From assembly GCF_004137345.1 (NCBI RefSeq), contig NZ_SDWV01000009.1, positions 124,001-188,000 of the forward strand: 64,000 nt of DNA. The letters are read 5' to 3'. Both the position numbers and the translations under genes were made by a program. This DNA comes from Nocardioides zhouii. GTDB taxonomy: Bacteria > Actinomycetota > Actinomycetes > Propionibacteriales > Nocardioidaceae. Below the pieces are notes generated by a model, which worked only from the letters and a program-made list of their open reading frames with translations, was not told where the DNA came from and did not search any database. The stretch's first letter is position 1. Every line of letters starts with the position of its first letter. Below, in pieces: positions 1 to 64,000 of this stretch.

Positions 1-488
1 GCTTGCCCTTGAGCTTGCTGAAGATCACGCCGCCGATGGCGAGGAGGCCGCCGAGCAGCAGCACCTTCTTGAGCTTGCCGCCCTTGGGCTCGGGCTCGAT
101 GCCACGCAGCTCGTTGGCCCTGGCGATCGCGGCGTCACGGCCGGAGGCCGCCCGCTCGGCGGCGATCGCGGCGCCGGCGGAGGCCTTCTCGGCGGCGCTG
201 GCGCGGTAGTCGGCCAGCAGCGGTGCGGCCTTCTCGCGGGCCTCGGTGGCCTTGGCGGCGGCAACCGCGGCGCCGGCAGTGGCGGCCTCGGCGGCGCGCG
301 CGCGGCCCTCCTCGATGAGGGGCGTCGCCTTGTCGCGCGCGTCGGTGAGGGCCGGCCCGGCCTTGTCCACGGCCTGCTCCCACGCCGACTCCAGCTGGGG
401 GATGACGGTCTCCGTGAGCTGGTCCGTGAGCTGGTCGACGTAGTCGTGGGCGCGGTCCATGAGGGACTTCTTGCGGCCGAAAGGCATG
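1..488 (-). CDS. Ala-rich helical protein with C-terminal membrane anchor (3' end outside window)
   Basis: I do not recognise a named family. Reading from an ATG at 488, preceded by GGAGGTC (493-499), the frame stays open to the window edge (at least 162 residues). It begins MPFGRKKSLMDRAHDYVDQL. A long Ala/Glu/Lys-rich helical region follows, with repeats of the type (A/R)AAEKA-AGAAIAAE that resemble amphipathic apolipoprotein- or coiled-coil-like helices. It ends in Lys-rich flanks around a single hydrophobic segment (VLLLGGLLAAIGGVIF), as in a tail-anchored membrane protein. It is divergent from the cyclophilin gene, with about 190 bp between them. The function is unknown; a structural or membrane-associated role is only a guess. 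Confidence 0.75.
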
Positions 489-678
489 CCTGACCTCCTA
501 AGTCTGTGAGCCTCCATCTCACCATGCCCACCCTGAGCCGACCAGCCCCGTCCGGGTGGGGGGACCCGGCACCGGCTGGGGCACGGGCCGGAGCGTGGGT
601 GCCGCGTGGCAGGATCGAGGCGCACGCTCGGCGTGCACCCAGACCCAGCAGTTGACCCACATGCGAGAGGCACATCCC

Positions 679-1191
679 ATGGCCGACCAGAAGGCGACCC
701 TCAAGACCAACCGGGGCGACATCGTCATCAACCTCTTCCCGAACCACGCCCCCGAGACCGTCGACAACTTCGTCGGCCTCGCCGAGGGCACCAAGGACTA
801 CCGCGACGACGCGGGCCGCAGCGGGGAGAAGTACTACGACGGGCTCGGCTTCCACCGGGTGATCGACGGGTTCATGATCCAGGGCGGGTGCCCGCTCGGC
901 ACCGGCACCGGCGGCCCGGGCTACACGTTCAAGGACGAGGTCCACCCCGAGCTCGTCTTCGACAAGCCCTACCTGCTCGCGATGGCCAACGCCGGCCCCG
1001 GCACCAACGGCTCGCAGTTCTTCATCACCCTCGGCGCCACCCCGTGGCTCAACCGCAAGCACACGATCTTCGGTGAGGTGGCCGACCAGTCCAGCCGCGA
1101 CGTGGTCGACGCCATCGGCACCACCGCGACCGGTGCGATGGACCGTCCCGCCGAGCCCGTGGTGATCGAGTCCGTCACCATCGAGCGCTGA
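679..1191 (+). CDS. ppiA: Cyclophilin-type peptidyl-prolyl cis-trans isomerase
   Basis: Single-domain cyclophilin of 170 residues, about the usual size. Typical elements are visible: the FHRVIDGFMIQGG block carrying the catalytic Arg, GPGTNGSQFFITL, and LNRKHTIFGEV. No signal peptide is seen, so it should act in the cytoplasm as a proline isomerase or folding helper. The ATG at 679 starts at the family's N-terminus (MADQKATLKTNRGDI); the open frame extends further upstream, but that stretch has no cyclophilin character. Its place just ahead of a rhomboid and the crgA/pknB block matches the origin-proximal order known from Mycobacterium and other actinobacteria. Confidence 0.95.
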   Translation: MADQKATLKTNRGDIVINLFPNHAPETVDNFVGLAEGTKDYRDDAGRSGEKYYDGLGFHRVIDGFMIQGGCPLGTGTGGPGYTFKDEVHPELVFDKPYLLAMANAGPGTNGSQFFITLGATPWLNRKHTIFGEVADQSSRDVVDAIGTTATGAMDRPAEPVVIESVTIER

Positions 1192-1224
1192 CCGACCACC
1201 CACCGCCCCCGAGCCACTGACGCC

Positions 1225-2172
1225 GTGACCGAACCGACCGAGGGCGTGCCCGCGACCGGGGTGCCGACCTGTTACCGGCACCCCGATCGCGAGACCTGGA
1301 TCCGCTGCCAGCGCTGCGACAAGCCGATCTGCCCCGACTGCATGCGCGACGCAGCCGTCGGCTTCCACTGCCCCGACTGCGTCAAGGCGGCCAGCAAGGG
1401 CTCGCGCCAGAACCGGGCGATGTACGGCGGCGAGCGCAGCGCCGACCCGCGCCTGACGACGTACGTGCTGATCGGCATCAACGCCGTGGTGTGGCTCGTG
1501 ATCGCGGCCACGGGCGGTGGAGCCTCACGACTCGCCAACCTGTTCTCGCTGGCACCGACAGGGCTGTGCGAGCTGTCCGACGGGTCGGGTCGCTTCTACC
1601 CGGACGTGACGGACCGGGCCACGTGCTCGACGCTCCCCATCACCGAGTGGCACGCGGGCGTCGCCGACGGCGCCTGGTGGCAGCTGATCACCAGCAACTT
1701 CACCCACGTGGAGATCTGGCACGTCGCGCTGAACCTGTTCGCGCTGTACATCTTCGGTCCCGCCCTCGAAGGGATCATCGGACGGGCGAGGTTCCTCGCC
1801 GTCTACCTGATCGGCGGGCTGGCCTCGTCGGTGCTGGTGCTCTTCCTCAGCGGTGAGCACAGCTCGACCCTCGGGGCGTCCGGGGCGTTGTTCGCGTTGC
1901 TCGGCGCGCTGCTGGTGACGGCCCGCAAGGCCCGGCTCAACTCGCAGTGGCTGGTGCAGAACCTGACCCTCGGCGTGATCATCACCGTCGTCGGCTGGCG
2001 GATGATCTCGTGGCAGGGGCACCTCGGCGGGTTCCTCGGCGGCCTGGCCGCGGCGGCGATCATCGCGTACGCGCCGAAGTCGAACCGTTCGGTCGTCCAG
2101 TGGAGTGGGCTGGCCGTCCTCACGGGCGTCCTGCTCGTCCTCACCGGCCTCCGGATCAGCATGCTCGCCTGA
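1225..2172 (+). CDS. Rhomboid-family intramembrane protease with N-terminal zinc-binding domain
   Basis: 315 residues with a GTG start. The N-terminus carries a cysteine/histidine-rich B-box-like zinc motif (CYRHPDR, CQRCDKPICPDCM, FHCPDC), and about six hydrophobic segments follow. Rhomboid hallmarks are present: the HVEIWHVALNLFALYIFG segment, the active-site Ser in GASGALFALLGA, and the late His in WQGHLGGFLGGLAAA. This fits a serine intramembrane protease that cleaves single-pass membrane proteins; no substrate can be named. It lies 33 bp after the cyclophilin gene on the same strand, probably co-transcribed, a pairing common in actinobacteria. Confidence 0.92.
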   Translation: MTEPTEGVPATGVPTCYRHPDRETWIRCQRCDKPICPDCMRDAAVGFHCPDCVKAASKGSRQNRAMYGGERSADPRLTTYVLIGINAVVWLVIAATGGGASRLANLFSLAPTGLCELSDGSGRFYPDVTDRATCSTLPITEWHAGVADGAWWQLITSNFTHVEIWHVALNLFALYIFGPALEGIIGRARFLAVYLIGGLASSVLVLFLSGEHSSTLGASGALFALLGALLVTARKARLNSQWLVQNLTLGVIITVVGWRMISWQGHLGGFLGGLAAAAIIAYAPKSNRSVVQWSGLAVLTGVLLVLTGLRISMLA

Positions 2173-2248
2173 GCGAGATCGATCTCCGGCCGGATCCCCC
2201 GCACCGCGTCGTACGACGGTGGTGGCGGGGGCTCTGTCGTCGGCGGAG

Positions 2249-2326
2249 TTACCCACAGGTGTGTACACAGCTGTGGATAACTACACGCGTGTAATTCTCC
2301 ACAGGAGTTGTCCACAGTGTGGAAAT
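2249..2326. promoter_or_regulatory. Cluster of DnaA-box-like sequences
   Basis: Four near-consensus 9-mers lie in about 70 bp: TTACCCACA (2249-2257), TTATCCACA on the minus strand (2272-2280, perfect), TTCTCCACA (2295-2303) and TTGTCCACA (2308-2316, perfect for the actinobacterial consensus). A weaker fifth is on the minus strand at 2318-2326. The first three starts are 23 bp apart. The local sequence is also less GC-rich than its surroundings. No dnaA or dnaN is in the window, so this may be a DnaA-titrating site or an origin element rather than the main oriC. Confidence 0.65.
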
Positions 2327-2340
2327 CCGAACGCCTGCAC

Positions 2341-2394
2341 GAGCGGTGCGTGAGGCGGCCTCCGAGCGCGCGGAAGCCGCCTCACGCACCGCTC
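2341..2394. repeat. Long palindrome A (19-bp arms)
   Basis: Perfect inverted repeat: GAGCGGTGCGTGAGGCGGC at 2341-2359 is complementary to 2376-2394, and the centre adds a further TCCG/CGGA pairing. It lies beyond the 3' ends of both neighbouring genes. Its arm is nearly the same as that of palindrome B 30 bp downstream. Confidence 0.85.
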
Positions 2395-2420
2395 CCGGTG
2401 CGGCGTACGCCCGAAATCGA

Positions 2421-2480
2421 CTCGAGCGGTGAGAGAGACGCCTTCCCTTCCCCAGGAAGGCGCCTCACTCACCGCTCGAG
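2421..2480. repeat. Long palindrome B, same family as A
   Basis: Outer arms CTCGAGCGGTGAG (2421-2433) and its complement (2468-2480), plus an inner CGCCTTCC / GGAAGGCG pair (2439-2446 / 2455-2462). Read on the minus strand, the right arm contains GAGCGGTGAGTGAGGCG, one base different from the arm of palindrome A. It ends 33 bp before the crgA stop and may terminate crgA, or be a REP-like element. Confidence 0.82.
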
Positions 2481-2513
2481 GCGCGGGGCCCGTTCAGCGG
2501 GCCGAGGGAGAAC

Positions 2514-2966
2514 CTACTCCCACTTGGTCGCGAAGCTGAACCCGACCGCCATGAACGCGATGCCGACGACGAGGTTCCACTGGCCGAGGTCGTTGAAGAG
2601 CCACAGGCTGGAGAGGTCGTCGGAGAACACGTAGAAGGTGCAGATCCACAGCAGGCCGATGAGGAAGCAGGCCAGCATGCCGATGACGACGCCGCGGCCA
2701 CGGCCGAGCGGGGTCGAGGGGTGCGCGGAGACGATCAGGCCGAGCATGAGCAGCCCGAAGCCGATGGCGTAGTTCCAGTCGCCGAGGTCGGCGACGGCCT
2801 TGGGCGAACCCTCGACCGGCGGGAAGGCGAGCGGGTTGCCGCGGGCCTGGGTGTAGTAGAAGACGAGCCAGGCGATGCCGGCGACGACCAGCAGCAGGCT
2901 GATCAGGAACCTGACGGTGAAGAGCGTGCTCTTCTCCTCGGTGGTGATCGCGCTGGACTTCGACAC
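2514..2966 (-). CDS. crgA: CrgA-like cell division membrane protein, internally duplicated
   Basis: CrgA is a small two-helix membrane protein (about 85-95 residues in mycobacteria and Streptomyces) that recruits or regulates septal PBPs and FtsZ. Here the product has 150 residues and four predicted membrane segments. The first half (FLISLLLVVAGIAWLVFYYT ... DLGDWNYAIGFGLLMLGLIV) and the second (GMLACFLIGLLWICTFYVFS ... DLGQWNLVVGIAFMAVGFSF) repeat the same plan, including the DLGxWN turn before the second helix. The C-terminal FATKWE resembles the usual CrgA tail. Its position between the rhomboid and DUF881/pknB genes supports the assignment. Confidence 0.85.
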   Translation of the reverse strand: MSKSSAITTEEKSTLFTVRFLISLLLVVAGIAWLVFYYTQARGNPLAFPPVEGSPKAVADLGDWNYAIGFGLLMLGLIVSAHPSTPLGRGRGVVIGMLACFLIGLLWICTFYVFSDDLSSLWLFNDLGQWNLVVGIAFMAVGFSFATKWE

Positions 2967-3067
2967 TGCTGCTCCTGTGGTTCGACGAGTGTGGTGGGCG
3001 AGGGTGCACGCCGTGGCGCGCCGCTCCGGGGCGCCGGAGCGCCCGCCGGGGGGTTAGCGTAGTCGGC

Positions 3068-3820
3068 ATGTCGCCGGAGCCCCATTCATCCCCCGGACGT
3101 CGCCGCGTCTGGCGGGTGGCGACGCCGCTGGTCGTGCTGATGAGCGGGACCCTGTTCGGGGTGAGCGCTGAGCAGAGCGACGGGCTCGACCTGAGGGGCG
3201 GCAGGCTGACCGACCTGGCGTCGGTCGTACGCGCCGAGCGTGATCGGGCGGGCGACCTGACCGCCCAGGCCGCCGACCTCAACGCCGAGGTCGAGGACCT
3301 CAGCACCCAGCTCGGCGACCGCTCGGTCTCCCGGGTGCAGGACGAGATCGCCACGCTGGTCGACCCGGCCGGGCTGACGGAGAAGTCGGGGTCGGCGATC
3401 CAGGTCACCCTGGACGACGCGTCGTTCGAGGTGCGCGAGGCGTACGAGGACAATCCCAACGACCTCGTCGTCCACCAGCAGGACATCCAGGCGGTGGCCA
3501 ACGCGATGTGGAGCGCGGGCGCGACGGCGGTGACGATCCAGGGCCAGCGGCTGATCTCCACGACCGGCATCAAGTGCGAGGGCAACCAGGTGACCCTCCA
3601 CGGGCTGCCCTACTCCCCGCCCTACGTCATCGTGGGCATCGGGGACCAGGCGCGGCTCGAGGCCGAGCTGATCACGGACCCGATCCTCGCGACCTATCGC
3701 GACTACACCGACATCCCGGGCGGTGGCGTGTCCTGGGACATGACGGCCCTGGACTCCGCGGTCGCGCCGGCCTACGCCGGACTGCTCGACCTCACCTACG
3801 CGACCCCGATCCCGGAGTGA
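3068..3820 (+). CDS. DUF881 family membrane-anchored protein
   Basis: 250 residues. An Arg-rich N-terminus and one hydrophobic segment (VATPLVVLMSGTLFGVSA, about residues 17-34) are followed by a coiled-coil stretch (ASVVRAERDRAGDLTAQAAD, from about residue 51) and the globular extracytoplasmic DUF881 domain (AIQVTLDDA, DLVVHQQDIQAVANAMWSAG, AVTIQGQRL). The same family sits beside crgA and pknB in mycobacteria. Family function is not firmly established; a role in envelope or division is inferred from context. Its last 29 bp overlap the 3' end of the convergent pknB gene. Confidence 0.88.
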   Translation: MSPEPHSSPGRRRVWRVATPLVVLMSGTLFGVSAEQSDGLDLRGGRLTDLASVVRAERDRAGDLTAQAADLNAEVEDLSTQLGDRSVSRVQDEIATLVDPAGLTEKSGSAIQVTLDDASFEVREAYEDNPNDLVVHQQDIQAVANAMWSAGATAVTIQGQRLISTTGIKCEGNQVTLHGLPYSPPYVIVGIGDQARLEAELITDPILATYRDYTDIPGGGVSWDMTALDSAVAPAYAGLLDLTYATPIPE

Positions 3821-5593
3821 CCCGCCCGCTCGGCGTGGTCGGCGGCTCGGTCGGGACCACCGGCGTCGTGGGCGTCTCGGTGGGGGTCTCCGTCGGCGTC
3901 TCCGTGGGAATGACCGGCTCCTCGTAGGCCGACACGAAGATCACGATCGTCGTCCCCTGGTCCTCAGTGCCGCCGGCCGGGATCTGGTCGACGACCGTCC
4001 CCTTGGGCTCGACGGAGGTCGCGTCGGTGCGTACGTCCGGCACGAAGCCGGCCTCGCGGATCGTCCGCTCGGCCTCGCCCTGCTTGAGGCCGCGGACGTC
4101 CGGGACCTGCTCGGGACCGTCGGAGTAGGTGAGCACGATCGTGGTGCCCTCCGCGACGGCAGTGCCGGCGGTGGGGGTGGTGGCCAGGACCTGGAACTTC
4201 TCCTCGTCGGAGTCCTCCTCCTCGAAGCGCACCTTGAGGTCGGCGGCGAGCATCAGCTCGCGCGCCTCCTTGCGGGGCCGGCCCACGACGAAGGGGACCT
4301 CGACCTCGGGCTTGCCCAACGAGAGGACGAAGTCGATCGACGTCCCGGGCTCCTGGAACGTGTCGCGGTCGGGGTCCTGCGACATGACGGTGTCGGCGGG
4401 GACGGTGTCGGAGGTGTCGCGGGTGACCCGTCCGACGTCGAAGCCGCTCTCCACGATCGCGAGTCCGGCCTCCTCCTCGGTCATGCCGACCAGGTTGGGC
4501 ACGGCCTCGCGGGTGGGCGCGTCGTCGAACAGGGCGTCGTTCATGAAGTAGGCGCCCGCGAGCAGCAGGGCGACCACCAGGAGGCCACCGAAGAGCCACC
4601 AGCCGGCGCGGCTGCGATGCGGCTCGTCCCGGCCCGGGGGCGGGGCGCCGACGGCGGCCGCGGCCATCGTGGTCGTCGCGTCGGCAGGCGGAGGGGCGTA
4701 CGTCGTCTCCTCGACCGGGACCACGGCCGGGGCCTGGATCGGGTGGCCCGCGAGGTAGCGCTCGATGTCGGCCTTCATCGCCGCGGCGCTCTGGTAACGG
4801 TCCTCCACGCGCTTGGCGAGGGACTTCATCACGATCGCGTCGATCTCGGCGTCGAGCTGGTCGTCGAGGTCGGACGGCGGCGGGGCCTGCTCGCGGACGT
4901 GCTGGTAGGCCACGGCGACCGGGCTGTCGCCGACGAAGGGCGGGCGGCCGGTGAGCAGCTCGTACAGGAGGCAGCCGGTGGAGTAGACGTCGGAGCGCGA
5001 GTCGACGGTCTCGCCGCGCGCCTGCTCGGGGGAGAGGTACTGCGCGGTGCCGACGACGGCCGCGGTCTGGGTCATCGTGGACGAGGCGTCGGAGATCGCG
5101 CGGGCGATGCCGAAGTCCATCACCTTGACGTCGCCGGACGGCGTGAGCATCACGTTGCCGGGCTTGATGTCGCGGTGGATGATGCCGGCGCGGTGGCTGT
5201 AGTCGAGTGCCGACAGCACGCCCGCGGTGATCTCCAGGGCCCGCTCGGGCAGGATCCTGCGGCCCTCGCGGACGATGTCGCGCAACGTGCGTCCCTCGAC
5301 ACACTCCATGACGATGTACGGCTGCGCGACGCCGGAGCCGTCGGTCGCCATCTCCTCGCCCGTGTCGTACGTCGAGACGATGGCGGGGTGGTTCAGCGAG
5401 GCCGACGACTGCGCCTCGCGTCGGAAGCGGGCCTGGAACGTCGCGTCGCTCGCGAGGTCGGTGCGCAGTCGCTTGACCGCCACCGTGCGGCCGAGCCGCA
5501 GGTCCTTGCCCTTGCGGACCTCGGCCATGCCGCCGCGGCCCAGGGTCTCGCCGAGCTCGTAGCGGCCACCGATCAGGGTCGGCTCCGGCTGCG

Positions 5594-5597
<4 letters not shown>
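3792..5597 (-). CDS. pknB: Ser/Thr protein kinase PknB with PASTA domains
   Basis: 601 residues. Kinase domain about 12-275, with the glycine loop GRGGMAEV, ATP lysine in VAVKRL (K42), catalytic HRDIKPGN (D143), DFG (161-163) and the VGTAQYLSPEQA activation segment. A transmembrane helix lies at about 332-350. Three PASTA repeats follow (about 363-428, 430-495, 496-557), then a Thr/Pro-rich TETPTETP tail. Mycobacterial PknB has four PASTA repeats, so this one is shorter. The extracellular part is expected to bind muropeptides or lipid II, and the kinase to phosphorylate cell-wall enzymes and FHA proteins. It is the last gene of the operon; its ATG overlaps the pknA stop by 4 bp. Confidence 0.96.
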
Positions 5598-7038
<1,441 letters not shown>

Positions 7039-7042
<4 letters not shown>

Positions 7043-8499
7043 GGGGTGATCACCGCCTCCATGATCGCCTTGGCGATCGGCCCGCCGAGCGCACCGCCGC
7101 CGATCTCGTCGGGGGAAGTGTCGCTCGACTGCACGAGCACCGCGACGGCGACCTTGGGGTCGTCGGCCGGGGCGAACGAGACGAACCACGCGTACGGCGG
7201 GCGGTCGCCCGAGGACTGGGCCGTGCCGGTCTTGCCCGCGACGTCGACGCCCGGGATCTGCGCGGGGGCGGCCGTGCCGTCGGCGACGGTGGCCACGAGC
7301 ATCTTGGTCAGCTCGTCGGCGGTGGTGCTGGAGATGGCCTTGCTGATGCTCTGCGTGTCGGTGCGGTCGAGCACGGACAGGTTGGGGGCGCGGACCTCGT
7401 CGACGACGTACGGGCGCATCACGTCGCCGTCGTTGGCGATGGCGGCGGCGACCATCGCCATCTGCAGCGGCGTCGCGGTGACGCTCGACTGGCCGATGCC
7501 GGACATCGCGGTCTGCGGGGCGTCCATGTCGCGCGGGTAGAGCGACTGCGCCTGCCCGGCGAGGTCCTCGAGCGAGGTGTCGTTGAAGCCGAACTTCTCG
7601 GCCTGCTCGGCCATCGCGTCGTTGCCCAGCTCGTTGGCGAGCGTCAGGAAGGTGACGTTGCAGGAGACCTGGAGGGCCTGGGTCAGGGTGATCCGGCGGC
7701 CGCCGCAGTTGCCGTCGTCGTAGTTGCCGATGGTCGTGTCGGACTGCGGCAGCTGGAACCGGTAGCCGCCCGGCACCATCGAGTCGGCGTCGTAGTTGCC
7801 CGACTCGATCGCCGCGGCCGCGGTGACGAGCTTGAACGTCGACCCCGGCGGGAGCGTGGTGCCGATGGCACGGTTGATCAACGGTTCGCGCTCGTCGGCG
7901 TTGAGCAACTTGCCGAGGTCGGAGACCGCGGTGAAGTCGTGGGAGGCGAAGCCGTTGGGGTCGAACGTCGGGGTGGAGGCCATGGCCAGCACCCGGCCCG
8001 TCGTCGGCTCGAGCGCGACCACGGCGCCCTGCGCGTCGCCCGGAAGGTTCTCCAGGCCGGCCCAGGCGGCGTCCTGCGCAGCGGCGTTGATCGTGAGCAG
8101 GACGTTGCCGCCCTTGGGGTCGGTGTTGCTCAGCAGGTCGACGAGGCGGGTGACGAAGAGGCGCGAGTCGTCGCCGGCGAGCACGGAGTTCTGCGAGCGC
8201 TCCACCCCGGTCTGGCTGTACCAGGAGAAGTAGCCGGTGATCGGGGCGTACTTGAACGGCTCGGAGTAGGTGCGCTGGAACTTGTACTTGTCGTTCGAGG
8301 GCACGCTGCGGGCGATGGCCTCCTTGCCGACGAGGATCGCCCCGCGCTCGCGGGAGAACGTCGCGGTGATGATCCGTCGGTTGCGCGGGTCGTCGGACAG
8401 CCCGTCCGCGCGGACGTACATCAGGTAGGTCGCGTTGACCATGAGCGCGAGGAACAGCACCAGGCAGAAGACGGACACGACTCGGATCGGCTTGTTCAT
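7039..8499 (-). CDS. pbpA: Penicillin-binding protein (class B transpeptidase) PbpA
   Basis: 486 residues with an N-terminal membrane anchor (VVSVFCLVLFLALMVNATYL). The transpeptidase motifs are complete: STFK with the nucleophile S220, SCN (279-281) and KTG (423-425, GKTGTAQ). It cross-links peptidoglycan outside the membrane and should work with the SEDS protein encoded just upstream in the operon. The length and the absence of PASTA domains match the PbpA/FtsI-like protein of the pknAB cluster. The start overlaps the rodA stop by 4 bp. Confidence 0.95.
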
Positions 8500-9896
8500 C
8501 GGAGCTTCACCACCTGGGTCGTCTCGCTGTCGTCGGAGGCGTCGTCGGCCGGTTCCAGCCGTGGCGCGGGGCGGCGGGCCTGGTCGGAGATCCGCAGCAG
8601 CAGGGCGATGATCACCCAGTTGGCGACCAGCGAGGAGCCGCCGTAGGACAGGAACGGGGTGGTGAGGCCGGTCAGCGGGATCAGTCCGGTCACGCCGCCG
8701 ATGACGACGAAGACCTGCAGCGCGACGATCGAGCCGAGCCCGACCGCGAGCAGCTTGCCGAAGCCGTCGCGCGAGATCAGCGCGATGCGCAGCGCGCGCT
8801 CCACGATGAGGCCGTAGCAGACGATGATCGCCATGACTGCCGTCAGGCCGAGCTCCTCGCCGATGGTGGCGAGGATGAAGTCGGAGTACGCGAACGGCAC
8901 CCGCTCGGGGAAGCCGTTGCCGAGGCCGCGGCCGATCAGCCCGCCCCAGCCCATGCCGAACAGGGCCTCGACCGGCTGGTAGCTCACGCCGGGGTAGTAG
9001 TCCATCGGGTGCAGCCAGATGTCGAAGCGGTTCTGCACGTTGCCGACGAACGTGTACGCCGCCAGCGCCCCGGCCCCGAACAGCAGGCCGCCGACGACCA
9101 GCCAGCCGGCGCGCTCGGTGGAGACGTAGAGCATGGCGAGGAAGAGGCCGAAGAACAGGAGCGACGACCCGAGGTCGTTCTGCAGGACCAGGATCATCAT
9201 CGAGACGCCGAACATCGCCATGATCGGGCCGAGGTCGCGCCCGCGCGGGAGGTCGACGAAGACCACGCGCCGTCCGGCCAGGGCCAGGGCGTCGCGGTGG
9301 AGGACGAGGTAGCCGGAGAACGCGATCACCAGCATCACCTTGGCGACCTCGCCGGGCTGGAACGAGAACCCGGCGACGTTGATCCAGATCCGGGCGCCGT
9401 TGATCTTGTTGCCGATCACGGGCAGGAAGGGGAGGACCAGCAGCAGGATGCCGATCAGGCCGGCGGTGTAGGTGAACCGCTGGAGCACGCGGTGGTCGCG
9501 CAGCAGGAACAGTGCACCGATGAAGAGCACCACCCCGAGGGTCATCCAGGTCAGCTGCTGGCGCGCGAAGGTGTGCTGGTCCTCCCCGAGCGCCTCGTAC
9601 GTCAGGTCGAGGCGGTGGATGACCGCGAGGCCGAGCCCGTTGAGCGCGGCGACGAGCGGCAGCAGCACCGGGTCGGCGTACGGCGCGACGATGCGGACCG
9701 TCACGTGGGCGGCGACGATCAGCCCGGTGAGCCAGCCGCCGTAGCCGACGAGGTCGGTCGGCACGGCTCCCTCGACGCCGAGGCCGACCGCGGCGTACGC
9801 GCCGATCCCGACCGCGAGCGCCAGGACGAGCAGGAACAGCTCCGCACCCCGGCGACGCCGGTGCACGAAGCCCATGAGGGATCCGGTCTGACTCAT
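8496..9896 (-). CDS. rodA: SEDS peptidoglycan glycosyltransferase (RodA/FtsW family)
   Basis: 466 residues, polytopic, with about ten or more hydrophobic segments. Recognisable SEDS signatures are GARIWINVAGFSFQPGEVAK, LQNDLGSSLLFFGLFLAML, and the C-terminal GLTTPFLSYGGSSLVANW. It polymerises lipid II into glycan strands, paired with PbpA as transpeptidase. Long N-terminal part and cluster position match RodA of mycobacterial pknAB operons. It starts 13 bp after the pstP stop. Confidence 0.95.
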   Translation of the reverse strand: MSQTGSLMGFVHRRRRGAELFLLVLALAVGIGAYAAVGLGVEGAVPTDLVGYGGWLTGLIVAAHVTVRIVAPYADPVLLPLVAALNGLGLAVIHRLDLTYEALGEDQHTFARQQLTWMTLGVVLFIGALFLLRDHRVLQRFTYTAGLIGILLLVLPFLPVIGNKINGARIWINVAGFSFQPGEVAKVMLVIAFSGYLVLHRDALALAGRRVVFVDLPRGRDLGPIMAMFGVSMMILVLQNDLGSSLLFFGLFLAMLYVSTERAGWLVVGGLLFGAGALAAYTFVGNVQNRFDIWLHPMDYYPGVSYQPVEALFGMGWGGLIGRGLGNGFPERVPFAYSDFILATIGEELGLTAVMAIIVCYGLIVERALRIALISRDGFGKLLAVGLGSIVALQVFVVIGGVTGLIPLTGLTTPFLSYGGSSLVANWVIIALLLRISDQARRPAPRLEPADDASDDSETTQVVKLR

Positions 9897-9909
9897 CGCA
9901 GCCCGCCCG

Positions 9910-11157
9910 TCACTCCGCCTCGACGTCCTGGATCGCGGCGTAGTTGTCCACGGTCGAGCGGGCGTCGTCGAGGTCGTCGGCGTCGATGCCCTCGCGCACG
10001 GTCTCGGCGTCGATGTCGCTGAGCCGGTCGAGCGAGACGTCGGAGACCTCGTACGCGTGGGAGAGGGAGAGGCCCGGGAGGTCTGCGTCGATGCCGCGGA
10101 AGATCACTACGTTGCCGTCGACCTCGCCGACGTAGAACTGCTGCTGGCTCCACGACCAGCCGGCCGCGAGGACGACCCAGGCCAGGCCGAGCAGGAAAGC
10201 GGCGACCATCAGCCGACGCAGCCACGTGTAGCGGCCGGGGGGACGCGGTGCGTAGCGCATCGCCTCCGGGTCGATCGGGTCACCCGCGAAGGCGCCGGGA
10301 GGTACGTCGCTGGGCACGGGCGGGATCTCGCCGGTGTCGCCCGAGCGGTGGCCGCGGAAGAGGCCGCCGACGGCGCCGGAGAGCGGCATCCGGCGGGGCA
10401 GGTCGGCCGCGGCGCCGACGAGCAGCGGCTGGAGGTCCTCGGGTGGCGCCTCCTCGGCGACCTCGGCGACGATGCAGGTGACGTTGTCGGTGCTGCCGGC
10501 CTCGAGGCTCGCGCGGACCAGCTCGACGGCCGCGAAGTCGGGGCTGCCGCTGCCGAGGATGTCGGCCATCCGGGCGTCGGTCAGCGTCCCGCAGGCGCCG
10601 TCGCTGCAGACGAAGACCCGGTCGCCGACCTCGGCGGGGAACTCGAAGAGGTCGGGCTCCTCGTGGCGGATGCCGTCGAGTGCCTTGAGGATGAGGTTGC
10701 GGTGCGGGTGGGTCCGCGCCTGCTCCTCGGTGATGCGGCCCTCGTCGATGAGCGACTGGACGAAGGTGTGGTCGTGGGTGAGCTGCCGCATCTCGCCGCG
10801 GCGGTAGAGATACGCGCGGCTGTCGCCGATGTGCCCGACGCCGAAGCGGGTGCCGTCGAAGAGCACGACCGTGGCCGTGGTGGACGTGCCGTTGAGGGCC
10901 GGGTCCTCCTCGACGAGCTCGGCGATGCGGTCGTCGGCGCGGTGCACCGCACCCGCGACCTGGCCGAGGAGGTCCTCGTCAGGCTGCTGGTCGAGCTTGC
11001 GCAGGGCCTGCACCGCGGTGCTCGAGGCGAGGTCGCCGCGGACCGCGCCGCCGACGCCGTCGCAGACCGTGAGCAGCCACGGACCGGCGTACCCGCTGTC
11101 CTGGTTCTCCCGGCGTACGCGTCCGACGTCGGAGATCGCGGAGTAGTGGAGGTACAT
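9910..11157 (-). CDS. pstP: PP2C-type Ser/Thr protein phosphatase PstP
   Basis: 415 residues from the ATG at 11157; a GTG immediately before it (11160) is equally possible. The catalytic PP2C domain (about 5-235) has the metal-binding Asp residues in RRENQDSG, CDGVGG, GDSRAYLYRRGE, SDGACG and STDNVTC. A linker leads to one transmembrane helix (LMVAAFLLGLAWVVLAAGWS) and an extracytoplasmic tail. It removes phosphate from PknA/PknB and their substrates. The start overlaps the end of fhaB, so the two are probably translated together. Confidence 0.95.
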   Translation of the reverse strand: MYLHYSAISDVGRVRRENQDSGYAGPWLLTVCDGVGGAVRGDLASSTAVQALRKLDQQPDEDLLGQVAGAVHRADDRIAELVEEDPALNGTSTTATVVLFDGTRFGVGHIGDSRAYLYRRGEMRQLTHDHTFVQSLIDEGRITEEQARTHPHRNLILKALDGIRHEEPDLFEFPAEVGDRVFVCSDGACGTLTDARMADILGSGSPDFAAVELVRASLEAGSTDNVTCIVAEVAEEAPPEDLQPLLVGAAADLPRRMPLSGAVGGLFRGHRSGDTGEIPPVPSDVPPGAFAGDPIDPEAMRYAPRPPGRYTWLRRLMVAAFLLGLAWVVLAAGWSWSQQQFYVGEVDGNVVIFRGIDADLPGLSLSHAYEVSDVSLDRLSDIDAETVREGIDADDLDDARSTVDNYAAIQDVEAE

Positions 11158-11636
11158 CACTTCCGCAGCTCCAGGATCGTCTTGCCGACGCGGACCTGGA
11201 CCCCGAGGCCGATGGTGGTGGGCTGGGTGATGCGGACCGGGCCGACGTAGGTGCCGTTGGTCGAGCCGAGGTCCTCGACGAACCAGTCGTCGCCGCTGGC
11301 GGCGATGCGGGCGTGGCGGGTGGAGACGTAGTCGTCGTCGAGCTTGATCGCGGCGTCGCTGCCGCGGCCGATGAGCAGCGGTGCGTCGGTGAGCTCGGCG
11401 CGGGTGCCGGGGTTCTCGCCCTCGACCACGAGGAGGTGGGTGGGTGCGCCACGTCGGGGCTTCTTGTTGGCCTTGGCGCTCTTGCGGCGCTCGGGCACGG
11501 GGGCGGCACCGCGGGCGGTCTCGGGCACGCGCGCGCCGAACATGTCGGAGCGGATCACCGAGATCGCGGAGAGCACGAAGATCCAGAGGATCGCGAGGAA
11601 CGCCGCGCGGATCAGGAACAGGGTCAGCTCAGACAT
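11157..11636 (-). CDS. fhaB: FHA-domain protein FhaB (FipA-like)
   Basis: 159 residues. An N-terminal hydrophobic helix (LFLIRAAFLAILWIFVLSAI) anchors it in the membrane; a basic linker (KSAKANKKPRR) leads to a C-terminal FHA domain with the phosphothreonine-binding pattern LIGRGSDAAI ... VSTRHARI ... DLGSTNGTYV. In mycobacteria this protein, also called FipA, links kinase signalling to the divisome. Its start overlaps the 3' end of fhaA by 8 bp. Confidence 0.93.
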   Translation of the reverse strand: MSELTLFLIRAAFLAILWIFVLSAISVIRSDMFGARVPETARGAAPVPERRKSAKANKKPRRGAPTHLLVVEGENPGTRAELTDAPLLIGRGSDAAIKLDDDYVSTRHARIAASGDDWFVEDLGSTNGTYVGPVRITQPTTIGLGVQVRVGKTILELRK

Positions 11637-12345
11637 TCCAGCCCCCGGCCTCGTCGCGGCCGCCGTCGATGCGGACCGTCATCTCGGTGTGCCCGATCTT
11701 GATGGTGGAGCCGTCGCGCAGGCGCGCCCGACGGACCTTGGTGCCGTCGACCAGGATCCCGTTCGTCGAGCCCAGGTCGACCGCCTCGACGCCGTCGATG
11801 GTGACCTCGAGCTCGAGGTGGCGCCGGCTCACGCCCGGGTCGTTGATCCGGAGGTCGGCCTCGGTGCCGCGGCCGATCACCAGGCCGGGCGGGCGTAGCG
11901 GGTGGCGGGTGCCGTTGACCTCGAGGGTCGCGTGCGACGAACGCGTACGTGTGCGCTGGTCGTTGTCGGTGACGCTGGCCTGCGCCTTGCTGCGGATCCG
12001 GAAGCGACCGGTGGTGAGGTCGTCGGCGGCCTCGAAGGCCACCGAGATCGGACCCGTGAAGACGTAGCCCTGCGCGTCGGCGTGGTCCTGCAGCTGGTCG
12101 ACCAGGTCCTGCTCGAGCGCGCGGCCGAGGCCGAGCATCCGGTCGAGGTCGGTTGGGGACATCTCAACGTGGAAGTCGTTGGGCACCAGGCGGCGCTGGC
12201 GGCTGAGCACCTGGGCGTTGTTGTCGCACTCGCGCTGGAGCGCGGCGGCGATCTCGACCGGCTGCACGGCGCTGCGGAAGGCCCGCGCGAAGACACCGGA
12301 GATCACCGACTCGAGGCGCTGCTCGAAGCGTTGCAGGGCGTTCAC
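11629..12345 (-). CDS. fhaA: FHA-domain protein FhaA with DUF3662 N-terminus
   Basis: 238 residues from the GTG at 12345, chosen because AGGAGG (12351-12356) precedes it and NALQRFEQRLESVISGVFAR is the family's normal N-terminus. The N-terminal DUF3662 domain (about 1-125) is followed by a variable linker and a C-terminal FHA domain (VIGRGTEADL, VSRRHLEL, DLGSTNGILV). In mycobacteria FhaA binds phosphorylated MviN/MurJ-type and PbpA partners. It is shorter than mycobacterial FhaA, which has a long disordered linker. First gene of the operon running to pknB. Confidence 0.93.
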   Translation of the reverse strand: MNALQRFEQRLESVISGVFARAFRSAVQPVEIAAALQRECDNNAQVLSRQRRLVPNDFHVEMSPTDLDRMLGLGRALEQDLVDQLQDHADAQGYVFTGPISVAFEAADDLTTGRFRIRSKAQASVTDNDQRTRTRSSHATLEVNGTRHPLRPPGLVIGRGTEADLRINDPGVSRRHLELEVTIDGVEAVDLGSTNGILVDGTKVRRARLRDGSTIKIGHTEMTVRIDGGRDEAGGWNV

Positions 12346-12644
12346 GCCGGTCCTCCTCTCCTCGCGCTCGGATCTTTGTCTGGTCGGGGCTCGTGGTGGG
12401 CAGGCCTCACACACCGCCCGGCCGGTGCCGACGAGCGTACCGGCCGGTCGCCGTCGTACGACGGTGCCGCCCCGCCGTTGGGGTGGCCGTGCCTTCGCTG
12501 TCGGTTTCCCCGGGTACCCGGGGAAACTGGAGCCTCCACCCCGAAGTTTCGGGGGTGAGGCTCCAGTTTGGGACAGGAAGCCCCGGGCACCCTCAGCCGA
12601 TTGGGAAGGCCCGAAACCCTTGGGGTAACCTGAGCCCGCTTCTT
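12346..12644. other. Intergenic region with nested palindromes before tRNA-Leu
   Basis: About 300 bp between the fhaA start and the divergent tRNA gene with no credible coding frame. It must hold the promoter of the fhaA-pknB operon on the minus strand and that of the tRNA. A weak TAACCT (12626-12631) could be the tRNA -10. The middle is occupied by overlapping palindromes (12505-12569). Confidence 0.6.
12505..12569. repeat. Two overlapping palindromes
   Basis: A perfect 22-bp palindrome at 12505-12526 (half-site TTTCCCCGGGT) shares its last three bases with a second inverted repeat. The second has arms AAACTGGAGCCTC (12524-12536) and GAGGCTCCAGTTT (12557-12569), with further C-rich/G-rich pairing inside. 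Both cannot form at once over the shared bases. Role unknown. Confidence 0.8.
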
Positions 12645-12727
12645 GCGCGAGTGGCGGAACGGCAGACGCGCTGCGTTCAGGTCGCAGTGTCCGAAAGGGC
12701 GTGGGGGTTCAAATCCCCCCTCGCGCA
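12645..12727 (+). tRNA. tRNA-Leu (anticodon CAG)
   Basis: Acceptor stem GCGCGAG (12645-12651) pairs with CTCGCGC (12720-12726), then the discriminator A. The anticodon arm is CTGCG-TTCAGGT-CGCAG with anticodon CAG at 12678-12680. A class II long variable arm is present, and the T arm is GGGGG-TTCAAAT-CCCCC. CCA is not encoded. It reads CUG codons, the most used Leu codon in this genome. A tRNA-Leu beside fhaA is also part of the mycobacterial origin-proximal order. Confidence 0.95.
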
Positions 12728-12733
12728 CAGCGA

Positions 12734-12761
12734 CGAAGGCCCCGGATCTCCGGGGCCTTCG
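12734..12761 (+). terminator. Hairpin terminator after tRNA-Leu
   Basis: Perfect 12-bp stem CGAAGGCCCCGG (12734-12745), loop ATCT, complement at 12750-12761, followed by TGCATTTCG with only a short T run. It lies 6 bp after the tRNA and 17 bp before the stop of the convergent LysM gene, so it could work in both directions. Confidence 0.75.
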
Positions 12762-12778
12762 TGCATTTCGTGGACCGA

Positions 12779-13351
12779 CTACTTCGGGATCCGGATCTTC
12801 TGACCGGGGAAGATCAGGTCCGGGTTGTCGATGTTGTTGACCCGCGCGAGCACGTGGTAGTCCACGCCGTGGCGGGCACCGATCTCGGACAGGGTGTCGC
12901 CGGACTTCACGGTGTAGACGTCGTCGGCATGGGCCGCCTCACGGGCGTCCTGTCGGGCTTCCTGCCGCTCCTCCTGCCGCTCCTCGCGGGCCTCCTGGCG
13001 GGCTTCCTGACGCTTCTCCTTGCGGGCGTTGGCCTTCTCGAGTGCGCGCTGGGCGCGCTCGTCCGCCTTGCGGTCGGCCTCGGCGGACTCCTCCTGGGCC
13101 TTCTGTGCCTCTGCCTCGGCATCCTGGCGAGCCTGGTCGGCCTGCGCCTTCTCCTCGTCCGTAGCGGTCGGGAGACCGGCCTTGTTGGCCGCCTCGTCTG
13201 CCTTGCGGCGCGCCTCGTCGGCACGGGCCTGGGCCTCGACCTTGGCCTTGTCGGCCTCGGCCTGTGCCTGCTCGGCCTCCTGCTGCGCCTCCGCCGCCGC
13301 CTCAGCGTCGTCGGTCGTGAGCGCGTCCTTGATCTTGTCCCACACAGACAT
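12779..13351 (-). CDS. LysM domain protein with long charged helical region
   Basis: 190 residues from the ATG at 13351 (GAGAGGACC just upstream). The N-terminus MSVWDKIKDALTTDD leads into about 115 residues of Ala/Glu/Lys/Gln/Arg heptad-like sequence, including repeated REEHQ/RQEAREERQEER-type blocks, likely an extended coiled coil. It ends with one LysM domain (VYTVKSGDTLSEIGARHGVD ... NPDLIFPGQKIRIPK). LysM normally binds N-acetylglucosamine in peptidoglycan, yet no signal peptide or membrane helix is seen, so its location is unclear. The exact role is unknown. Confidence 0.85.
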   Translation of the reverse strand: MSVWDKIKDALTTDDAEAAAEAQQEAEQAQAEADKAKVEAQARADEARRKADEAANKAGLPTATDEEKAQADQARQDAEAEAQKAQEESAEADRKADERAQRALEKANARKEKRQEARQEAREERQEERQEARQDAREAAHADDVYTVKSGDTLSEIGARHGVDYHVLARVNNIDNPDLIFPGQKIRIPK

Positions 13352-13572
13352 CAGGTGGTCCTCTCGTTGCGGCCCGACGGGGTGGTCCCCGTCGCGTGGG
13401 CCGTCCTCGAACCTAGGTCGCCGCGAGAGGTGCCACCACGCACCGACAGGTGAGGTGGACCCGCGTAGTCCGGCATCGCTAATCAGCAACAATGACTTGT
13501 CGCATGACAACGACCCTTGCAGTCCGTCACGGTCTGCGGTTGACTCGCCCCAAGCCGATCGGAGGAGTCCCC

Positions 13573-15438
13573 GTGCCAGATCCCCAGCTCGACAGGTGGT
13601 TCACCAGCGGTGCCGTGCTCACCGCGCGTCCCGCGTCCGGACCGGCCGGCCTCTGCCTCGTCGTGGAGGACGGCGCCGAGCATGGAATCGGCCGGGTCCT
13701 CGACCTGCGCACGCTCGAGCTCGGCCCGGTCCTGCCCTTCGAGGTGGGCTTCGACTCCCTGCTCTCGCCCGACGGCAGCTGGGTCGTCGGGCTCGACGAC
13801 GACGGCGGCAGCGAGGTGGGCGCCCTCGTCGTACGGCACGTCGACGGCACCCGGGTGCAGACCCTCACCGACCGACCGCCCTTCGTCCTGCGCGGCCTGG
13901 AGTACGCCGCCGACGGGACTCACCTGCTCGCCACGATCGTCGACGAGGGTGGCCACCACCTCCTCCACGTGCCGGTGACCGACCCGACTGCTGCCTCGGT
14001 GCTGTTCAGCTCGCCCGAGGAGAGCTGGTACGGCCACCTGTCCGCCGACGGCACGCTCGCCTGCGCCGACACGACCGACCACGTGCCCGGCGTACGACTC
14101 CCGGCGGTGACGGTGATCGACGTGGTCACCCGCGCGGTGGTCGCCGTCGCCGACGACCTCCCGGACGGCGGACCCGTGCGGGCGGTGCGCTTCTCGCCCG
14201 CACCCGGCGACCCCCGGGTGCTGCTGGCCACCGAGCGCAGCGGCTTCGCGAGGCCAGCGCTGTGGAACCCGCTGACGGGCGAGCGGCGCGACTACGAGCT
14301 GCCCGAGCTGGAGGCGGACGCGATCGTCCTCGACTGGCACGCAGGCGCCGGAACGATCCTCGTCGTCGATGCGCTCCCGGGCCGGCACCGACTGCTCGCC
14401 GTCGACGAGCACACCAGCGAGATCCGGGTGCTGCGCGACGTGGGCGGCAGCGCCTGCGAGCCCGACGTCGCATCGGTCTTCCCGCACTACGCCCAGTCCT
14501 TCCTGGCCCCCGATGGTCGCGCGGTCGTGCTCGCGTCCGGCTGGACCACGCCCCTGCACCTCCAGGTCACCGACGGCACGGACACCCACGTCGTGCTGCC
14601 GACGGTCGACGTCCCTCGCGGGATCCCGCTCGAGTCACAGCTCGTCGTGAGTGCCGACGGGACGCCCGTGCAGCTCTGGTGGGCCGTGCCCGACGGTCCT
14701 CCGCGCGGCACGATCCTGCAGGTCCACGGGGGGCCGAACCTCGTCACCCTGGACCGCTACCACCCCGACGTGCAGGCCTGGCTGGCGAGCGGCTTCGCCG
14801 TCGGCTGCCTCAACTACCGCGGATCGGTGACCTTCGGCCGCACCTTCCGCGAAGGGTTCTGGGGCGTCGGCGGCGACCGCGAGATCGAGGACGTCGAGGC
14901 CGCGCTCGACTGGCTGCGTGCGCGCGGGCTCGCCGACCCCGCGTCGACGTTCATCACGGGCGCGTCGTACGGCGGCCACATGAGCCTGCTGTCCGTGGGG
15001 CGGTTGCCCGACCGTTTCGCCGGTGCGCTCGCGATCGTCGCGATGGCTGACTGGGAGTCCGCCTGGGACGAGATGAACCCCGCCCTTCGCAAGACCTGGA
15101 CCAGCTTCATGTCGCTCGCACCCGACGGGTCGTTCGACTCCTCGCGGATCACCGAGACGCTCAAGCGGTTCTCCTCGATCAACTACGTCGACCGGGTGCG
15201 GGCCTCGGTCTGGCTGCACCAGGGCAGTCGCGACACCCGCACCCCACCTGCGCAGGCGCGCAGCTACGGCGACAAGCTGCGGGCGGCAGGCGGCGACGTG
15301 CTGGTCGAGTGGTTCGACGCGGGCCACGAGCCGACCGGCAGCGAGGCGGCCCTGCACGAGTGCACGCGGCTGCTGGAGCTCGTCGAGGCACGGCTGGACG
15401 GCACTCCGTGGCGCAACCTCGGAGCGACCGATGGCTGA
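13573..15438 (+). CDS. S9-family (prolyl oligopeptidase-like) serine peptidase
   Basis: 621 residues from the GTG at 13573, chosen for GGAGGAG at 13561-13567; in-frame ATGs at 13492 and 13504 are alternatives. The N-terminal part looks like a beta-propeller (repeated SPDG/SADGT turns). The C-terminal alpha/beta-hydrolase domain has the nucleophile in GASYGGHMS (about S465), the Asp in HQGSRDTRTPP and the His in DAGHEPTGS. This matches acylaminoacyl-peptidase / dipeptidyl-aminopeptidase relatives that cleave short peptides; no signal peptide is seen, so it is probably cytoplasmic. It overlaps the next gene by 8 bp, and with the M20 peptidase suggests peptide scavenging. Confidence 0.88.
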   Translation: MPDPQLDRWFTSGAVLTARPASGPAGLCLVVEDGAEHGIGRVLDLRTLELGPVLPFEVGFDSLLSPDGSWVVGLDDDGGSEVGALVVRHVDGTRVQTLTDRPPFVLRGLEYAADGTHLLATIVDEGGHHLLHVPVTDPTAASVLFSSPEESWYGHLSADGTLACADTTDHVPGVRLPAVTVIDVVTRAVVAVADDLPDGGPVRAVRFSPAPGDPRVLLATERSGFARPALWNPLTGERRDYELPELEADAIVLDWHAGAGTILVVDALPGRHRLLAVDEHTSEIRVLRDVGGSACEPDVASVFPHYAQSFLAPDGRAVVLASGWTTPLHLQVTDGTDTHVVLPTVDVPRGIPLESQLVVSADGTPVQLWWAVPDGPPRGTILQVHGGPNLVTLDRYHPDVQAWLASGFAVGCLNYRGSVTFGRTFREGFWGVGGDREIEDVEAALDWLRARGLADPASTFITGASYGGHMSLLSVGRLPDRFAGALAIVAMADWESAWDEMNPALRKTWTSFMSLAPDGSFDSSRITETLKRFSSINYVDRVRASVWLHQGSRDTRTPPAQARSYGDKLRAAGGDVLVEWFDAGHEPTGSEAALHECTRLLELVEARLDGTPWRNLGATDG

Positions 15439-16339
15439 GCCCGGCACCGACATCGGCATCGCCGGTCTCGAGCACCGGCGCCTCGAGCGCGACGGCGTCG
15501 GGATCGCCACCTGGGCGGGCGGCAGCGGCAGCACGGTCGTGCTGCTGCACGGCTATCCGCAGACCTCCCACATGTGGCGCCACCTGGTCCCGGCGCTGCT
15601 CGAGGACCATCACGTCGTGCTCGCCGACCTCCGCGGCTACGGCCGCTCCGATGCGCCGGAGCCGGGCCCCCTCGACGCGACGTACGCCAAGCGCGAGATG
15701 GCCGCCGACGTCGCCCTCGTGCTCGACTCGCTGGGCATCGACTCGGCCCACGTCGTCGGCCACGACCGCGGCGCCCGGGTGGTCCACCGCTTCTGCCTCG
15801 ACTTCCCCGAGCTGGTGGCGAGCGCCGCAGTGCTCGACATCGTGCCGACGCTGCACATGTTCGACCACGTCGACCGCGCGATGGCCGAGGCCTACTTCCA
15901 CTGGTTCTTCCTCACCCGTGACCGCGGGTTGCCGGAGACGCTGCTGCGCGCCGACCCGGACGCCTGGATCCGCAGCAGGTTCGACGGCCGGCACCGCGAC
16001 GGCTTCGCGTTCGAGCCGAGCGCGATCAAGGCGTACGCCGACGCCTTCCGGCGCCCGGGCGTCGTCGAGGCGACCTGCGCCGACTACCGCGCAGCCGCGG
16101 GGATCGATCTCGAGCACGACCGTACGGACCGGACGTCGGGTCGCACGGTGGCGCGACCGCTGCTCGTCGGTTGGGGCACGAACGGCTACGTCGGGCGGTC
16201 GTTCGACGTCGCGGCCGTCTGGCGGGAGTACGCCGCCGACGTACGCCCCGTGGCGATCGAGGCGGACCACTACGTCGCCGAGGAGAACCCCGCAGCGACC
16301 CTCGCGGCGCTCCGTGACTTCTGGGCGTCGGTTCAGTGA
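15431..16339 (+). CDS. Alpha/beta hydrolase of the haloacetate (fluoroacetate) dehalogenase type
   Basis: 302 residues. The family signature GHDRGARVVHR gives the Asp nucleophile (D112) and the carboxylate-binding arginines R113 and R116. Also visible are D136, the halide-pocket pair H157-W158 (AYFHWFFLT), Y219 and the catalytic H280 (ADHYVAEE). Fluoroacetate dehalogenases use exactly this set (Asp-Asp-His triad, His/Trp/Tyr halide pocket) to hydrolyse haloacetates to glycolate. Soluble epoxide hydrolases are related but lack the Arg pair. The start overlaps the S9 peptidase gene, and its stop overlaps the M20 gene by 4 bp, so the three are likely co-translated. Confidence 0.85.
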   Translation: MAEPGTDIGIAGLEHRRLERDGVGIATWAGGSGSTVVLLHGYPQTSHMWRHLVPALLEDHHVVLADLRGYGRSDAPEPGPLDATYAKREMAADVALVLDSLGIDSAHVVGHDRGARVVHRFCLDFPELVASAAVLDIVPTLHMFDHVDRAMAEAYFHWFFLTRDRGLPETLLRADPDAWIRSRFDGRHRDGFAFEPSAIKAYADAFRRPGVVEATCADYRAAAGIDLEHDRTDRTSGRTVARPLLVGWGTNGYVGRSFDVAAVWREYAADVRPVAIEADHYVAEENPAATLAALRDFWASVQ

Positions 16340-17445
16340 CGGTCGGGGCAGGGCGCGCGCTGGAGCGGCTGGAGCGGCTGGTCTCGATGGAGACGCCGTC
16401 GAGCGACGCGACCCGGCTGGACGCGGTGCACGACGTGGTCGCCGGATGGGGCGCCGAGGTGCTCGGACGCGACCCGGAGCGGGTCGTCGTCGACGGCGTG
16501 CCCCACCTGCTGTGGCGTACGGAGGAGGCGCCGGCCGTGCTCCTGCTCGGCCACCTCGACACCGTCTTCGCGGCGGGCACCATCGACCGGCGTCCCTTCC
16601 GGGTCGCCGACGGCCGTGCGACCGGACCGGGGGTCTTCGACATGAAGGCCGGGGTGGTGACCGCTCTCGAGGCGCTCGACGGGGTGGCGCGCCCCGAGCG
16701 CGTCGCCCTGCTGCTCACCGGCGACGAGGAGGTCGGCTCGATCACCTCGCGAGCCCTCATCGAGGAGGTCGCCCGGTCCGCGGGTGCCGTCCTGGTGCTG
16801 GAACCGAGCCTCGGCGGAGCCCTCAAGGTGGGCCGCAAGGGCGGGAGCTTCTACCACCTCGACTTCCACGGCCGGGCCGCCCACGCAGGCCTGGAGCCGG
16901 AGCGCGGGCGCAACGCGCTGCTCGAGCTGGCGAGGTGGGCGCTCGAGCTGCCGGCGCTCGCCGACCCGGCTCGCGGCACGACCGTGACGCCGACGGTCGC
17001 GTCGGCCGGCACCACCGTCAACGTCGTGCCCGACCGCGCCACGCTCACCGTCGACGTACGCGCCACGACGCTCGCGGAGCAGACCCGCGTCGACGAGGCG
17101 GTGCGCGCGATGGTCGCGCGGCACGACGGCGCCGACGGCGTGGTCGTCCGGGTGGACGGGGGCATCAACCGGCCGCCGCTCGAGACGTCGGGTTCCGAGG
17201 CCCTGGTCGCGTTGTGCCGCGGCGAGGCCCGACGCCTCGGCCTCGACGAGCCGGAGACCGCGTCGGTGGGTGGGGCGTCCGACGGCAACTTCACCGCCGC
17301 GCTCGGCATCCCCACGCTCGACGGCCTCGGCCCCAACGGCGACGGCGCCCACGCCGAGCACGAGTGGGTGGAGGTCGCCTCGATCGCCGAGCGCGCCGCG
17401 ATCGTCGCCGGGATGGTCGCCGTGCTCACCGGCGCCCGGGAGTGA
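16336..17445 (+). CDS. M20-family zinc peptidase (carboxypeptidase G2 / ArgE-DapE-like)
   Basis: 369 residues, GTG start overlapping the preceding stop. Metal ligands are recognisable: H73 and D75 in LGHLDTVF, D102 in GVFDMKAG, E131-E132 in TGDEEVGS, and a C-terminal His in GAHAEHEW. The central dimerisation domain starts about residue 175 (FYHLDFHGRAAHAG). Best overall resemblance is to glutamate carboxypeptidases that release terminal amino acids from peptides or acylated amino acids. No signal peptide. It converges on the TetR gene with a 3-bp gap. Confidence 0.88.
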   Translation: MTVGAGRALERLERLVSMETPSSDATRLDAVHDVVAGWGAEVLGRDPERVVVDGVPHLLWRTEEAPAVLLLGHLDTVFAAGTIDRRPFRVADGRATGPGVFDMKAGVVTALEALDGVARPERVALLLTGDEEVGSITSRALIEEVARSAGAVLVLEPSLGGALKVGRKGGSFYHLDFHGRAAHAGLEPERGRNALLELARWALELPALADPARGTTVTPTVASAGTTVNVVPDRATLTVDVRATTLAEQTRVDEAVRAMVARHDGADGVVVRVDGGINRPPLETSGSEALVALCRGEARRLGLDEPETASVGGASDGNFTAALGIPTLDGLGPNGDGAHAEHEWVEVASIAERAAIVAGMVAVLTGARE

Positions 17446-17448
17446 GCC

Positions 17449-18171
17449 TCACACCTGTGTGTCGGAGAGTCCCGTGCCGGCCTGGATCCGCGAGACCACC
17501 GAGTCGATCAGCATCTCGACACCGAGGTCGAACAGGCGCGGGTCGCCGAGGCTGAGCAGCTTGTCGGACGTGCGTGCGATGTTGGGGAACTCCTCCGCGG
17601 TGAGCTGGCGGTACTCCACGGTCCACGACAGCTCGTCCATCGTGCGGGTCTTCTCGGGCAGCGCCTGCAGGGATGCCTCGAGGGCCGAGACGGCGCGGGT
17701 GAAGTTGCCGAAGACGCGCGTCGCGACCACGGCCGACTCGTCGTCGAGTCCGGCGCGGCGGAACGCGTCGAGGGCGAACTCGACGTTCTTGAACTCGGTG
17801 GGACGGCGGGTCGTGCGGGCGGCCATCTGCAGCGCGAGCCCGGGGTAGCGGAGGTAGTGCTCGTGGATCAACCGCGAGATCAGCCGGAGGTCCTCGCGCC
17901 AGTCACCGGTCGAGACCAGGTCGGCGCCGTAGGACTTCGCGCGCAGCGAGTCGATGAGCTCCAGGACGAGCTCGTCCTTGTCGCGGAAGTGCCGGTAGAT
18001 CGACGTCGAGTGCGCCTGGAGCTCCTCGCCGAGCGCACCGAAGGTGAGGCCCTCGAGCCCGTCGCGCTCCGCGATCTTCTCGGCGGCCGCGATGATCACG
18101 GTCCTGCTGAGGCTGTCCCGTGGACGACGCTTCTTGGGCGTCGCGTCGCGGGAGGGCTTTGCGCTCGTCAT
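17449..18171 (-). CDS. TetR-family transcriptional regulator
   Basis: 240 residues from the ATG at 18171. The N-terminal tail is basic (KKRRPRDSLSR), then a TetR helix-turn-helix (about 28-75: IIAAAEKIAERDGLEGLTFG, HSTSIYRHFRDKDEL). The C-terminal ligand domain is not recognisable by sequence. It is divergent from the ABC importer operon with about 165 bp between starts, so it probably controls that operon and itself. A 15-bp inverted repeat at 18231-18245 is a candidate operator. Confidence 0.92.
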   Translation of the reverse strand: MTSAKPSRDATPKKRRPRDSLSRTVIIAAAEKIAERDGLEGLTFGALGEELQAHSTSIYRHFRDKDELVLELIDSLRAKSYGADLVSTGDWREDLRLISRLIHEHYLRYPGLALQMAARTTRRPTEFKNVEFALDAFRRAGLDDESAVVATRVFGNFTRAVSALEASLQALPEKTRTMDELSWTVEYRQLTAEEFPNIARTSDKLLSLGDPRLFDLGVEMLIDSVVSRIQAGTGLSDTQV

Positions 18172-18230
18172 AGCACCCGTCTCTTCTCTGGCTGGACCCG
18201 CCGAGCGTAACTCACGCTCGCAGTCAGTGG

Positions 18231-18245
18231 CATTGACTATCAATG
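18231..18245. promoter_or_regulatory. Candidate TetR operator in the divergent promoter region
   Basis: CATTGACTATCAATG: perfect 6-bp half-sites CATTGA / TCAATG around a 3-bp centre, in a locally AT-richer stretch. It lies 60 bp upstream of the TetR start and 91 bp upstream of the importer gene, where an autoregulatory TetR site is expected. Confidence 0.55.
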
Positions 18246-18335
18246 TGCCTACAACCCTTGCTAACCGGCGGCGGACCGTCCTAGCATGCCGTTGTCCGGC
18301 GGATCAGAGCCCGCCGCTCCACCCAGGAGGTGCGC

Positions 18336-20054
18336 ATGTCGCGCAACCCATGTCCTTCGGTTGGTCAGCAGGCGCGCGGCACGCGGCGGGCTCCGGCCCT
18401 CGCAGTCGCCCTGGCGGCGATGCTCGTGAGCGCCTGCTCCAGCGGCGGCTCCGGCGCGCCGCAGCAGGACTCGGCCGACGTCCCGGTGGCCGACGGCGGC
18501 GAGATCGTCATCGGCGCCGAGCAGGAGCCCGACTGCGCCGACTGGCTCGGCACCTGCTCGGGGTCCATCTGGGGCTCGTACATCATGCAGATCACCACGG
18601 TGCCGGTGGCGTTCAACACCCGCCGCGAGGGCGAGGACTGGGTGCCGGCCGCGTCGTCACTGCTCGCCTCCGAGCCCACCACGGAGGTCACGGACGGCGC
18701 GCAGGTGATCACCTACGAGATCAACCCCGACGCGGTGTGGTCCGACGGCACCCCGATCACCTCGGCCGACTTCGCGTACACCGCGCTCGAGATCCGCGAC
18801 GGCAAGGACATCCTCGACAAGACTGGCTACGAGAAGATCGAGAAGGTCGAGACCCCGGACGACGCCACCGTGGTGGTCACCCTCGACGAGCCGTACGCCT
18901 CGTGGAAGCAGCTGTTCAGCTCCTCGTACGGCGTCCTGCCCTCGCACCTGCTGGAGGGCAAGGACCGCGGTGCCCTGATGAAGGACGGCTACGACTGGAG
19001 CGGCGGCCCGTGGCTGATCGACGACTGGACGCGCGGCACCTCGGTCACCCTCGTCCCGAATCCCGAGTGGTGGGGCGAGGCCCCGAAGCTCGACAAGGTG
19101 ACCTTCCAGTTCATCGGTGACACCGCTGCGGCCTTCCAGGCGCTCAAGAGCGGACAGGTCGACGCGCTCTACCCGAGCCCCCAGCTCGACGTGATGAGCC
19201 AGATCGACGCCGGCATTCCCGGCACCCGGTCCGAGGCGGACGCGCAGACCGGCAACCTGGAGGCGATCTGGCTGAACAACACCGCGTTCCCGTTCGACTC
19301 GCAGGCGGTCCGGCAGTCGCTGGCCTACTCCATCGACCGCAAGGCCATCGTGACGCGCCTGTTCGGCTCACTGGACGTCACCGAGCCGGCGCAGTCGTTC
19401 TTCACGCCGCTGCTGAGCACCTTCGCCTCCTCCGACTTCGACGCCTACGTCCTCGACCTCGACAAGGTCGACGAGCTGATGACCGGCGACGGCTGGAGCA
19501 AGGACTCCTCGGGTGTGTGGAGCAAGGACGGCCGCACCGCGTCGTTCGCCATCGAGACCCTCGCCGGCAACAAGCGGCGCGACCTCACCCTGCAGATCCT
19601 GCAGGAGCAGCTCGCCACGGCCGGCTTCGAGATGACGATCAACGCCACCACGCCGGCCGACCTGTTCGGCAAGGCCGCCCCCAACGGCGACTTCCAGGCG
19701 GCGCTCTACACGCTGATCGACACCTTCCCGGAGCCGCTCAACCTGTCGTCCACCCTGAAGTCGACCAACGCGCCCTCGGAGGCCAACGGCTTCTCCGGCA
19801 TCAACTTCGGGCGGGTCGACATCCCCGGGCTCGACGACGTGCTCGACGCGATCGACCGGGAGACCGACGAGTCGGCCCGGGTGGCGGCCGCACACGAGGC
19901 AGACGCCCTGATCGCCGAGGCCGTCCCCGCGGTCCCCATGGTGGCCGTGCCCAACGTCCTGCTGTGGAGCGAGAAGCTCGCCGGGCCGATCGCCATCAAC
20001 CCCTCGGAGGGTCCGTTCTGGAACCTCGAGGCCTGGGGCCTGGCCGAGCAGTGA
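18336..20054 (+). CDS. ABC transporter substrate-binding lipoprotein (peptide/opine type)
   Basis: 572 residues; the ATG at 18336 is chosen over an in-frame GTG at 18330 because AGGAGG (18325-18330) then has good spacing. It has a lipoprotein signal peptide with lipobox LVSAC (Cys about 34). The rest is a family 5 solute-binding protein (cluster C): a WSDGTPITSADFAYTALEIR block, a LVPNPEWWGEAPKLDKVTF block and the hinge segment AFQALKSGQVDALY. It binds its ligand outside the membrane and passes it to the permeases encoded next. The ligand cannot be told from sequence. Confidence 0.93.
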   Translation: MSRNPCPSVGQQARGTRRAPALAVALAAMLVSACSSGGSGAPQQDSADVPVADGGEIVIGAEQEPDCADWLGTCSGSIWGSYIMQITTVPVAFNTRREGEDWVPAASSLLASEPTTEVTDGAQVITYEINPDAVWSDGTPITSADFAYTALEIRDGKDILDKTGYEKIEKVETPDDATVVVTLDEPYASWKQLFSSSYGVLPSHLLEGKDRGALMKDGYDWSGGPWLIDDWTRGTSVTLVPNPEWWGEAPKLDKVTFQFIGDTAAAFQALKSGQVDALYPSPQLDVMSQIDAGIPGTRSEADAQTGNLEAIWLNNTAFPFDSQAVRQSLAYSIDRKAIVTRLFGSLDVTEPAQSFFTPLLSTFASSDFDAYVLDLDKVDELMTGDGWSKDSSGVWSKDGRTASFAIETLAGNKRRDLTLQILQEQLATAGFEMTINATTPADLFGKAAPNGDFQAALYTLIDTFPEPLNLSSTLKSTNAPSEANGFSGINFGRVDIPGLDDVLDAIDRETDESARVAAAHEADALIAEAVPAVPMVAVPNVLLWSEKLAGPIAINPSEGPFWNLEAWGLAEQ

Positions 20055-20097
20055 CGGGTCGGGACGAGACGATGCGGGGACACGGAGGGGGCCGAGC

Positions 20098-21066
20098 GTG
20101 ATCGCGTACGTCGTGCGGCGCCTGCTGCTCTCCGTCCCGATCGTCCTCGTCGCGTCGTTCGTGCTCTTCCTCGCGGTGCGCGAGACGTTCGACCCGCTGG
20201 CCAAGCTGCGGCAGTCGCGCGACCCCGGGGTGCTCGAGCGGGAGACGGTCCGACTCGGCCTCGACCGGAGCGTGCCGGAGCAGTACGTCCTCTGGCTCAA
20301 GGGCTTCCTCACCGGCAACTGGGGCGTGAGCTCGCGCACCGGCGAGGACGTCCGCACGGTGATCTTCGCCGCCCTCGGTCCGACCCTCCAGCTGATCACG
20401 TGGGGCGTCCTGTTCGCCGTGGTGATCGCCGGCGCGATCTCGGTCTACTCCGCGACCAAGCAGTACTCCGCGGGCGACCACGTGCTGACGACGCTGAGCT
20501 ACATCGGCATCGCGCTGCCGGCGTTCTGGTTCGGCCTGGTGCTCATCCAGCTGCTCGCGGTGCTGCCCCGACAGTGGTTCGGCCTCGACGAGCCACCCCT
20601 CTACTTCGTCGGCCTCCACTCACCGGGCCGGACCGGCTTCGACCTCGACTACCTGCGCCACCTCGTGCTGCCGGTCCTCACCCTCACCATCACCCTCGTC
20701 GCGTCGTGGAGCCGCTTCGGGCGAGCGTCGATGCTCGACGCCCTCTCCAGCGACTACGTACGCACGGCCCGCGCCAAGGGTGTGCCGCGCCGGCAGGTGA
20801 TCCTGCGCCATGCGGCCCGCAACTCGCTGGCGCCGTTCGTCACCGTCGTCGCACTCGACGGGGCGCTGCTGTTCGGTGGGCTCATCGTCACCGAGCAGAT
20901 CTACTCCATCCCCGGCATGGGCCGCCTCTTCCTCGACTCCCTGCTGACCGGCGACGTGTTCGTCCTCCTGCCGTGGATGCTGGTCGTCGCCGTGGCAGTC
21001 GTCCTCTGCAACCTGCTGGCCGACGTGGGCTACGCACTGCTCGACCCGAGGGTGAGGCTGCGATGA
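20098..21066 (+). CDS. ABC transporter permease (DppB type)
   Basis: 322 residues, GTG start. The N-terminal pattern YVVRRLLLSVPIVLVASFVL is typical of DppB/OppB, and about six membrane helices follow. The cytoplasmic EAA loop reads DYVRTARAKGVPRRQVILRH. Forms the membrane channel with the DppC-type partner, whose start overlaps this stop by 4 bp. Confidence 0.94.
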   Translation: MIAYVVRRLLLSVPIVLVASFVLFLAVRETFDPLAKLRQSRDPGVLERETVRLGLDRSVPEQYVLWLKGFLTGNWGVSSRTGEDVRTVIFAALGPTLQLITWGVLFAVVIAGAISVYSATKQYSAGDHVLTTLSYIGIALPAFWFGLVLIQLLAVLPRQWFGLDEPPLYFVGLHSPGRTGFDLDYLRHLVLPVLTLTITLVASWSRFGRASMLDALSSDYVRTARAKGVPRRQVILRHAARNSLAPFVTVVALDGALLFGGLIVTEQIYSIPGMGRLFLDSLLTGDVFVLLPWMLVVAVAVVLCNLLADVGYALLDPRVRLR

Positions 21067-21962
21067 GCGCGGACATGGGCACGGTCGCCCAGATGGCCGA
21101 GGTCGCACCGGCGCAGGTGTCCGGGACGCGCGAGGTGCTGCGCCGATTCGTACGCCACAGGTTGGCCGCGATCGGCACCGTGGTCCTGCTCCTGCTCGTC
21201 GTGGCCTGCTTCGGTGCCAGCTGGATCGCTCCCTACGAGAAGGGTGCGCAGGACCTGCTGATCGGTCCGACCGGCCCGTCCGCCCAGCACCCCCTCGGCA
21301 CGGACGAGCTCGGTCGCGACTACCTCACCGAGCTGCTCTTCGCCGGTCGCATCTCGCTGGCCATCGGCTTCTTCGTCGCGGTCTTCGCCACCGTCCTGGG
21401 CACGGCGGTCGGTGCGATCGCCGGATACCGCGGCGGGGCGCTCGGCGAGCTGATCATGCGGGTCACCGACCTGTTCCTCATCGTCCCGGGCGTGGCGATC
21501 CTCGCCCTGGCGCTGGAGGGACTGGGCTCGTCACCGACGACGATCGTGCTCGTGCTGGCCGGCATCAGCTGGACCTACATCGCCCGCGTGGTCCGTTCGC
21601 AGGTGCTGTCGCTGCGCGAGAAGGAGTTCGTCGAGGCAGCGCGGGTCGTCGGCGCGTCGACCACCCGGATCCTGGTCCGCCACCTGTTGCCCAACCTGGC
21701 CGGACTGATCGTCGTCAACATCTCCCTCGCCACGGCGACGGCGATCATCGTCGAGTCCACGCTGAGCTTCCTCGGCTTCGGCGTGCAGCCACCGCGCACG
21801 AGCTGGGGCAACATGCTCAGCCAGGCCGCCGGCCTCGTCGGCACCGAGCAGGTCTACCTCCTCTACTTCCCCGGCCTCTTCATCCTCGTCACCGTGCTCG
21901 CGGTGAACTTCGTCGGCGACGGCCTGCGCGACGCGCTCGACCCGCAGGGGAAGCAGCTGTGA
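21063..21962 (+). CDS. ABC transporter permease (DppC type)
   Basis: 299 residues from an ATG overlapping the previous stop. The N-terminal helix (AAIGTVVLLLLVVACFGASW), the HPLGTDELGRDYLTELLFAG block and the EAA loop (EFVEAARVVGASTTRILVRH) are all typical of the DppC/OppC family. The C-terminal segment FLGFGVQPPRTSWGNML is also diagnostic. Second half of the channel; stop overlaps the ATPase gene by 4 bp. Confidence 0.94.
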   Translation: MSADMGTVAQMAEVAPAQVSGTREVLRRFVRHRLAAIGTVVLLLLVVACFGASWIAPYEKGAQDLLIGPTGPSAQHPLGTDELGRDYLTELLFAGRISLAIGFFVAVFATVLGTAVGAIAGYRGGALGELIMRVTDLFLIVPGVAILALALEGLGSSPTTIVLVLAGISWTYIARVVRSQVLSLREKEFVEAARVVGASTTRILVRHLLPNLAGLIVVNISLATATAIIVESTLSFLGFGVQPPRTSWGNMLSQAAGLVGTEQVYLLYFPGLFILVTVLAVNFVGDGLRDALDPQGKQL

Positions 21963-22981
21963 GCGCCCCGGTCCTCGCCGTGGACGCCCTCGGCGTGGTC
22001 TTCGAGACCGACCGCGGGCCGGCCGTGACGGTCGACGGTGTCAGCTTCGAGGTGGCCGCGGGCGAGACCGTCGGGATCGTCGGCGAGTCGGGCTCAGGCA
22101 AGAGCACCACCTCGCTCGCCGTGATGGGGCTGCTCCCGCGCAACGCACGGGTCACCGGGTCGATCAAGCTGCAGGGCGAGGAGCTCGTGGGCCGCCCCGA
22201 CACGGAGATGCGCGAGCTGCGCGGCAAGCAGGTCGCGATGGTCTTCCAGGACTCGCTGGCCGCGCTCAACCCGGTGGTCACCGTCGGCGACCAGCTCGCC
22301 GAGGCGGTCCGCGTCCACCACCCCGGAACCCGGTCCTCGGTCCTGCGCGGCCGAGCGATCGAGCTGCTCGAGCTCGTCGGGATCCCCTCGCCGCACACGC
22401 GCGTCGACCGCTACCCGCACGGGTTCTCGGGCGGCATGCGCCAGCGAGCCGTCATCGCGATGGCGGTGGCCAACGAGCCGAGCCTGATCATCGCCGACGA
22501 GCCCACCACAGCCCTGGACGTGACCGTGCAGGCGCAGATCCTCCAGGTCCTGCGCACCGTCCAGGACGAGACCGGGACGGCGATCATGCTGATCACCCAC
22601 GACCTCGGGGTGGTCGCCGGCGTGGCCGACCGCGTGCTCGTGATGTACGCCGGCGGGCTGGTCGAGCAGGGCTCGGTCGAGCAGGCCTTCTACGAGCCCA
22701 GCCACCCCTACACCCGCGGCCTGCTCGCCTCGCTGCCGCGGACCGACCGCCGCAGCCGCGACGATCGCCTCTTCCAGATCGCCGGCCAGCCGCCACGCCC
22801 GACCGACCTGCCGCCGGGCTGCCGCTTCGGCCCGCGCTGCGAGTTCTTCGAGGCCGACCCCTGCTCGGTCACGGCGCCTCCGGCCGCAGAGGTCGGGCCG
22901 GGGCACCTCGCCGCCTGCCACTTCGTCGACAAGGTCGTCGCGTCGTCGCTCGACGCGGGGGAGCGGGGCACCGGTGACTGA
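21959..22981 (+). CDS. ABC transporter ATPase (DppD type)
   Basis: 340 residues, GTG start. Walker [13 protein letters not shown]-loop [12 protein letters not shown], signature [12 protein letters not shown] and Walker [13 protein letters not shown] are intact. The C-terminal oligopeptide-transporter domain has the usual Cys-containing [15 protein letters not shown]. Powers uptake as a heterodimer with the next ATPase; the two genes overlap by 8 bp. Confidence 0.95.
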
Positions 22982-23945
22982 CGCACTGGTGATCGACAAC
23001 CTGGTCACGGAGTACCCGATCCGCGCCGGCGTGCTCGGCCGCACCGTCGGTGCGGTGCAGGCCGTCGCCGGCGTCTCCCTCCGGATCGGGCAGGGGCGCA
23101 CCTTCGGCCTGGTCGGCGAGACCGGCTGCGGCAAGAGCAGCCTGGGGCGCAGCGTCGTACGCCTGGTGGAGCCGACGTCGGGCCGCGTGCTCCTCGGCGG
23201 CGACGACATCACCGCGCTGGGCGAGCGCGGCTTCCGGGCCGTACGCCGCCGGGTCCAGCTCGTCTTCCAGGACCCGTACGCCTCGCTCAACCCCCGCATG
23301 ACGGTCGGGGCGATCGTGGCCGAGCCGCTGGTGATCCACGGCCTGCGGCGAGGTGCCCGTGCGGAGCGGGTCACGGAGCTGCTCGAGCTGGTCGGGCTCG
23401 ACGCGGGCCATGCGACCCGGCACCCGCACGAGTTCTCCGGGGGCCAGCGCCAGCGCATCGGCATCGCCCGGGCGCTGGCGGTCGAGCCGGAGGTGCTGGT
23501 GCTCGACGAGCCGGTCAGCGCGCTGGACGTCAGCGTCCAGGCCGGCGTGCTCAACCTGCTCGACGACCTCCAGCGCGAGCTCGGCCTGACCTACCTCTTC
23601 ATCGCCCACGACCTCGGCGTCGTACGCCACCTGAGCCACGAGGTCGGCGTGATGTACCTCGGTCGCATCGTCGAGCAGGGTCCGGTCGACGCACTCTACG
23701 AGCGGCCGCTCCACCCCTACACGCAGGCGCTGCTCTCCGCCGTGCCGATCCCGGACCCGCGCATCGAGCGCACGCGCGAGCGGATCGTGCTGACCGGCGA
23801 CGTGCCGAGCCCGGTCGACCCACCGTCGGGCTGCCGTTTCCGCACCCGCTGCTGGAAGGCCACCGAGCTGTGCGCCGAGGTGGTGCCGGAGCCACGGCTC
23901 ATCGACGAGCGCCTGGTCGCCTGCCACCACGTCGACACCCCCTGA
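22974..23945 (+). CDS. ABC transporter ATPase (DppF type)
   Basis: 323 residues, GTG start. Walker [13 protein letters not shown]-loop [14 protein letters not shown], signature [12 protein letters not shown], Walker [14 protein letters not shown]-loop FIAHDLGVV. The C-terminal [14 protein letters not shown] again marks the oligopeptide-type subgroup. The five importer genes form a complete operon, and the dehydrogenase gene follows after 27 bp. Confidence 0.95.
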
Positions 23946-23972
23946 CCCGCATCGCTTCCCGAGGAGACCCCC

Positions 23973-25061
23973 ATGGCCCGGCCGCACCGCATCGCCGTCA
24001 TCCCCGGCGACGGCATCGGGCAGGAGGTGGTGCCCGAGGGACTGCGCGTGCTGCGCGCGGCCGCCGGCCGGTTCGACGTGCCCCTCGAGATCGAGGAGTT
24101 CGACTTCGCCTGCGCCGACCACTACGTCCGTACGGGCGCGATGCTGCCCGACGACTGGTTCGAGACGCTGTCCGGCTTCGACGCCATCTTCTTCGGCGCC
24201 GTCGGGTGGCCCGAGGTGGTTCCGGACCACGTGTCGCTCTGGGGCTCGCTGCTCCAGTTCCGCCGGCGGTTCGACCAGTACGTCAACCTCCGCCCGTGCC
24301 GCCTCGTCCCCGGTGTGCCCAGCCCGCTCGCGGGACGCGAGCCCGGTGACATCGACTTCCTCGTCGTCCGCGAGAACACCGAGGGCGAGTACTCCAGCAT
24401 CGGCGGCCGGATCTTCGAGGGCACCGACCGCGAGGTCGTGGTGCAGGAGACGGTCATGACACGGGTCGGCGTCGACCGCGTGCTGGAGTACGCCTTCGAG
24501 CTCGCGCGGTCACGTCCCGCGCGGCACCTCACGTCCGCGACGAAGAGCAACGGCATCTCCATCTCGATGCCCTACTGGGACGAACGGTTCGCCGAGGTCG
24601 GTGCGCGGTATCCCGATGTCCTCCGCGACCAGTTCCACATCGACATCCTGGCCGCCAACTTCGTCCTCAAGCCGGACCACTTCGACGTGGTGGTCGCGAG
24701 CAACCTCTTCGGCGACATCCTCTCCGACCTCGGCCCGGCGTGCACCGGGACGATCGGTATCGCGCCGAGCGCCAACATCAACCCGTCGAGGGAGTTCCCC
24801 AGCCTCTTCGAGCCGGTGCACGGGTCGGCGCCCGACATCGCGGGACGTGGCATCGCCAACCCGGTCGGCCAGATCTGGTCGGCCGCGATGATGCTCGAGC
24901 ACCTCGGGCACCCCGAGGCCGGCGCCGCGGTGGTCGTCGCCATCGAGGACGTGCTAGCCCGCGGTCCGCAGGGTGCACCGCTGACCCCCGACATGGGCGG
25001 CTCCGCGACCACCGTCCACCTGGGCGCGGCGATCGCCGCCGAGGTGGCCAGAGCCGGCTGA
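23973..25061 (+). CDS. Tartrate dehydrogenase/decarboxylase or D-malate dehydrogenase
   Basis: 362 residues in the isocitrate/isopropylmalate dehydrogenase superfamily. It carries the long conserved blocks of the TtuC/DmlA subgroup: FGAVGWPEVVPDHVSLWGSL, YVNLRPCRLVPGVPSPLAGR, RENTEGEYSSIGGR, TSATKSNGISISMPYWDERF, NLFGDILSDLGPACTGTIGI. These enzymes oxidise L-tartrate, meso-tartrate or D-malate with NAD and a divalent metal, in the cytoplasm. Last gene of the importer operon, which suggests that the imported compound, or a product of it, is a hydroxy-acid; that link is inference. Confidence 0.9.
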   Translation: MARPHRIAVIPGDGIGQEVVPEGLRVLRAAAGRFDVPLEIEEFDFACADHYVRTGAMLPDDWFETLSGFDAIFFGAVGWPEVVPDHVSLWGSLLQFRRRFDQYVNLRPCRLVPGVPSPLAGREPGDIDFLVVRENTEGEYSSIGGRIFEGTDREVVVQETVMTRVGVDRVLEYAFELARSRPARHLTSATKSNGISISMPYWDERFAEVGARYPDVLRDQFHIDILAANFVLKPDHFDVVVASNLFGDILSDLGPACTGTIGIAPSANINPSREFPSLFEPVHGSAPDIAGRGIANPVGQIWSAAMMLEHLGHPEAGAAVVVAIEDVLARGPQGAPLTPDMGGSATTVHLGAAIAAEVARAG

Positions 25062-25085
25062 GGTCAGCTCTGACATTCTCGGGAC

Positions 25086-25388
25086 GTGGCCCCGACCGAC
25101 GACGACAAGTGGCTCGTCGTCGACGGCCGCCGCTGGCGGCGTACGGACCCGGCCATCCCGCCTGACGCACTCGCCCGGCTGAAGTCCCACCTCGGCCGCG
25201 GCCGATCAGGCGTCCGCACCGCCGACTCCGACGCCGAGCTCGCGGCGACCCGGCACCGCACCCAGCTCGCTAAGGTCGGGCTCGGCGAGCGCGGCACGGC
25301 GTGGTGGGAGCAGACCGACGACGAGCGACGGGAGCGCTGGGAGTCGGCGCTGGCCGAGCTCGACGCGCTCGACCGGGGGGACGGCTGA
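25086..25388 (+). CDS. Conserved hypothetical small protein
   Basis: 100 residues, GTG start. I do not recognise a functional family. It begins with a KWLVVDGRRWRRTDPAIP block that resembles a family of small actinobacterial proteins of unknown role, then LKSHLGRGRSGVR and a charged C-terminal helix (WEQTDDERRERWESALAELD). Soluble, no Cys. Its stop overlaps the ATG of the PASTA membrane protein by 1 bp, so the two are likely translated together. Confidence 0.75.
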   Translation: MAPTDDDKWLVVDGRRWRRTDPAIPPDALARLKSHLGRGRSGVRTADSDAELAATRHRTQLAKVGLGERGTAWWEQTDDERRERWESALAELDALDRGDG

Positions 25389-26392
25389 TGGACGTCGAGG
25401 ACTACCGCGTTGCGCGCCATCGGCGGCTCGTCGAGATCGCGATCGAGCTCGGCGTGCCGACGGACCGTGCTGCGGGCGTGGTCGACCGGGTGATCGAGGA
25501 CCAGCGACGTCGCATCCTCCGGGCCGCAGACCCCGACGAGGTGGTGGTCCCCGCACTCCGCGAGGAGGTGCTCGGCGGGAGGTCTCGCGGTCCCTCGCTC
25601 GCCGTCGCCGCCCTGGTCGCCGTCGTCGCGGCGGCGTTCGCAGTCCCTCTCCTGACCGGTCCCCCCGACCGCGAGGAGGTTGAGCGGAAGGTTGCGACGA
25701 TCCCCTCGCTGGTGGGCCTCACCTCCACCGAGGCAGTGCGTGCGCTGGGTCGTGCCGGCATCGCGACACGAGTCGATCCGGTGCCCCAGTGCGACCCGGC
25801 CGGGCAGGTGCTCGGGTCCGTACCTCCGTCCGGTGACACGGTCCGGCCCGACGAGGTGGTGACCGTCGTCGCGACAGCGGCGCCGACCTGGAGCTGTCCG
25901 GCCGACGCCGCCGGACGCGTCCAGGCGTGGGCGTTCCTTCGCTTCCTCGTCTCCGGTTCGGGCCGCCCGCGCCTGGCTCCCGAGGTGCGGCTGTACGTCG
26001 ACGGCGAGGCGGCCGGGACGGCCGACGGGACCCAGCCGGCCACGTCGTCCGACTGGCGCTGGCGCGTGCGCGATCCGGTCGTGGCGTACGCCGTGCGCCC
26101 GGTGGCCAACGACCTCGGGCAGCCAGTCGTCTCGATCACGCGGGGACCACTGCCGGCCACCACGTGCGGACTTCCCACGCCGATGCCGTCCGGCGTCGCG
26201 GCGGCGCCCACCCGGGTCGTGCTCACGATCGACAGCGCGGGACCGGAGCACGCGTGCCAGCTGACGATCGACCTCTACGAGGACGACGACGGAGCAATCG
26301 CGGTGGTCTCCGTGATCCTTCCCGGCGGCACAGGTCTCGGGCCGCCCCCCTGGGTACGCACCCGCGACGACCTCGACGACCTCGACGACTGA
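25388..26392 (+). CDS. Membrane protein with a PASTA domain
   Basis: 334 residues from the ATG at 25388. A cytoplasmic N-terminus of about 75 residues is followed by a membrane helix (SLAVAALVAVVAAAFAVPLL) and a PASTA-like domain (IPSLVGLTSTEAVRALGRAG ... VLGSVPPSGDTVRPDEVVTV). The remaining extracytoplasmic part (about 165 residues) is unrecognised and has several Cys residues that could form disulfides. PASTA domains usually bind peptidoglycan fragments or beta-lactams and are mostly found on kinases and PBPs, so a kinase-free protein here is unusual. Function unknown. Confidence 0.8.
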   Translation: MDVEDYRVARHRRLVEIAIELGVPTDRAAGVVDRVIEDQRRRILRAADPDEVVVPALREEVLGGRSRGPSLAVAALVAVVAAAFAVPLLTGPPDREEVERKVATIPSLVGLTSTEAVRALGRAGIATRVDPVPQCDPAGQVLGSVPPSGDTVRPDEVVTVVATAAPTWSCPADAAGRVQAWAFLRFLVSGSGRPRLAPEVRLYVDGEAAGTADGTQPATSSDWRWRVRDPVVAYAVRPVANDLGQPVVSITRGPLPATTCGLPTPMPSGVAAAPTRVVLTIDSAGPEHACQLTIDLYEDDDGAIAVVSVILPGGTGLGPPPWVRTRDDLDDLDD

Positions 26393-26412
26393 CCCACTGG
26401 CATGCTCGCCGG

Positions 26413-27048
26413 GTGACCGACCCCGCGCACGAGCAGGCACCCCGACCGTCGGCCGAGGGCCTCGCGGAGCCGATGCGCTCGCGCTGGAGCGCCAGCGTGT
26501 ACGACGACCGCCACCGGTTGGGCGAGGCCGAGATCGAGACCCTGCTGCATGCCGCGCAGTGGGCGCCGAGCGCCGGCAACAGCCAGCCGTGGCTGTTCTT
26601 CGTGTGCGTCCCCGGGACGCCCAACCACGACCGGCTGGTCGCTACGCTGAGCCGGGGCAACTCCGGGTGGGTGCCGCGGGCCTCGGTCGTCTTCCTCACC
26701 GCCGCGCACGTACGCACCGGCGAGGAGCCCGACGCGCCGGCGTTCAGCGACTACGCGTTGCACGACGTCGGCCAGGCCGCGGCCCACCTGACCCTGCAGG
26801 CGCGGGCGATGGGGTTGCACGCCCACCAGTTCGCGGGCTTCGACCACGACGCCCTCGCTGCGGCCCTCGGCGTACCGCCCACCCACCAGCTGCTCACCGG
26901 CATCGCCGTCGGCGCACCGGGCGACCCGGCCGATGTCGACGAGCGCACGGCGGCCCGCGACCACCGCGACCGGGTGCGCAAGCCGCTGGCGGAGTGGGCG
27001 TTCTGGGGAGGGTTCGGCGAGGGTCAGGTGGCAGACTCGGAGGCATGA
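26413..27048 (+). CDS. Nitroreductase-family FMN oxidoreductase
   Basis: 211 residues from the GTG at 26413. The N-terminal RSRWSASVYDDRHRLGEAEI and HAAQWAPSAGNSQPWLFFV are the FMN-binding blocks of the family. The DVGQAAAHLTLQARAMGLHA helix and the LLTGIAVGAPGD segment complete the fold. It should reduce nitro, quinone or enone groups with NAD(P)H; substrate unknown. The stop overlaps the glutathione peroxidase start (ATGA). Confidence 0.88.
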   Translation: MTDPAHEQAPRPSAEGLAEPMRSRWSASVYDDRHRLGEAEIETLLHAAQWAPSAGNSQPWLFFVCVPGTPNHDRLVATLSRGNSGWVPRASVVFLTAAHVRTGEEPDAPAFSDYALHDVGQAAAHLTLQARAMGLHAHQFAGFDHDALAAALGVPPTHQLLTGIAVGAPGDPADVDERTAARDHRDRVRKPLAEWAFWGGFGEGQVADSEA

Positions 27049-27521
27049 CTTCTCTCAACGACTTCTCGGCGCCCGCGATCGACGGCACGGACACCGACCT
27101 CTCGCAGTACGACGGCAAGGTCGTGCTCGTGGTCAACACCGCCTCGCAGTGCGGCTTCACCGGCCAGTACAAGGGCCTGCAGCAGCTCCACGACACCTAC
27201 GAGGACCAGGGCCTCGTCGTGCTCGGGTTTCCCTGCGACCAGTTCGGCAACCAGGAGCCGGGCAACGAGTCGGAGATCTCCGACTTCTGCGAGCGCAACT
27301 TCGGCGTGACGTTCCCGCTGTTCTCCAAGGTCGACGTCAACGGCGACGAGGCGCACCCGCTGTTCGACTGGCTGAAGGACTCCAAGGGCGGCCTGCTCGG
27401 CAGCAAGATCAAGTGGAACTTCACCAAGTTCCTCGTCGGTCGCGACGGCCAGGTCATCAGCCGCTACGCCCCGACCACCGAGCCGGAGAAGCTGAGCAAG
27501 GACATCGAGAAGGCGCTGTGA
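27045..27521 (+). CDS. Glutathione peroxidase-family thiol peroxidase
   Basis: 158 residues, the usual short bacterial form. The peroxidatic Cys (C36) is in NTASQCGFTGQY, the Gln in GFPCDQFGNQEPG, and the Trp in KWNFTKFLVG. A further Cys at 82 (DFCERNFGV) matches the resolving Cys of thioredoxin-dependent forms, so it probably uses thioredoxin or mycothiol-linked partners rather than glutathione, which actinobacteria lack. Cytoplasmic. Co-translated with the nitroreductase; both fit oxidant defence. Confidence 0.93.
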   Translation: MTSLNDFSAPAIDGTDTDLSQYDGKVVLVVNTASQCGFTGQYKGLQQLHDTYEDQGLVVLGFPCDQFGNQEPGNESEISDFCERNFGVTFPLFSKVDVNGDEAHPLFDWLKDSKGGLLGSKIKWNFTKFLVGRDGQVISRYAPTTEPEKLSKDIEKAL

Positions 27522-28480
27522 TCCGCGCCGGGGTCCTGGCCGCGGCGCTCCTCGCCGCGACGGTGACCTCGGCGCCCACTGCGTACGCGGACACGGTGGT
27601 CGGCAGCGGCACCCCGGCGTCGTGCACCTCGCAGGCGGTCGTACGCGCCGTCGCCGCCGGTGGTCTGATCTCCTTCGACTGCGGCCCGGAGCCGGTCACC
27701 ATCGCGATGAAGCGGACGGCGAAGGTCGTCAACACCTCCGCACGGGTCGTCCTCGACGGCGGCGGGCTCGTCACCCTGAGCGGCCAGGGGGAGCGGCGCA
27801 TCCTCTACCTGAACACGTGCGACCGCGCGCAGGTCTGGACGACGTCGCACTGCAACGACCAGGCAGAGCCGCGCCTCGTCGTACGCCGGATGCGCTTCGT
27901 CGACGGCAACGCGACCGGCGAGACGACCGACGGCGGCGGGGGCGGCGCGCTCTTCGTGCGGGGTGGCCGGCTGAAGATCATCGACTCGCACTTCGCCGAC
28001 AACCGGTGCGACCGCACCGGCCCGGACGTCGGCGGGGGCGCCGTACGCGTGCTCGACCAGCACCGCGACCGGCCCGTCGTCGTCCGCCGCTCGAGCTTCA
28101 CCGGCGGCCGGTGCAGCAACGGCTCGGCGCTGAGCAGCATCGGGGTGTCGTGGCGGATCGTGTCGTCGACGTTCACCGACAATGCGGCGATCGGCCGCGG
28201 CGCCAACCCCGCGCGGTCCGGCACGCCGGGCGGCGGCTCGGGAGGTGCCATCTACCTGGACGGCAACGACATCCACCTGACCGTCGAGGACTCGACGATC
28301 ACCGGCAACCACGCACGCGAGGGCGGCGGCGCGATCCTCTTCGTCTCCAACGACCGCACAGGCACCCTCACCATCGACGGCTCGCGGCTGATCGACAACC
28401 CGAGTGACGGCTTCGAGACCCTGCCGGGCATCTTCTTCCTCGGCGCGAGCCGGACGATCACCGACAGCGTCGTCCGCTAA
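27518..28480 (+). CDS. Secreted right-handed beta-helix protein
   Basis: 320 residues, GTG start overlapping the preceding stop. A signal peptide (VLAAALLAATVTSAPTAYA) is followed by a Gly/Asn/Asp-rich repetitive sequence typical of parallel beta-helix (pectate-lyase-like) folds: LDGGGLVTLSG, GGGGALFVRGGRLKIIDSHF, GGAIYLDGNDIHLTVEDSTI, GGGAILFVSNDRTGTLTIDG. Possibly binds or cleaves polysaccharide, but no catalytic set is identifiable. Its end overlaps the convergent synthetase-like gene by 4 bp. Confidence 0.8.
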   Translation: MIRAGVLAAALLAATVTSAPTAYADTVVGSGTPASCTSQAVVRAVAAGGLISFDCGPEPVTIAMKRTAKVVNTSARVVLDGGGLVTLSGQGERRILYLNTCDRAQVWTTSHCNDQAEPRLVVRRMRFVDGNATGETTDGGGGGALFVRGGRLKIIDSHFADNRCDRTGPDVGGGAVRVLDQHRDRPVVVRRSSFTGGRCSNGSALSSIGVSWRIVSSTFTDNAAIGRGANPARSGTPGGGSGGAIYLDGNDIHLTVEDSTITGNHAREGGGAILFVSNDRTGTLTIDGSRLIDNPSDGFETLPGIFFLGASRTITDSVVR

Positions 28481-29739
28481 AGCGTCGGCGCGTCGGGCCC
28501 GACCCGTTCGGCCAGCCACTCCGCGACCTGCGCCTCGCTGGGAGCGAGCCCGTCGCTGATGACGTGCGGAGCGACCCGCGAGAAGAAGTCGGTGACCATG
28601 CCGTCGGACTCGCGCACCAGCATCCCGGCGGCCTCGCCGTCAACGATCCACGATCCGAGCACCACGCGATTGCCTTCGAAGCTCGGCAGGTCGGTGTAGG
28701 CCTGGTAGACCCAGCCCTCGTCGCCGTAGCCGCCCGTCATCACGACGTCCTCGATCATGTCGTCGAGGTGGATGCGGATGTTGTCGCCCTCGCGCCCGTG
28801 CAGCGGCTTGGCGACCCAGCGCTCGAGGTCGCGCGGCTCGTCGAAGTACGCCGGCAACAGCAGGCGGTGGCGCGGGTAGAGCTCCCACAGCACCGGCAGC
28901 AGCGCCTTGGTGCTGAGCAGCGCCTTCCACGGCGGCTCGATCCACCGGGCCGGTCTCGCCTCGGCCCGGTCGACGATCATCCGGCCGAACGGCTCGGCGA
29001 GCATCTCCTCCCAGGCGTAGAGCTTGAAGGCGTTGCGGATCGGCTCGTCGTGCACGTCGCGGTACTCGCGCGCGTCGGGGTTCCAGCCCACCTCGGCCAT
29101 CGGGTGCGCGAGGGCGAGCCACCCGGCCTGGACGGCCGTGTCCATCAGGTAGTGGACAGTCATCTCCATCTCGCCGCCGTCGTAGGCGTCGGCCTCGCCG
29201 AGGTCGTAGAGGAAGTGCATGCGGTCCCCGTCGAAGTGCCCCGAGCGACGCAGCCGGCGCCAGCCCGCCACGAGCCGGTCGTGGACCGAGTTCCACTGGT
29301 CCATCTCCGGCATCACGTCCTCCATCCAGCGCCACTGGACGACGCCGGTCTCGACGAGGCCGGTCGGGGTGTCACCGTTGATCTCGAGCATCTTGATCGA
29401 GCCGTCGGCGCCGTAGGCGAGGTCGAAGCGCGCGTAGAGCGCCGGGTCGCCGGCCTCCACCGAGCGGCGTACGACGCCGAGCGAGCCGGGCGGCAGCCCG
29501 AGCCGCTCGGCGGTCATCGTCGTGGCCATGTGGGAGACGGCCGCCAGGCACATCGCCCACAGCTCCTCGGTGGCGACCTCGAGGGCCTCCACCTCCTCCG
29601 TCGTCACCTCGTACCAGGCGTCCTCGTTCCAGTAGGGGAGCTCGGAGCCGTCCGGCATCTTCGTGGTCGGGAAGACCAGTCCCTGCTCGACGACGGTGTC
29701 GCGCCAGCCCTCACGGGCCTTCGAGCGGTGCCGCCACAT
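28477..29739 (-). CDS. Glutathionylspermidine synthase-like ATP-grasp protein (YgiC/YjfC family)
   Basis: 420 residues from the ATG at 29739. The family pattern is clear: YARFDLAYGADGSIKMLEIN, NGDTPTGLVETGVVQW, AKPLHGREGDNIRI and the C-terminal GSWIVDGEAAGMLVRESDGM. This is the synthetase (ATP-grasp) half only, without an amidase domain. The E. coli homologues YgiC/YjfC have no glutathionylspermidine synthase activity in published work, and actinobacteria lack glutathione, so it probably ligates another amine to a peptide or protein. Its partners are the DUF350 membrane protein and lipoprotein encoded upstream. Confidence 0.88.
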   Translation of the reverse strand: MWRHRSKAREGWRDTVVEQGLVFPTTKMPDGSELPYWNEDAWYEVTTEEVEALEVATEELWAMCLAAVSHMATTMTAERLGLPPGSLGVVRRSVEAGDPALYARFDLAYGADGSIKMLEINGDTPTGLVETGVVQWRWMEDVMPEMDQWNSVHDRLVAGWRRLRRSGHFDGDRMHFLYDLGEADAYDGGEMEMTVHYLMDTAVQAGWLALAHPMAEVGWNPDAREYRDVHDEPIRNAFKLYAWEEMLAEPFGRMIVDRAEARPARWIEPPWKALLSTKALLPVLWELYPRHRLLLPAYFDEPRDLERWVAKPLHGREGDNIRIHLDDMIEDVVMTGGYGDEGWVYQAYTDLPSFEGNRVVLGSWIVDGEAAGMLVRESDGMVTDFFSRVAPHVISDGLAPSEAQVAEWLAERVGPDAPTL

Positions 29740-30197
29740 CAGGCGATGCTGGCGCAGACGATGGCGCCCACCGAGAGCGCGACCGACGCGGCGACGTAGG
29801 CCAGCGGCCGCACGGGGCCGGGCTCGGTGATGATCCGGCGCAGGTCGCCGGGAGTGATCGCCTCGACGGCGAAGAACATCAGCGTGTTGAGCGCGATGCC
29901 GAGCGCGCCGAAGGACACGGTCCAGGCGAGCGCCCAGCCCAGCGAGGTCTCGCCGTTGGTCCAGATCGCGGTGAAGAGCACGGCCGCGTTGGAGACCAGC
30001 CACGCCGAGGTGACCACGCCGGCCGAGCGCGAGTGCGCGTGCACCGACTCCAGGCCGTTCTCGTCCACGCCGCGTAGGTGGGTCCCGAGGTGGCCGGGGG
30101 TGGCCAGGTCGAGGACGTAGTAGGCCGCGACGAGCATGGCGCCGCCGATGAGGGCGTAGGCGACGGCGTGGAACAGGGCGTTGAGCAGGTCGGTCAC
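29739..30197 (-). CDS. DUF350 membrane protein (YjfL-like)
   Basis: 152 residues with four predicted membrane helices arranged as two similar pairs, as usual for DUF350 (AYALIGGAMLVAAYYVLDLA ... WTVSFGALGIALNTLMFFAV). The stop overlaps the start of the synthetase-like gene by 1 bp. In E. coli, DUF350 proteins and GspS-like proteins are also neighbours (yjfL/yjfC). Function not established. Confidence 0.85.
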   Translation of the reverse strand: MTDLLNALFHAVAYALIGGAMLVAAYYVLDLATPGHLGTHLRGVDENGLESVHAHSRSAGVVTSAWLVSNAAVLFTAIWTNGETSLGWALAWTVSFGALGIALNTLMFFAVEAITPGDLRRIITEPGPVRPLAYVAASVALSVGAIVCASIA

Positions 30198-30257
30198 GGG
30201 GTCTCCTGTGGCGCGGGATCGTGCGGGCGTACGGCGGTCATGGGTGCGGGCGCGGGC

Positions 30258-30656
30258 TCATCCACCGAAGCTGCGGTTGCTCCCGCCGAACCCGCCCTTG
30301 GTCGTGCTGGATCGCACCGTCGAACCGCCGGTGGTGGGCAGGCCGCCGCGCTGGACGGACCCGTTGAGCGTGGTGCCACGGAAGGTCCCGCCACTGACGG
30401 TCGAACCGACGCCGGGCACCACCGCCCGCGCGGCGAGGTAGTACCAGAAGAAGCCGGTGCCGGTGCCGTTGTAGTCCGAGTCGTCATCACACTGGTCGTC
30501 CTCGACCCGCTGCTCGGTGTCGGGGTCGACGCACACGGCCGCGTAGTCGGCGCTGGTGGCGCACCCGGTGAGGGTGGAGGCCATGACGGCGGTGATGCCG
30601 AGCGAGATGCTCGCCGACCGCATCCGGCGGCGTGCGGTGGTGGTCGTGGTGGTCAT
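30258..30656 (-). CDS. Small lipoprotein with Gly/Ser/Thr-rich C-terminus
   Basis: 132 residues from the ATG at 30656. Signal peptide and lipobox (ISLGITAVMASTLTGCATSA) give a lipid-anchored protein. An acidic Cys-containing part (CVDPDTEQRVEDDQCDDDSD) follows, then WYYLAARAVVPGVGS and a Gly/Ser/Thr-rich tail ending GGFGGSNRSFGG. The plan resembles the DUF1190/YgiB and YjfM proteins encoded beside GspS-like genes in E. coli. The start overlaps the stop of the acetyltransferase gene (4 bp). Confidence 0.8.
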   Translation of the reverse strand: MTTTTTTARRRMRSASISLGITAVMASTLTGCATSADYAAVCVDPDTEQRVEDDQCDDDSDYNGTGTGFFWYYLAARAVVPGVGSTVSGGTFRGTTLNGSVQRGGLPTTGGSTVRSSTTKGGFGGSNRSFGG

Positions 30657-30943
30657 GGGCCCTCCGTGGCGACGAGGTCGGCGTACTCCGGGTGCTTCTC
30701 GATGTACGACGCCACGTAGGGGCAGGTCGGCACGACGCGCAGCCCGCGTGACCGGGCGTCGTCGAGCGCACCGCCGGCGAGGACGGCCGCATAGCCGTGG
30801 CCGCTGTGGGCCGAGCCGACCTCGGTGTGCACGAGGGTGATCACGTCGCCGTCGAGGTGGTAGGCCACGATGCCGATCAGCTCGTCGGGCGAGCGGAGCT
30901 CGTAGCGGTGCCGGTCGGGAGCGTCGGCGAACTCTATGTCCAC
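30653..30943 (-). CDS. Small GNAT-like acetyltransferase (COG2388 type)
   Basis: 96 residues from a GTG at 30943. Matches the minimal GNAT fold of COG2388 (YjdJ-like) proteins: an acyl-CoA-loop block HSGHGYAAVLAGGALDDARS and the conserved ending VPTCPYVASYIEKHPEYADL. The substrate is unknown. First gene of the minus-strand four-gene operon; divergent from the malic enzyme gene. Confidence 0.85.
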   Translation of the reverse strand: MDIEFADAPDRHRYELRSPDELIGIVAYHLDGDVITLVHTEVGSAHSGHGYAAVLAGGALDDARSRGLRVVPTCPYVASYIEKHPEYADLVATEGP

Positions 30944-31004
30944 AACCCCGAGCGTAGACGCAGGTGACTTGTGCGTAACCCCGGCGGAGGGGGAGGGTGC
31001 GGAC

Positions 31005-32408
<1,404 letters not shown>

Positions 32409-32416
32409 GGCCGGCC

Positions 32417-32474
32417 ACTCCTGGGGGAAGTCTTGCGCGATGGGGCCGTTGCAACGGCCGATCCGCGCAGGAGT
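32417..32474. terminator. Nested palindrome between convergent genes (probable bidirectional terminator)
   Basis: Outer arms ACTCCTG (32417-32423) and CAGGAGT (32468-32474), intermediate GCGC pairs, and a perfect 16-bp centre GGCCGTTGCAACGGCC (32444-32459). A third ACTCCTG is at 32491-32497. The only sequence between the stops of the malic enzyme and MMPL genes. Confidence 0.65.
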
Positions 32475-32504
32475 CCCCGCTGAGGCGGTGACTCCTGCAG
32501 GGGG

Positions 32505-34595
32505 CTAGCCGGTCACCTTCCGCGGCCACCAGAACTTCTCGTCGAGGGTCAGGGCGAGGGCGGGCACCAGCACCGTGCGTACGACGAGGGTGTCGAGCAG
32601 CACGCCGACGAAGATGATCGCGCCGAGCTGGGCGAGCACGACGAGCGGCAGCACGCCGAGCACGGCGAAGACCGCCGCCAGCAGGATGCCGGCGCTGGTG
32701 ATCACCCCGCCGGTCGCGGTGAGCGCCCGCAGCATCCCCTTCCGGGTGCCGTGCTCGCGCGCCTCCTCGCCGGCCCGGGTGACGAGGAAGATGTTGTAGT
32801 CGACGCCGAGTGCGACGAGGAAGAGGAACGCCAGCAGCGGCACACCGGTGTCCATCGCCTCGAAGCCGAAGACGCCCTGGAACAGCCACCACGACGCGCC
32901 CATGCTCGCGGCGTAGGTCCCGACGACGGTCGCCACCAGCAGCAGCGGCGCCACGATCGAGCGCAGGAGCAGGAGCAGCGCGCCCAGCACCAGCAGCAGG
33001 ATCAGCGGCAGGATGAGGAGCCGGTCCTTGGCGGCGTAGTCCTTGGCGTCGAGCGCCTCGGCGTCACCGCCGCCGACGTGGGTGTCGGTGAAGTCCGCGA
33101 CCGCCGCGCGTACGTCCACGACGATGGCCTGCGCCGCGTCGCTGCCGGGGTCCGCGTCGGGTACGGCGTCGATGCGGGCGATGCCGTCGCCGGTGGTCGT
33201 GATCCGCGCCGAGTCGACTCCCTCGACCGCCTCGACGGCCGACAGCACCTGCTCGGACGTGTCGCGGGTGACGACCTGGACCGGGTCGCTGGTACCGGCG
33301 GGGAAGGACTCGCCGAGCCGCTCGGCGGCGGAGATCGCCTCGGGCTTCTGGAGGAACTGGTCGGCCGGGTCGAGACCGGTGGTGATGCCCAGCGTGCCGC
33401 TGGCGAGCACGGCCAGGGCGAGGACGGTGCCGACCACGAAGGTGCGCGGCCGGCGGGCGACGGCGTCGCCGACCCGGTGCCACAGCGAGGAGTCGGAGTC
33501 GACCAGGACGGTGTCGCCGACGTGGGGCACCTTGGGCCAGAAGACCCAGCGGCCGAAGAGCACCAGCGCGGCGGGGAGCACGACGAGCGCGAACGTCGCG
33601 GCGATGACCACACCGACCGCGCAGGCCAGGCCCAGGCCGCGGGTCGTGGGGATCGCCGACAGCAGCAGGGTCAGCAGGCCGAGCACGACGGTGATCGAGC
33701 TCGAGGCGACCGCCTCGGCCGTACGGGAGACCGCGCGCGCCATCGCCAGGTGGCGCGAGTCCTCCCGCTTGAGCTCGTCGCGGTAGCGCGAGATCAGCAG
33801 CAGGGCGTAGTCGGTGCCGGCGCCGAAGACGAGCACGCTGAGGATGCCGATCGTGGACTCGTCCCATGCCACGCCGGTGGCCTGCAGGACGTTGGTCGCG
33901 ACGATGGCGGACAGGCGGTCGGCGATGCCGACGACGGTGAGCGGCACCAGCCAGAGGACCGGGCTGCGGTAGGTGATGATCAGCAGCAGGGCCACGACGC
34001 CGGCGGTCGAGAGCAGCAGGCGCAGGTTGGCGCCGTCGAAGACCTTGCCGAGGTCGGCCTGGATGCCCGCAGGCCCGGTCACCTGGACCTCGAGGCCGTC
34101 GGGGGCGTCGTCGCGCAGCTGCTGGCGCAGGTCCTCGACCTTGTCGATGTTGTCGGTCGCGGAGATCGAGGTGACCGGGATGGCGGCGAAGGCGGCCGTA
34201 CGGTCCTCCGACACCACGACCGGGCCGGTCTGCCCGTCGGCGGGTTGGCCACCCTGGTCCGGCTGGCCGCCCTCGGCGCCGCCCTCCTGCGAGAGGAGCT
34301 CGATCGCCTGGGCGTCGAGGTCCTGCTGGGCGGCCTGGTCGATCTCGCCGGTGGCGGCCGTCCAGAGGACGATCGCGACCTGGCCGTCGTCCTCGGGGAG
34401 CTGCTCGGCGAGCTCGACGGCGAAGGTGCTGTCGGCGCCCGCGGGAAGGGAGTCGACGGCACTGGTGTCCCGCTCACCCTCGGGGACCAGCGCGATGATG
34501 GCGAGCGCGAGGAGGATGGGCACGAGTGCCACGAGCCACGCCGTACGACGTCCGGACACGAAGCGGGCAGGAGCGGGGGGCTGGTGACCGGGCAC
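32505..34595 (-). CDS. MMPL/RND-family membrane transporter
   Basis: 696 residues with two similar halves, each with one helix, a large extracytoplasmic loop and five clustered helices. Typical MMPL features are FGAGTDYALLLISRYRDELK in the first half and LGVDYNIFLVTRAGEEAREH in the second (GxxxDY motifs). The first loop has a Gly/Gln/Asp-rich insert. Such proteins export lipids, glycolipids or hydrophobic drugs using the proton gradient. Divergent MarR gene 88 bp away suggests induction by a substrate. Confidence 0.93.
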   Translation of the reverse strand: MPGHQPPAPARFVSGRRTAWLVALVPILLALAIIALVPEGERDTSAVDSLPAGADSTFAVELAEQLPEDDGQVAIVLWTAATGEIDQAAQQDLDAQAIELLSQEGGAEGGQPDQGGQPADGQTGPVVVSEDRTAAFAAIPVTSISATDNIDKVEDLRQQLRDDAPDGLEVQVTGPAGIQADLGKVFDGANLRLLLSTAGVVALLLIITYRSPVLWLVPLTVVGIADRLSAIVATNVLQATGVAWDESTIGILSVLVFGAGTDYALLLISRYRDELKREDSRHLAMARAVSRTAEAVASSSITVVLGLLTLLLSAIPTTRGLGLACAVGVVIAATFALVVLPAALVLFGRWVFWPKVPHVGDTVLVDSDSSLWHRVGDAVARRPRTFVVGTVLALAVLASGTLGITTGLDPADQFLQKPEAISAAERLGESFPAGTSDPVQVVTRDTSEQVLSAVEAVEGVDSARITTTGDGIARIDAVPDADPGSDAAQAIVVDVRAAVADFTDTHVGGGDAEALDAKDYAAKDRLLILPLILLLVLGALLLLLRSIVAPLLLVATVVGTYAASMGASWWLFQGVFGFEAMDTGVPLLAFLFLVALGVDYNIFLVTRAGEEAREHGTRKGMLRALTATGGVITSAGILLAAVFAVLGVLPLVVLAQLGAIIFVGVLLDTLVVRTVLVPALALTLDEKFWWPRKVTG

Positions 34596-34630
34596 GTGAG
34601 TTCCTAGGCTGTGGTGGCTAACGGAGTAGA

Positions 34631-34650
34631 TTGCTAAGTAAGTTAGCGAT
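34631..34650. promoter_or_regulatory. Candidate MarR operator
   Basis: TTGCTAAGTAAGTTAGCGAT contains perfect arms GCTAA (34633-34637) and TTAGC (34643-34647) around 5 bp, extended by imperfect TT/GA flanks. It is in an AT-rich island midway between the MMPL and MarR start codons, the normal site for a MarR dimer. Confidence 0.55.
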
Positions 34651-34683
34651 CATCGCCGCCCGACGCAAGACGAGAGGACGACC

Positions 34684-35142
34684 GTGACCCCACCGGAGCA
34701 GCCGACCCAGGGCTGGGACACGTCCGGCAGTCTCGAGGCGCTGCGCGAGCTGGTCACGACCGGCGCCCGGGTCAACCACGTCGTCGCGCGGCGGGCCGGC
34801 ATCAGCGACACCGAGCTGGTGACGCTCGAGCACCTGGCGCGCGAGCAGATCGGACCGGCCGAGGTGGCGCGCCGGCTCGAGGTGTCCACCGCCGCGGCGA
34901 CCGGGATCGTCGACCGCCTCGTCTCGCGCGGGCACGTCGAGCGCCGCCCCCACGCGGCCGACCGGCGGCGTACGGAGCTCGTGCTGACGGAGTCGGGTCG
35001 TGGCGAGGTGGTGGGCCACCTGCTGCCGATGTTCATCGCGCTCGACCAGCTCGACCGCGGCTTCACCGCCGAGGAGCGAGAGGTCGTGGAGCGCTACCTC
35101 CGCGGCGCGATCGCAGCGTTCGAGCGCGTGCTGGAGCCGTAG
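34684..35142 (+). CDS. MarR-family transcriptional regulator
   Basis: 152 residues, GTG start. Winged helix region: LVTLEHLAREQIGPAEVARR, STAAATGIVDRLVSRGHVER, RPHAADRRRTELVLTESGRG (the DxRxx wing). It is divergent from the MMPL transporter and very likely represses it together with itself. It ends 3 bp before the stop of the convergent ppgK. Confidence 0.92.
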   Translation: MTPPEQPTQGWDTSGSLEALRELVTTGARVNHVVARRAGISDTELVTLEHLAREQIGPAEVARRLEVSTAAATGIVDRLVSRGHVERRPHAADRRRTELVLTESGRGEVVGHLLPMFIALDQLDRGFTAEEREVVERYLRGAIAAFERVLEP

Positions 35143-35145
35143 CCC

Positions 35146-35901
35146 TCAGTCCTCCTGGCCGGCCTTGCGGTGCGCGACGAGGGCGGCGCCGACGATGCCG
35201 GCGCGGTTCTCGAGCTTGGCGGGGATGATCTCGGTGTCGATCTCGATGAGGTGGCCGAACTTCTCCCACGACTTGCTGACGCCGCCGCCGACCACGAAGA
35301 GGTCGGGGGTGAAGAGCCGCTCGAGGTGGCGGAAGTACGCGGTGAGCCGCTCCGACCAGTCCCCCCAGCTGAGGCCCTCGCGCTCACGGGCGCTGGTGGC
35401 CGCCCGCGACTCGGCGAGGACGCCGTCGAGCTCGAGGTGACCCATCTCGGAGTTGGGCACCAGCACGCCGTCGTAGATCATCGCGGAGCCGATGCCGGTG
35501 CCGAGGGTGATGACCATGACGAGTCCCTTGCGCCCCTTGGCCGCGCCGTACTCCGACTCGGCCAGGCCCGCAGCATCGGCGTCGTTGACGACGTGCACCT
35601 CGCGGCCGAGGGCCTTGGTGAAGATCGCGTCGGCGTCCTCGCCGATCCACGACTTGTCGATGTTGGCGGCGGAGAGCACCACGCCGCGCTGGACGATGCC
35701 GGGCACCGTCACGCCGACCGGCGTGGTGGAGGTGGGGAACGTGTCGACGATCTGCTGGAAGACCGTGGCGACGGACTGGGGATCGGCGGGCTTGGGGGTG
35801 TCGATGCGGACCCGGTCCTGCGCGAAGTCGCCGCGCGCGAGGTCCACGGGTGCGCCCTTGATGCCCGTGCCGCCGAAGTCGATGCCGATGGGGTGCTCCA
35901 T
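35146..35901 (-). CDS. ppgK: Polyphosphate glucokinase (ROK family)
   Basis: 251 residues from the ATG at 35901. The phosphate-binding GIDFGGTGIKGA, the VTVPGIVQRGVV and SAANIDKSWIG blocks, NDADAAGLAE and LGTGIGSAMI are those of actinobacterial PpgK, which phosphorylates glucose with polyphosphate or ATP. The length fits (about 250-270). The usual ROK zinc-binding Cys cluster is not seen, as in other PpgKs. Cytoplasmic; feeds glucose 6-phosphate to central metabolism. Confidence 0.93.
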   Translation of the reverse strand: MEHPIGIDFGGTGIKGAPVDLARGDFAQDRVRIDTPKPADPQSVATVFQQIVDTFPTSTTPVGVTVPGIVQRGVVLSAANIDKSWIGEDADAIFTKALGREVHVVNDADAAGLAESEYGAAKGRKGLVMVITLGTGIGSAMIYDGVLVPNSEMGHLELDGVLAESRAATSAREREGLSWGDWSERLTAYFRHLERLFTPDLFVVGGGVSKSWEKFGHLIEIDTEIIPAKLENRAGIVGAALVAHRKAGQED

Positions 35902-35966
35902 GGGGCCCGAGACTAGCGGCCCGGTGACGGTGCCTGCACGGCGCTCCGACAGCCGAAACTGCGCAT

Positions 35967-36022
35967 TTGACAAAGCGGGGGGTCTTGTCAACGAAGTTTA
36001 CAGATCGTATGGTCATGTAAAC
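35967..36022 (+). promoter_or_regulatory. alkB promoter with two inverted repeats
   Basis: TTGTCA (35985-35990), 17 bp, TATGGT (36008-36013) form a good -35/-10 pair, unusual in this GC-rich window. TTGACAA/TTGTCAA (35967-35973 / 35985-35991) and GTTTACA/TGTAAAC (35996-36002 / 36016-36022) are inverted repeats covering the promoter. A repressor bound to either would block transcription; the TetR gene after alkB is the likely partner. Confidence 0.62.
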
Positions 36023-36043
36023 CCCACGGCAGGAGGTCACACC

Positions 36044-37522
36044 ATGGCCGGCTACCCCACGAAGATTCCCAGTCGACTCGCTCCCAGCGGCACGGTGCCC
36101 GAGGGCACGACCGCGATCTGGCGAGACCAGAAGCGCTACCTCTGGCTCATCGGCCTCGTCGTGCCGAGCCTGGCGTTCGTCGCCTTCGGCGGCTACGTCA
36201 CGACGGGCTTGAGCGCGTGGTTCTGGGTCGGCCCGATCGTGATCCTCGGCATCGTCCCGGCGATCGACCTGGTCGCCGGCCTCGACCGGTCGAACCCGCC
36301 CGACGACGTGATCGAGGCGCTGGAGCAGGACCGCTACTACCGCTGGATCACCTACCTCTTCCTGCCCATCCAGTACGTCGGGTTCCTCGGCGCGATGGCC
36401 GTGGTCGGCGGGTGGGACGTGTTCGGCGTGCTGGCCGACCAGCCGCTCGACACGATCGACAAGGTCGGCCTCGCGGTCTCGATCGGCTGCATCGGCGGCA
36501 TCGGCATCAACACCGCTCACGAGCTCGGCCACAAGAAGGAGGCCAACGAGCGCTGGCTGTCCAAGATCGCGCTGGCGCAGGTCTTCTACGGCCACTTCTA
36601 CATCGAGCACAACCGCGGCCACCACGTCCGTGTCGCCACCCCGGAGGACCCGGCGAGCGCCCGGCTCGGCGAGAACTTCTACCAGTTCTGGCCGCGCACG
36701 GTCGGCGGCTCGGTGAGGTCCGCGTGGCGGCTGGAGAAGCGCCGCCTGGCCCGACGCAAGCAGCGCCCGTGGCGCCTCGACAACGACGTCCTCAACGCGT
36801 GGCTGATGTCGCTCGCCCTGTGGGCGGTGGTCCTCGCGGCGTTCGGCCTCGAGGTGGCGCCGTACCTCGTGATCCAGGCGGTCGTGGGCTTCTCGCTCCT
36901 CGAGGTCGTCAACTTCATGGAGCACTACGGCATGCTCCGCCAGAAGGTCGGCGAGGGCGAGCGCCAGCGCTACGAGCGCGTGCTGCCCGGCCACAGCTGG
37001 AACTCCAACAACATCGCGACCAACGTGCTGCTCTACCACCTGCAGCGGCACAGCGACCACCACGCCAACCCGACCCGGCGCTACCAGACGCTGCGCGACT
37101 TCGAGGAGAGCCCGGTCCTGCCCACGGGCTACGCCGGGATGATCGTCCTCGCCATCGTCCCCGCCGTCTGGCGTCGCGTCATGGACCGGCGCGTGGTCGA
37201 CCACTTCGGCGGCGACGTGACGCTCGCCAACATCAGCCCACGCAAGCGGGAGACGTACCTCGCCCGCTACGCCGCGTCGAGTCGAGTGCGCGGCTCCGTG
37301 GCCGATACGACCGCGAGCGCACTCGACCCGCGCGCCGAGGTGCTGGCCGCGCGATGCCCGAGCTGCGAGTACGTCTACGAGGTCGCCGCCGGCGACGAGC
37401 ACGAGGGCTTCGCGGCCGGCACGGCGTGGGCGGACATCCCCGCCGACTGGTGCTGCCCCGACTGCGGCGTGCGCGAGAAGGTCGACTTCGTGCCGTACGA
37501 GCCCGAGCGGTCGGTCGCCTGA
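36044..37522 (+). CDS. alkB: Alkane 1-monooxygenase fused to rubredoxin
   Basis: 492 residues from an ATG with AGGAGG at 36031-36036. The integral-membrane AlkB part (1-410) has the diiron histidine boxes HELGH (159-163), EHNRGHH (to H194), LQRHSDHHA (H336-H340) and NFMEHYGMLRQ. The C-terminal rubredoxin (about 430-492) has iron ligands CPSC (438, 441) and CPDC (471, 474). It hydroxylates terminal methyl groups of medium or long n-alkanes; the fused rubredoxin supplies electrons directly. Such fusions are known in Dietzia, Prauserella and Nocardioides. The TetR gene 56 bp downstream probably regulates it. No rubredoxin reductase gene is in the window. Confidence 0.96.
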   Translation: MAGYPTKIPSRLAPSGTVPEGTTAIWRDQKRYLWLIGLVVPSLAFVAFGGYVTTGLSAWFWVGPIVILGIVPAIDLVAGLDRSNPPDDVIEALEQDRYYRWITYLFLPIQYVGFLGAMAVVGGWDVFGVLADQPLDTIDKVGLAVSIGCIGGIGINTAHELGHKKEANERWLSKIALAQVFYGHFYIEHNRGHHVRVATPEDPASARLGENFYQFWPRTVGGSVRSAWRLEKRRLARRKQRPWRLDNDVLNAWLMSLALWAVVLAAFGLEVAPYLVIQAVVGFSLLEVVNFMEHYGMLRQKVGEGERQRYERVLPGHSWNSNNIATNVLLYHLQRHSDHHANPTRRYQTLRDFEESPVLPTGYAGMIVLAIVPAVWRRVMDRRVVDHFGGDVTLANISPRKRETYLARYAASSRVRGSVADTTASALDPRAEVLAARCPSCEYVYEVAAGDEHEGFAAGTAWADIPADWCCPDCGVREKVDFVPYEPERSVA

Positions 37523-37578
37523 CCACCGGCCTGAGCACCACGTCCGTCCCTGTGCGGGCGCTCCCTAGACTCGTGGGC

Positions 37579-38142
37579 ATGCCCGAGACGACCCGCGACC
37601 GCATCATCGACGCGGCCGTCCGCCTCACCACCTCGTCGGGCTGGGCAGCGGTCACGATGTCCCGCCTCGCCGACGAGGTCGGGGTGAGCCGGCAGACGGT
37701 CTACAACGAGGTCGGGTCCAAGCCGGCACTGGCCGAGACGATGATCCTCGAGGAGCTGGCCCGGTTCCTGCAGGTCGTCGACCAGGCCTTCGACGCCGAG
37801 CCCGACGACCTGACCCGCGCCATCGAGCGCTCGGTCATAGACGTCCTCACCTATGCCAGCGCCAACAAGCTCCTCCACGCGGTCGTCAGCGCCACCCACG
37901 GCGCCGACACCGAGCTGCTGCCGCTCCTGACGACCAACGCCGGCTCGCTGCTCGACGCGGCGAAGGGGGTCGTCCTCGCCCGCGTCGCGCCGTACGCCCC
38001 GGGCATCGAGGTGGCGCACCTCGAGCCGGCCGCCGACATGGTCGTACGGGTGGTGCTGAGCCACGTGATGCAGCCCTCCGCGTCGCCCCAGCAGACGGGC
38101 GCGGACATCGCCTGGCTCGCCGGCCGGGTGCTCGAGCACTGA
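37579..38142 (+). CDS. TetR-family regulator (AlkX-like, downstream of alkB)
   Basis: 187 residues from the ATG at 37579. TetR helix-turn-helix: DRIIDAAVRLTTSSGWAAVT, MSRLADEVGVSRQTVYNEVG. The C-terminal half binds an unknown ligand. In Dietzia the equivalent gene behind the AlkB-rubredoxin fusion (AlkX) represses alkW1 and is relieved by fatty acids. By position this protein should do the same at the inverted repeats upstream of alkB. Confidence 0.9.
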   Translation: MPETTRDRIIDAAVRLTTSSGWAAVTMSRLADEVGVSRQTVYNEVGSKPALAETMILEELARFLQVVDQAFDAEPDDLTRAIERSVIDVLTYASANKLLHAVVSATHGADTELLPLLTTNAGSLLDAAKGVVLARVAPYAPGIEVAHLEPAADMVVRVVLSHVMQPSASPQQTGADIAWLAGRVLEH

Positions 38143-38183
38143 GCGCGGCGGCCGCTGACGGACCGGGCGCCTAGCCTGTGCCC

Positions 38184-39572
38184 ATGGCCGCAGTCGTGTG
38201 GGGTACGCCGCAGGGCCGCGGCATCATCGCGGCCGCGACCCTCGGGTCCGGGCTCACCCTGCTCGACGGCTCGGTGGTCAACGTCGCGCTGCGCACCATC
38301 GGCACCGACCTCGACGCCTCGCTCGTCCAGCTGCAGTGGGTGGTCAACGGCTACTTCCTCTCCCTGGCGTCCCTGATCCTGCTGGGCGGATCGCTCGGCG
38401 ACCGCTTCGGCCGGCGGCGGATCTTCGTGATCGGCACGATCTGGTTCGCCGCGGCGTCCCTGCTCTGCGGGATCGCGCCGACCGCCGAGGTGCTGATCGC
38501 CGCGCGCGTGCTCCAGGGCATCGGCGGCGCACTGCTCACGCCCGGCAGCCTGGCGATGATCCAGGGTGCCTTCGCGGCCGAGGACCGTGGCCGCGCGATC
38601 GGCGCCTGGTCGGGCCTCGGCGGGATCGCGGCCGCCATCGGCCCGTTGGTCGGGGGGCTGCTGGTCGACCACGCCTCGTGGCGCTGGATCTTCCTCATCA
38701 ACCTGCCGCTCGCTGCACTGACCGTCTGGCTGGCCCAGCGCTTCGTGCCCGAGACGCGCGACCCCCGTACGCACGGCGGCTTCGACGTGCCCGGAGCCGT
38801 CCTCGCCTCGCTCACGCTGGCCGCACTGACCTTCGCCCTCACTGACTGGCACAACCCCCTGATGCCGTACGCCCTGGGCGTCGCCGCCCTCAGTGGCGTG
38901 GCGTTCTACGTCACCGAGCGGCGCGGGTCGGAGCCGATGGTCCCGCTCGGGCTCTTCGCCGACCGCACGTTCAGCGCCGCCAACGCGATGACGCTCGTCG
39001 TGTACGCCGCGCTCGGCGCGATCCTGTTCTTCCTCGTCCTGCAGCTCCAGACCGTCGCGGGCTACACCGCGCTCGAGGCAGGCCTCGCCACGCTCCCGGT
39101 CACGATCGTGATGCTCGCCCTCGCGGCCCGCGGAGGAGCGCTCGGCCAGCGGATCGGCCCCCGCATCCCGATGTCCGTCGGCCCGGCCGTGATGGCCGCC
39201 GGCACGATCTGGTTGATGGTGGTCGGCCCGGACGTCATCTGGTGGCGCGACGTGCTGCCGGGACTGACGGTGTTCGCCCTCGGCCTGGCCCTCATGGTCG
39301 CCCCGCTCACGGCCACCGTCATGGCCGCCGCCCCCGACGACAGCGCCGGGATCGCCAGCGGCATCAACAACGCCGTCGCCCGGGCCGGCTCGCTCCTCGC
39401 CGTCGCCGCGCTGCCGGTCGCGGTGGGACTCGGCGGCAACGACTACGCCGACCCGGCGGTCTTCGACTCGGCGTACGACTCCGCGATGGTGGTGTGTGCT
39501 GGCCTGCTCCTGCTGGGCGGCGCGGTCTCGTGGGTGACCATTCCCCACCGGATCCTCACACCTCCCGCCTAG
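38184..39572 (+). CDS. MFS drug-type transporter (DHA2 family)
   Basis: 462 residues with 14 predicted membrane segments. DHA2 motifs: LDGSVVNVALRTIG (motif D1), GSLGDRFGRRRIF (motif A), ARVLQGIGGALLTPGSLAMI (motif B) and GPLVGGLLVDHASWRWIFLI (motif C). A GTG two codons upstream (38178) is an alternative start. Probable proton-driven exporter of drugs or toxic metabolites; 41 bp after the TetR gene, so it may belong to the alkB unit and export hydroxylated or toxic products. Confidence 0.92.
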   Translation: MAAVVWGTPQGRGIIAAATLGSGLTLLDGSVVNVALRTIGTDLDASLVQLQWVVNGYFLSLASLILLGGSLGDRFGRRRIFVIGTIWFAAASLLCGIAPTAEVLIAARVLQGIGGALLTPGSLAMIQGAFAAEDRGRAIGAWSGLGGIAAAIGPLVGGLLVDHASWRWIFLINLPLAALTVWLAQRFVPETRDPRTHGGFDVPGAVLASLTLAALTFALTDWHNPLMPYALGVAALSGVAFYVTERRGSEPMVPLGLFADRTFSAANAMTLVVYAALGAILFFLVLQLQTVAGYTALEAGLATLPVTIVMLALAARGGALGQRIGPRIPMSVGPAVMAAGTIWLMVVGPDVIWWRDVLPGLTVFALGLALMVAPLTATVMAAAPDDSAGIASGINNAVARAGSLLAVAALPVAVGLGGNDYADPAVFDSAYDSAMVVCAGLLLLGGAVSWVTIPHRILTPPA

Positions 39573-39582
39573 GGTCTCTCCC

Positions 39583-40821
39583 ATGCGCGTACGACGGGGA
39601 CCGGGGGTGGCGGCCGCGGCTGCCCTCACCCTGCTCCTCGGCGCGTGCAGTGGCGAGGGCGGAGCCGAGCCCGACCCGACCCCCGCAGCCGGGAAGTCCG
39701 ACCGGCCGAGCGCGAAGCCGCAGAAGCCCGAGAAGTCCGACGCGACCGTCGTCCCCGTCGCCGACCCCGACCACGCCGTCGACCCGCCCGGCAAGCGCGA
39801 CGGCCGGCTCTGGAGCGCCGACATCCTCATCCAGTGGGACAAGACGATCGACGACGACCTGCTGAAGCAGATCGAGAAGCTCAAGGGCGTCGCCCACACC
39901 GAGCGGATCGGCCTGGGCCAGGTCAGCCTGGAGAACCGGGTGCTGACGGTCGCGGCCGTCGACCCCGGTGGCTATCGCAACTTCACGACAGTCGAGGTTG
40001 CCGACTCCCAGGTCACGTGGGACCGCGTCGCGGGTGGTGAGCTGGCGATTGACCAGAAGGACGCCAAGCGCCTCGCCGACAAGGACGGGATGATCCGCCT
40101 GGGCTCGCCGGACGACGACGCGCCGAGCCTGCACGTCGGGGCGTACGTCCCCCAGATCCCCACCGTCGACATGGTGGTCAACACCGCGTGGGCCGACGAC
40201 ATCGAGATGGCCACCGACAACGGCCTGCTGATCTCCACGGACAACATCACGCCGGCCACGATCCGCAAGCCGCTGGAGAAGCTCGTCGGCAAGGACGCGT
40301 CGGTCCAGATGCTCGACGTGGCCTCCGTCCTCGGCCTCGACCCCGACGCCCGGCTCACCGCGATCCCGACCGGCGGCAGCATCGGCAGCGTCGTCGGCAC
40401 CTATCGCTACCGGGTCATCGGTGGCGGCCGGATCGCGCCGGAGTCGTCGTGGGTCGCGGCCAACATCCGCACCGAGGTGGTGCCGATCCTGGGCAGCGTT
40501 ACCTGTCACCGGGACCTCTTCCCCCAGTTGCGCGCAGCCCTGCTGGAGATCCAGCAGTCCGGGCTGGCCGCGGAGATCCACCCCGACGAGTACGCCGGCT
40601 GCTACTACCCGCGCTTCATCGCCAACACCACGAGCCTGTCCAACCACTCCTTCGGGCTCGCCCTGGACCTCAACGTGCCCGGCAACGGCCGCGGCACGGT
40701 CGGCGAGATGAACCGCGCGGTCGTCGCGATCTTCGAGAAGTGGGGCTTCGCCTGGGGCGGCGACTGGCGCTACACCGACCCGATGCACTTCGAGCTCAGC
40801 GAGATCAAGCGCGTCGGCTAG
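39583..40821 (+). CDS. M15-family D-Ala-D-Ala carboxypeptidase-like lipoprotein
   Basis: 412 residues. Lipoprotein signal (ALTLLLGACSGEGG) and a Pro/Lys-rich linker precede a beta-rich region of about 260 residues with no recognised match. The C-terminal domain is Peptidase_M15_4: zinc ligands in SLSNHSFGLALDLN (SxHxxGxAxD) and DPMHFEL. It would act on the cell-wall side, trimming peptide stems or cross-links. VanY-like sequence does not imply glycopeptide resistance here, as no vanHAX genes are near. Lies 10 bp after the MFS gene. Confidence 0.85.
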   Translation: MRVRRGPGVAAAAALTLLLGACSGEGGAEPDPTPAAGKSDRPSAKPQKPEKSDATVVPVADPDHAVDPPGKRDGRLWSADILIQWDKTIDDDLLKQIEKLKGVAHTERIGLGQVSLENRVLTVAAVDPGGYRNFTTVEVADSQVTWDRVAGGELAIDQKDAKRLADKDGMIRLGSPDDDAPSLHVGAYVPQIPTVDMVVNTAWADDIEMATDNGLLISTDNITPATIRKPLEKLVGKDASVQMLDVASVLGLDPDARLTAIPTGGSIGSVVGTYRYRVIGGGRIAPESSWVAANIRTEVVPILGSVTCHRDLFPQLRAALLEIQQSGLAAEIHPDEYAGCYYPRFIANTTSLSNHSFGLALDLNVPGNGRGTVGEMNRAVVAIFEKWGFAWGGDWRYTDPMHFELSEIKRVG

Positions 40822-40831
40822 CGTGCGTCGG

Positions 40832-41809
40832 ATGAAGGCAGTCCAGGTCGTCACGCCCACCGGTCCCGCCGACGTCGTGGTGCGTGAGGTGGATGCCCCC
40901 ACGCCCGGCCCGCACGACGTCCTCGTGGAGGTGCACAGCGTCGGCGTCTCGTTCCCCGATCTGCTGCTCAGCCGCGGGGAGTACCAGTTCAAGCCCGAGC
41001 CGCCGTTCACCCTCGGCGTCGACTTCGCCGGTGTGGTCCTCGACCCCGGCGCGGCGGAGTCGAGCGGGTTCCAGGTCGGCCAGCGGGTCGCGGGGGTCAA
41101 CCTCCACGGCGGCGCCGCCGAGCAGGTCGCCAACCCGGTGATCTTCACCTTCCCGCTGCCCGACGAGGTGTCGTACGACGAGGGCGCGGCGCTGCCGATG
41201 AACTACCTCACCGTCCTCTTCGCGCTCGAGGAGCGTGGCGGCCTCCGCGACCGCGAGACGGTGCTCGTGCACGGGGCGGCGGGAGGCGTCGGCACCGCCA
41301 CCTTGCAGGTCGCCAAGGGCCTCGGCGCCCGTACGATCGCGGTAGTCAGCACCCAGGAGAAGGCCGACTTCGCCCGGGCCGCGGGGGCCGACGAGGTCGT
41401 GATCGGGCCGGACTTCCGCGACGCCGTCAAGGAGCTGACCGGCGGCAAGGGCGTCGACGTGGTGCTCGACGTCGTGGGCGGGGACGCCTTCACCGACTCG
41501 CTGCGCTGCCTCGCCGAGAAGGGCCGCGTGCTGGTCGTCGGCTTCGCCGCCGGCCAGGGCATCCCCCAGGTCAAGGTCAACCGGCTGCTGCTCGGAAACA
41601 CCGACGTCCGCGGCGTCGGCTGGGGCGCGTACGCCATGACCCGGCCGGGCTACATGCAGAAGCAGTGGCACCGCCTCGCCCCGATGATCGAGGCGGGCGT
41701 CATCAAGCCGCCGATCGGCGCGACCTACGACCTCGCCGACTTCGGTGCGGCGCTCGTCGACTTGGCCGAGCGCCGCACCCTTGGCAAGTCAGTCGTGCGG
41801 ATGCGCTGA
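40832..41809 (+). CDS. Zinc-free NADPH:quinone oxidoreductase (MDR family)
   Basis: 325 residues from the ATG at 40832 (a GTG at 40823 is possible). Medium-chain reductase fold: LGVDFAGVVLDPG, AALPMNYLTVLFALEERGGL and the cofactor loop VHGAAGGVGTATLQVAKGLG. No catalytic or structural zinc Cys set, as in quinone oxidoreductases and enoyl reductases. Reduces quinones or enones with NADPH in the cytoplasm. It converges on the secreted-protein pair with a 3-bp gap. Confidence 0.9.
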   Translation: MKAVQVVTPTGPADVVVREVDAPTPGPHDVLVEVHSVGVSFPDLLLSRGEYQFKPEPPFTLGVDFAGVVLDPGAAESSGFQVGQRVAGVNLHGGAAEQVANPVIFTFPLPDEVSYDEGAALPMNYLTVLFALEERGGLRDRETVLVHGAAGGVGTATLQVAKGLGARTIAVVSTQEKADFARAAGADEVVIGPDFRDAVKELTGGKGVDVVLDVVGGDAFTDSLRCLAEKGRVLVVGFAAGQGIPQVKVNRLLLGNTDVRGVGWGAYAMTRPGYMQKQWHRLAPMIEAGVIKPPIGATYDLADFGAALVDLAERRTLGKSVVRMR

Positions 41810-41812
41810 CCC

Positions 41813-43240
41813 TCAGCGCCGTACGGTCAGCCTGACCGTTGCCTCGTCGTACCCCGTCTTCGTGGCCCGTGCCGCTACCCGACCGGGTCGCCTCGCGGCG
41901 AACCGGATCGTGCACCGGCCCGCACCGTTGGTGGTGCACCGCTCCCCGCCGGCGCGCACCCGGGCCCGGGCGACGCCGCCGTCGACGTCGGTGACCGTGA
42001 AGACCACCGTCTGCGCACGGCCGCTCGCCCACCGCCGCGGGGTGGCCTTGAGCACCAGCTGTGCGGCGACCGAGCGGGCGTTGAGCTGGATCGGGTCGCC
42101 GTTGTCGTTGCCGATCATCAGCATCTCGGCCCGCAGCGCCGTCGAAGCGGACACCGAGACCCCGAAGCTGTTGACCATGTCGGGCAGCAGCGTCGGTCGC
42201 CGGTCGACGTTCCAGCCGCGTGCCGCGACGCGGGAGGCCCGCGGCGCGTAGCCGATCGGGCCGACCGCGGCCACCCACAGGTGACCGTCGGGCAGCACGG
42301 CCAGCTCGGGCGCGCTCGCCCCGCCCATGCCGCGGACCCGGTGGACCTGGTTGGCCAGCACGTCCCAGAGCACGACCTCGTCGTCGAGCATGTACGCCGC
42401 CACCGGACCGACGCCCGGCCGGTTGACCACGGCCATCGGCTGACCGGGGTTGGTGAAGCCGCCGGGCGCGCGGATCGCGGCGCCGAGCGAGGGCCAGACC
42501 TGACGGGCGTAGACCCCGTCGCCGCGGATGCTCTGGTAGAGCACGTAGACCGCGGACCCGGTGCTGATCAGCGCAGCCGCGCCGGCGTCGTGGTCGGTGA
42601 ACTCGGAGTTGGTCGTGGTCGGCTCCGCCGCCTCGGAGATGGTGCCGACGTGCCAGTGGAAGCCACCGGTGTCGCCGAAACCGCCGAGGATGCTGCCGTC
42701 GGGCAGGTTGACGAACGTGCTCCCGCCGCCGCTGGCGTCGGTCACGGCGAGCACCTCGCGCGGCACCGCCCACGTGGCGCCGCCGTCGGTCGAGACCGCG
42801 GAGTAGACGCCGCGGTAGGTGAAGAAGTTGGAGCTGTCGCCGTCCGGAGTGCCCCTGAAGGACATCCGCAGCACGCCCGCGGCGTCGGCCTCGAGGTCGA
42901 CGGGCGTGCTCAGCTGGCCCCACGTCGTCGGCAGGACCCGGGTCACCGCGCCCTGCCGGCCGTTGGCGTCGATGGTCGTGTGGAAGTAGTTGGCGCCGCC
43001 CGGCTCGTCCACGATCCACACGACGTGCTGGAGGCCGTCCGCCGCACGGACCGCGCTGGCCTGGGCGAAGTTGGGCGTGGAGGCCGGCGCGAGCGAGGTC
43101 CACGCGCGGCTCGTCACGCGCGGGTCTGCGCCGCGTGCGCTGCCGGGCGGTGCCGCCAGCGCGGCGGTCACCGCGACCGTGAGGAGGACCGTGGCGGACC
43201 TCGTGAACAACCCTGTGGTGGATCTCGGTGCAGCGCGCAT
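41813..43240 (-). CDS. Secreted beta-propeller-like protein (second of a tandem pair)
   Basis: 475 residues from the ATG at 43240 (AGGGAG upstream). Signal peptide (VLLTVAVTAALAAPPGSARG) then repeated blocks such as DGLQHVVWIV, STDGGATWAVP, LPDGSILGGFGDTGGFHWHV typical of sialidase-like or exo-alpha propellers, and a C-terminal Ig-like domain with a Cys pair (CTTNGAGRCTIRF). The same plan and several of the same phrases occur in the neighbouring gene, so this is a tandem duplication. No enzymatic residues identified; possible carbohydrate or surface binding. Confidence 0.78.
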   Translation of the reverse strand: MRAAPRSTTGLFTRSATVLLTVAVTAALAAPPGSARGADPRVTSRAWTSLAPASTPNFAQASAVRAADGLQHVVWIVDEPGGANYFHTTIDANGRQGAVTRVLPTTWGQLSTPVDLEADAAGVLRMSFRGTPDGDSSNFFTYRGVYSAVSTDGGATWAVPREVLAVTDASGGGSTFVNLPDGSILGGFGDTGGFHWHVGTISEAAEPTTTNSEFTDHDAGAAALISTGSAVYVLYQSIRGDGVYARQVWPSLGAAIRAPGGFTNPGQPMAVVNRPGVGPVAAYMLDDEVVLWDVLANQVHRVRGMGGASAPELAVLPDGHLWVAAVGPIGYAPRASRVAARGWNVDRRPTLLPDMVNSFGVSVSASTALRAEMLMIGNDNGDPIQLNARSVAAQLVLKATPRRWASGRAQTVVFTVTDVDGGVARARVRAGGERCTTNGAGRCTIRFAARRPGRVAARATKTGYDEATVRLTVRR

Positions 43241-43253
43241 GGTCGTGAGCTCC

Positions 43254-44735
43254 CTACTTCTTGACCTTGACGACGTCCTTGCCGGCGCCGTAGCCACCCT
43301 CGGTGGCGACGAAGGCGAGGTTCCCGGCCTTCTTCGGGGTGACCGACAGCGAGCAGGTGCCGTTGGCCTTGGTCGTGCAGGAGTCGCCGCCGCCGCTGAC
43401 CTTCACGCCCTGGAGCGCGGTCCCGGCGTCGGTGACCTTGACCTTCACCGATCCCGACACCCGGGCCCGGAGGCGCCCGGACGCGGTGAGCGTGAGTCCG
43501 GGCTTGACCGTCCGGAGCGAGATCCGCCGGGCGGTCGAGTCGTTGACCAGCACCGTGCCCTGGTCGAGCGAGGCGTCGACGGCGATGCTCCAGATCGCGG
43601 ACGACCGCGCCGGGCTGCCGAGGTCCTGGACGGCGCCGAGGCCGAAGCCGGTGGGTGCGGTCCGCAGGGCGTACGCCGTGTTGCCGTCGGTCGACCAGGC
43701 GAGCCACATCCGGCCCGTGGCGCCGGTGTCGAGGGCGATCAGGTCGGCCCCCTTGCTCCCCGGGACCTTGACGACCTTGCTCGTGCCGACCTGCCAGAGG
43801 CCGATCGCGGTGGTGGTCGGGTAGCCGAGCTTGTACGCCAGCACCACGCCGCCGCCGGGCCGGGCGACCATCGCGATCGCCTGGTCGCTGCTGAGCGAGT
43901 CGCCGCCGACGCTGGACCCCGGTGCCTTGACGACGGCGCCGACGCTCGGGTGGACCTGCTGGACGAACACGCCGCTGGTCGCCTCGCTGCCGCCGTTGGC
44001 GTACCAGGCCATCCAGACCGAGTCGCCGGAGTTGACCAGCTGGGTGTCGTACAGGCAGCACGCCGGGCTGGTGTAGACGCCGTCGTCGGGCGCCGCGGAC
44101 ACGGTGCCCTGGTCGGTCGTGGCGATGTCGCCGACCCGGTAGGAGATCGACGAGTTGAGGGTCCCGGCCGTCACCGGGGTGCCGTTGGAGAGGGTGGTCG
44201 CGCCGAGGCCGTAGCCGGAGTAGACGGCGCCGAACTTCGTCAGCGCGTGAGGCTGGAGGCCCCACGCTGCGCCGGAGATGTCGCTCGTCGTGTCGTAGGC
44301 GTAGCCGTGGGAGTAGAAGTTCCCCGTGTCGGTGTCCTGGAGGCCGCTGAACACCAGGCGCAGGCCGCCGGTCTGCGAGCGCAGCAGCTCGGGGTTGTGG
44401 ACGAGGGCACCCCAGGTGCCGACCGGCTTGCTGCGCGCGACGACCGTCCCCGCGGTGGAGATGGCGGCGTGCTCGTACTCGTCGGAGGTCCCGACGTCCT
44501 GCACGTAGACCGCGTGGAGCACGCCGTCCGCCGTCCGGGCGAGGGTGATCTCCGAGAGCGTGTCGACGGCACCGGAGGAGACCTGCTTCCAGCCGCCCGC
44601 CAGCCGCTGTTGCGTCGGCGCGGGCCGGTCGACGGCGCCCCCTTCCGCGGCGCCGGCGACGGTGGTCGGAGCCAGCGCGGCGACGGCGAGCCCGCCCGCC
44701 GCGAGCAGGGTGAGTAAGCGAGCGCGTACGAACAT
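43254..44735 (-). CDS. Secreted beta-propeller-like protein (first of a tandem pair)
   Basis: 493 residues. Signal peptide (LLTLLAAGGLAVAALAPTTV), repeated propeller-like blocks (TADGVLHAVYVQD, GLRLVFSGLQDTDTGNFYSH) and the C-terminal Ig-like domain (CTTKANGTCSLSVTPKKAG). Shared phrases with the downstream gene: DG-LH/QHV, GxxGGAT, YxQQ/RQVHPSxGAVxxAPG. The 13-bp gap suggests they are one transcript. An internal CC pair (SPACCLYD) may form a disulfide. Role unknown; likely exported to the cell surface or medium. Confidence 0.78.
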   Translation of the reverse strand: MFVRARLLTLLAAGGLAVAALAPTTVAGAAEGGAVDRPAPTQQRLAGGWKQVSSGAVDTLSEITLARTADGVLHAVYVQDVGTSDEYEHAAISTAGTVVARSKPVGTWGALVHNPELLRSQTGGLRLVFSGLQDTDTGNFYSHGYAYDTTSDISGAAWGLQPHALTKFGAVYSGYGLGATTLSNGTPVTAGTLNSSISYRVGDIATTDQGTVSAAPDDGVYTSPACCLYDTQLVNSGDSVWMAWYANGGSEATSGVFVQQVHPSVGAVVKAPGSSVGGDSLSSDQAIAMVARPGGGVVLAYKLGYPTTTAIGLWQVGTSKVVKVPGSKGADLIALDTGATGRMWLAWSTDGNTAYALRTAPTGFGLGAVQDLGSPARSSAIWSIAVDASLDQGTVLVNDSTARRISLRTVKPGLTLTASGRLRARVSGSVKVKVTDAGTALQGVKVSGGGDSCTTKANGTCSLSVTPKKAGNLAFVATEGGYGAGKDVVKVKK

Positions 44736-44813
44736 GGGATCCCCCCGGGACAGATGCAGTTCGGACCTCCAGACTCACGCACCCGAAAGGCCACGTCAGT
44801 GGTGCCAGCACGT

Positions 44814-44833
44814 GGTCTGGACCGGTCTGGACC
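44814..44833 (+). repeat. Tandem 10-bp repeat in divergent promoter region
   Basis: GGTCTGGACC occurs twice back to back (44814-44823, 44824-44833); each unit is itself nearly palindromic. It is in the 166-bp gap between the divergent secreted-protein and M13 peptidase starts and may bind a regulator. Confidence 0.5.
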
Positions 44834-44901
44834 GCTGCCACGTCGAACCCCAGGGATGTGTGCGGAATCCGCGGTAGGTGCCCGGGGTTAGGGTCGGGCG
44901 C

Positions 44902-46845
44902 GTGACAATCCTCGACGCTGCCCGCGAGGGCATGAACCCCGACATCCGTCCCCAGGACGACCTCTTCGGCCACGTCAACGGACGCTGGCTCGACGACACC
45001 GAGATCCCGCAGGACAAGTCGAGCTGGGGCGCGTTCATCGCGCTGGCCGACGCCGCGGAGCAGCAGGTGCGCGACATCATCACCGACCTCGCCGACCGCC
45101 CGCGCGACGAGCTCGACGAGGACGAGCGCAAGGTGGGCGACCTCTACGCGTCGTTCATGGACACCGACACCATCGAGGCCAAGGGCCTGCAGCCCGTCCA
45201 GGGGCTGCTCGACCGGGCGCGTGCGGTGGGCGACCTCACCGACCTCGCGGCCTTCCTCGGCGTCTTCGAGCGGATCGGCGGCCCCGGCCTCTTCGGCTCC
45301 TACATCACCCCCGACCGCGGCGACGCGTCGAAGAACATCGTCTACCTCGCCCAGGGCGGCCTCGGCCTGCCCGACGAGTCCTACTACCGCGACGACAAGT
45401 TCGCCGAGATCCGCGAGAAGTACGTCGCCTACCTCACCACCCTGCTCACGCTGAGCAAGCACGACGACCCGGCCGGCGCCGCCGCCCGCGTGCTGGCGTA
45501 CGAGACCCGGGTGGCCGAGGGCCACTGGGAGGCCGCCGAGACGCGCGACGTCCAGAAGACCACCAACCACAAGACCCTCGACGAGCTCCGCGAGCTGTGC
45601 CCGGCCTTCGACTGGGTCACGTACGTCACCGGCCTCGGCGGCACCGAGGAGACGCTGCGCACCACGATCGTGATGCAGCCCGACTTCTTCTCGCACCTCT
45701 CCACGGTGCTCGAGGAGACGCCGCTGGACACGTGGCGCGACGTGCTGCACCTGCGCATCATCCGCAGCTCGGCTCCCTACCTGCCCGACGAGTTCGTCCA
45801 GGCCAACTTCGACTTCTACGGCCGCACCCTCAACGGCACCCCCGAGCTGCGCGCCCGCTGGAAGCGCGGCGTCGACTTCGTCGAGGGCTCGATCGGCGAG
45901 GCGGTCGGCAAGGTCTACGTCTCGCGCCACTTCCCGCCGACGTCGAAGGCGATGATGGACGACCTCGTCGCCAACCTCGTCACGGCCTACCGCCGCTCGA
46001 TCGAGACGCTCGACTGGATGGGCGAGGACACCAAGCAGAAGGCGTACGACAAGCTCGACCGCTTCTACCCGAAGATCGGCTACCCGCAGGAGTTCCGCGA
46101 CTACTCCGCGCTCACGATCTCGGCCGACGACCTGATGGCCAACGTCAACGCCGCGTCGGCCTTCGAGACCGACCGGCAGCTCGAGAAGGTGGGGCAGCCG
46201 GTCGACCGCGACGAGTGGCTGATGCTGCCGCAGACCGTCAACGCCTACTACCACCCGGGCACCAACGAGATCTGCTTTCCGGCCGCGATCCTGCAGCCGC
46301 CGTTCTTCAGCCCCGACGCTGAGGAGGCGGAGAACTACGGCGGCATCGGCGCGGTCATCGGCCACGAGCTCGGGCACGGCTTCGACGACCAGGGCGCGCA
46401 GTACGACGGCGACGGCAACCTCCACGACTGGTGGACCGCCGCCGACAAGACCGCCTTCGAGGCCAAGTCGCAGGCGCTCGTCAAGCAGTACGACGAGTTC
46501 GAGCCGCGCACCCTGCCCGGCGAGCACGTCAACGGCAGCCTCACCGTCGGCGAGAACATCGGCGACCTCGGCGGCCTCACCATCGCCCACAAGGCGTACG
46601 TCATCAGTCGTGACGGTGACGCCTCGCTCGACGAGCGCCGCACCCTGTTCCTCAACTGGGCGCACGTGTGGCGCACCAAGCGCCGCAAGGAGCAGGAGCT
46701 CCAGTACCTCACCATCGACCCGCACAGCCCGGCCGAGTTCCGCGCCAACATCGTGCGCAACCTCGACGAGTTCCACGAGGTCTTCGGCACCGAGCCCGGC
46801 GACGGACTCTGGCTCGAGCCCGAGGGTCGCGTCCGGATCTGGTAA
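44902..46845 (+). CDS. M13-family zinc metallopeptidase (PepO/neprilysin-like)
   Basis: 647 residues from the GTG at 44902. The zinc site HELGH is in GAVIGHELGHGFDDQGAQYD, the third ligand in GENIGDLGGL, and the family C-terminal Trp is present (RVRIW). The N-terminal NPDIRPQDDLFGHVNGRWLD is the usual start of mature bacterial PepO. There is no signal peptide or membrane anchor, unlike eukaryotic neprilysins, so it degrades oligopeptides up to about 30 residues in the cytoplasm. Stop is 2 bp before hairpin copy 1. Confidence 0.94.
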   Translation: MTILDAAREGMNPDIRPQDDLFGHVNGRWLDDTEIPQDKSSWGAFIALADAAEQQVRDIITDLADRPRDELDEDERKVGDLYASFMDTDTIEAKGLQPVQGLLDRARAVGDLTDLAAFLGVFERIGGPGLFGSYITPDRGDASKNIVYLAQGGLGLPDESYYRDDKFAEIREKYVAYLTTLLTLSKHDDPAGAAARVLAYETRVAEGHWEAAETRDVQKTTNHKTLDELRELCPAFDWVTYVTGLGGTEETLRTTIVMQPDFFSHLSTVLEETPLDTWRDVLHLRIIRSSAPYLPDEFVQANFDFYGRTLNGTPELRARWKRGVDFVEGSIGEAVGKVYVSRHFPPTSKAMMDDLVANLVTAYRRSIETLDWMGEDTKQKAYDKLDRFYPKIGYPQEFRDYSALTISADDLMANVNAASAFETDRQLEKVGQPVDRDEWLMLPQTVNAYYHPGTNEICFPAAILQPPFFSPDAEEAENYGGIGAVIGHELGHGFDDQGAQYDGDGNLHDWWTAADKTAFEAKSQALVKQYDEFEPRTLPGEHVNGSLTVGENIGDLGGLTIAHKAYVISRDGDASLDERRTLFLNWAHVWRTKRRKEQELQYLTIDPHSPAEFRANIVRNLDEFHEVFGTEPGDGLWLEPEGRVRIW

Positions 46846-46847
46846 CT

Positions 46848-46905
46848 CGTTACCGGACAGTCGTGTCCTGATCGGCGTCGCTGGCGACACGACTGTCCGG
46901 TAACG
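46848..46905. repeat. 58-bp hairpin, copy 1
   Basis: Arms CGTTACCGGACAGTCGTGTC (46848-46867) and its exact complement (46886-46905) enclose an 18-bp loop. The loop contains CGGC-GTC-GCTG, which can form a small inner stem with one G-U pair. The same 20-bp arms occur at 48003-48060. Immediately after the M13 peptidase stop, so it may terminate that gene. Confidence 0.92.
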
Positions 46906-46945
46906 GCGGACCTGTGGAGAGTGCCAGCAGGCGTACGCCGATCTG

Positions 46946-48001
46946 GTGCACGCTGCGACCGTGGCCAGGCACCGATGGGATCCCGTCGCGCCTCGGGTCT
47001 CCGTGGTGCATCCGCGGCGACTCGAGGACGGTCTGACGCCCGGTCAGGCCCGGGGTCCGCGGTGGGTCCGGACGGGCTCCGGGCTCTTCGTCCCGAGCGA
47101 GGTCAATCGCACCCTGACCCAGCAGCGCATCGTGGAGTGGGCCGCCCGGATGCCGCCGTACGCCGCCCTGACCGGATGGGCCGCCTGCCTCCTCCACGGG
47201 GCCGCCTTCCTCGACGGTCGTGACGTGGACGGCACGACCGAGCTGCCGGTCGGCATCGTGGTCGGGCACCGCGGTTCGATGCGCCGCGCCGCTGCGATCG
47301 CCGTCTCCTTCGAGGCGCTGCACGAGTGGGAGGTCGTCACGCGCTACGGCGTGCGGACTGTGGTCCCGGAGCGAGCCGTGTTCGACGAGATGCGGCGCCA
47401 CGACGAACGGGAGGCGCTCGTCGTGCTCGAGTCGGCGCTGGCGGGCCGGATCACGTCGCTGCCTCGTGTCGCCGCCCTTGCCCGTGCTCGTCGCAGCGCG
47501 CGCAGGGACGGGGTGGTCGGGTGGGCACTGGCGCGGGCACGCGGACGCGTCCGCTCGCCGATGGAGGTCCGGGCGCGTACGGTCGCCGAGGAGGACGCGG
47601 GCTGGCCGCGTCTGCTCGTCAACCGGGTGGTGCTCGCCTCGGACGGCACACGCATCGGCGAGGTGGACCTCATCGACGAAGAGGCGGAGGCGGCCATCGA
47701 GGTCGACGGCGCCGACCACCGCGGTGCTGAGCGGCAGGCGTGGGACATCACCAAGGAGGAGGCCCTTCGGCAGGTCGGGTTCGAGGTGGCCCGGGTGACG
47801 GGACGCCAGGCGATGAAGCCGAGCACACTGGCGCCCCGGCTGGTCGCCGTACGGGCGCGGGCGCTGGAACGCCCTTCGAGCGTCAGGCGCTGGCGCTTGG
47901 CCCCGGTCGAGGATGATCTCGAGGCATGGCTGGCGGACCGCGAGGAGGCGACGGCGTACTACGAGAACCTTCCAGACCCCCGCGGACTCACTGCCGGCTG
48001 A
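46946..48001 (+). CDS. Putative PD-(D/E)XK/DUF559-like protein between twin hairpins
   Basis: 351 residues, GTG start at 46946 (another GTG at 46961; no clear ribosome site). The N-terminal half has the look of AbiEi-like or winged-helix regions: GLFVPSEVNRTLTQQRIVEW, AALTGWAACLLHGAAFLDGR, and VPERAVFDEMRRHDE. The C-terminal half has RSPMEVRARTV and then IGEVDLIDEEAEAAIEVDGA, followed by HRGAERQAWDITKEEALRQV; this E...D...ExD spacing and the following helix match the DUF559/Vsr-like nuclease fold. Similar proteins are common, unexplained accessory genes in actinobacteria. The gene is bracketed by two nearly identical 58-bp hairpins. Nuclease activity is inferred. Confidence 0.72.
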   Translation: MHAATVARHRWDPVAPRVSVVHPRRLEDGLTPGQARGPRWVRTGSGLFVPSEVNRTLTQQRIVEWAARMPPYAALTGWAACLLHGAAFLDGRDVDGTTELPVGIVVGHRGSMRRAAAIAVSFEALHEWEVVTRYGVRTVVPERAVFDEMRRHDEREALVVLESALAGRITSLPRVAALARARRSARRDGVVGWALARARGRVRSPMEVRARTVAEEDAGWPRLLVNRVVLASDGTRIGEVDLIDEEAEAAIEVDGADHRGAERQAWDITKEEALRQVGFEVARVTGRQAMKPSTLAPRLVAVRARALERPSSVRRWRLAPVEDDLEAWLADREEATAYYENLPDPRGLTAG

Positions 48002-48002
48002 T

Positions 48003-48060
48003 CGTTACCGGACAGTCGTGTCGCGACCAGCGTTGCTGACGACACGACTGTCCGGTAACG
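48003..48060. repeat. 58-bp hairpin, copy 2
   Basis: Arms 48003-48022 and 48041-48060, identical to those of copy 1, around an 18-bp loop. The loop differs at about a third of positions but keeps the inner stem (CAGC-GTT-GCTG). It fills the gap between the stops of the nuclease-like gene (48001) and the convergent collagen-like gene (48067), so it could act as a bidirectional terminator. Confidence 0.92.
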
Positions 48061-48066
48061 CGGCGA

Positions 48067-48675
48067 TCAGCTCGGGACGGTCGCGCAGACCACGTCCAGC
48101 GTGAGCGTCTGCGCAGTGCCGAGCAGGTTGTAGCCGGAGGCACTGAAGGCGGTCGGGCTGGTCCGGGTGACCTGGCTGAACAGGCTCGCGAGCAGGTTGG
48201 CCGGTGCCGAGGCGTACGACGACGTCGCGGAGATCGCCTGCTTGCCGGCCGGGCACGCGCCCGCGACGGAACCGGTGCCGAGGATCCCCGGGATGGGCAC
48301 GGTCTGCGTGATGACCTCCAGGCCGCTGAGGCCCGGCAGGCCGGGCAGGCCCTGGAGGCCCTGGAGGCCCTGGAGGCCCTGGAGTCCGGGCAGGCCCGAC
48401 GAGCCGGCGGCGCCCGCCGGTCCGACCGGTCCGGCCGGTCCGGCGGGACCGCGCGCGCCGGCGGGGCCGGTCGCGCCCTTGAGCTTGGTCTTCGCCTTGG
48501 TCGAGAGGTCCTTGACCTTGAGGCTGCGGTTCTTGATGTCGCTGCTCGTGACCGAGCCGTCCTTGATCTGCTTGCCCGTGATCAGCAGTGAGGCGGTGGC
48601 ACCCGTTCCGGCGGCGAGCATGAGGGCGAGTGCGGCGACGACGATGGTCATGGCCGTCCGGGGTGTTCCCTTCAC
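48067..48675 (-). CDS. Collagen-like repeat protein
   Basis: 202 residues from the GTG at 48675, chosen because AGGAG (complement at 48681-48685) precedes it; an ATG at 48693 is in frame. An N-terminal hydrophobic helix (AMTIVVAALALMLAAGTGAT) may be a signal or anchor. KQIKDGSVTSSDIKNRSL resembles the stalk of other bacterial surface proteins. About 17 Gly-X-Y triplets follow (GPAGARGPAGPAG ... GLQGLQGLPGL), then a C-terminal globular domain with two Cys. Likely a surface trimer with a collagen-like stalk. Role unknown. Confidence 0.85.
   Translation of the reverse strand: MKGTPRTAMTIVVAALALMLAAGTGATASLLITGKQIKDGSVTSSDIKNRSLKVKDLSTKAKTKLKGATGPAGARGPAGPAGPVGPAGAAGSSGLPGLQGLQGLQGLQGLPGLPGLSGLEVITQTVPIPGILGTGSVAGACPAGKQAISATSSYASAPANLLASLFSQVTRTSPTAFSASGYNLLGTAQTLTLDVVCATVPS
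48352..48387. repeat. 9-bp tandem repeat in collagen-like gene
   Basis: CTGGAGGCC repeated three times and once with a change (48352-48387). On the coding strand it encodes Gly-Leu-Gln triplets, so repeat number may vary by slippage without frame loss. Confidence 0.85.
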
Positions 48676-48820
48676 AATGACTCCTGTGGGCATGGTGTGG
48701 ATGTTCGTTGGATGTCGAGAGTAGGTCGCGGGTCGGGTCCCGCACCGGCTTTTCGCCGAATCCGCACCCGCCGCCCGCGCGCAGTTCCCGATCCCTCCGG
48801 GCGGGTTGTTGAATGAGTCC

Positions 48821-49630
48821 GTGACACTGCCCGGCCACGACCAGTCCGCCTCCCGGATCCGCATGGAGTGGGGGCCGACGGGCGCGACGGCCGTGCCGGC
48901 CGACTACGCCGTCGTGGTCGACGTGCTCTCGTTCACCACCACCCTGAGCGTCGCGATCGAGCGCGGCATCGAGGTCTTCCCGTTCCGCTGGCGCGACTCG
49001 CGGGCCGCCGAGCACGCGATGCGCCACGGCGCGACGCTGGCGGTCGGTCGTTTCGAGGCGCTCTCGCGCGGCGACGCCCGGCACGTCTCGCTCTCGCCCG
49101 CCAGCCTGTCGGAGGTCGAGGGCATCGAACGGCTGGTGCTGCCGTCTCCCAACGGCTCGACCATCTCCTTCGCGCTCGCCGACTCCGGGGCGCAGGTCGT
49201 CGGCGCCTGCCTGCGCAACGCCGGCGCCGTCGCTCGATGGCTCGCGCCCAGGGTCGCCGAGGGTGCCAGCGTCGTGGTCGTACCTGGCGGCGAGCGGTGG
49301 TACGACGACACGCTCCGCCCGGCGGTCGAAGACCTGTGGGGCGCGGGCGCCGTCCTCGCCGGCCTCATCGACGACGACGCGGCACTCGAGGGGAGCGCGA
49401 GCCCCGAGGCCCGGATGGCCGTTGCGGCCTGGCGCGCGGCACGCCTGCCGGACGACCTCCTGCACTGCGCGAGTGGCGTCGAGCTGACCGAGGTGGGCTT
49501 CGTCGCCGACGTCGAGATCGCCGCACAGCACGACGTCAGCGAGGTCGTGCCGCTGCTGGTGGACGAGTCCTTCCGCGACGCGAGCGTGCTGCGACCGGCC
49601 GCGCCACGGCTGCGCCGCGTCGACCCCTGA
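48821..49630 (+). CDS. comB: 2-phosphosulfolactate phosphatase (ComB) family protein
   Basis: 269 residues from the GTG at 48821; a TTG 15 bp upstream is also in frame. The ComB blocks are clear: VVVDVLSFTTTLSVAIERGI, RFEALSRGDARHVSLSPASL, LVLPSPNGSTISF, RNAGAVARWL and VPGGERWYDDTLRPAVEDLW. ComB removes phosphate from 2-phosphosulfolactate in coenzyme M synthesis in methanogens. Bacterial homologues without the rest of the pathway, as here, may have another phosphorylated substrate. Metal-dependent, cytoplasmic. Single gene. Confidence 0.88.
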   Translation: MTLPGHDQSASRIRMEWGPTGATAVPADYAVVVDVLSFTTTLSVAIERGIEVFPFRWRDSRAAEHAMRHGATLAVGRFEALSRGDARHVSLSPASLSEVEGIERLVLPSPNGSTISFALADSGAQVVGACLRNAGAVARWLAPRVAEGASVVVVPGGERWYDDTLRPAVEDLWGAGAVLAGLIDDDAALEGSASPEARMAVAAWRAARLPDDLLHCASGVELTEVGFVADVEIAAQHDVSEVVPLLVDESFRDASVLRPAAPRLRRVDP

Positions 49631-49729
49631 GGCGACGAGACCGACCGATCGGTCTGGTGACGGGACCCCGGTTGTCCCTACTGTGAGCGTGGCCACACTC
49701 GGGTGGCCACACTCTCGGAGGACTCACAG

Positions 49730-50730
49730 ATGACTCGTACGTCTCGCTTCGCGCTGCTCGGCACGGCCCTCGCCGGCCTGATCGCCCCGCTCCTCGTTCA
49801 GCCCGCGCAGGCCGCTGCGCCGGCGTACGTCGCGCTCGGCGACTCCTACGCGTCCGGCACCGGCACCCGGTCGTACATCGCCGACGGCACCAGCTGCCAG
49901 CGCTCCACCGCGGCCTACCCCAGCCTGATCGCCGCGGCCCGCGGCTACGCGCTCAACTTCCGCGCGTGCTCGGGCGCCACGGTCGCCGACGTCACCAACA
50001 CCCAGCTCTCGGCGCTGACCACCGCGACCAACTACGTCTCGATCTCGGTCGGCGGCAACGACGCGGGCTTCGCCGACGTGCTGACCGAGTGCGCCCAGCC
50101 CGGCTGGATGAGCAACTGCGACGGCGCGATCAACACCGCCCAGTCCTTCATCAACGCGACCCTCCCCTCGCGGCTGGGCACCCTCTACTCCGGCATCCGC
50201 AGCCGCGCGCCAGGGTGGTCGTGGTCGGCTACCCGCGGATCTTCATGGGCGAGGACTGCAACGCCTTCACCTGGTTCTCGCCGGCCGAGGAGGCGCGCCT
50301 CAACCAGACCGCCGACCTGCTCAACAGCCGCCTCGCCTCGGCGGCGTCGGCTGCCGGCTTCTCCTTCGCCAACCCGACGAACAGCTTCCTCGGGCACGCG
50401 GTCTGCGACGCCGACGAGTGGATCAACGGCCTCTCGAACCCGATCAGCGAGAGCTACCACCCCAAGGCCAACGGTCACGCCGGCGGCTACACGCCGACCG
50501 TGAGCCCGCTGCTCACCGGTGCCGCCGTCGCGGTCACGGCGCAGGTCGCCGCCGACTCGGCCGCGAGCGCCGACAGCCAGGCCGCGCTCCAGCAGCAGTA
50601 CGCCGACGCCGACCGCACGATCGAGCCGGAGGTCTTCGTCACCCCCGACTTGACCACGCCGCAGGCGCGTCGCGCGGCACGCCGGGCGGGCGTCGACATC
50701 GACCGCTTCGTGGAGAACAGCAGGCGTTGA
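49730..50730 (+). pseudogene. Secreted SGNH/GDSL lipase, frameshifted
   Basis: The ATG at 49730 follows CGGAGGA (49716-49722). The first frame encodes a signal peptide (FALLGTALAGLIAPLLVQPA) and the SGNH blocks GDSYASGTG (Ser nucleophile) and SVGGNDAGF up to SGIRSRAPG. The frame then becomes meaningless. From about 50213 the next part continues in the -1 frame as VVVVGYPRIFMGEDC, through the catalytic HPKANGHAGGY, to the stop at 50730. One base appears missing near 50210-50217. Re-joined, it would be a 330-residue triacylglycerol lipase-like esterase with a C-terminal extension. The second half keeps good codon usage, so the loss is recent or is a sequencing error. Confidence 0.85.
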
Positions 50731-50777
50731 CGGGCGCAGCGTGACAACCTCCGGGGATGCTGGGACGTCGAGGGGAC

Positions 50778-51731
50778 ATGAGTCCTGAGACCGACCTGCT
50801 GACCCGGCTCGACCGCGAGCTCGACGCCCTGCCCGCCGTCCCGGCGACGACGTACCTCCTCGAGGGACGGCGGGCACGTCGCCGGCGCCGGGTCGCGGCC
50901 GCGGTGACGGCGCCGGCTGCTGCGGCCGCCGCGCTGGCCCTCGTGGCCGCGCTCGGCCAGGGCGGTGCGGGGGACGAGGCGCAGCTCGCGCAGGAGCCGA
51001 CCTCCGTCCCCGAGCTCACCAACACGCCGACGATCGACTACTCGGCCGACCCGGACTTCGTCGCCCCGCTGCCCAACAACCCCCTGGAGGCGCAGGACGG
51101 TCTCGACGGCATCGACTGGTTCACCACCGACGCGATCCCGTCCTGGGCGCAGGAGTACGGCAACCACGGGCCGGTCGCGATGTCCCCCGAGGGCCGGCTC
51201 TGGGTGGCGCCCGATGCCGCGGTGCGCCGCGTCATCGTCGATCCGTTCACCTACGGGGAAGCGGGCACGGCGAGGTCGTACGCGGTCGAGGCGACGTGCG
51301 CCTGCGCCCCGGAGCAGATGACCGACGGCATCGTGTGGGTCTGGCTGTCTGCGGACGGTTCGGGCGTGATGGACATCCCGGGGCGGTGGACCGACGACTT
51401 CGAGCTGTGGGTCGACGACGCGACGGCCAGTCAGCAGGGCCGCCCGTCGTTCGCCGAGCGGCTCGTGCAGTTCGCCGACGACACCACCAGCGAGGTCAGG
51501 TCCGGCTCGCCCGACGTCCGCATCGTGCGCAGCGAGCTCGACCCGGAGCTCGGGCCCGACTGGGTCCAGCACCGCCGCGCCGCAGCCGTCGAGGTCGTGT
51601 CCGGGGGCCAGACCTGGTACGCCGTCGCCGTCGACCCCGGGGACGGTGGGCCGTGGTCGCAGGCCTACCGGGCCGATGTCGCCCCCGACTTCGAGGGCTT
51701 CCTCGACCTCATCGCGCAGGGCTACCTGTGA
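50778..51731 (+). CDS. Single-pass membrane protein, possible anti-sigma factor
   Basis: 317 residues from the ATG at 50778 (GAGGGGAC before it). The cytoplasmic N-terminus (about 34 residues: SPETDLLTRLDRELDALPAV) ends in RRARRRRR and a hydrophobic Ala-rich helix. About 250 extracytoplasmic residues follow with no recognised domain. Its stop overlaps the ECF sigma gene (GTGA), so they are translated together; it lacks the HxxxCxxC zinc motif of classical ZAS anti-sigma factors. Anti-sigma function is inferred only from pairing. Confidence 0.72.
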   Translation: MSPETDLLTRLDRELDALPAVPATTYLLEGRRARRRRRVAAAVTAPAAAAAALALVAALGQGGAGDEAQLAQEPTSVPELTNTPTIDYSADPDFVAPLPNNPLEAQDGLDGIDWFTTDAIPSWAQEYGNHGPVAMSPEGRLWVAPDAAVRRVIVDPFTYGEAGTARSYAVEATCACAPEQMTDGIVWVWLSADGSGVMDIPGRWTDDFELWVDDATASQQGRPSFAERLVQFADDTTSEVRSGSPDVRIVRSELDPELGPDWVQHRRAAAVEVVSGGQTWYAVAVDPGDGGPWSQAYRADVAPDFEGFLDLIAQGYL

Positions 51732-52228
51732 GGGCCTACGACGACGACTTCGTCGAGTTCGTCGAGGCCCGGCAGGCCACGCTGCGCCGGATCGCGTATG
51801 CCGTGTGTCGCGACGACGCCCGCGCCGAGGACGTGCTGCAGGAGGCGCTGGTCAAGCTCTACCTGGCCTGGTCGCGGGTGGGCGGCTCGGGCCGCGAGGA
51901 GGCGTACGCCCGGCGCATCATCGTGAACGCCGACCTCGACCAGCGCCGTCGCCCGTGGCACCGGCGCCGCTCGTCGGTGCCGGTCGAGCTGCTCGACGTG
52001 CCTGCCCGCGGTGGCGCGACGACCGAGGACCGGCTCGAGCTGCTCGCCGAGCTCCGCCGCCTGCCGGCCATGCAGCGGCGGACCGTGGTGCTCCGCTACT
52101 GGCTGGGCTTCTCGGTCGAGGCGACCGCCCACGAGCTGTCGATCAGCGAGGGCACGGTCAAGAGCCACGCGTCCCGCGGGCTCGCCACGCTGCGCGCGCG
52201 GCTGGGCGAGGAGGTCGGGGCAGGCTGA
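51728..52228 (+). CDS. ECF sigma factor (SigE-type, SigE50-like family)
   Basis: 166 residues, GTG start. Region 2: ATLRRIAYAVCRDDARAEDV, LQEALVKLYLAWSRVG. Region 4: LAELRRLPAMQRRTVVLRYW, LGFSVEATAHELSISEGTVK, SHASRGLATLRARL. The EDVLQEALVKLYLAW spelling matches the SigE-family ECFs numerous in Streptomyces and Nocardioides. Controls an unknown regulon, probably including this operon. No promoter could be assigned to it. Confidence 0.93.
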   Translation: MRAYDDDFVEFVEARQATLRRIAYAVCRDDARAEDVLQEALVKLYLAWSRVGGSGREEAYARRIIVNADLDQRRRPWHRRRSSVPVELLDVPARGGATTEDRLELLAELRRLPAMQRRTVVLRYWLGFSVEATAHELSISEGTVKSHASRGLATLRARLGEEVGAG

Positions 52229-52232
52229 CGGG

Positions 52233-52763
52233 TCAGTCCAGGTCGCCCCACGTCGTGGAGAGCTCGGGCCGGTCGCGCACGACCGGTTCGAGCCGGTCGA
52301 GGAGCGGCTGGAGGCTGGTGACCCGCGCCGTCGTCACCTCGACCGCCACGCGATCACCTGTGGGCGTACGACCCGTGAGCCGGACGTAGTCGTCCGACCA
52401 GCCGGGCGTGAGCGGGCCGAGGCTGCCCTTCTGCCCCACCTCGACGGAGGTGAGGTCGGCGAAGTCGAGGCCGGTCCGGACGTCCCCGAGCCGGGTGGTC
52501 TCGATGCGGGTGTCGGACACGCGTACGCCACTGGTGCCGGCGTCGGCGGCCAGGGCCAGCGGTGCGCCGACGAGGAGCAGCGTGCATCCCACGGCGGTCA
52601 GCAGGGCGAGGCCGCGGCGGTCCCGAGCCGTCCGCCAGGCGCGCCACGTACGCCACGTGGGCCAGGCGCACAGGGCCGCGACCACCAGGGATCCCACGAC
52701 GAGCGCCAGGCGCGGCTCGAGCGCGACCCAGGCGCTGGAGTGCTCAGCCGCGCTGGGTCCCAC
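52233..52763 (-). CDS. Small membrane protein, unrecognised
   Basis: 176 residues. Two hydrophobic segments (LALVVGSLVVAALCAWPTW and ALLTAVGCTLLLVGAPLALA) flank an Arg/Trp-rich cytoplasmic stretch; a C-terminal domain of about 85 residues contains ETTRLGDVRTGLDFADLTSV, similar in style to PH-like domains in DUF-type membrane proteins. The start overlaps the 3' end of the next gene by 20 bp. Function unknown; convergent with the sigma gene. Confidence 0.7.
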   Translation of the reverse strand: MGPSAAEHSSAWVALEPRLALVVGSLVVAALCAWPTWRTWRAWRTARDRRGLALLTAVGCTLLLVGAPLALAADAGTSGVRVSDTRIETTRLGDVRTGLDFADLTSVEVGQKGSLGPLTPGWSDDYVRLTGRTPTGDRVAVEVTTARVTSLQPLLDRLEPVVRDRPELSTTWGDLD

Positions 52764-53307
52764 GGCCCGGCCCCAGGTCGTGGACGTACTCCTCGAAGAG
52801 CGTGCGGTGGACGTCGTGCGGCAGCAGGTCCGGTCGCCGCGCCACCGCGGGCGCGAGGGCGAGGAGCAGCGGGTCGATGCTCTCGACGGTCTGGGCGGAC
52901 ACCTTGAGCCCGCGTCGCTTGCCGTCGCTCGTACGACCGAGGAGGGTCACCGACTTGTTCCAGAACTCGGGAGTGGCCGCACCCGCCGAACCGTCGACGC
53001 CCGGACGGATCTCGATCAGGTCGTCGAAGGCGAAGGTGCGCACCTCCCGCTCCCCCCGGCGTAGGACGACGCGGTCGGGGTGGACGACGATCGTGCGGCC
53101 GTGGGTCCACCACACGGCCCACAGCGGCAGCACGACCATCACCAGCGCGACCCCCACCGTGGAGAGCAGCCGCTGCGGTCCGCCAGCGGCCCAGACGGCC
53201 GGCGTGAGGGCGATCCCGATCACGAGCACCCCGAGCGCGAGGTTGCGCAGGAGCGGGCGGGGAGTCAGGACGGTGGTCGGCTGTGACGCGCCGGAAGGGC
53301 TCTCCAT
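52744..53307 (-). CDS. Membrane protein with PH-like C-terminal domain
   Basis: 187 residues from the ATG at 53307. Two membrane helices (LALGVLVIGIALTPAVWAAG, STVGVALVMVVLPLWAVWWT) are followed by a soluble part (TIVVHPDRVVLRRGEREVRT ... DDLIEIRPGV) that resembles bacterial PH-type domains. Same layout as its downstream neighbour, so the two may be old paralogues. It faces away from the YbaB/EspC trio with 63 bp between starts. Role unknown. Confidence 0.7.
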   Translation of the reverse strand: MESPSGASQPTTVLTPRPLLRNLALGVLVIGIALTPAVWAAGGPQRLLSTVGVALVMVVLPLWAVWWTHGRTIVVHPDRVVLRRGEREVRTFAFDDLIEIRPGVDGSAGAATPEFWNKSVTLLGRTSDGKRRGLKVSAQTVESIDPLLLALAPAVARRPDLLPHDVHRTLFEEYVHDLGPGRGTQRG

Positions 53308-53370
53308 GTTTGCCCACCCTAGGGCGGGGAAGATGCACGAGGCACCACGACATCCCAGGAGGACGACCAG

Positions 53371-53751
53371 ATGAGCACACGGCTCGATGCCTACCTGGCT
53401 GCGATGAACGAGTCGTTCGACGCAGCCGAGGCCCGAATCGACCAGGCTGAGGCCCTGGCCTCGACCACGGCGCAGATGCGGGTCCAGGGCGAGTCGACCG
53501 ACCGCCTCGTCACCGTGACCGTCGACGGCAACGGCCAGATGGTCGACCTGCACCTCGACGACCAGTTCACCCGCCTCGACGCCGGACAGCTGGCGCACGG
53601 CGTCCTCGAGGCGCACGCGCAGGCCAAGCGCCGACTGAGCTTCGAGGTCGAGCAGGCCGCCCGCGAGATCTACGGCGGCGACGTGGCCGCGGCGGCGGCG
53701 ATCACCGGCTCCTACCGGAGCACCTTCGGCTACGAGGAGTACGCGCGATGA
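53371..53751 (+). CDS. YbaB/EbfC-family protein (EspL-like)
   Basis: 126 residues, with AGGAGG at 53357-53362. A helical N-terminus (LAAMNESFDAAEARIDQAEA) then VTVTVDGNGQMVDLHLDDQF and LAHGVLEAHAQAKRR follow the YbaB fold. The general YbaB protein binds DNA, but a separate YbaB-like gene next to an EspC-type gene is typical of type VII secretion loci, where EspL-like proteins stabilise the substrates. First of three overlapping genes. Confidence 0.82.
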   Translation: MSTRLDAYLAAMNESFDAAEARIDQAEALASTTAQMRVQGESTDRLVTVTVDGNGQMVDLHLDDQFTRLDAGQLAHGVLEAHAQAKRRLSFEVEQAAREIYGGDVAAAAAITGSYRSTFGYEEYAR

Positions 53752-54062
53752 CTCTCGACGTCTCCCTCTCCGCGATGCGGAGCCACGCCGGCAAGGTCGA
53801 CACCCTCAAGGGACAGGCCGACAAGGCCGTGCAGGCCGCCGACTCCGTGTCCTTCCGGCCCGACACCTTCGGCAAGATCGGCGCGGCGCTGGTCTACCCC
53901 CTGATCGCGCCGCTCGAGGTCGCGGGCGTCGGCGCCACCCGCGCCGCCAGCGGCTCGCTGGCCGCCACCGCCACCGGCATGCGCGCCGCGGCCGACCTGT
54001 TCCAGCTGGTCGACGAGACCGTCGCCGAGCTCAACGAAGCGTTCCAGAAGGCCCTGTCATGA
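53748..54062 (+). CDS. EspC/DUF2580-type putative type VII secretion substrate
   Basis: 104 residues; the start overlaps the YbaB-like stop (ATGA). It is a helical protein of WXG100-like size without the WxG motif. The sequence LSAMRSHAGKVDTLKGQADK ... GSLAATATGMRAAADLFQLV resembles actinobacterial EspC (excreted virulence factor) proteins, which are exported by ESX systems as partners of larger helical proteins. No ESX core gene is in the window. The assignment is by overall form and context. Confidence 0.72.
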   Translation: MTLDVSLSAMRSHAGKVDTLKGQADKAVQAADSVSFRPDTFGKIGAALVYPLIAPLEVAGVGATRAASGSLAATATGMRAAADLFQLVDETVAELNEAFQKALS

Positions 54063-54916
54063 ACGACCTCATCGCCCAGGTCGACCGCAACCCGGGCTTC
54101 AACGACATGACCGACGGCCTCAAGATGATCGACGGCGCCGCCGACTCCGCCGAGGCCTTCGGTCGCGGCGACTGGATCGAGGGCTCGGTCAACGGGCTGA
54201 GCGCCGGCCTCGACATGGTCGGCGCGGCGATCGACCCGATCGGAACGATCGGCTCGATGTTCGCCGGATGGCTGATCTCCCACATCGGCCCCGTCCAGGA
54301 CGCCCTCGACGAGCTGCTCGGCGACCCCGCGACTATCGAGTCCTTCGCCCAGACCTGGCAGAACTGCGCCACCCACCTCGGCGGGCTCGCCGACGACTAC
54401 CGCGGGGCCGTCGCCGGCGACCTGGCCGGGCTGCGTGGGGTCACCATGGACGCCTACCGTGAGTTCGCCGAGGTCGAGGAGTCGCTCGTCCGCGGGATGG
54501 GCAACGTCTGCACCGGCGTCGGCGCGGGCGTGGCACTCGGCGGCACCGTGCTGGCCGGGGTCCGCGAGTTCATCGTCCAGATCATGTCGGACGCCATCGG
54601 CCAGATCATCAAGCTGCTCGGGGAGGCCGCGGCCACCCTCGGCATCATGGCTCCCCATGCGCTCACGACCGCGGCCAACAAGGCGCGCCAGCTGATCCAG
54701 CGCACCCGCGAGCTGATGACCGACCTGGCGAGGTCGCTCGACCGGTTCGCCGACCTGGTCTCCGACATCTCGCCGGCCCTGGAGACGGCGTCGAGCGCGC
54801 TGGCCAAGGCCTCGCGCTACGCCTCCCAGATGAACGAGACCGAGCTGACCGCCCTCACCCAGCTGATCAAGTCCGCGTCGCAGGTCGACAACTACCGCGA
54901 CCCACAGCCTGCCTAG
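54059..54916 (+). CDS. Helical secretion-associated protein (EspB/PPE-like), unrecognised
   Basis: 285 residues, ATG overlapping the EspC-like stop. All-helical prediction: an amphipathic N-terminus, glycine-containing hydrophobic stretches (IGSMFAGWLISHIGPV, GVGAGVALGGTVLAG) and a long C-terminal helix pair (ARQLIQRTRELMTDLARSLD, ISPALETASSALAKASRY). A WQNCATHL motif midway resembles the WxG turn of WXG100-like helices. It is in the position where polymorphic toxins of type VII clusters usually are, but no toxin domain is seen. May form a complex with the EspC-like protein. Confidence 0.65.
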   Translation: MNDLIAQVDRNPGFNDMTDGLKMIDGAADSAEAFGRGDWIEGSVNGLSAGLDMVGAAIDPIGTIGSMFAGWLISHIGPVQDALDELLGDPATIESFAQTWQNCATHLGGLADDYRGAVAGDLAGLRGVTMDAYREFAEVEESLVRGMGNVCTGVGAGVALGGTVLAGVREFIVQIMSDAIGQIIKLLGEAAATLGIMAPHALTTAANKARQLIQRTRELMTDLARSLDRFADLVSDISPALETASSALAKASRYASQMNETELTALTQLIKSASQVDNYRDPQPA

Positions 54917-54958
54917 CCAGTGGCGCGTGCCGTCGGTGGCGGTTGGTAGACAGGAGCC

Positions 54959-57100
54959 ATGACAACCACCACGGCCGTCCCGGACGACGTACGACGCTCC
55001 GCGCGCGAGGCGGCCGAGCGGCACCTCACGGCCCTGGTGGGACGCGACGACGCGGTGCTCCGCGAGGACCAGTGGGCGGCCATCGAGGCGCTCGCCGTCG
55101 ACGCGCGGCGCGCCCTGGTCGTGCAGCGCACCGGGTGGGGCAAGTCGGCCGTCTACTTCGTCGCCACCAAGCTGCTGCGGGAGGCCGGGGCGGGGCCGAC
55201 CGTCATCGTGAGTCCGCTGCTCGCGCTGATGCGCAACCAGATCGCGGCCGCCGAGCGTGCCGGCATCCGCGCGGTCACGATCAACTCCACCAACATCGAC
55301 CAGTGGCAGCCGATCCAGGACCAGATCCAGTCCGGTGAGGTCGACGTCCTGCTGGTGAGCCCCGAGCGGCTCAACAACCCCGGCTTCCGCGACGAGGTGC
55401 TGCCGCGCCTGGCCGCGACGTGCGGGCTGCTCGTGGTCGACGAGGCGCACTGCATCTCGGACTGGGGCCACGACTTCCGTCCCGACTACCGCCGCCTCCG
55501 CACGCTCCTCGCCGAGCTGCCGGCCGGCATCCCCGTGCTGGCGACGACGGCCACCGCCAACGCCCGGGTCACCGACGACGTCGCCGAGCAGCTCGGGGTC
55601 CACGCCGACGGGGCCGACGATGCCGGCGTCCTCGTCCAGCGCGGCACCCTCGACCGCGAGTCGCTGCGCCTCGGCGTCGTGAACCTGAGGACCCCGCAGC
55701 AGCGGCTGGCCTGGCTGGCTGACCACATGGCCGAGCAGCCGGGGTCGGGCATCGTCTACTGCCTCACCGTCGCCGCGACCCAGGAGGTCGCGGGCTACCT
55801 CCGGGACCGGGGCCTCGAGGTCGCGGCCTACTCCGGCCAGACCGATCCCGACGAGCGGCACGCGCTGGAGCAGGCACTCGTCGACGGCCGGGTGAAGGCC
55901 CTGATCGCCACCAGCGCGCTCGGCATGGGCTTCGACGCCAGCCTCGGCTTCGTGATCAACCTCGGCGCGCCGCAGTCGCCCGTCGCCTACTACCAGCAGG
56001 TCGGCCGCGCCGGGCGCGGCACCGACGAGGCGACCGTCGTGCTGCTGCCGCAGATCGAGGACCGCGACATCTGGGCCTACTTCGCCTCGCTCGGGTTCCC
56101 CCGCGAGGAGCAGGTGCGCGAGACCCTGGCCGCGCTCGCCGGGTCCGAGCGGCCGATGTCGACCGCGACCCTCGAGACGCGGGTCGAGCTCGGCCGCAAC
56201 CGGCTCGAGTCGATGCTCAAGGTGCTCGACGTCGACGGCGCCGTCCAGCGCGTGCAGGGCGGCTGGGTCGCGACCGGACGGTCGTGGGACTACGACGCCG
56301 AGCGCTATGCCCGGGTGTCCGAGGCGCGCGAGCGCGAGCAGCAGGCGATGCTCGAGTACCTCCGCACCGACCAGTGCCGGATGCGGTTCCTGCGCGAACA
56401 GCTCGACGACCCCGAAGCCGCCGACTGCGGCCGCTGCGACAACTGCGGCGGGCTGTCGCTGTCCACCGACGTCAGCGAGGCCGCGGTGGCCGAGGCCGGC
56501 GAGCGGCTCTCCCGCCCCGGCGTGGTCGTCGAGCCGCGCAAGATGTGGCCGACCGCGCTGACCAACCTCGGCCTCGACCTCAAGGGCAAGATCGCCGAGG
56601 GTGCGGAGACGGGCCGGGCGGTCGCGCGGCTCACCGACCTCGGCCACGGCCAGGCGCTGCGCGCGCTCTTCCGCGAGGACACCCCCGACGGACCGGTGCC
56701 GCCCGCGCTCGCGCAGGCCGTGATGGACGTGATGAAGGACTGGGCGCCGGAGTGGTCGTCGCGTCCCGACGCCATCGTCGTCGTCGAGTCCGCGACCCGG
56801 CCCACCCTGACCCGCGACCTGGCCGACGGCCTCGCCCGCGTCATGCAGCTGCCGGTCGTCGGCACGTGGGCGATCCGCGACTCGTCCGTCCCGCCGCGGG
56901 CCGGCCAGACCAACTCCGCGCAGCGCGTCGCTGCCGTACGCCGCCGGGGCGGCCTCGCCGCCGAGGTGCCGCCGGGCGCAACGGTGCTGCTCGTCGACGA
57001 CCAGGTCGCCACCGGCTGGACCCTCACGGTCGCGGCCGCCGCGATCCGCGAGGCCGGCGCGAGCGCGGTGCTCCCGCTGGTGCTGGCCACGCAGGGCTGA
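54959..57100 (+). CDS. RecQ-type DNA helicase fused to a phosphoribosyltransferase-like domain
   Basis: 713 residues. Helicase motifs: QRTGWGKSAVYF (Walker A, K62), DEAHCISDWGHDFRPDYRRL (Walker B and the RecQ aromatic-rich loop region), QVGRAGRGTDEA (motif VI). The zinc-binding Cys set is at CRMRFLR ... CGRCDNCGG. The last 120 residues are not an HRDC domain; they have DAIVVVESATRPTLTRDLAD and VLLVDDQVATGWTLTVAAAA, the PRPP-binding loop pattern of type I phosphoribosyltransferases (ComF-like). It should unwind DNA in repair. The fused domain's role is unknown. Similar fusions are known in actinobacteria. Confidence 0.9.
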   Translation: MTTTTAVPDDVRRSAREAAERHLTALVGRDDAVLREDQWAAIEALAVDARRALVVQRTGWGKSAVYFVATKLLREAGAGPTVIVSPLLALMRNQIAAAERAGIRAVTINSTNIDQWQPIQDQIQSGEVDVLLVSPERLNNPGFRDEVLPRLAATCGLLVVDEAHCISDWGHDFRPDYRRLRTLLAELPAGIPVLATTATANARVTDDVAEQLGVHADGADDAGVLVQRGTLDRESLRLGVVNLRTPQQRLAWLADHMAEQPGSGIVYCLTVAATQEVAGYLRDRGLEVAAYSGQTDPDERHALEQALVDGRVKALIATSALGMGFDASLGFVINLGAPQSPVAYYQQVGRAGRGTDEATVVLLPQIEDRDIWAYFASLGFPREEQVRETLAALAGSERPMSTATLETRVELGRNRLESMLKVLDVDGAVQRVQGGWVATGRSWDYDAERYARVSEAREREQQAMLEYLRTDQCRMRFLREQLDDPEAADCGRCDNCGGLSLSTDVSEAAVAEAGERLSRPGVVVEPRKMWPTALTNLGLDLKGKIAEGAETGRAVARLTDLGHGQALRALFREDTPDGPVPPALAQAVMDVMKDWAPEWSSRPDAIVVVESATRPTLTRDLADGLARVMQLPVVGTWAIRDSSVPPRAGQTNSAQRVAAVRRRGGLAAEVPPGATVLLVDDQVATGWTLTVAAAAIREAGASAVLPLVLATQG

Positions 57101-57111
57101 GCCCGGCGCCC

Positions 57112-58329
57112 TCAGGTCCCGTCGTCCAGCGGGCGGCGGTGGAGCCGGGTGGTCAGCAGCCTGCGCTCGGCGTCGTTGGTCGTCAGCTCGAGCGCCCGAC
57201 GGTTGGCGTGTGCGGCCTCGTCGTCGCGGCCGAGGTCGCTCAGCAGCTGCGCCCGCGTGGCGTGGAAGAGGTGGTAGCCGGCCAGCGGCTCGGCCAGCGA
57301 CTCGAGCCCGGCGAGGGCGTCCGCAGCACCGACGACCTGCGCGCGGGCCACCACCTGGTTGAGCCGGACGACCGGGGAGGGGTCGAACCGCGCCAGCTCG
57401 TCGTACAGGAGCGCGATCTGCAGCCAGTCCGTCTCCTCCCAGCTCGAGCCCGTCGCGTGGACGGCGGCGATCGCGGCCTGGAGCTGGTAGGGACCGGGAC
57501 GTCGCAGCGACGCGGCCCGCTCGATGAGCCGCTCGCCGTCGGCGATGGCGTCCACATCCCACAGGGTGCGGTCCTGGTCACGCAGGAGGATCAGGTCGCC
57601 GTCGGAGAACCGGGCGCGGCTGCGCGCGTGCTGGATGGTGAGGAGCGCGGCCAGCCCCCACGCCTCCGCCTCACCGGGCAGCGCGGTCGCGACCACGTCC
57701 GCGAGCCAGACCGCGTCGGCGGCGAGGTCGCGGTCCTGGGTGGCGCCGGTGGAGGACACGAACCCCTCGTTGAACATCACGTAGACGACCGCCAGCACGT
57801 CGCCCAGCCGCTCGGACAGGTCCGCCTCGGCGGGCACGGTGAGGGCGATGTGGGCCGCGACGATCTTGCGCTTGGCGCGGACGATGCGCTGGGCCAGCGT
57901 GCTCTCGTGGACGAGGAAGGCCCGCGCGATCTGCGGCGTGGTCAGGCCGACGACCGCACGCAGGGTCAGCGCCAACCGCGCGTCGGGGGCGAGCGCCGGG
58001 TGGCAGCACGCGAAGAGCAGGGCGAGCCGGTCGTCGGTGCCGCCGCGCTCGTCGTCGACGGGCGGTGCGACAGCCCGTACGGCGAGCGCACGCTGCCGGT
58101 CGCGCAGGCGCAGCCCGTCCATCGCGTTGCGGTCGGCGGCGACCTGGAGCCAGGCACCGGGTCGCTGGGGCGGCCCGTCGCGACGCCACGAGGACAGCGC
58201 CTCGACCACCGCGCCCTGGACGGCCTCCTCGGCCAGGTCGAAGTCGCCGAAGCGCCGGGAGAGCCGGGCCACCAGCGGCCCGGCCTCCGCGCGCAGTGTC
58301 TGCGCGAGGAGGTCGTCCGGGCTGGTCAT
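57112..58329 (-). CDS. ECF42-type sigma factor with C-terminal extension
   Basis: 405 residues. Region 2 (RRFGDFDLAEEAVQGAVVEA), region 4 (LALTLRAVVGLTTPQIARAF, VHESTLAQRIVRAKRKI) and a long C-terminal helical domain (about 200 residues, with NEGFVSSTG and a TPR-like end) define the ECF42 group. The region 4 DNA-reading helix is intact. The DGPF-domain gene upstream is the usual partner of this group, and no anti-sigma factor exists for it. Activity is thought to be controlled through the C-terminal domain. Confidence 0.93.
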   Translation of the reverse strand: MTSPDDLLAQTLRAEAGPLVARLSRRFGDFDLAEEAVQGAVVEALSSWRRDGPPQRPGAWLQVAADRNAMDGLRLRDRQRALAVRAVAPPVDDERGGTDDRLALLFACCHPALAPDARLALTLRAVVGLTTPQIARAFLVHESTLAQRIVRAKRKIVAAHIALTVPAEADLSERLGDVLAVVYVMFNEGFVSSTGATQDRDLAADAVWLADVVATALPGEAEAWGLAALLTIQHARSRARFSDGDLILLRDQDRTLWDVDAIADGERLIERAASLRRPGPYQLQAAIAAVHATGSSWEETDWLQIALLYDELARFDPSPVVRLNQVVARAQVVGAADALAGLESLAEPLAGYHLFHATRAQLLSDLGRDDEAAHANRRALELTTNDAERRLLTTRLHRRPLDDGT

Positions 58330-58354
58330 GTGCAGGTTGTCCGGCTTCTCGTCA

Positions 58355-58720
58355 TCAGGCCATGTGGGAGTAGTCCTCGACCATCGGCCGGATCTCGACC
58401 GCGATCCCGGGCATCTCGAGCAGCGGCCAGGTCTTCACGACGGCGATGGCGGCGTCCATGTCGGCCACGTCGATCACGCTGAACCCGCCGATCACTTCCT
58501 TGGCCTCGTTGAACGGGCCGTCGACGACGACCGCACCGTCGGACCCGTGGCGCACCGTCGTCGCGGTCTCGACGCCGAGCAGCTCGGCGCCCGAGTCGGC
58601 CATCACGCCAGCGTTCTCGCCGAACCACTCGTAGACCCGCTTGTAGACGAGCTGGGCGGCCTCGGGGTCGGCACCCGCGGCCAGGTCGGGGCGGGAGGTG
58701 TACATCAGGACGTACTTCAT
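58355..58720 (-). CDS. YCII/DGPF-domain protein
   Basis: 121 residues from the ATG at 58720 (MKYVLMYTS, the typical family start). The DGPF motif is complete in VVDGPFNEAKEVIGGF. Single YCII-like ferredoxin-fold domain, soluble. It is normally under control of the adjacent ECF42 sigma factor, here 25 bp downstream. Biochemical role of the DGPF family is not known. Confidence 0.93.
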   Translation of the reverse strand: MKYVLMYTSRPDLAAGADPEAAQLVYKRVYEWFGENAGVMADSGAELLGVETATTVRHGSDGAVVVDGPFNEAKEVIGGFSVIDVADMDAAIAVVKTWPLLEMPGIAVEIRPMVEDYSHMA

Positions 58721-58740
58721 GGTGGTGCCTCTCGTGCTGC

Positions 58741-58759
58741 GACCCCGCCTGTCGGGGTC
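58741..58759. terminator. Hairpin between the MFS gene and the DGPF gene
   Basis: GACCCCG (58741-58747), loop CCTGT, CGGGGTC (58753-58759). It is downstream of the MFS stop on the minus strand, but only 20 bp before the DGPF start, so it may instead lie in the DGPF 5' leader. Confidence 0.45.
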
Positions 58760-58802
58760 GATCATCACCTCGTCGCCGCCCGATGCCCGAAATCGACAGG
58801 CC

Positions 58803-58818
58803 GCAGAAGTATTTCTGC
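58803..58818. promoter_or_regulatory. Inverted repeat upstream of the DGPF-sigma operon
   Basis: GCAGAA (58803-58808), GTAT, TTCTGC (58813-58818). It is 83 bp upstream of the DGPF start on the minus strand in a less GC-rich patch, so it is a candidate operator or promoter element. Confidence 0.4.
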
Positions 58819-58844
58819 AGCCCATCATGCTCCCTGCGAGTCGG

Positions 58845-60419
58845 TCAGTGACCCATCATCGCGGCCGGGTCGACCGGCGCGACCTTGGTGCGCGGCAGGA
58901 AGGCGGCCGGGATCAGGCAGCAGCAGACCAGGATCGTCGCGACGATGAAGACCGTCGCGAACGAGTCGGCGAGTGCGACCTGACCGGACGCGGCCAGCGC
59001 GGTGAACTGGTCGAGCGGCAGCCCGAGCTGCTCCGCGATGGCGGCCAGGGCCGACTGGTCGCCCTGGGCCGAGCGCGACGCGAGGTAGGCGCCGGCGGTG
59101 TCGCTGCCCTTGATCTGGTTGGTGAGGATCACGGAGAAGAGCGCCGTGCCGATCGAGGCCGCGACCTGCTGGGTGATGTTGAGCAGCGTGGAGCCGCGGG
59201 CGACGTTGTGCGCCGTGAGGGTCGCGAGCGCCGCGGTCATGATCGGCATCATCGTGCCGCCCATGCCGAGGCCCATGACGAAGAGCGCACTCAGCATGTA
59301 GGTGTACGAGGTGTCGGCGCCGATCTGGGTGAACATCGCCATGCCGACGGTGATCACGGTGATGCCGGCGAGCACGATCTTGCCGGGGCCGATCCTGTCG
59401 GCCAGGATCCCGGCGATCGGCATCGTGATCATCGCGCCGACGCCCTGCGGGGCGAGCAGCAGGCCGGCGCCGAGGGCGTCCTCGCCGCGGACCTGAATGA
59501 AGTAGAGCGGGAAGAGGAGCGAGGCGCCGAAGAACGCGATCGCGAACAGCATCATCGCGATGATCGCCACGGTCATGTTGCGGTTCTTGAACAGCCGCAG
59601 CTCGACCAGCGGGTGGATGTTGCGCTTCGCCAGGGCCCACGGCACGAAGGCGACGATCAGCGCGACGCCCAGAACGGCCGGCAGCCAGACCTCGGCGGCG
59701 GTGACGGTGCCGTGCTCCGGGATGGAGCTGACGCCGTAGAGGAACGCGGCCAGACCGGGGGACAGCAGCACCATCCCGAGCCAGTCGAACGTCTCCGACG
59801 GCTCGACCTCGTCCGAGGGCAGCACGATCCAGGCGTAGACGATGGCGCCGATGCCGATCGGCAGGTTGATCAGGAAGATCCAGTGCCACGAGGCGCTGTC
59901 GATCAGGGCGCCGCCGAGGATCGGGCCGAAGATCGGGCCGAGCAGCATCGGGATGCCGAGCACGGCCATCACGCGACCGACGCGCTCCGGGCCGGCCGCG
60001 CGCGTCAGGATCGTCATGCCGAGCGGCATGAGCATGCCGCCGCCGAGGCCCTGGAGCACCCGGAACAGCACGAGCATCTCCAGCGAGGTGGCGGTCGCGC
60101 ACAGCACGGAGCCGGCGGTGAAGAGCAGCACGGCCAGGAGGTAGAGGCGTTTGGTGCCGAAGCGGTCGGCGGCCCAGCCGGTGAGCGGGATGACGCTGGC
60201 GAGCGCGAGGGTGTAGCCGGTCATCGTCCACGCGACCTCGGCCGCGGTGGCGTCGAACTCGCGCTGGAAGGTCTCGAGCGCGACGGAGACGACGGTGATG
60301 TCGAGGATCGACATGATCGCGCCGAGGACGACCACGCCGGCCACCATCAGGACGCTCTTGTCGAGCTTGTCGGAGTGGTCCGGCTGCGTCTCGCCGGACT
60401 GGAGCTGGGTGTCGGTCAC
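58845..60419 (-). CDS. MFS multidrug transporter (DHA2 family)
   Basis: 524 residues with 14 predicted membrane segments. Motifs: LDITVVSVALETFQREFDAT, GWAADRFGTKRLY (motif A), RVLQGLGGGMLMPLGMTIL (motif B) and GPIFGPILGGALIDSASWHW (motif C). The C-terminal loop has an Ala/Gln-rich segment typical of EmrB-like exporters. Proton-driven export of toxic compounds is likely. No regulator gene is adjacent. It is distinct from the MFS gene at 38184, having a longer C-terminus. Confidence 0.93.
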   Translation of the reverse strand: MTDTQLQSGETQPDHSDKLDKSVLMVAGVVVLGAIMSILDITVVSVALETFQREFDATAAEVAWTMTGYTLALASVIPLTGWAADRFGTKRLYLLAVLLFTAGSVLCATATSLEMLVLFRVLQGLGGGMLMPLGMTILTRAAGPERVGRVMAVLGIPMLLGPIFGPILGGALIDSASWHWIFLINLPIGIGAIVYAWIVLPSDEVEPSETFDWLGMVLLSPGLAAFLYGVSSIPEHGTVTAAEVWLPAVLGVALIVAFVPWALAKRNIHPLVELRLFKNRNMTVAIIAMMLFAIAFFGASLLFPLYFIQVRGEDALGAGLLLAPQGVGAMITMPIAGILADRIGPGKIVLAGITVITVGMAMFTQIGADTSYTYMLSALFVMGLGMGGTMMPIMTAALATLTAHNVARGSTLLNITQQVAASIGTALFSVILTNQIKGSDTAGAYLASRSAQGDQSALAAIAEQLGLPLDQFTALAASGQVALADSFATVFIVATILVCCCLIPAAFLPRTKVAPVDPAAMMGH

Positions 60420-60488
60420 CGCTGGAGGATATTGGTTGCGTCCGACAACGACCCAATCCTTTTCGCCGTGGGCTGCGTCACCTCGGGA

Positions 60489-61667
60489 CTACGTGGCGCG
60501 TACGCCGCCGAGGTCCTCGATCCGGGCCAGGCTCGGCCCGCGCCGAGCCTGGATCTCCCGGGCTGCGGACCCCACCTCGCGCATCACCCGCAGGGTGTTG
60601 CGACAGGTCAGCCGGGACAGGTCGTCGGCCGACCAGCCCCGGTCCGCGAGCGCGCCGAAGAGTGCCGGATAGGTGGAGACGTCCTCGAGCCCGACGGGCA
60701 GCGCCACGACGCCGTCGTAGTCGCCGCCGAGGCCGATGTGGTCGATCCCGGCGACCTCGCGTACGTGCTCGCAGTGCGCCACCACGTCGGCGAGGGTGGC
60801 CGTGGGGCTCGGGTGGTCAACGAGCCACTCGTCCTCGAAGGCTGCGAACCGGGGCCCGTCCGCCTCGGCGATGCCCTGCTCCGCCGCGGCGGCCACCGTC
60901 TCGCGGTGCGCGTCGGCGCACGCGGTGTTCACGAACTTCGGCACGAAGGTCACCATGCAGACCCCGCCGCCGCGCGCCGCCTGCTCGAGCACGTCGTCGG
61001 GCACGTTGCGCGGACTGTCGGTGACCGCACGTGCCGAGCTGTGGCTGAAGATCACCGGCGCCTCGCTGACCTCGAGCGCGGCGCGCATCGTGTCGGCCGA
61101 GACGTGCGACAGGTCGACCATCATCCCGACCCGGTTCATCTCCCGCACCACCTCGCGACCGAAGGCGGTCAGCCCGCCGGCGACCGGCCGGTCCGTCGCC
61201 GAGTCGGCCCAGGGCGTGTTGGCGTTGTGGGTCAGCGTCAGGTAGCGCACCCCGAGCTCGTGCAGCTGGCGCAGGGTGCCGAGCGAGCGGTTGATCGAGT
61301 GGCCGCCCTCCGCGCCCATGAGCGACGCCATGCGACCGGCGGCCCAGGCCTGCTCGATCTCGTCGGCCGTGGTCGCCCACGCCAGCTGGTCGGCGTACGT
61401 CGTGGTGAGGAGGCGGGCTGCGTCGACCTGCTCGAGGGTGGCGCTCACCGCGTCGTCGCCGGTCAGTCGGGTCGGCACGTAGACCGACCAGAACTGCGCG
61501 CCCATCCCGCCGGCCCGCATCCGCGGGAGGTCGGTGTGGGTGGGGGTGCCGCCGGCACCCACGTCGAGGCGGGTGAAGTCGTACGCCACTTGCGCCCGGG
61601 CCTCCCACAGCAGGTCGTTGTGGCCGTCGATCACGGGATGGTCCGCGAGCAGCTGGGTGAGGTCCAT
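60489..61667 (-). CDS. M19-family membrane dipeptidase (renal dipeptidase-like)
   Basis: 392 residues. Dinuclear zinc ligands: HND in VIDGHNDLLWEAR, the bridging Glu in LMGAEGGHSI, His in VDLSHVSADTM, His in FSHSSARAV, and DYDG near the C-terminus (HIGLGGDYDGV). No signal peptide or GPI-type anchor; bacterial members hydrolyse L-L and L-D dipeptides in the cytoplasm. Divergent from the SNF2-type gene with 92 bp between starts. Confidence 0.94.
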   Translation of the reverse strand: MDLTQLLADHPVIDGHNDLLWEARAQVAYDFTRLDVGAGGTPTHTDLPRMRAGGMGAQFWSVYVPTRLTGDDAVSATLEQVDAARLLTTTYADQLAWATTADEIEQAWAAGRMASLMGAEGGHSINRSLGTLRQLHELGVRYLTLTHNANTPWADSATDRPVAGGLTAFGREVVREMNRVGMMVDLSHVSADTMRAALEVSEAPVIFSHSSARAVTDSPRNVPDDVLEQAARGGGVCMVTFVPKFVNTACADAHRETVAAAAEQGIAEADGPRFAAFEDEWLVDHPSPTATLADVVAHCEHVREVAGIDHIGLGGDYDGVVALPVGLEDVSTYPALFGALADRGWSADDLSRLTCRNTLRVMREVGSAAREIQARRGPSLARIEDLGGVRAT

Positions 61668-61759
61668 GGCGACCGACCGTAGCGGGTGGGGAACTCGGTG
61701 TCGGTCCCAGGCGTTAGCGTCCTGTCGACCACTGCGGTCGGACGGTCTGGAGGTCGTGC

Positions 61760-64000
61760 ATGAGCTTTGTCCCGGTCACCGGCCCCGCCAGGTTGCTGGT
61801 GGGGGAGCCGCCCCGGGACGGCTCGATCGAGTTCACCGACGAGCGCCGCACGATCGTGATGCCGATCCGCGGCGCGCTGCCGGTGCTGGGCAAGGTGCGC
61901 GACCAGGCCGACCTCCACCCGTCGGTGGCCCTGCTGGCGGGCGCCGCGCTGATGGGCCTGCAGCTGGTGGCGTCGGGCCGGTTCGCGCCGGACCCGGACG
62001 GATGGCACTGGCAGGTCGCCGGCCTCGATCCGGCCGACGAGCGACGGATCACCGACCTGGCCCGCTCGCGCGCTGCCGACGGCTTCGACGAGGCCACGGC
62101 CGAGCACATGGTCCGCGGGCTGCTCGAGGCCGTCGTCGACACGATGCCGCGCACCACGCCCGGCCGGTCGCGCCACGGGTCGCGCCTGCCGCCCGGTCGC
62201 CCCGTGCCGCGACCGTCCAGCCCCGACGACTTCAGTGACCAGCTCCAGCAGCGCATCGCGCGGATCCGGTCGCGCGGTCGCGACGACCGCCCCCAGTTGG
62301 TGTCCATCTCGTTCCGGATCGAGGCCGACGAGGAGGAGCTGATCGCCGGGGCCGTACGCCTCGTGCTGCAGGTGCACGCGGTCGACAACGCCGGGCACAT
62401 GGCCGACGCGTCCGAGCTGTGGGCCGACGCCGGGCCCGACGCGGCGCACGGGTTCGGCGAGCGCGCCCGCACGCACGCGGCGATCGCGCTGCGCTCGGCC
62501 GCCGACGCGTGGCCGGTGCTCGACCGGCTGCTCGACCTGCGGGTGCCCGACGAGATCGTCCTCGACTCCGACGAGATCCTGTCGCTGCTCGACGGGGGCG
62601 CCGCGGCGCTGACCGAGGCCGGGCACCCCGTGATGTGGCCGAAGTACCTCGACCGCGAGGTGACCCAGCGCGTCGAGCTCGGCCGGCAGCGGGCAAAGGG
62701 CACCCGCGACGAGCCGCTGCAGGACGGCCTCTTCGGACCGCAAGCGCTCTTCGGCTTCGAGTGGCAGCTCTCCCTGCACGGCGAGGAGCTCACCGACGAC
62801 GAGATGGACGAGCTGTCCCGGGCCACCAGCCCGATCATCAAGCTGCGTGACAACTGGGTCGCCGTCGACTCCTCGGTGATCAAGCGCGCGCGCAAGCGGC
62901 TGATCCGGACGATCACCCCGGTGCAGGCGCTCGCGGTCACGCTGACCGGGGTGGTCGACGTCGAGGACGTCCCCTACGAGGCGATCGTCGGCGCCAGCCT
63001 GCTCAAGGTCCGCGACCGGCTCCGGGACGCCGCGACCGCGGAGCCGGTCGCCGTCCCCGCCGGGCTGCAGGCCGAGCTCCGCGACTACCAGCACCGCGGG
63101 CTCGGCTGGCTGGCCGAGCTCACCTCGCTCGGCCTCGGTGCCTGCCTCGCCGACGACATGGGCCTCGGCAAGACGATCACGCTGATCGCGCTGCACCTGC
63201 ACCGCCAGGACCTCGACGGCGCCGGGGGACCGACCCTCGTGGTCTGCCCGGCATCCCTGCTCGGCAACTGGGAGGCCGAGATCCGCCGCTTCGCACCGGG
63301 CGTCGACGTACGCCGTCACCACGGCAGTGCCCGCGACCTCGACGGCGTGACCGGGGGTTTCGTGCTCACGACCTACGGCACGATGCGCAACGACGCCGCG
63401 ATCCTTACGGAGGTGCCGTGGGACCTCGTCGTCGCCGACGAGGCGCAGCACATCAAGAACTCCCGCTCGTCCGCCGCGCGCGCCCTGCGCACCATCCCCA
63501 GCGCCGCGCGGGTCGCGCTCACCGGCACGCCGGTCGAGAACGACCTCACCGAGCTGTGGTCGATCCTCGACTGGGCGATCCCCGGGCTGCTCGGCAGCCG
63601 CAACGCCTTCCGCAAGGTGTGGGCCGCGCCGATCGAGTCGGGGCTCGAGCCCACCAAGGCCCGGCAGTTCGCCGACCTCATCGGCCCGTTCCTGCTGCGG
63701 CGGCGCAAGTCCGACCCGGGGATCGCGCCCGAGCTGCCGGCGAAGACCGAGACCGACCACATCCTCGGGCTGACGCGGGAGCAGGTCGTGCTCTACGAGA
63801 CGCTCGTGCGCGAGTCGATGCGCCGCATCGAGGAGGCCGACGAGGAGACCCGCCGCGGCCTCGTGCTCAAGCTGCTGACCGGCCTCAAGCAGATCTGCAA
63901 CCACCCGGCCCACTACCTGCGCCAGCCCAACCCCAAGCTGCGCGGCCGGTCGGAGAAGCTCGAGCTGCTCGACGAGCTCGTCGGCACGGTGATCGCCGAG
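61760..64000 (+). CDS. SNF2-family DEAD/DEAH-box helicase (3' end outside window)
   Basis: At least 747 residues from the ATG at 61760, preceded by GGAGG (61749-61753). A bacterial SNF2 N-terminal region of about 430 residues comes before the helicase core. Core motifs: LADDMGLGKTITLIA (Walker A), VADEAQHIKN (Walker B), LTGTPVENDLTELWSI (motif III), LLRRRKSDPG. Motifs V and VI would be beyond the edge. SNF2-type proteins translocate on double-stranded DNA; in actinobacteria this gene is commonly paired with a SWIM-zinc-finger gene, which would lie outside. Role in repair or RNA polymerase recycling (as for RapA) is unclear. Confidence 0.93.
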   Translation, partial: MSFVPVTGPARLLVGEPPRDGSIEFTDERRTIVMPIRGALPVLGKVRDQADLHPSVALLAGAALMGLQLVASGRFAPDPDGWHWQVAGLDPADERRITDLARSRAADGFDEATAEHMVRGLLEAVVDTMPRTTPGRSRHGSRLPPGRPVPRPSSPDDFSDQLQQRIARIRSRGRDDRPQLVSISFRIEADEEELIAGAVRLVLQVHAVDNAGHMADASELWADAGPDAAHGFGERARTHAAIALRSAADAWPVLDRLLDLRVPDEIVLDSDEILSLLDGGAAALTEAGHPVMWPKYLDREVTQRVELGRQRAKGTRDEPLQDGLFGPQALFGFEWQLSLHGEELTDDEMDELSRATSPIIKLRDNWVAVDSSVIKRARKRLIRTITPVQALAVTLTGVVDVEDVPYEAIVGASLLKVRDRLRDAATAEPVAVPAGLQAELRDYQHRGLGWLAELTSLGLGACLADDMGLGKTITLIALHLHRQDLDGAGGPTLVVCPASLLGNWEAEIRRFAPGVDVRRHHGSARDLDGVTGGFVLTTYGTMRNDAAILTEVPWDLVVADEAQHIKNSRSSAARALRTIPSAARVALTGTPVENDLTELWSILDWAIPGLLGSRNAFRKVWAAPIESGLEPTKARQFADLIGPFLLRRRKSDPGIAPELPAKTETDHILGLTREQVVLYETLVRESMRRIEEADEETRRGLVLKLLTGLKQICNHPAHYLRQPNPKLRGRSEKLELLDELVGTVIAE

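Follow-up and report, generated by a model that had tools for sequence, protein, structure and literature searches.

A nuclease-like gene bracketed by matching palindromes in Nocardioides zhouii: a probable unit of a REP-like system in Actinomycetes

The window, a 64,000 bp stretch of the Nocardioides zhouii genome, contains a nuclease-like gene bracketed by two hairpins with identical arms. With a probability of roughly two in three, we consider it to be one unit of a widespread REP-like system of the Actinomycetes in which a non-HUH nuclease recognises its cognate palindrome. The match between upstream and downstream palindromes, arms that were specific to the locus or genome, lone copies of the palindrome, inversion in place and conserved putative nuclease residues were all observed directly.

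The window hairpins and their copies within the genus

The bracketed gene (46946–48001, forward strand) is an open reading frame of 351 amino acids, the start of which may be a GTG at 46961 according to the family consensus MxxHRWDP. Its pN/pS of 0.32–0.55 (21 pairs of 7 relatives) indicated moderate constraint. Neighbouring genes in the window encoded an M13 peptidase, a collagen-like protein and a 2-phosphosulpholactate phosphatase-like protein. The upstream hairpin (46848–46905) and the downstream hairpin (48003–48060), to which no strand was assigned, are each 58 bp long and share the same arms around different loops. The arms (46848–46867/46886–46905 and 48003–48022/48041–48060) were 100% complementary and identical between both hairpins, starting CGTTACC and ending GGTAACG. 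The 20 bp arms and 18 nt loops of the original prediction proved exact, and the stem of the downstream hairpin measures 21 bp. That prediction also had a small inner stem kept in both loops; it folds in the downstream hairpin but was marginal in the upstream one, and no loop stem common to all four hairpins of the source genome was seen. The word GATCSG was present in three of these four loops by our own comparison.

The upstream hairpin lies 2 nt past the stop codon of the M13 peptidase gene; the downstream hairpin lies 1 nt past that of the bracketed gene and stops a few bases short of the end of the convergent collagen-like gene. The downstream hairpin aligned best with the upstream one in direct orientation. 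At up to three mismatches the arm occurred four times in the window (0.01 expected), which 0 of 100 shuffles reached, and as single-strand DNA both hairpins folded with z between -7.4 and -8.9 on both strands. A search of Rfam with 46500–48500 at a permissive threshold returned just sub-threshold microRNA matches, due to the hairpin shape.

Analysis of the whole source genome revealed four such hairpins: the window pair and two lone copies, one at 155773–155830 of contig C1 and an imperfect one at 179279–179336 of contig C44. A ninth single-arm match had no partner arm. An arm search of the genome and the genus, which the original prediction had proposed, thus added two copies in the source genome and found the pattern to be rare in the genus, as the 17-nt arm pattern with at most one mismatch was present in 5 of 196 genomes. 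In G019 the two-hairpin layout of the window surrounded a frameshifted homologue, in G136 it adjoined the homologous gene, and G021 and G045 had single matches without a strict hairpin. A duplication local to the window was ruled out as the origin of the hairpin, since related genomes have their own, different paired hairpins.

The pattern TACCGRACAGTC-N20-40-GACTGTYCGGTA matched 11 of the 196 genomes, and its reversed control matched none. The TACCGRACAGTC hairpin and a close homologue of the gene (at least 50% identity, broken copies included) were found together in 8 genomes, the hairpin only in 3, the gene only in 2 and neither in 183, a co-occurrence with P of about 1.5e-10 (5.8e-9 without the fragment in G112). 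Both gene-only genomes, G019 and G021, carried frameshifted copies. The hairpin-only genomes (G104, G107 and G132) carried the TACCG hairpin, and G132 has a 46% homologue with a related hairpin. Inner-arm identity was 0.779 within genomes versus 0.482 between them, a difference reached by 0 of 5000 label permutations. In G007 and G116, lone hairpins close to the M13 locus start with GTAGTCCACCGGGA. Two family genes were fetched from each of these genomes; one cassette per genome has the 14 bases of GTAGTCCACCGGGA in its arms, followed by inner bases unlike those of the lone copy; the second gene of each genome was unpaired.

Two further features were noted in the source genome. An apparent replication-origin region at 2231–2490 of the window has several TGTGGATAA/TTGTCCACA-like words and, beside them, two long hairpins with the ends GAGCGGTG/CACCGCTC in common. 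Another dispersed repeat, about 60 bp long and located at about 5036–5107 of L013 (contig C1), has many matches in the source genome, which is without Y1_Tnp, and in G019, G017, G022 and G012.

Paired palindromes around homologous genes

Homologues of the window protein were present in 168 of the 196 genomes of the genus, and 126 of 197 genomes across the class matched the family at E<=1e-10. The source genome itself had 11 matches. Five of its family loci were retrieved with flanks: L220, L226, L231 and L237 showed clear, mutually different paired hairpins, and L246 a weak pair. A 330-bp upstream/downstream repeat at L237 was a contig-end artefact of the analysis and was discarded; both L237 hairpins are real.

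Among the best 30 loci of the genus, a strict hairpin was found near a gene end in 26, and 11 of these had matching arms on both sides. A named-collection set comprised 79 loci, 74 of them with full 350-bp flanks; as 22 of the best 30 loci recur in it, the sets overlap and do not count as independent. Comparison of the upstream and downstream flanks gave a best ungapped repeat scoring at least 18 at 48 of the 74 loci, compared with 2 of 434 cross-locus controls and 1 of 286 pseudo-genes placed at shifted positions in these loci. There were 69 strict hairpins in 51.8 kb of flank versus 6 in 509.7 kb elsewhere, a 113-fold higher density beside family genes. They lay upstream at 32 of the 74 loci and downstream at 37, on both sides at 20 and on at least one side at 49, leaving 25 with none. 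With slightly wider flanks and a score of at least 16, 53 of 76 named loci were paired (28 direct, 23 inverted, 2 tied). The original prediction had likened the layout to REP elements and their RAYT proteins, with a different protein family, and these paired, locus-specific hairpins around many relatives agree with it.

Pairing at the same score extended to further sets. Genes from a protein search were paired in 14 of 20 cases (12 of 17 once 3 loci already known under other names were removed). A class-wide search gave 9 of 9 new loci of the genus and, outside it, 9 of the 14 loci (other genera and families) with both flanks; 6 more loci with short flanks were left unscored. Four of five plasmid-borne relatives of the second-genus protein described below were bracketed (Arthrobacter, Tsukamurella) and the Nonomuraea gene was unpaired, with gene ends estimated in three of the five records. 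The arms vary from locus to locus and agree within one locus. These results point to a strong link between hairpin and protein family; it had been suggested that such tracking elsewhere would make a new hairpin/nuclease system, and tracking was found at the named loci and in the further sets. Hairpin similarity followed protein similarity among close relatives only (Mantel r 0.091, reached by 101 of 2000 permutations). At L142, L158, L160 and L181 a palindrome of about 16–26 bp, loop-less or almost so, lies inside the paired repeat, either next to the long hairpin or in its place, and is perhaps a different type of substrate.

In a second genus, the hairpin bracketing L265 and L267 begins TTGATCTTGGAGT and is dispersed in high copy number. 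The 12 genomes analysed contained 1, 0, 43, 3, 72, 46, 38, 3, 11, 56, 0 and 11 copies. Genomes with a close cognate gene (at least 68% identity) had 56, 72, 11, 1, 11, 46 and 38 copies and those without had 0, 43, 3, 3 and 0 (one-sided Mann-Whitney P 0.036). The exception is G338, whose 43 copies without a close cognate indicate that palindrome copies persist in its absence; in this genome the cognate gene was either lost or is dispensable. Copies from one genome of each kind, chosen as the first listed or as lying clear of contig ends and in every case by exact outer arms, were compared at inner arm positions 14–18: 91 of 100 were paired in G347 (20 of its 72 copies), each position reached by 0 or 1 of 500 shuffles, versus 74 of 100 in G338 (20 of its 43 copies), which was poorer (P 0.0025). 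Pairing at positions 14–16 of G338 was no better than shuffled. The better arm pairing in G347 fits upkeep by the cognate protein. By rough gene calls the copies were intergenic and mostly near gene 3′-ends, at a median distance of 16 bp in G338 (n=33) and 35 bp in G347 (n=23), and 1 of 40 lone copies in the two genomes lay inside a gene. The 70-nt hairpin of this genus had no plasmid match.

The position of lone copies near gene 3′-ends, and of both window hairpins after stop codons, is what would be expected of strong bidirectional terminators or insulators around an accessory gene, kept alike by gene conversion, with a protein that is inactive on the hairpins. The original prediction likewise held that an ordinary terminator family would be indicated by copies at 3′-ends across unrelated genes and independent of the protein; the location was as described, but hairpin and protein are strongly linked. 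The arms vary with the gene and agree within a locus or genome, and these loci contain few other long hairpins, both of which count against terminators. Unlike an intrinsic terminator, neither window hairpin is followed by a T-run on either strand, and a terminator scan, which admits loops of 3–8 only, gave no match at them. Mismatches on the gene strand comprised 18 G-T and 20 A-C, an absence of G-T excess that gives no sign of RNA-level selection on the palindromes. Furthermore, one of the two lone copies in the source genome lies 8 bp upstream of a gene start, between divergent genes. We therefore think it unlikely that termination explains the bracketing, although a terminator role for standalone copies is possible.

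The bracketed protein and its proposed action

The model of the bracketed protein (pLDDT 93.8) was compared with 395 chains by VIA-align. Residues 21–199 (47006–47542, forward strand) form an AbiEi-antitoxin-like N-terminal part, predicted to bind DNA, that aligned with AbiEi (6y8q; Z 9.7, rmsd 4.7, 162 residues) and with Rv2827c (1zel) at Z 7.0, which is in the middling range of VIA-align. Residues from about 203 to 308 (47552–47869, forward strand) form a Vsr/EDxHD-type nuclease domain that aligned, over residues 204–308, with I-Bth0305I (3r3p; Z 11.4, rmsd 2.4, 95 residues) and Vsr (1cw0; Z 10.7, rmsd 2.2, 100 residues). Foldseek by itself was weak, its best nuclease match being I-Bth0305I at E 0.24. 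Eight positions were invariant among 73 sequences, including E207, D241, H258 and D267, candidate active-site residues in the right order for EDxHD. On the model, then, the bracketed protein is an AbiEi-like part joined to a Vsr/I-Bth0305I-type nuclease domain.

The earlier description of the protein as DUF559/Vsr-like was supported by the match of the model to Vsr-type nucleases, but the window protein fell below the Pfam cut-offs for DUF559 (PF04480; 20.1 vs 20.6 bits) and for MTES_1575 (PF18741; 22.4 vs 38.2 bits). At E<=0.01, 16 of 73 relatives matched DUF559 and 13 of 73 matched MTES_1575. NCBIfam had no match for five proteins, and a sequence search of the PDB returned nothing better than E 0.19. 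PADLOC gave weak AbiEi matches in 4 of 5 proteins, which count towards the assignment of the N-terminal part. A self-protecting defence gene, another earlier suggestion, found little in its favour beyond these matches, as no nucleotidyltransferase toxin gene adjoins the bracketed gene among its window neighbours.

The two halves have relatives with suggestive DNA targets. A review (PMC3943268) describes EDxHD enzymes as having a long multi-domain structure and I-Bth0305I as dimerising on almost 60 bp of target DNA, which is close to the length of the palindromes here. The catalytic domain shares the fold of I-Bth0305I and Vsr, and its invariant E, D, H and D are candidates for the same active site; unlike them, the protein is free-standing between two intact presumed sites and has an AbiEi-like part. 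Members of the AbiEi antitoxin family (AbiEi, Rv2827c), whose N-terminal two-domain fold it shares, recognise inverted repeats within the promoters of their own genes (PMC7319586). In contrast to that family, the fold is here fused to a nuclease and the window gene has no partner toxin beside it.

The interval from the upstream hairpin to the gene start contains a TGTGGA box (46913–46918, forward strand). Its family consensus is gCCTGTGGAtga, and we take it to resemble a DnaA box. Of 77 family genes, 45 had TGTGGA or TCCACA in the preceding 110 bp, versus 47 of 1825 background windows. Given the likeness to AbiEi and Rv2827c as binders of promoter repeats, the palindromes might be operators of an autorepressor, the lone copies its regulon, and the nuclease domain directed at some other target. 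This explanation is improbable to about the same degree as termination: a matching copy also stands downstream of the gene, lone copies lie mostly at 3′-ends and not at promoters, and the TGTGGA box is an additional candidate operator.

The preferred reading, a nuclease that recognises its own palindrome, may be put as follows. The AbiEi-like and Vsr/EDxHD-type protein would bind its cognate palindrome of about 50–95 bp as DNA, probably in the form of a dimer whose subunits each read one arm; the agreement of sequences points to this recognition. It would then nick or cut the palindrome, as the conserved residues and fold suggest, perhaps only if this is single-stranded or extruded during replication. 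Subsequent repair or recombination would copy and homogenise the palindromes and now and then invert them together with the gene between. The palindrome would in this way bracket its own gene and spread as lone intergenic copies, the existence of which suggests dispersal. As intact copies survive beside an intact gene, efficient cutting of ordinary duplex DNA is unlikely, and an enzyme that cut its own intact flanking sites would need a safeguard. By analogy with TnpAREP, which acts with single-stranded REP (PMC8266576), a single-stranded or cruciform substrate would be the simplest way out. Against this explanation also stand the 25 of 74 loci without a strict hairpin, the G338 copies without a close cognate, the three genomes with the TACCG hairpin and no homologue of at least 50% identity, the weak overall correlation of hairpin and protein similarity, the negative results for a clean empty site at the M13 locus and for target duplication, and the weak Foldseek E value.

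A more specific version is a palindrome-homing system of a new class, in which a dimeric AbiEi-EDxHD protein reads a paralogue-specific code in the inner arms, and nicking or cutting drives the copying, homogenisation and flipping of palindromes. Several independent pairs of palindrome and enzyme, evolving as lock and key, would coexist in one genome without an HUH or DDE transposase. We offer this version tentatively and would sooner doubt than accept it in full.

The closest precedent for the layout is the REPtron, a REP with its TnpAREP/RAYT. REPtrons (PMC8266576, PMC3733652), as here, have a gene between cognate palindromes and lone intergenic copies, the gene is usually in few copies with no sign that the unit moves, and the palindromes co-vary with the protein although orphan palindromes exist. 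The enzymes differ: the REPtron has an HUH tyrosine transposase, the present system a nuclease of Vsr/EDxHD type joined to an AbiEi-like part. The palindromes here are longer (about 50–95 bp) and fewer (0–72 copies where counted), and those of the window have no GTAG foot, although some other classes start with paired GTAG or CGTC. A search of the source genome for the Y1/RAYT transposase (PF01797) gave no match (positive control 5 of 14), and RAYT-driven REP was ruled out for this genome, which has no Y1_Tnp. The system thus works like a REPtron yet is not a member, as the source genome has no HUH enzyme and the window palindromes have no GTAG foot.

No paper on this association of palindrome and nuclease was found in the open-licence PMC literature. 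On these searches the pairing of enzyme and repeat would be new, with the REPtron as precedent for its layout. It presents a non-homologous nuclease family whose genes have their own palindrome on either side, gene and palindrome varying together, across several families of actinomycetes. Should the protein prove to act on this palindrome, dispersed palindromes would have evolved independently by a second route, and many natural enzyme/site pairs would be available for studying change in nuclease specificity, with 11 family members in the source genome. Each bracketed gene has a candidate substrate on both sides.

Inversion and mobility of the bracketed unit

In three locus sets the cassette was inverted at its site between colinear flanks, the breakpoints coinciding with the hairpins: L303 and L295 relative to L296, L302 relative to L313, and L035 and L034 relative to L036 at the M13 site. 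An alignment of L303 with L296 showed that the left match ends at 1475, the end of the hairpin at 1415–1475, and the right match starts at 2436, within the hairpin at 2435–2503; the segment between 1390 and 2509 aligned in reverse. The colinear flanks around a reversed segment indicate that inversion takes place at the hairpins without a change of site. Recombination by RecA between the repeats could explain the inversions, and the enzyme would not be required.

Clean empty sites, which the original prediction had linked to a mobile cassette, did not appear at the M13 locus, the sole site examined, where there was also no empty allele with a single hairpin. At the M13 site of relatives without the gene, different spacers were present among the matches listed (23 of 40 loci), and some of these contained an unrelated inverted repeat. 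G019 was considered as an empty site for the lone hairpin on contig C1; the stretch fetched from G019 has no counterpart of that hairpin, yet gene order differs and the site is not clean. In contrast to a classical insertion sequence, no target-site duplication was found at 32 loci, the longest word shared by the outer 12-mers having a mean of 3.56 versus 3.30 cross-locus. The window protein had no match at E<=1e-5 among 72,556 plasmid or 50,697 phage records, and no fresh palindrome insertion was caught. A transposon-like cassette of hairpin, gene and hairpin that moves as a unit would account for its patchy distribution at the M13 locus, its occurrence in both orientations at a single site and the two cognate copies in each of G282 and G347, but is the least probable of the explanations, as several sites are common to different species with flanks 75–94% identical and neither target duplications, an empty M13 site nor plasmid or phage matches were seen.

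Two further loci were noted in the comparison of M13 sites. L120, labelled as an Actinomycetospora MAG, showed 90% identity in the M13 gene and 88% in the phosphatase; it is probably a misbinned Nocardioides contig and not evidence of transfer. The fetched stretch of L065 (G160), which has no homologue of the nuclease gene, carries an unrelated 69-bp hairpin after the M13 gene (321–389 of the reverse complement), beginning ACTCGTGAGTTGGCG.
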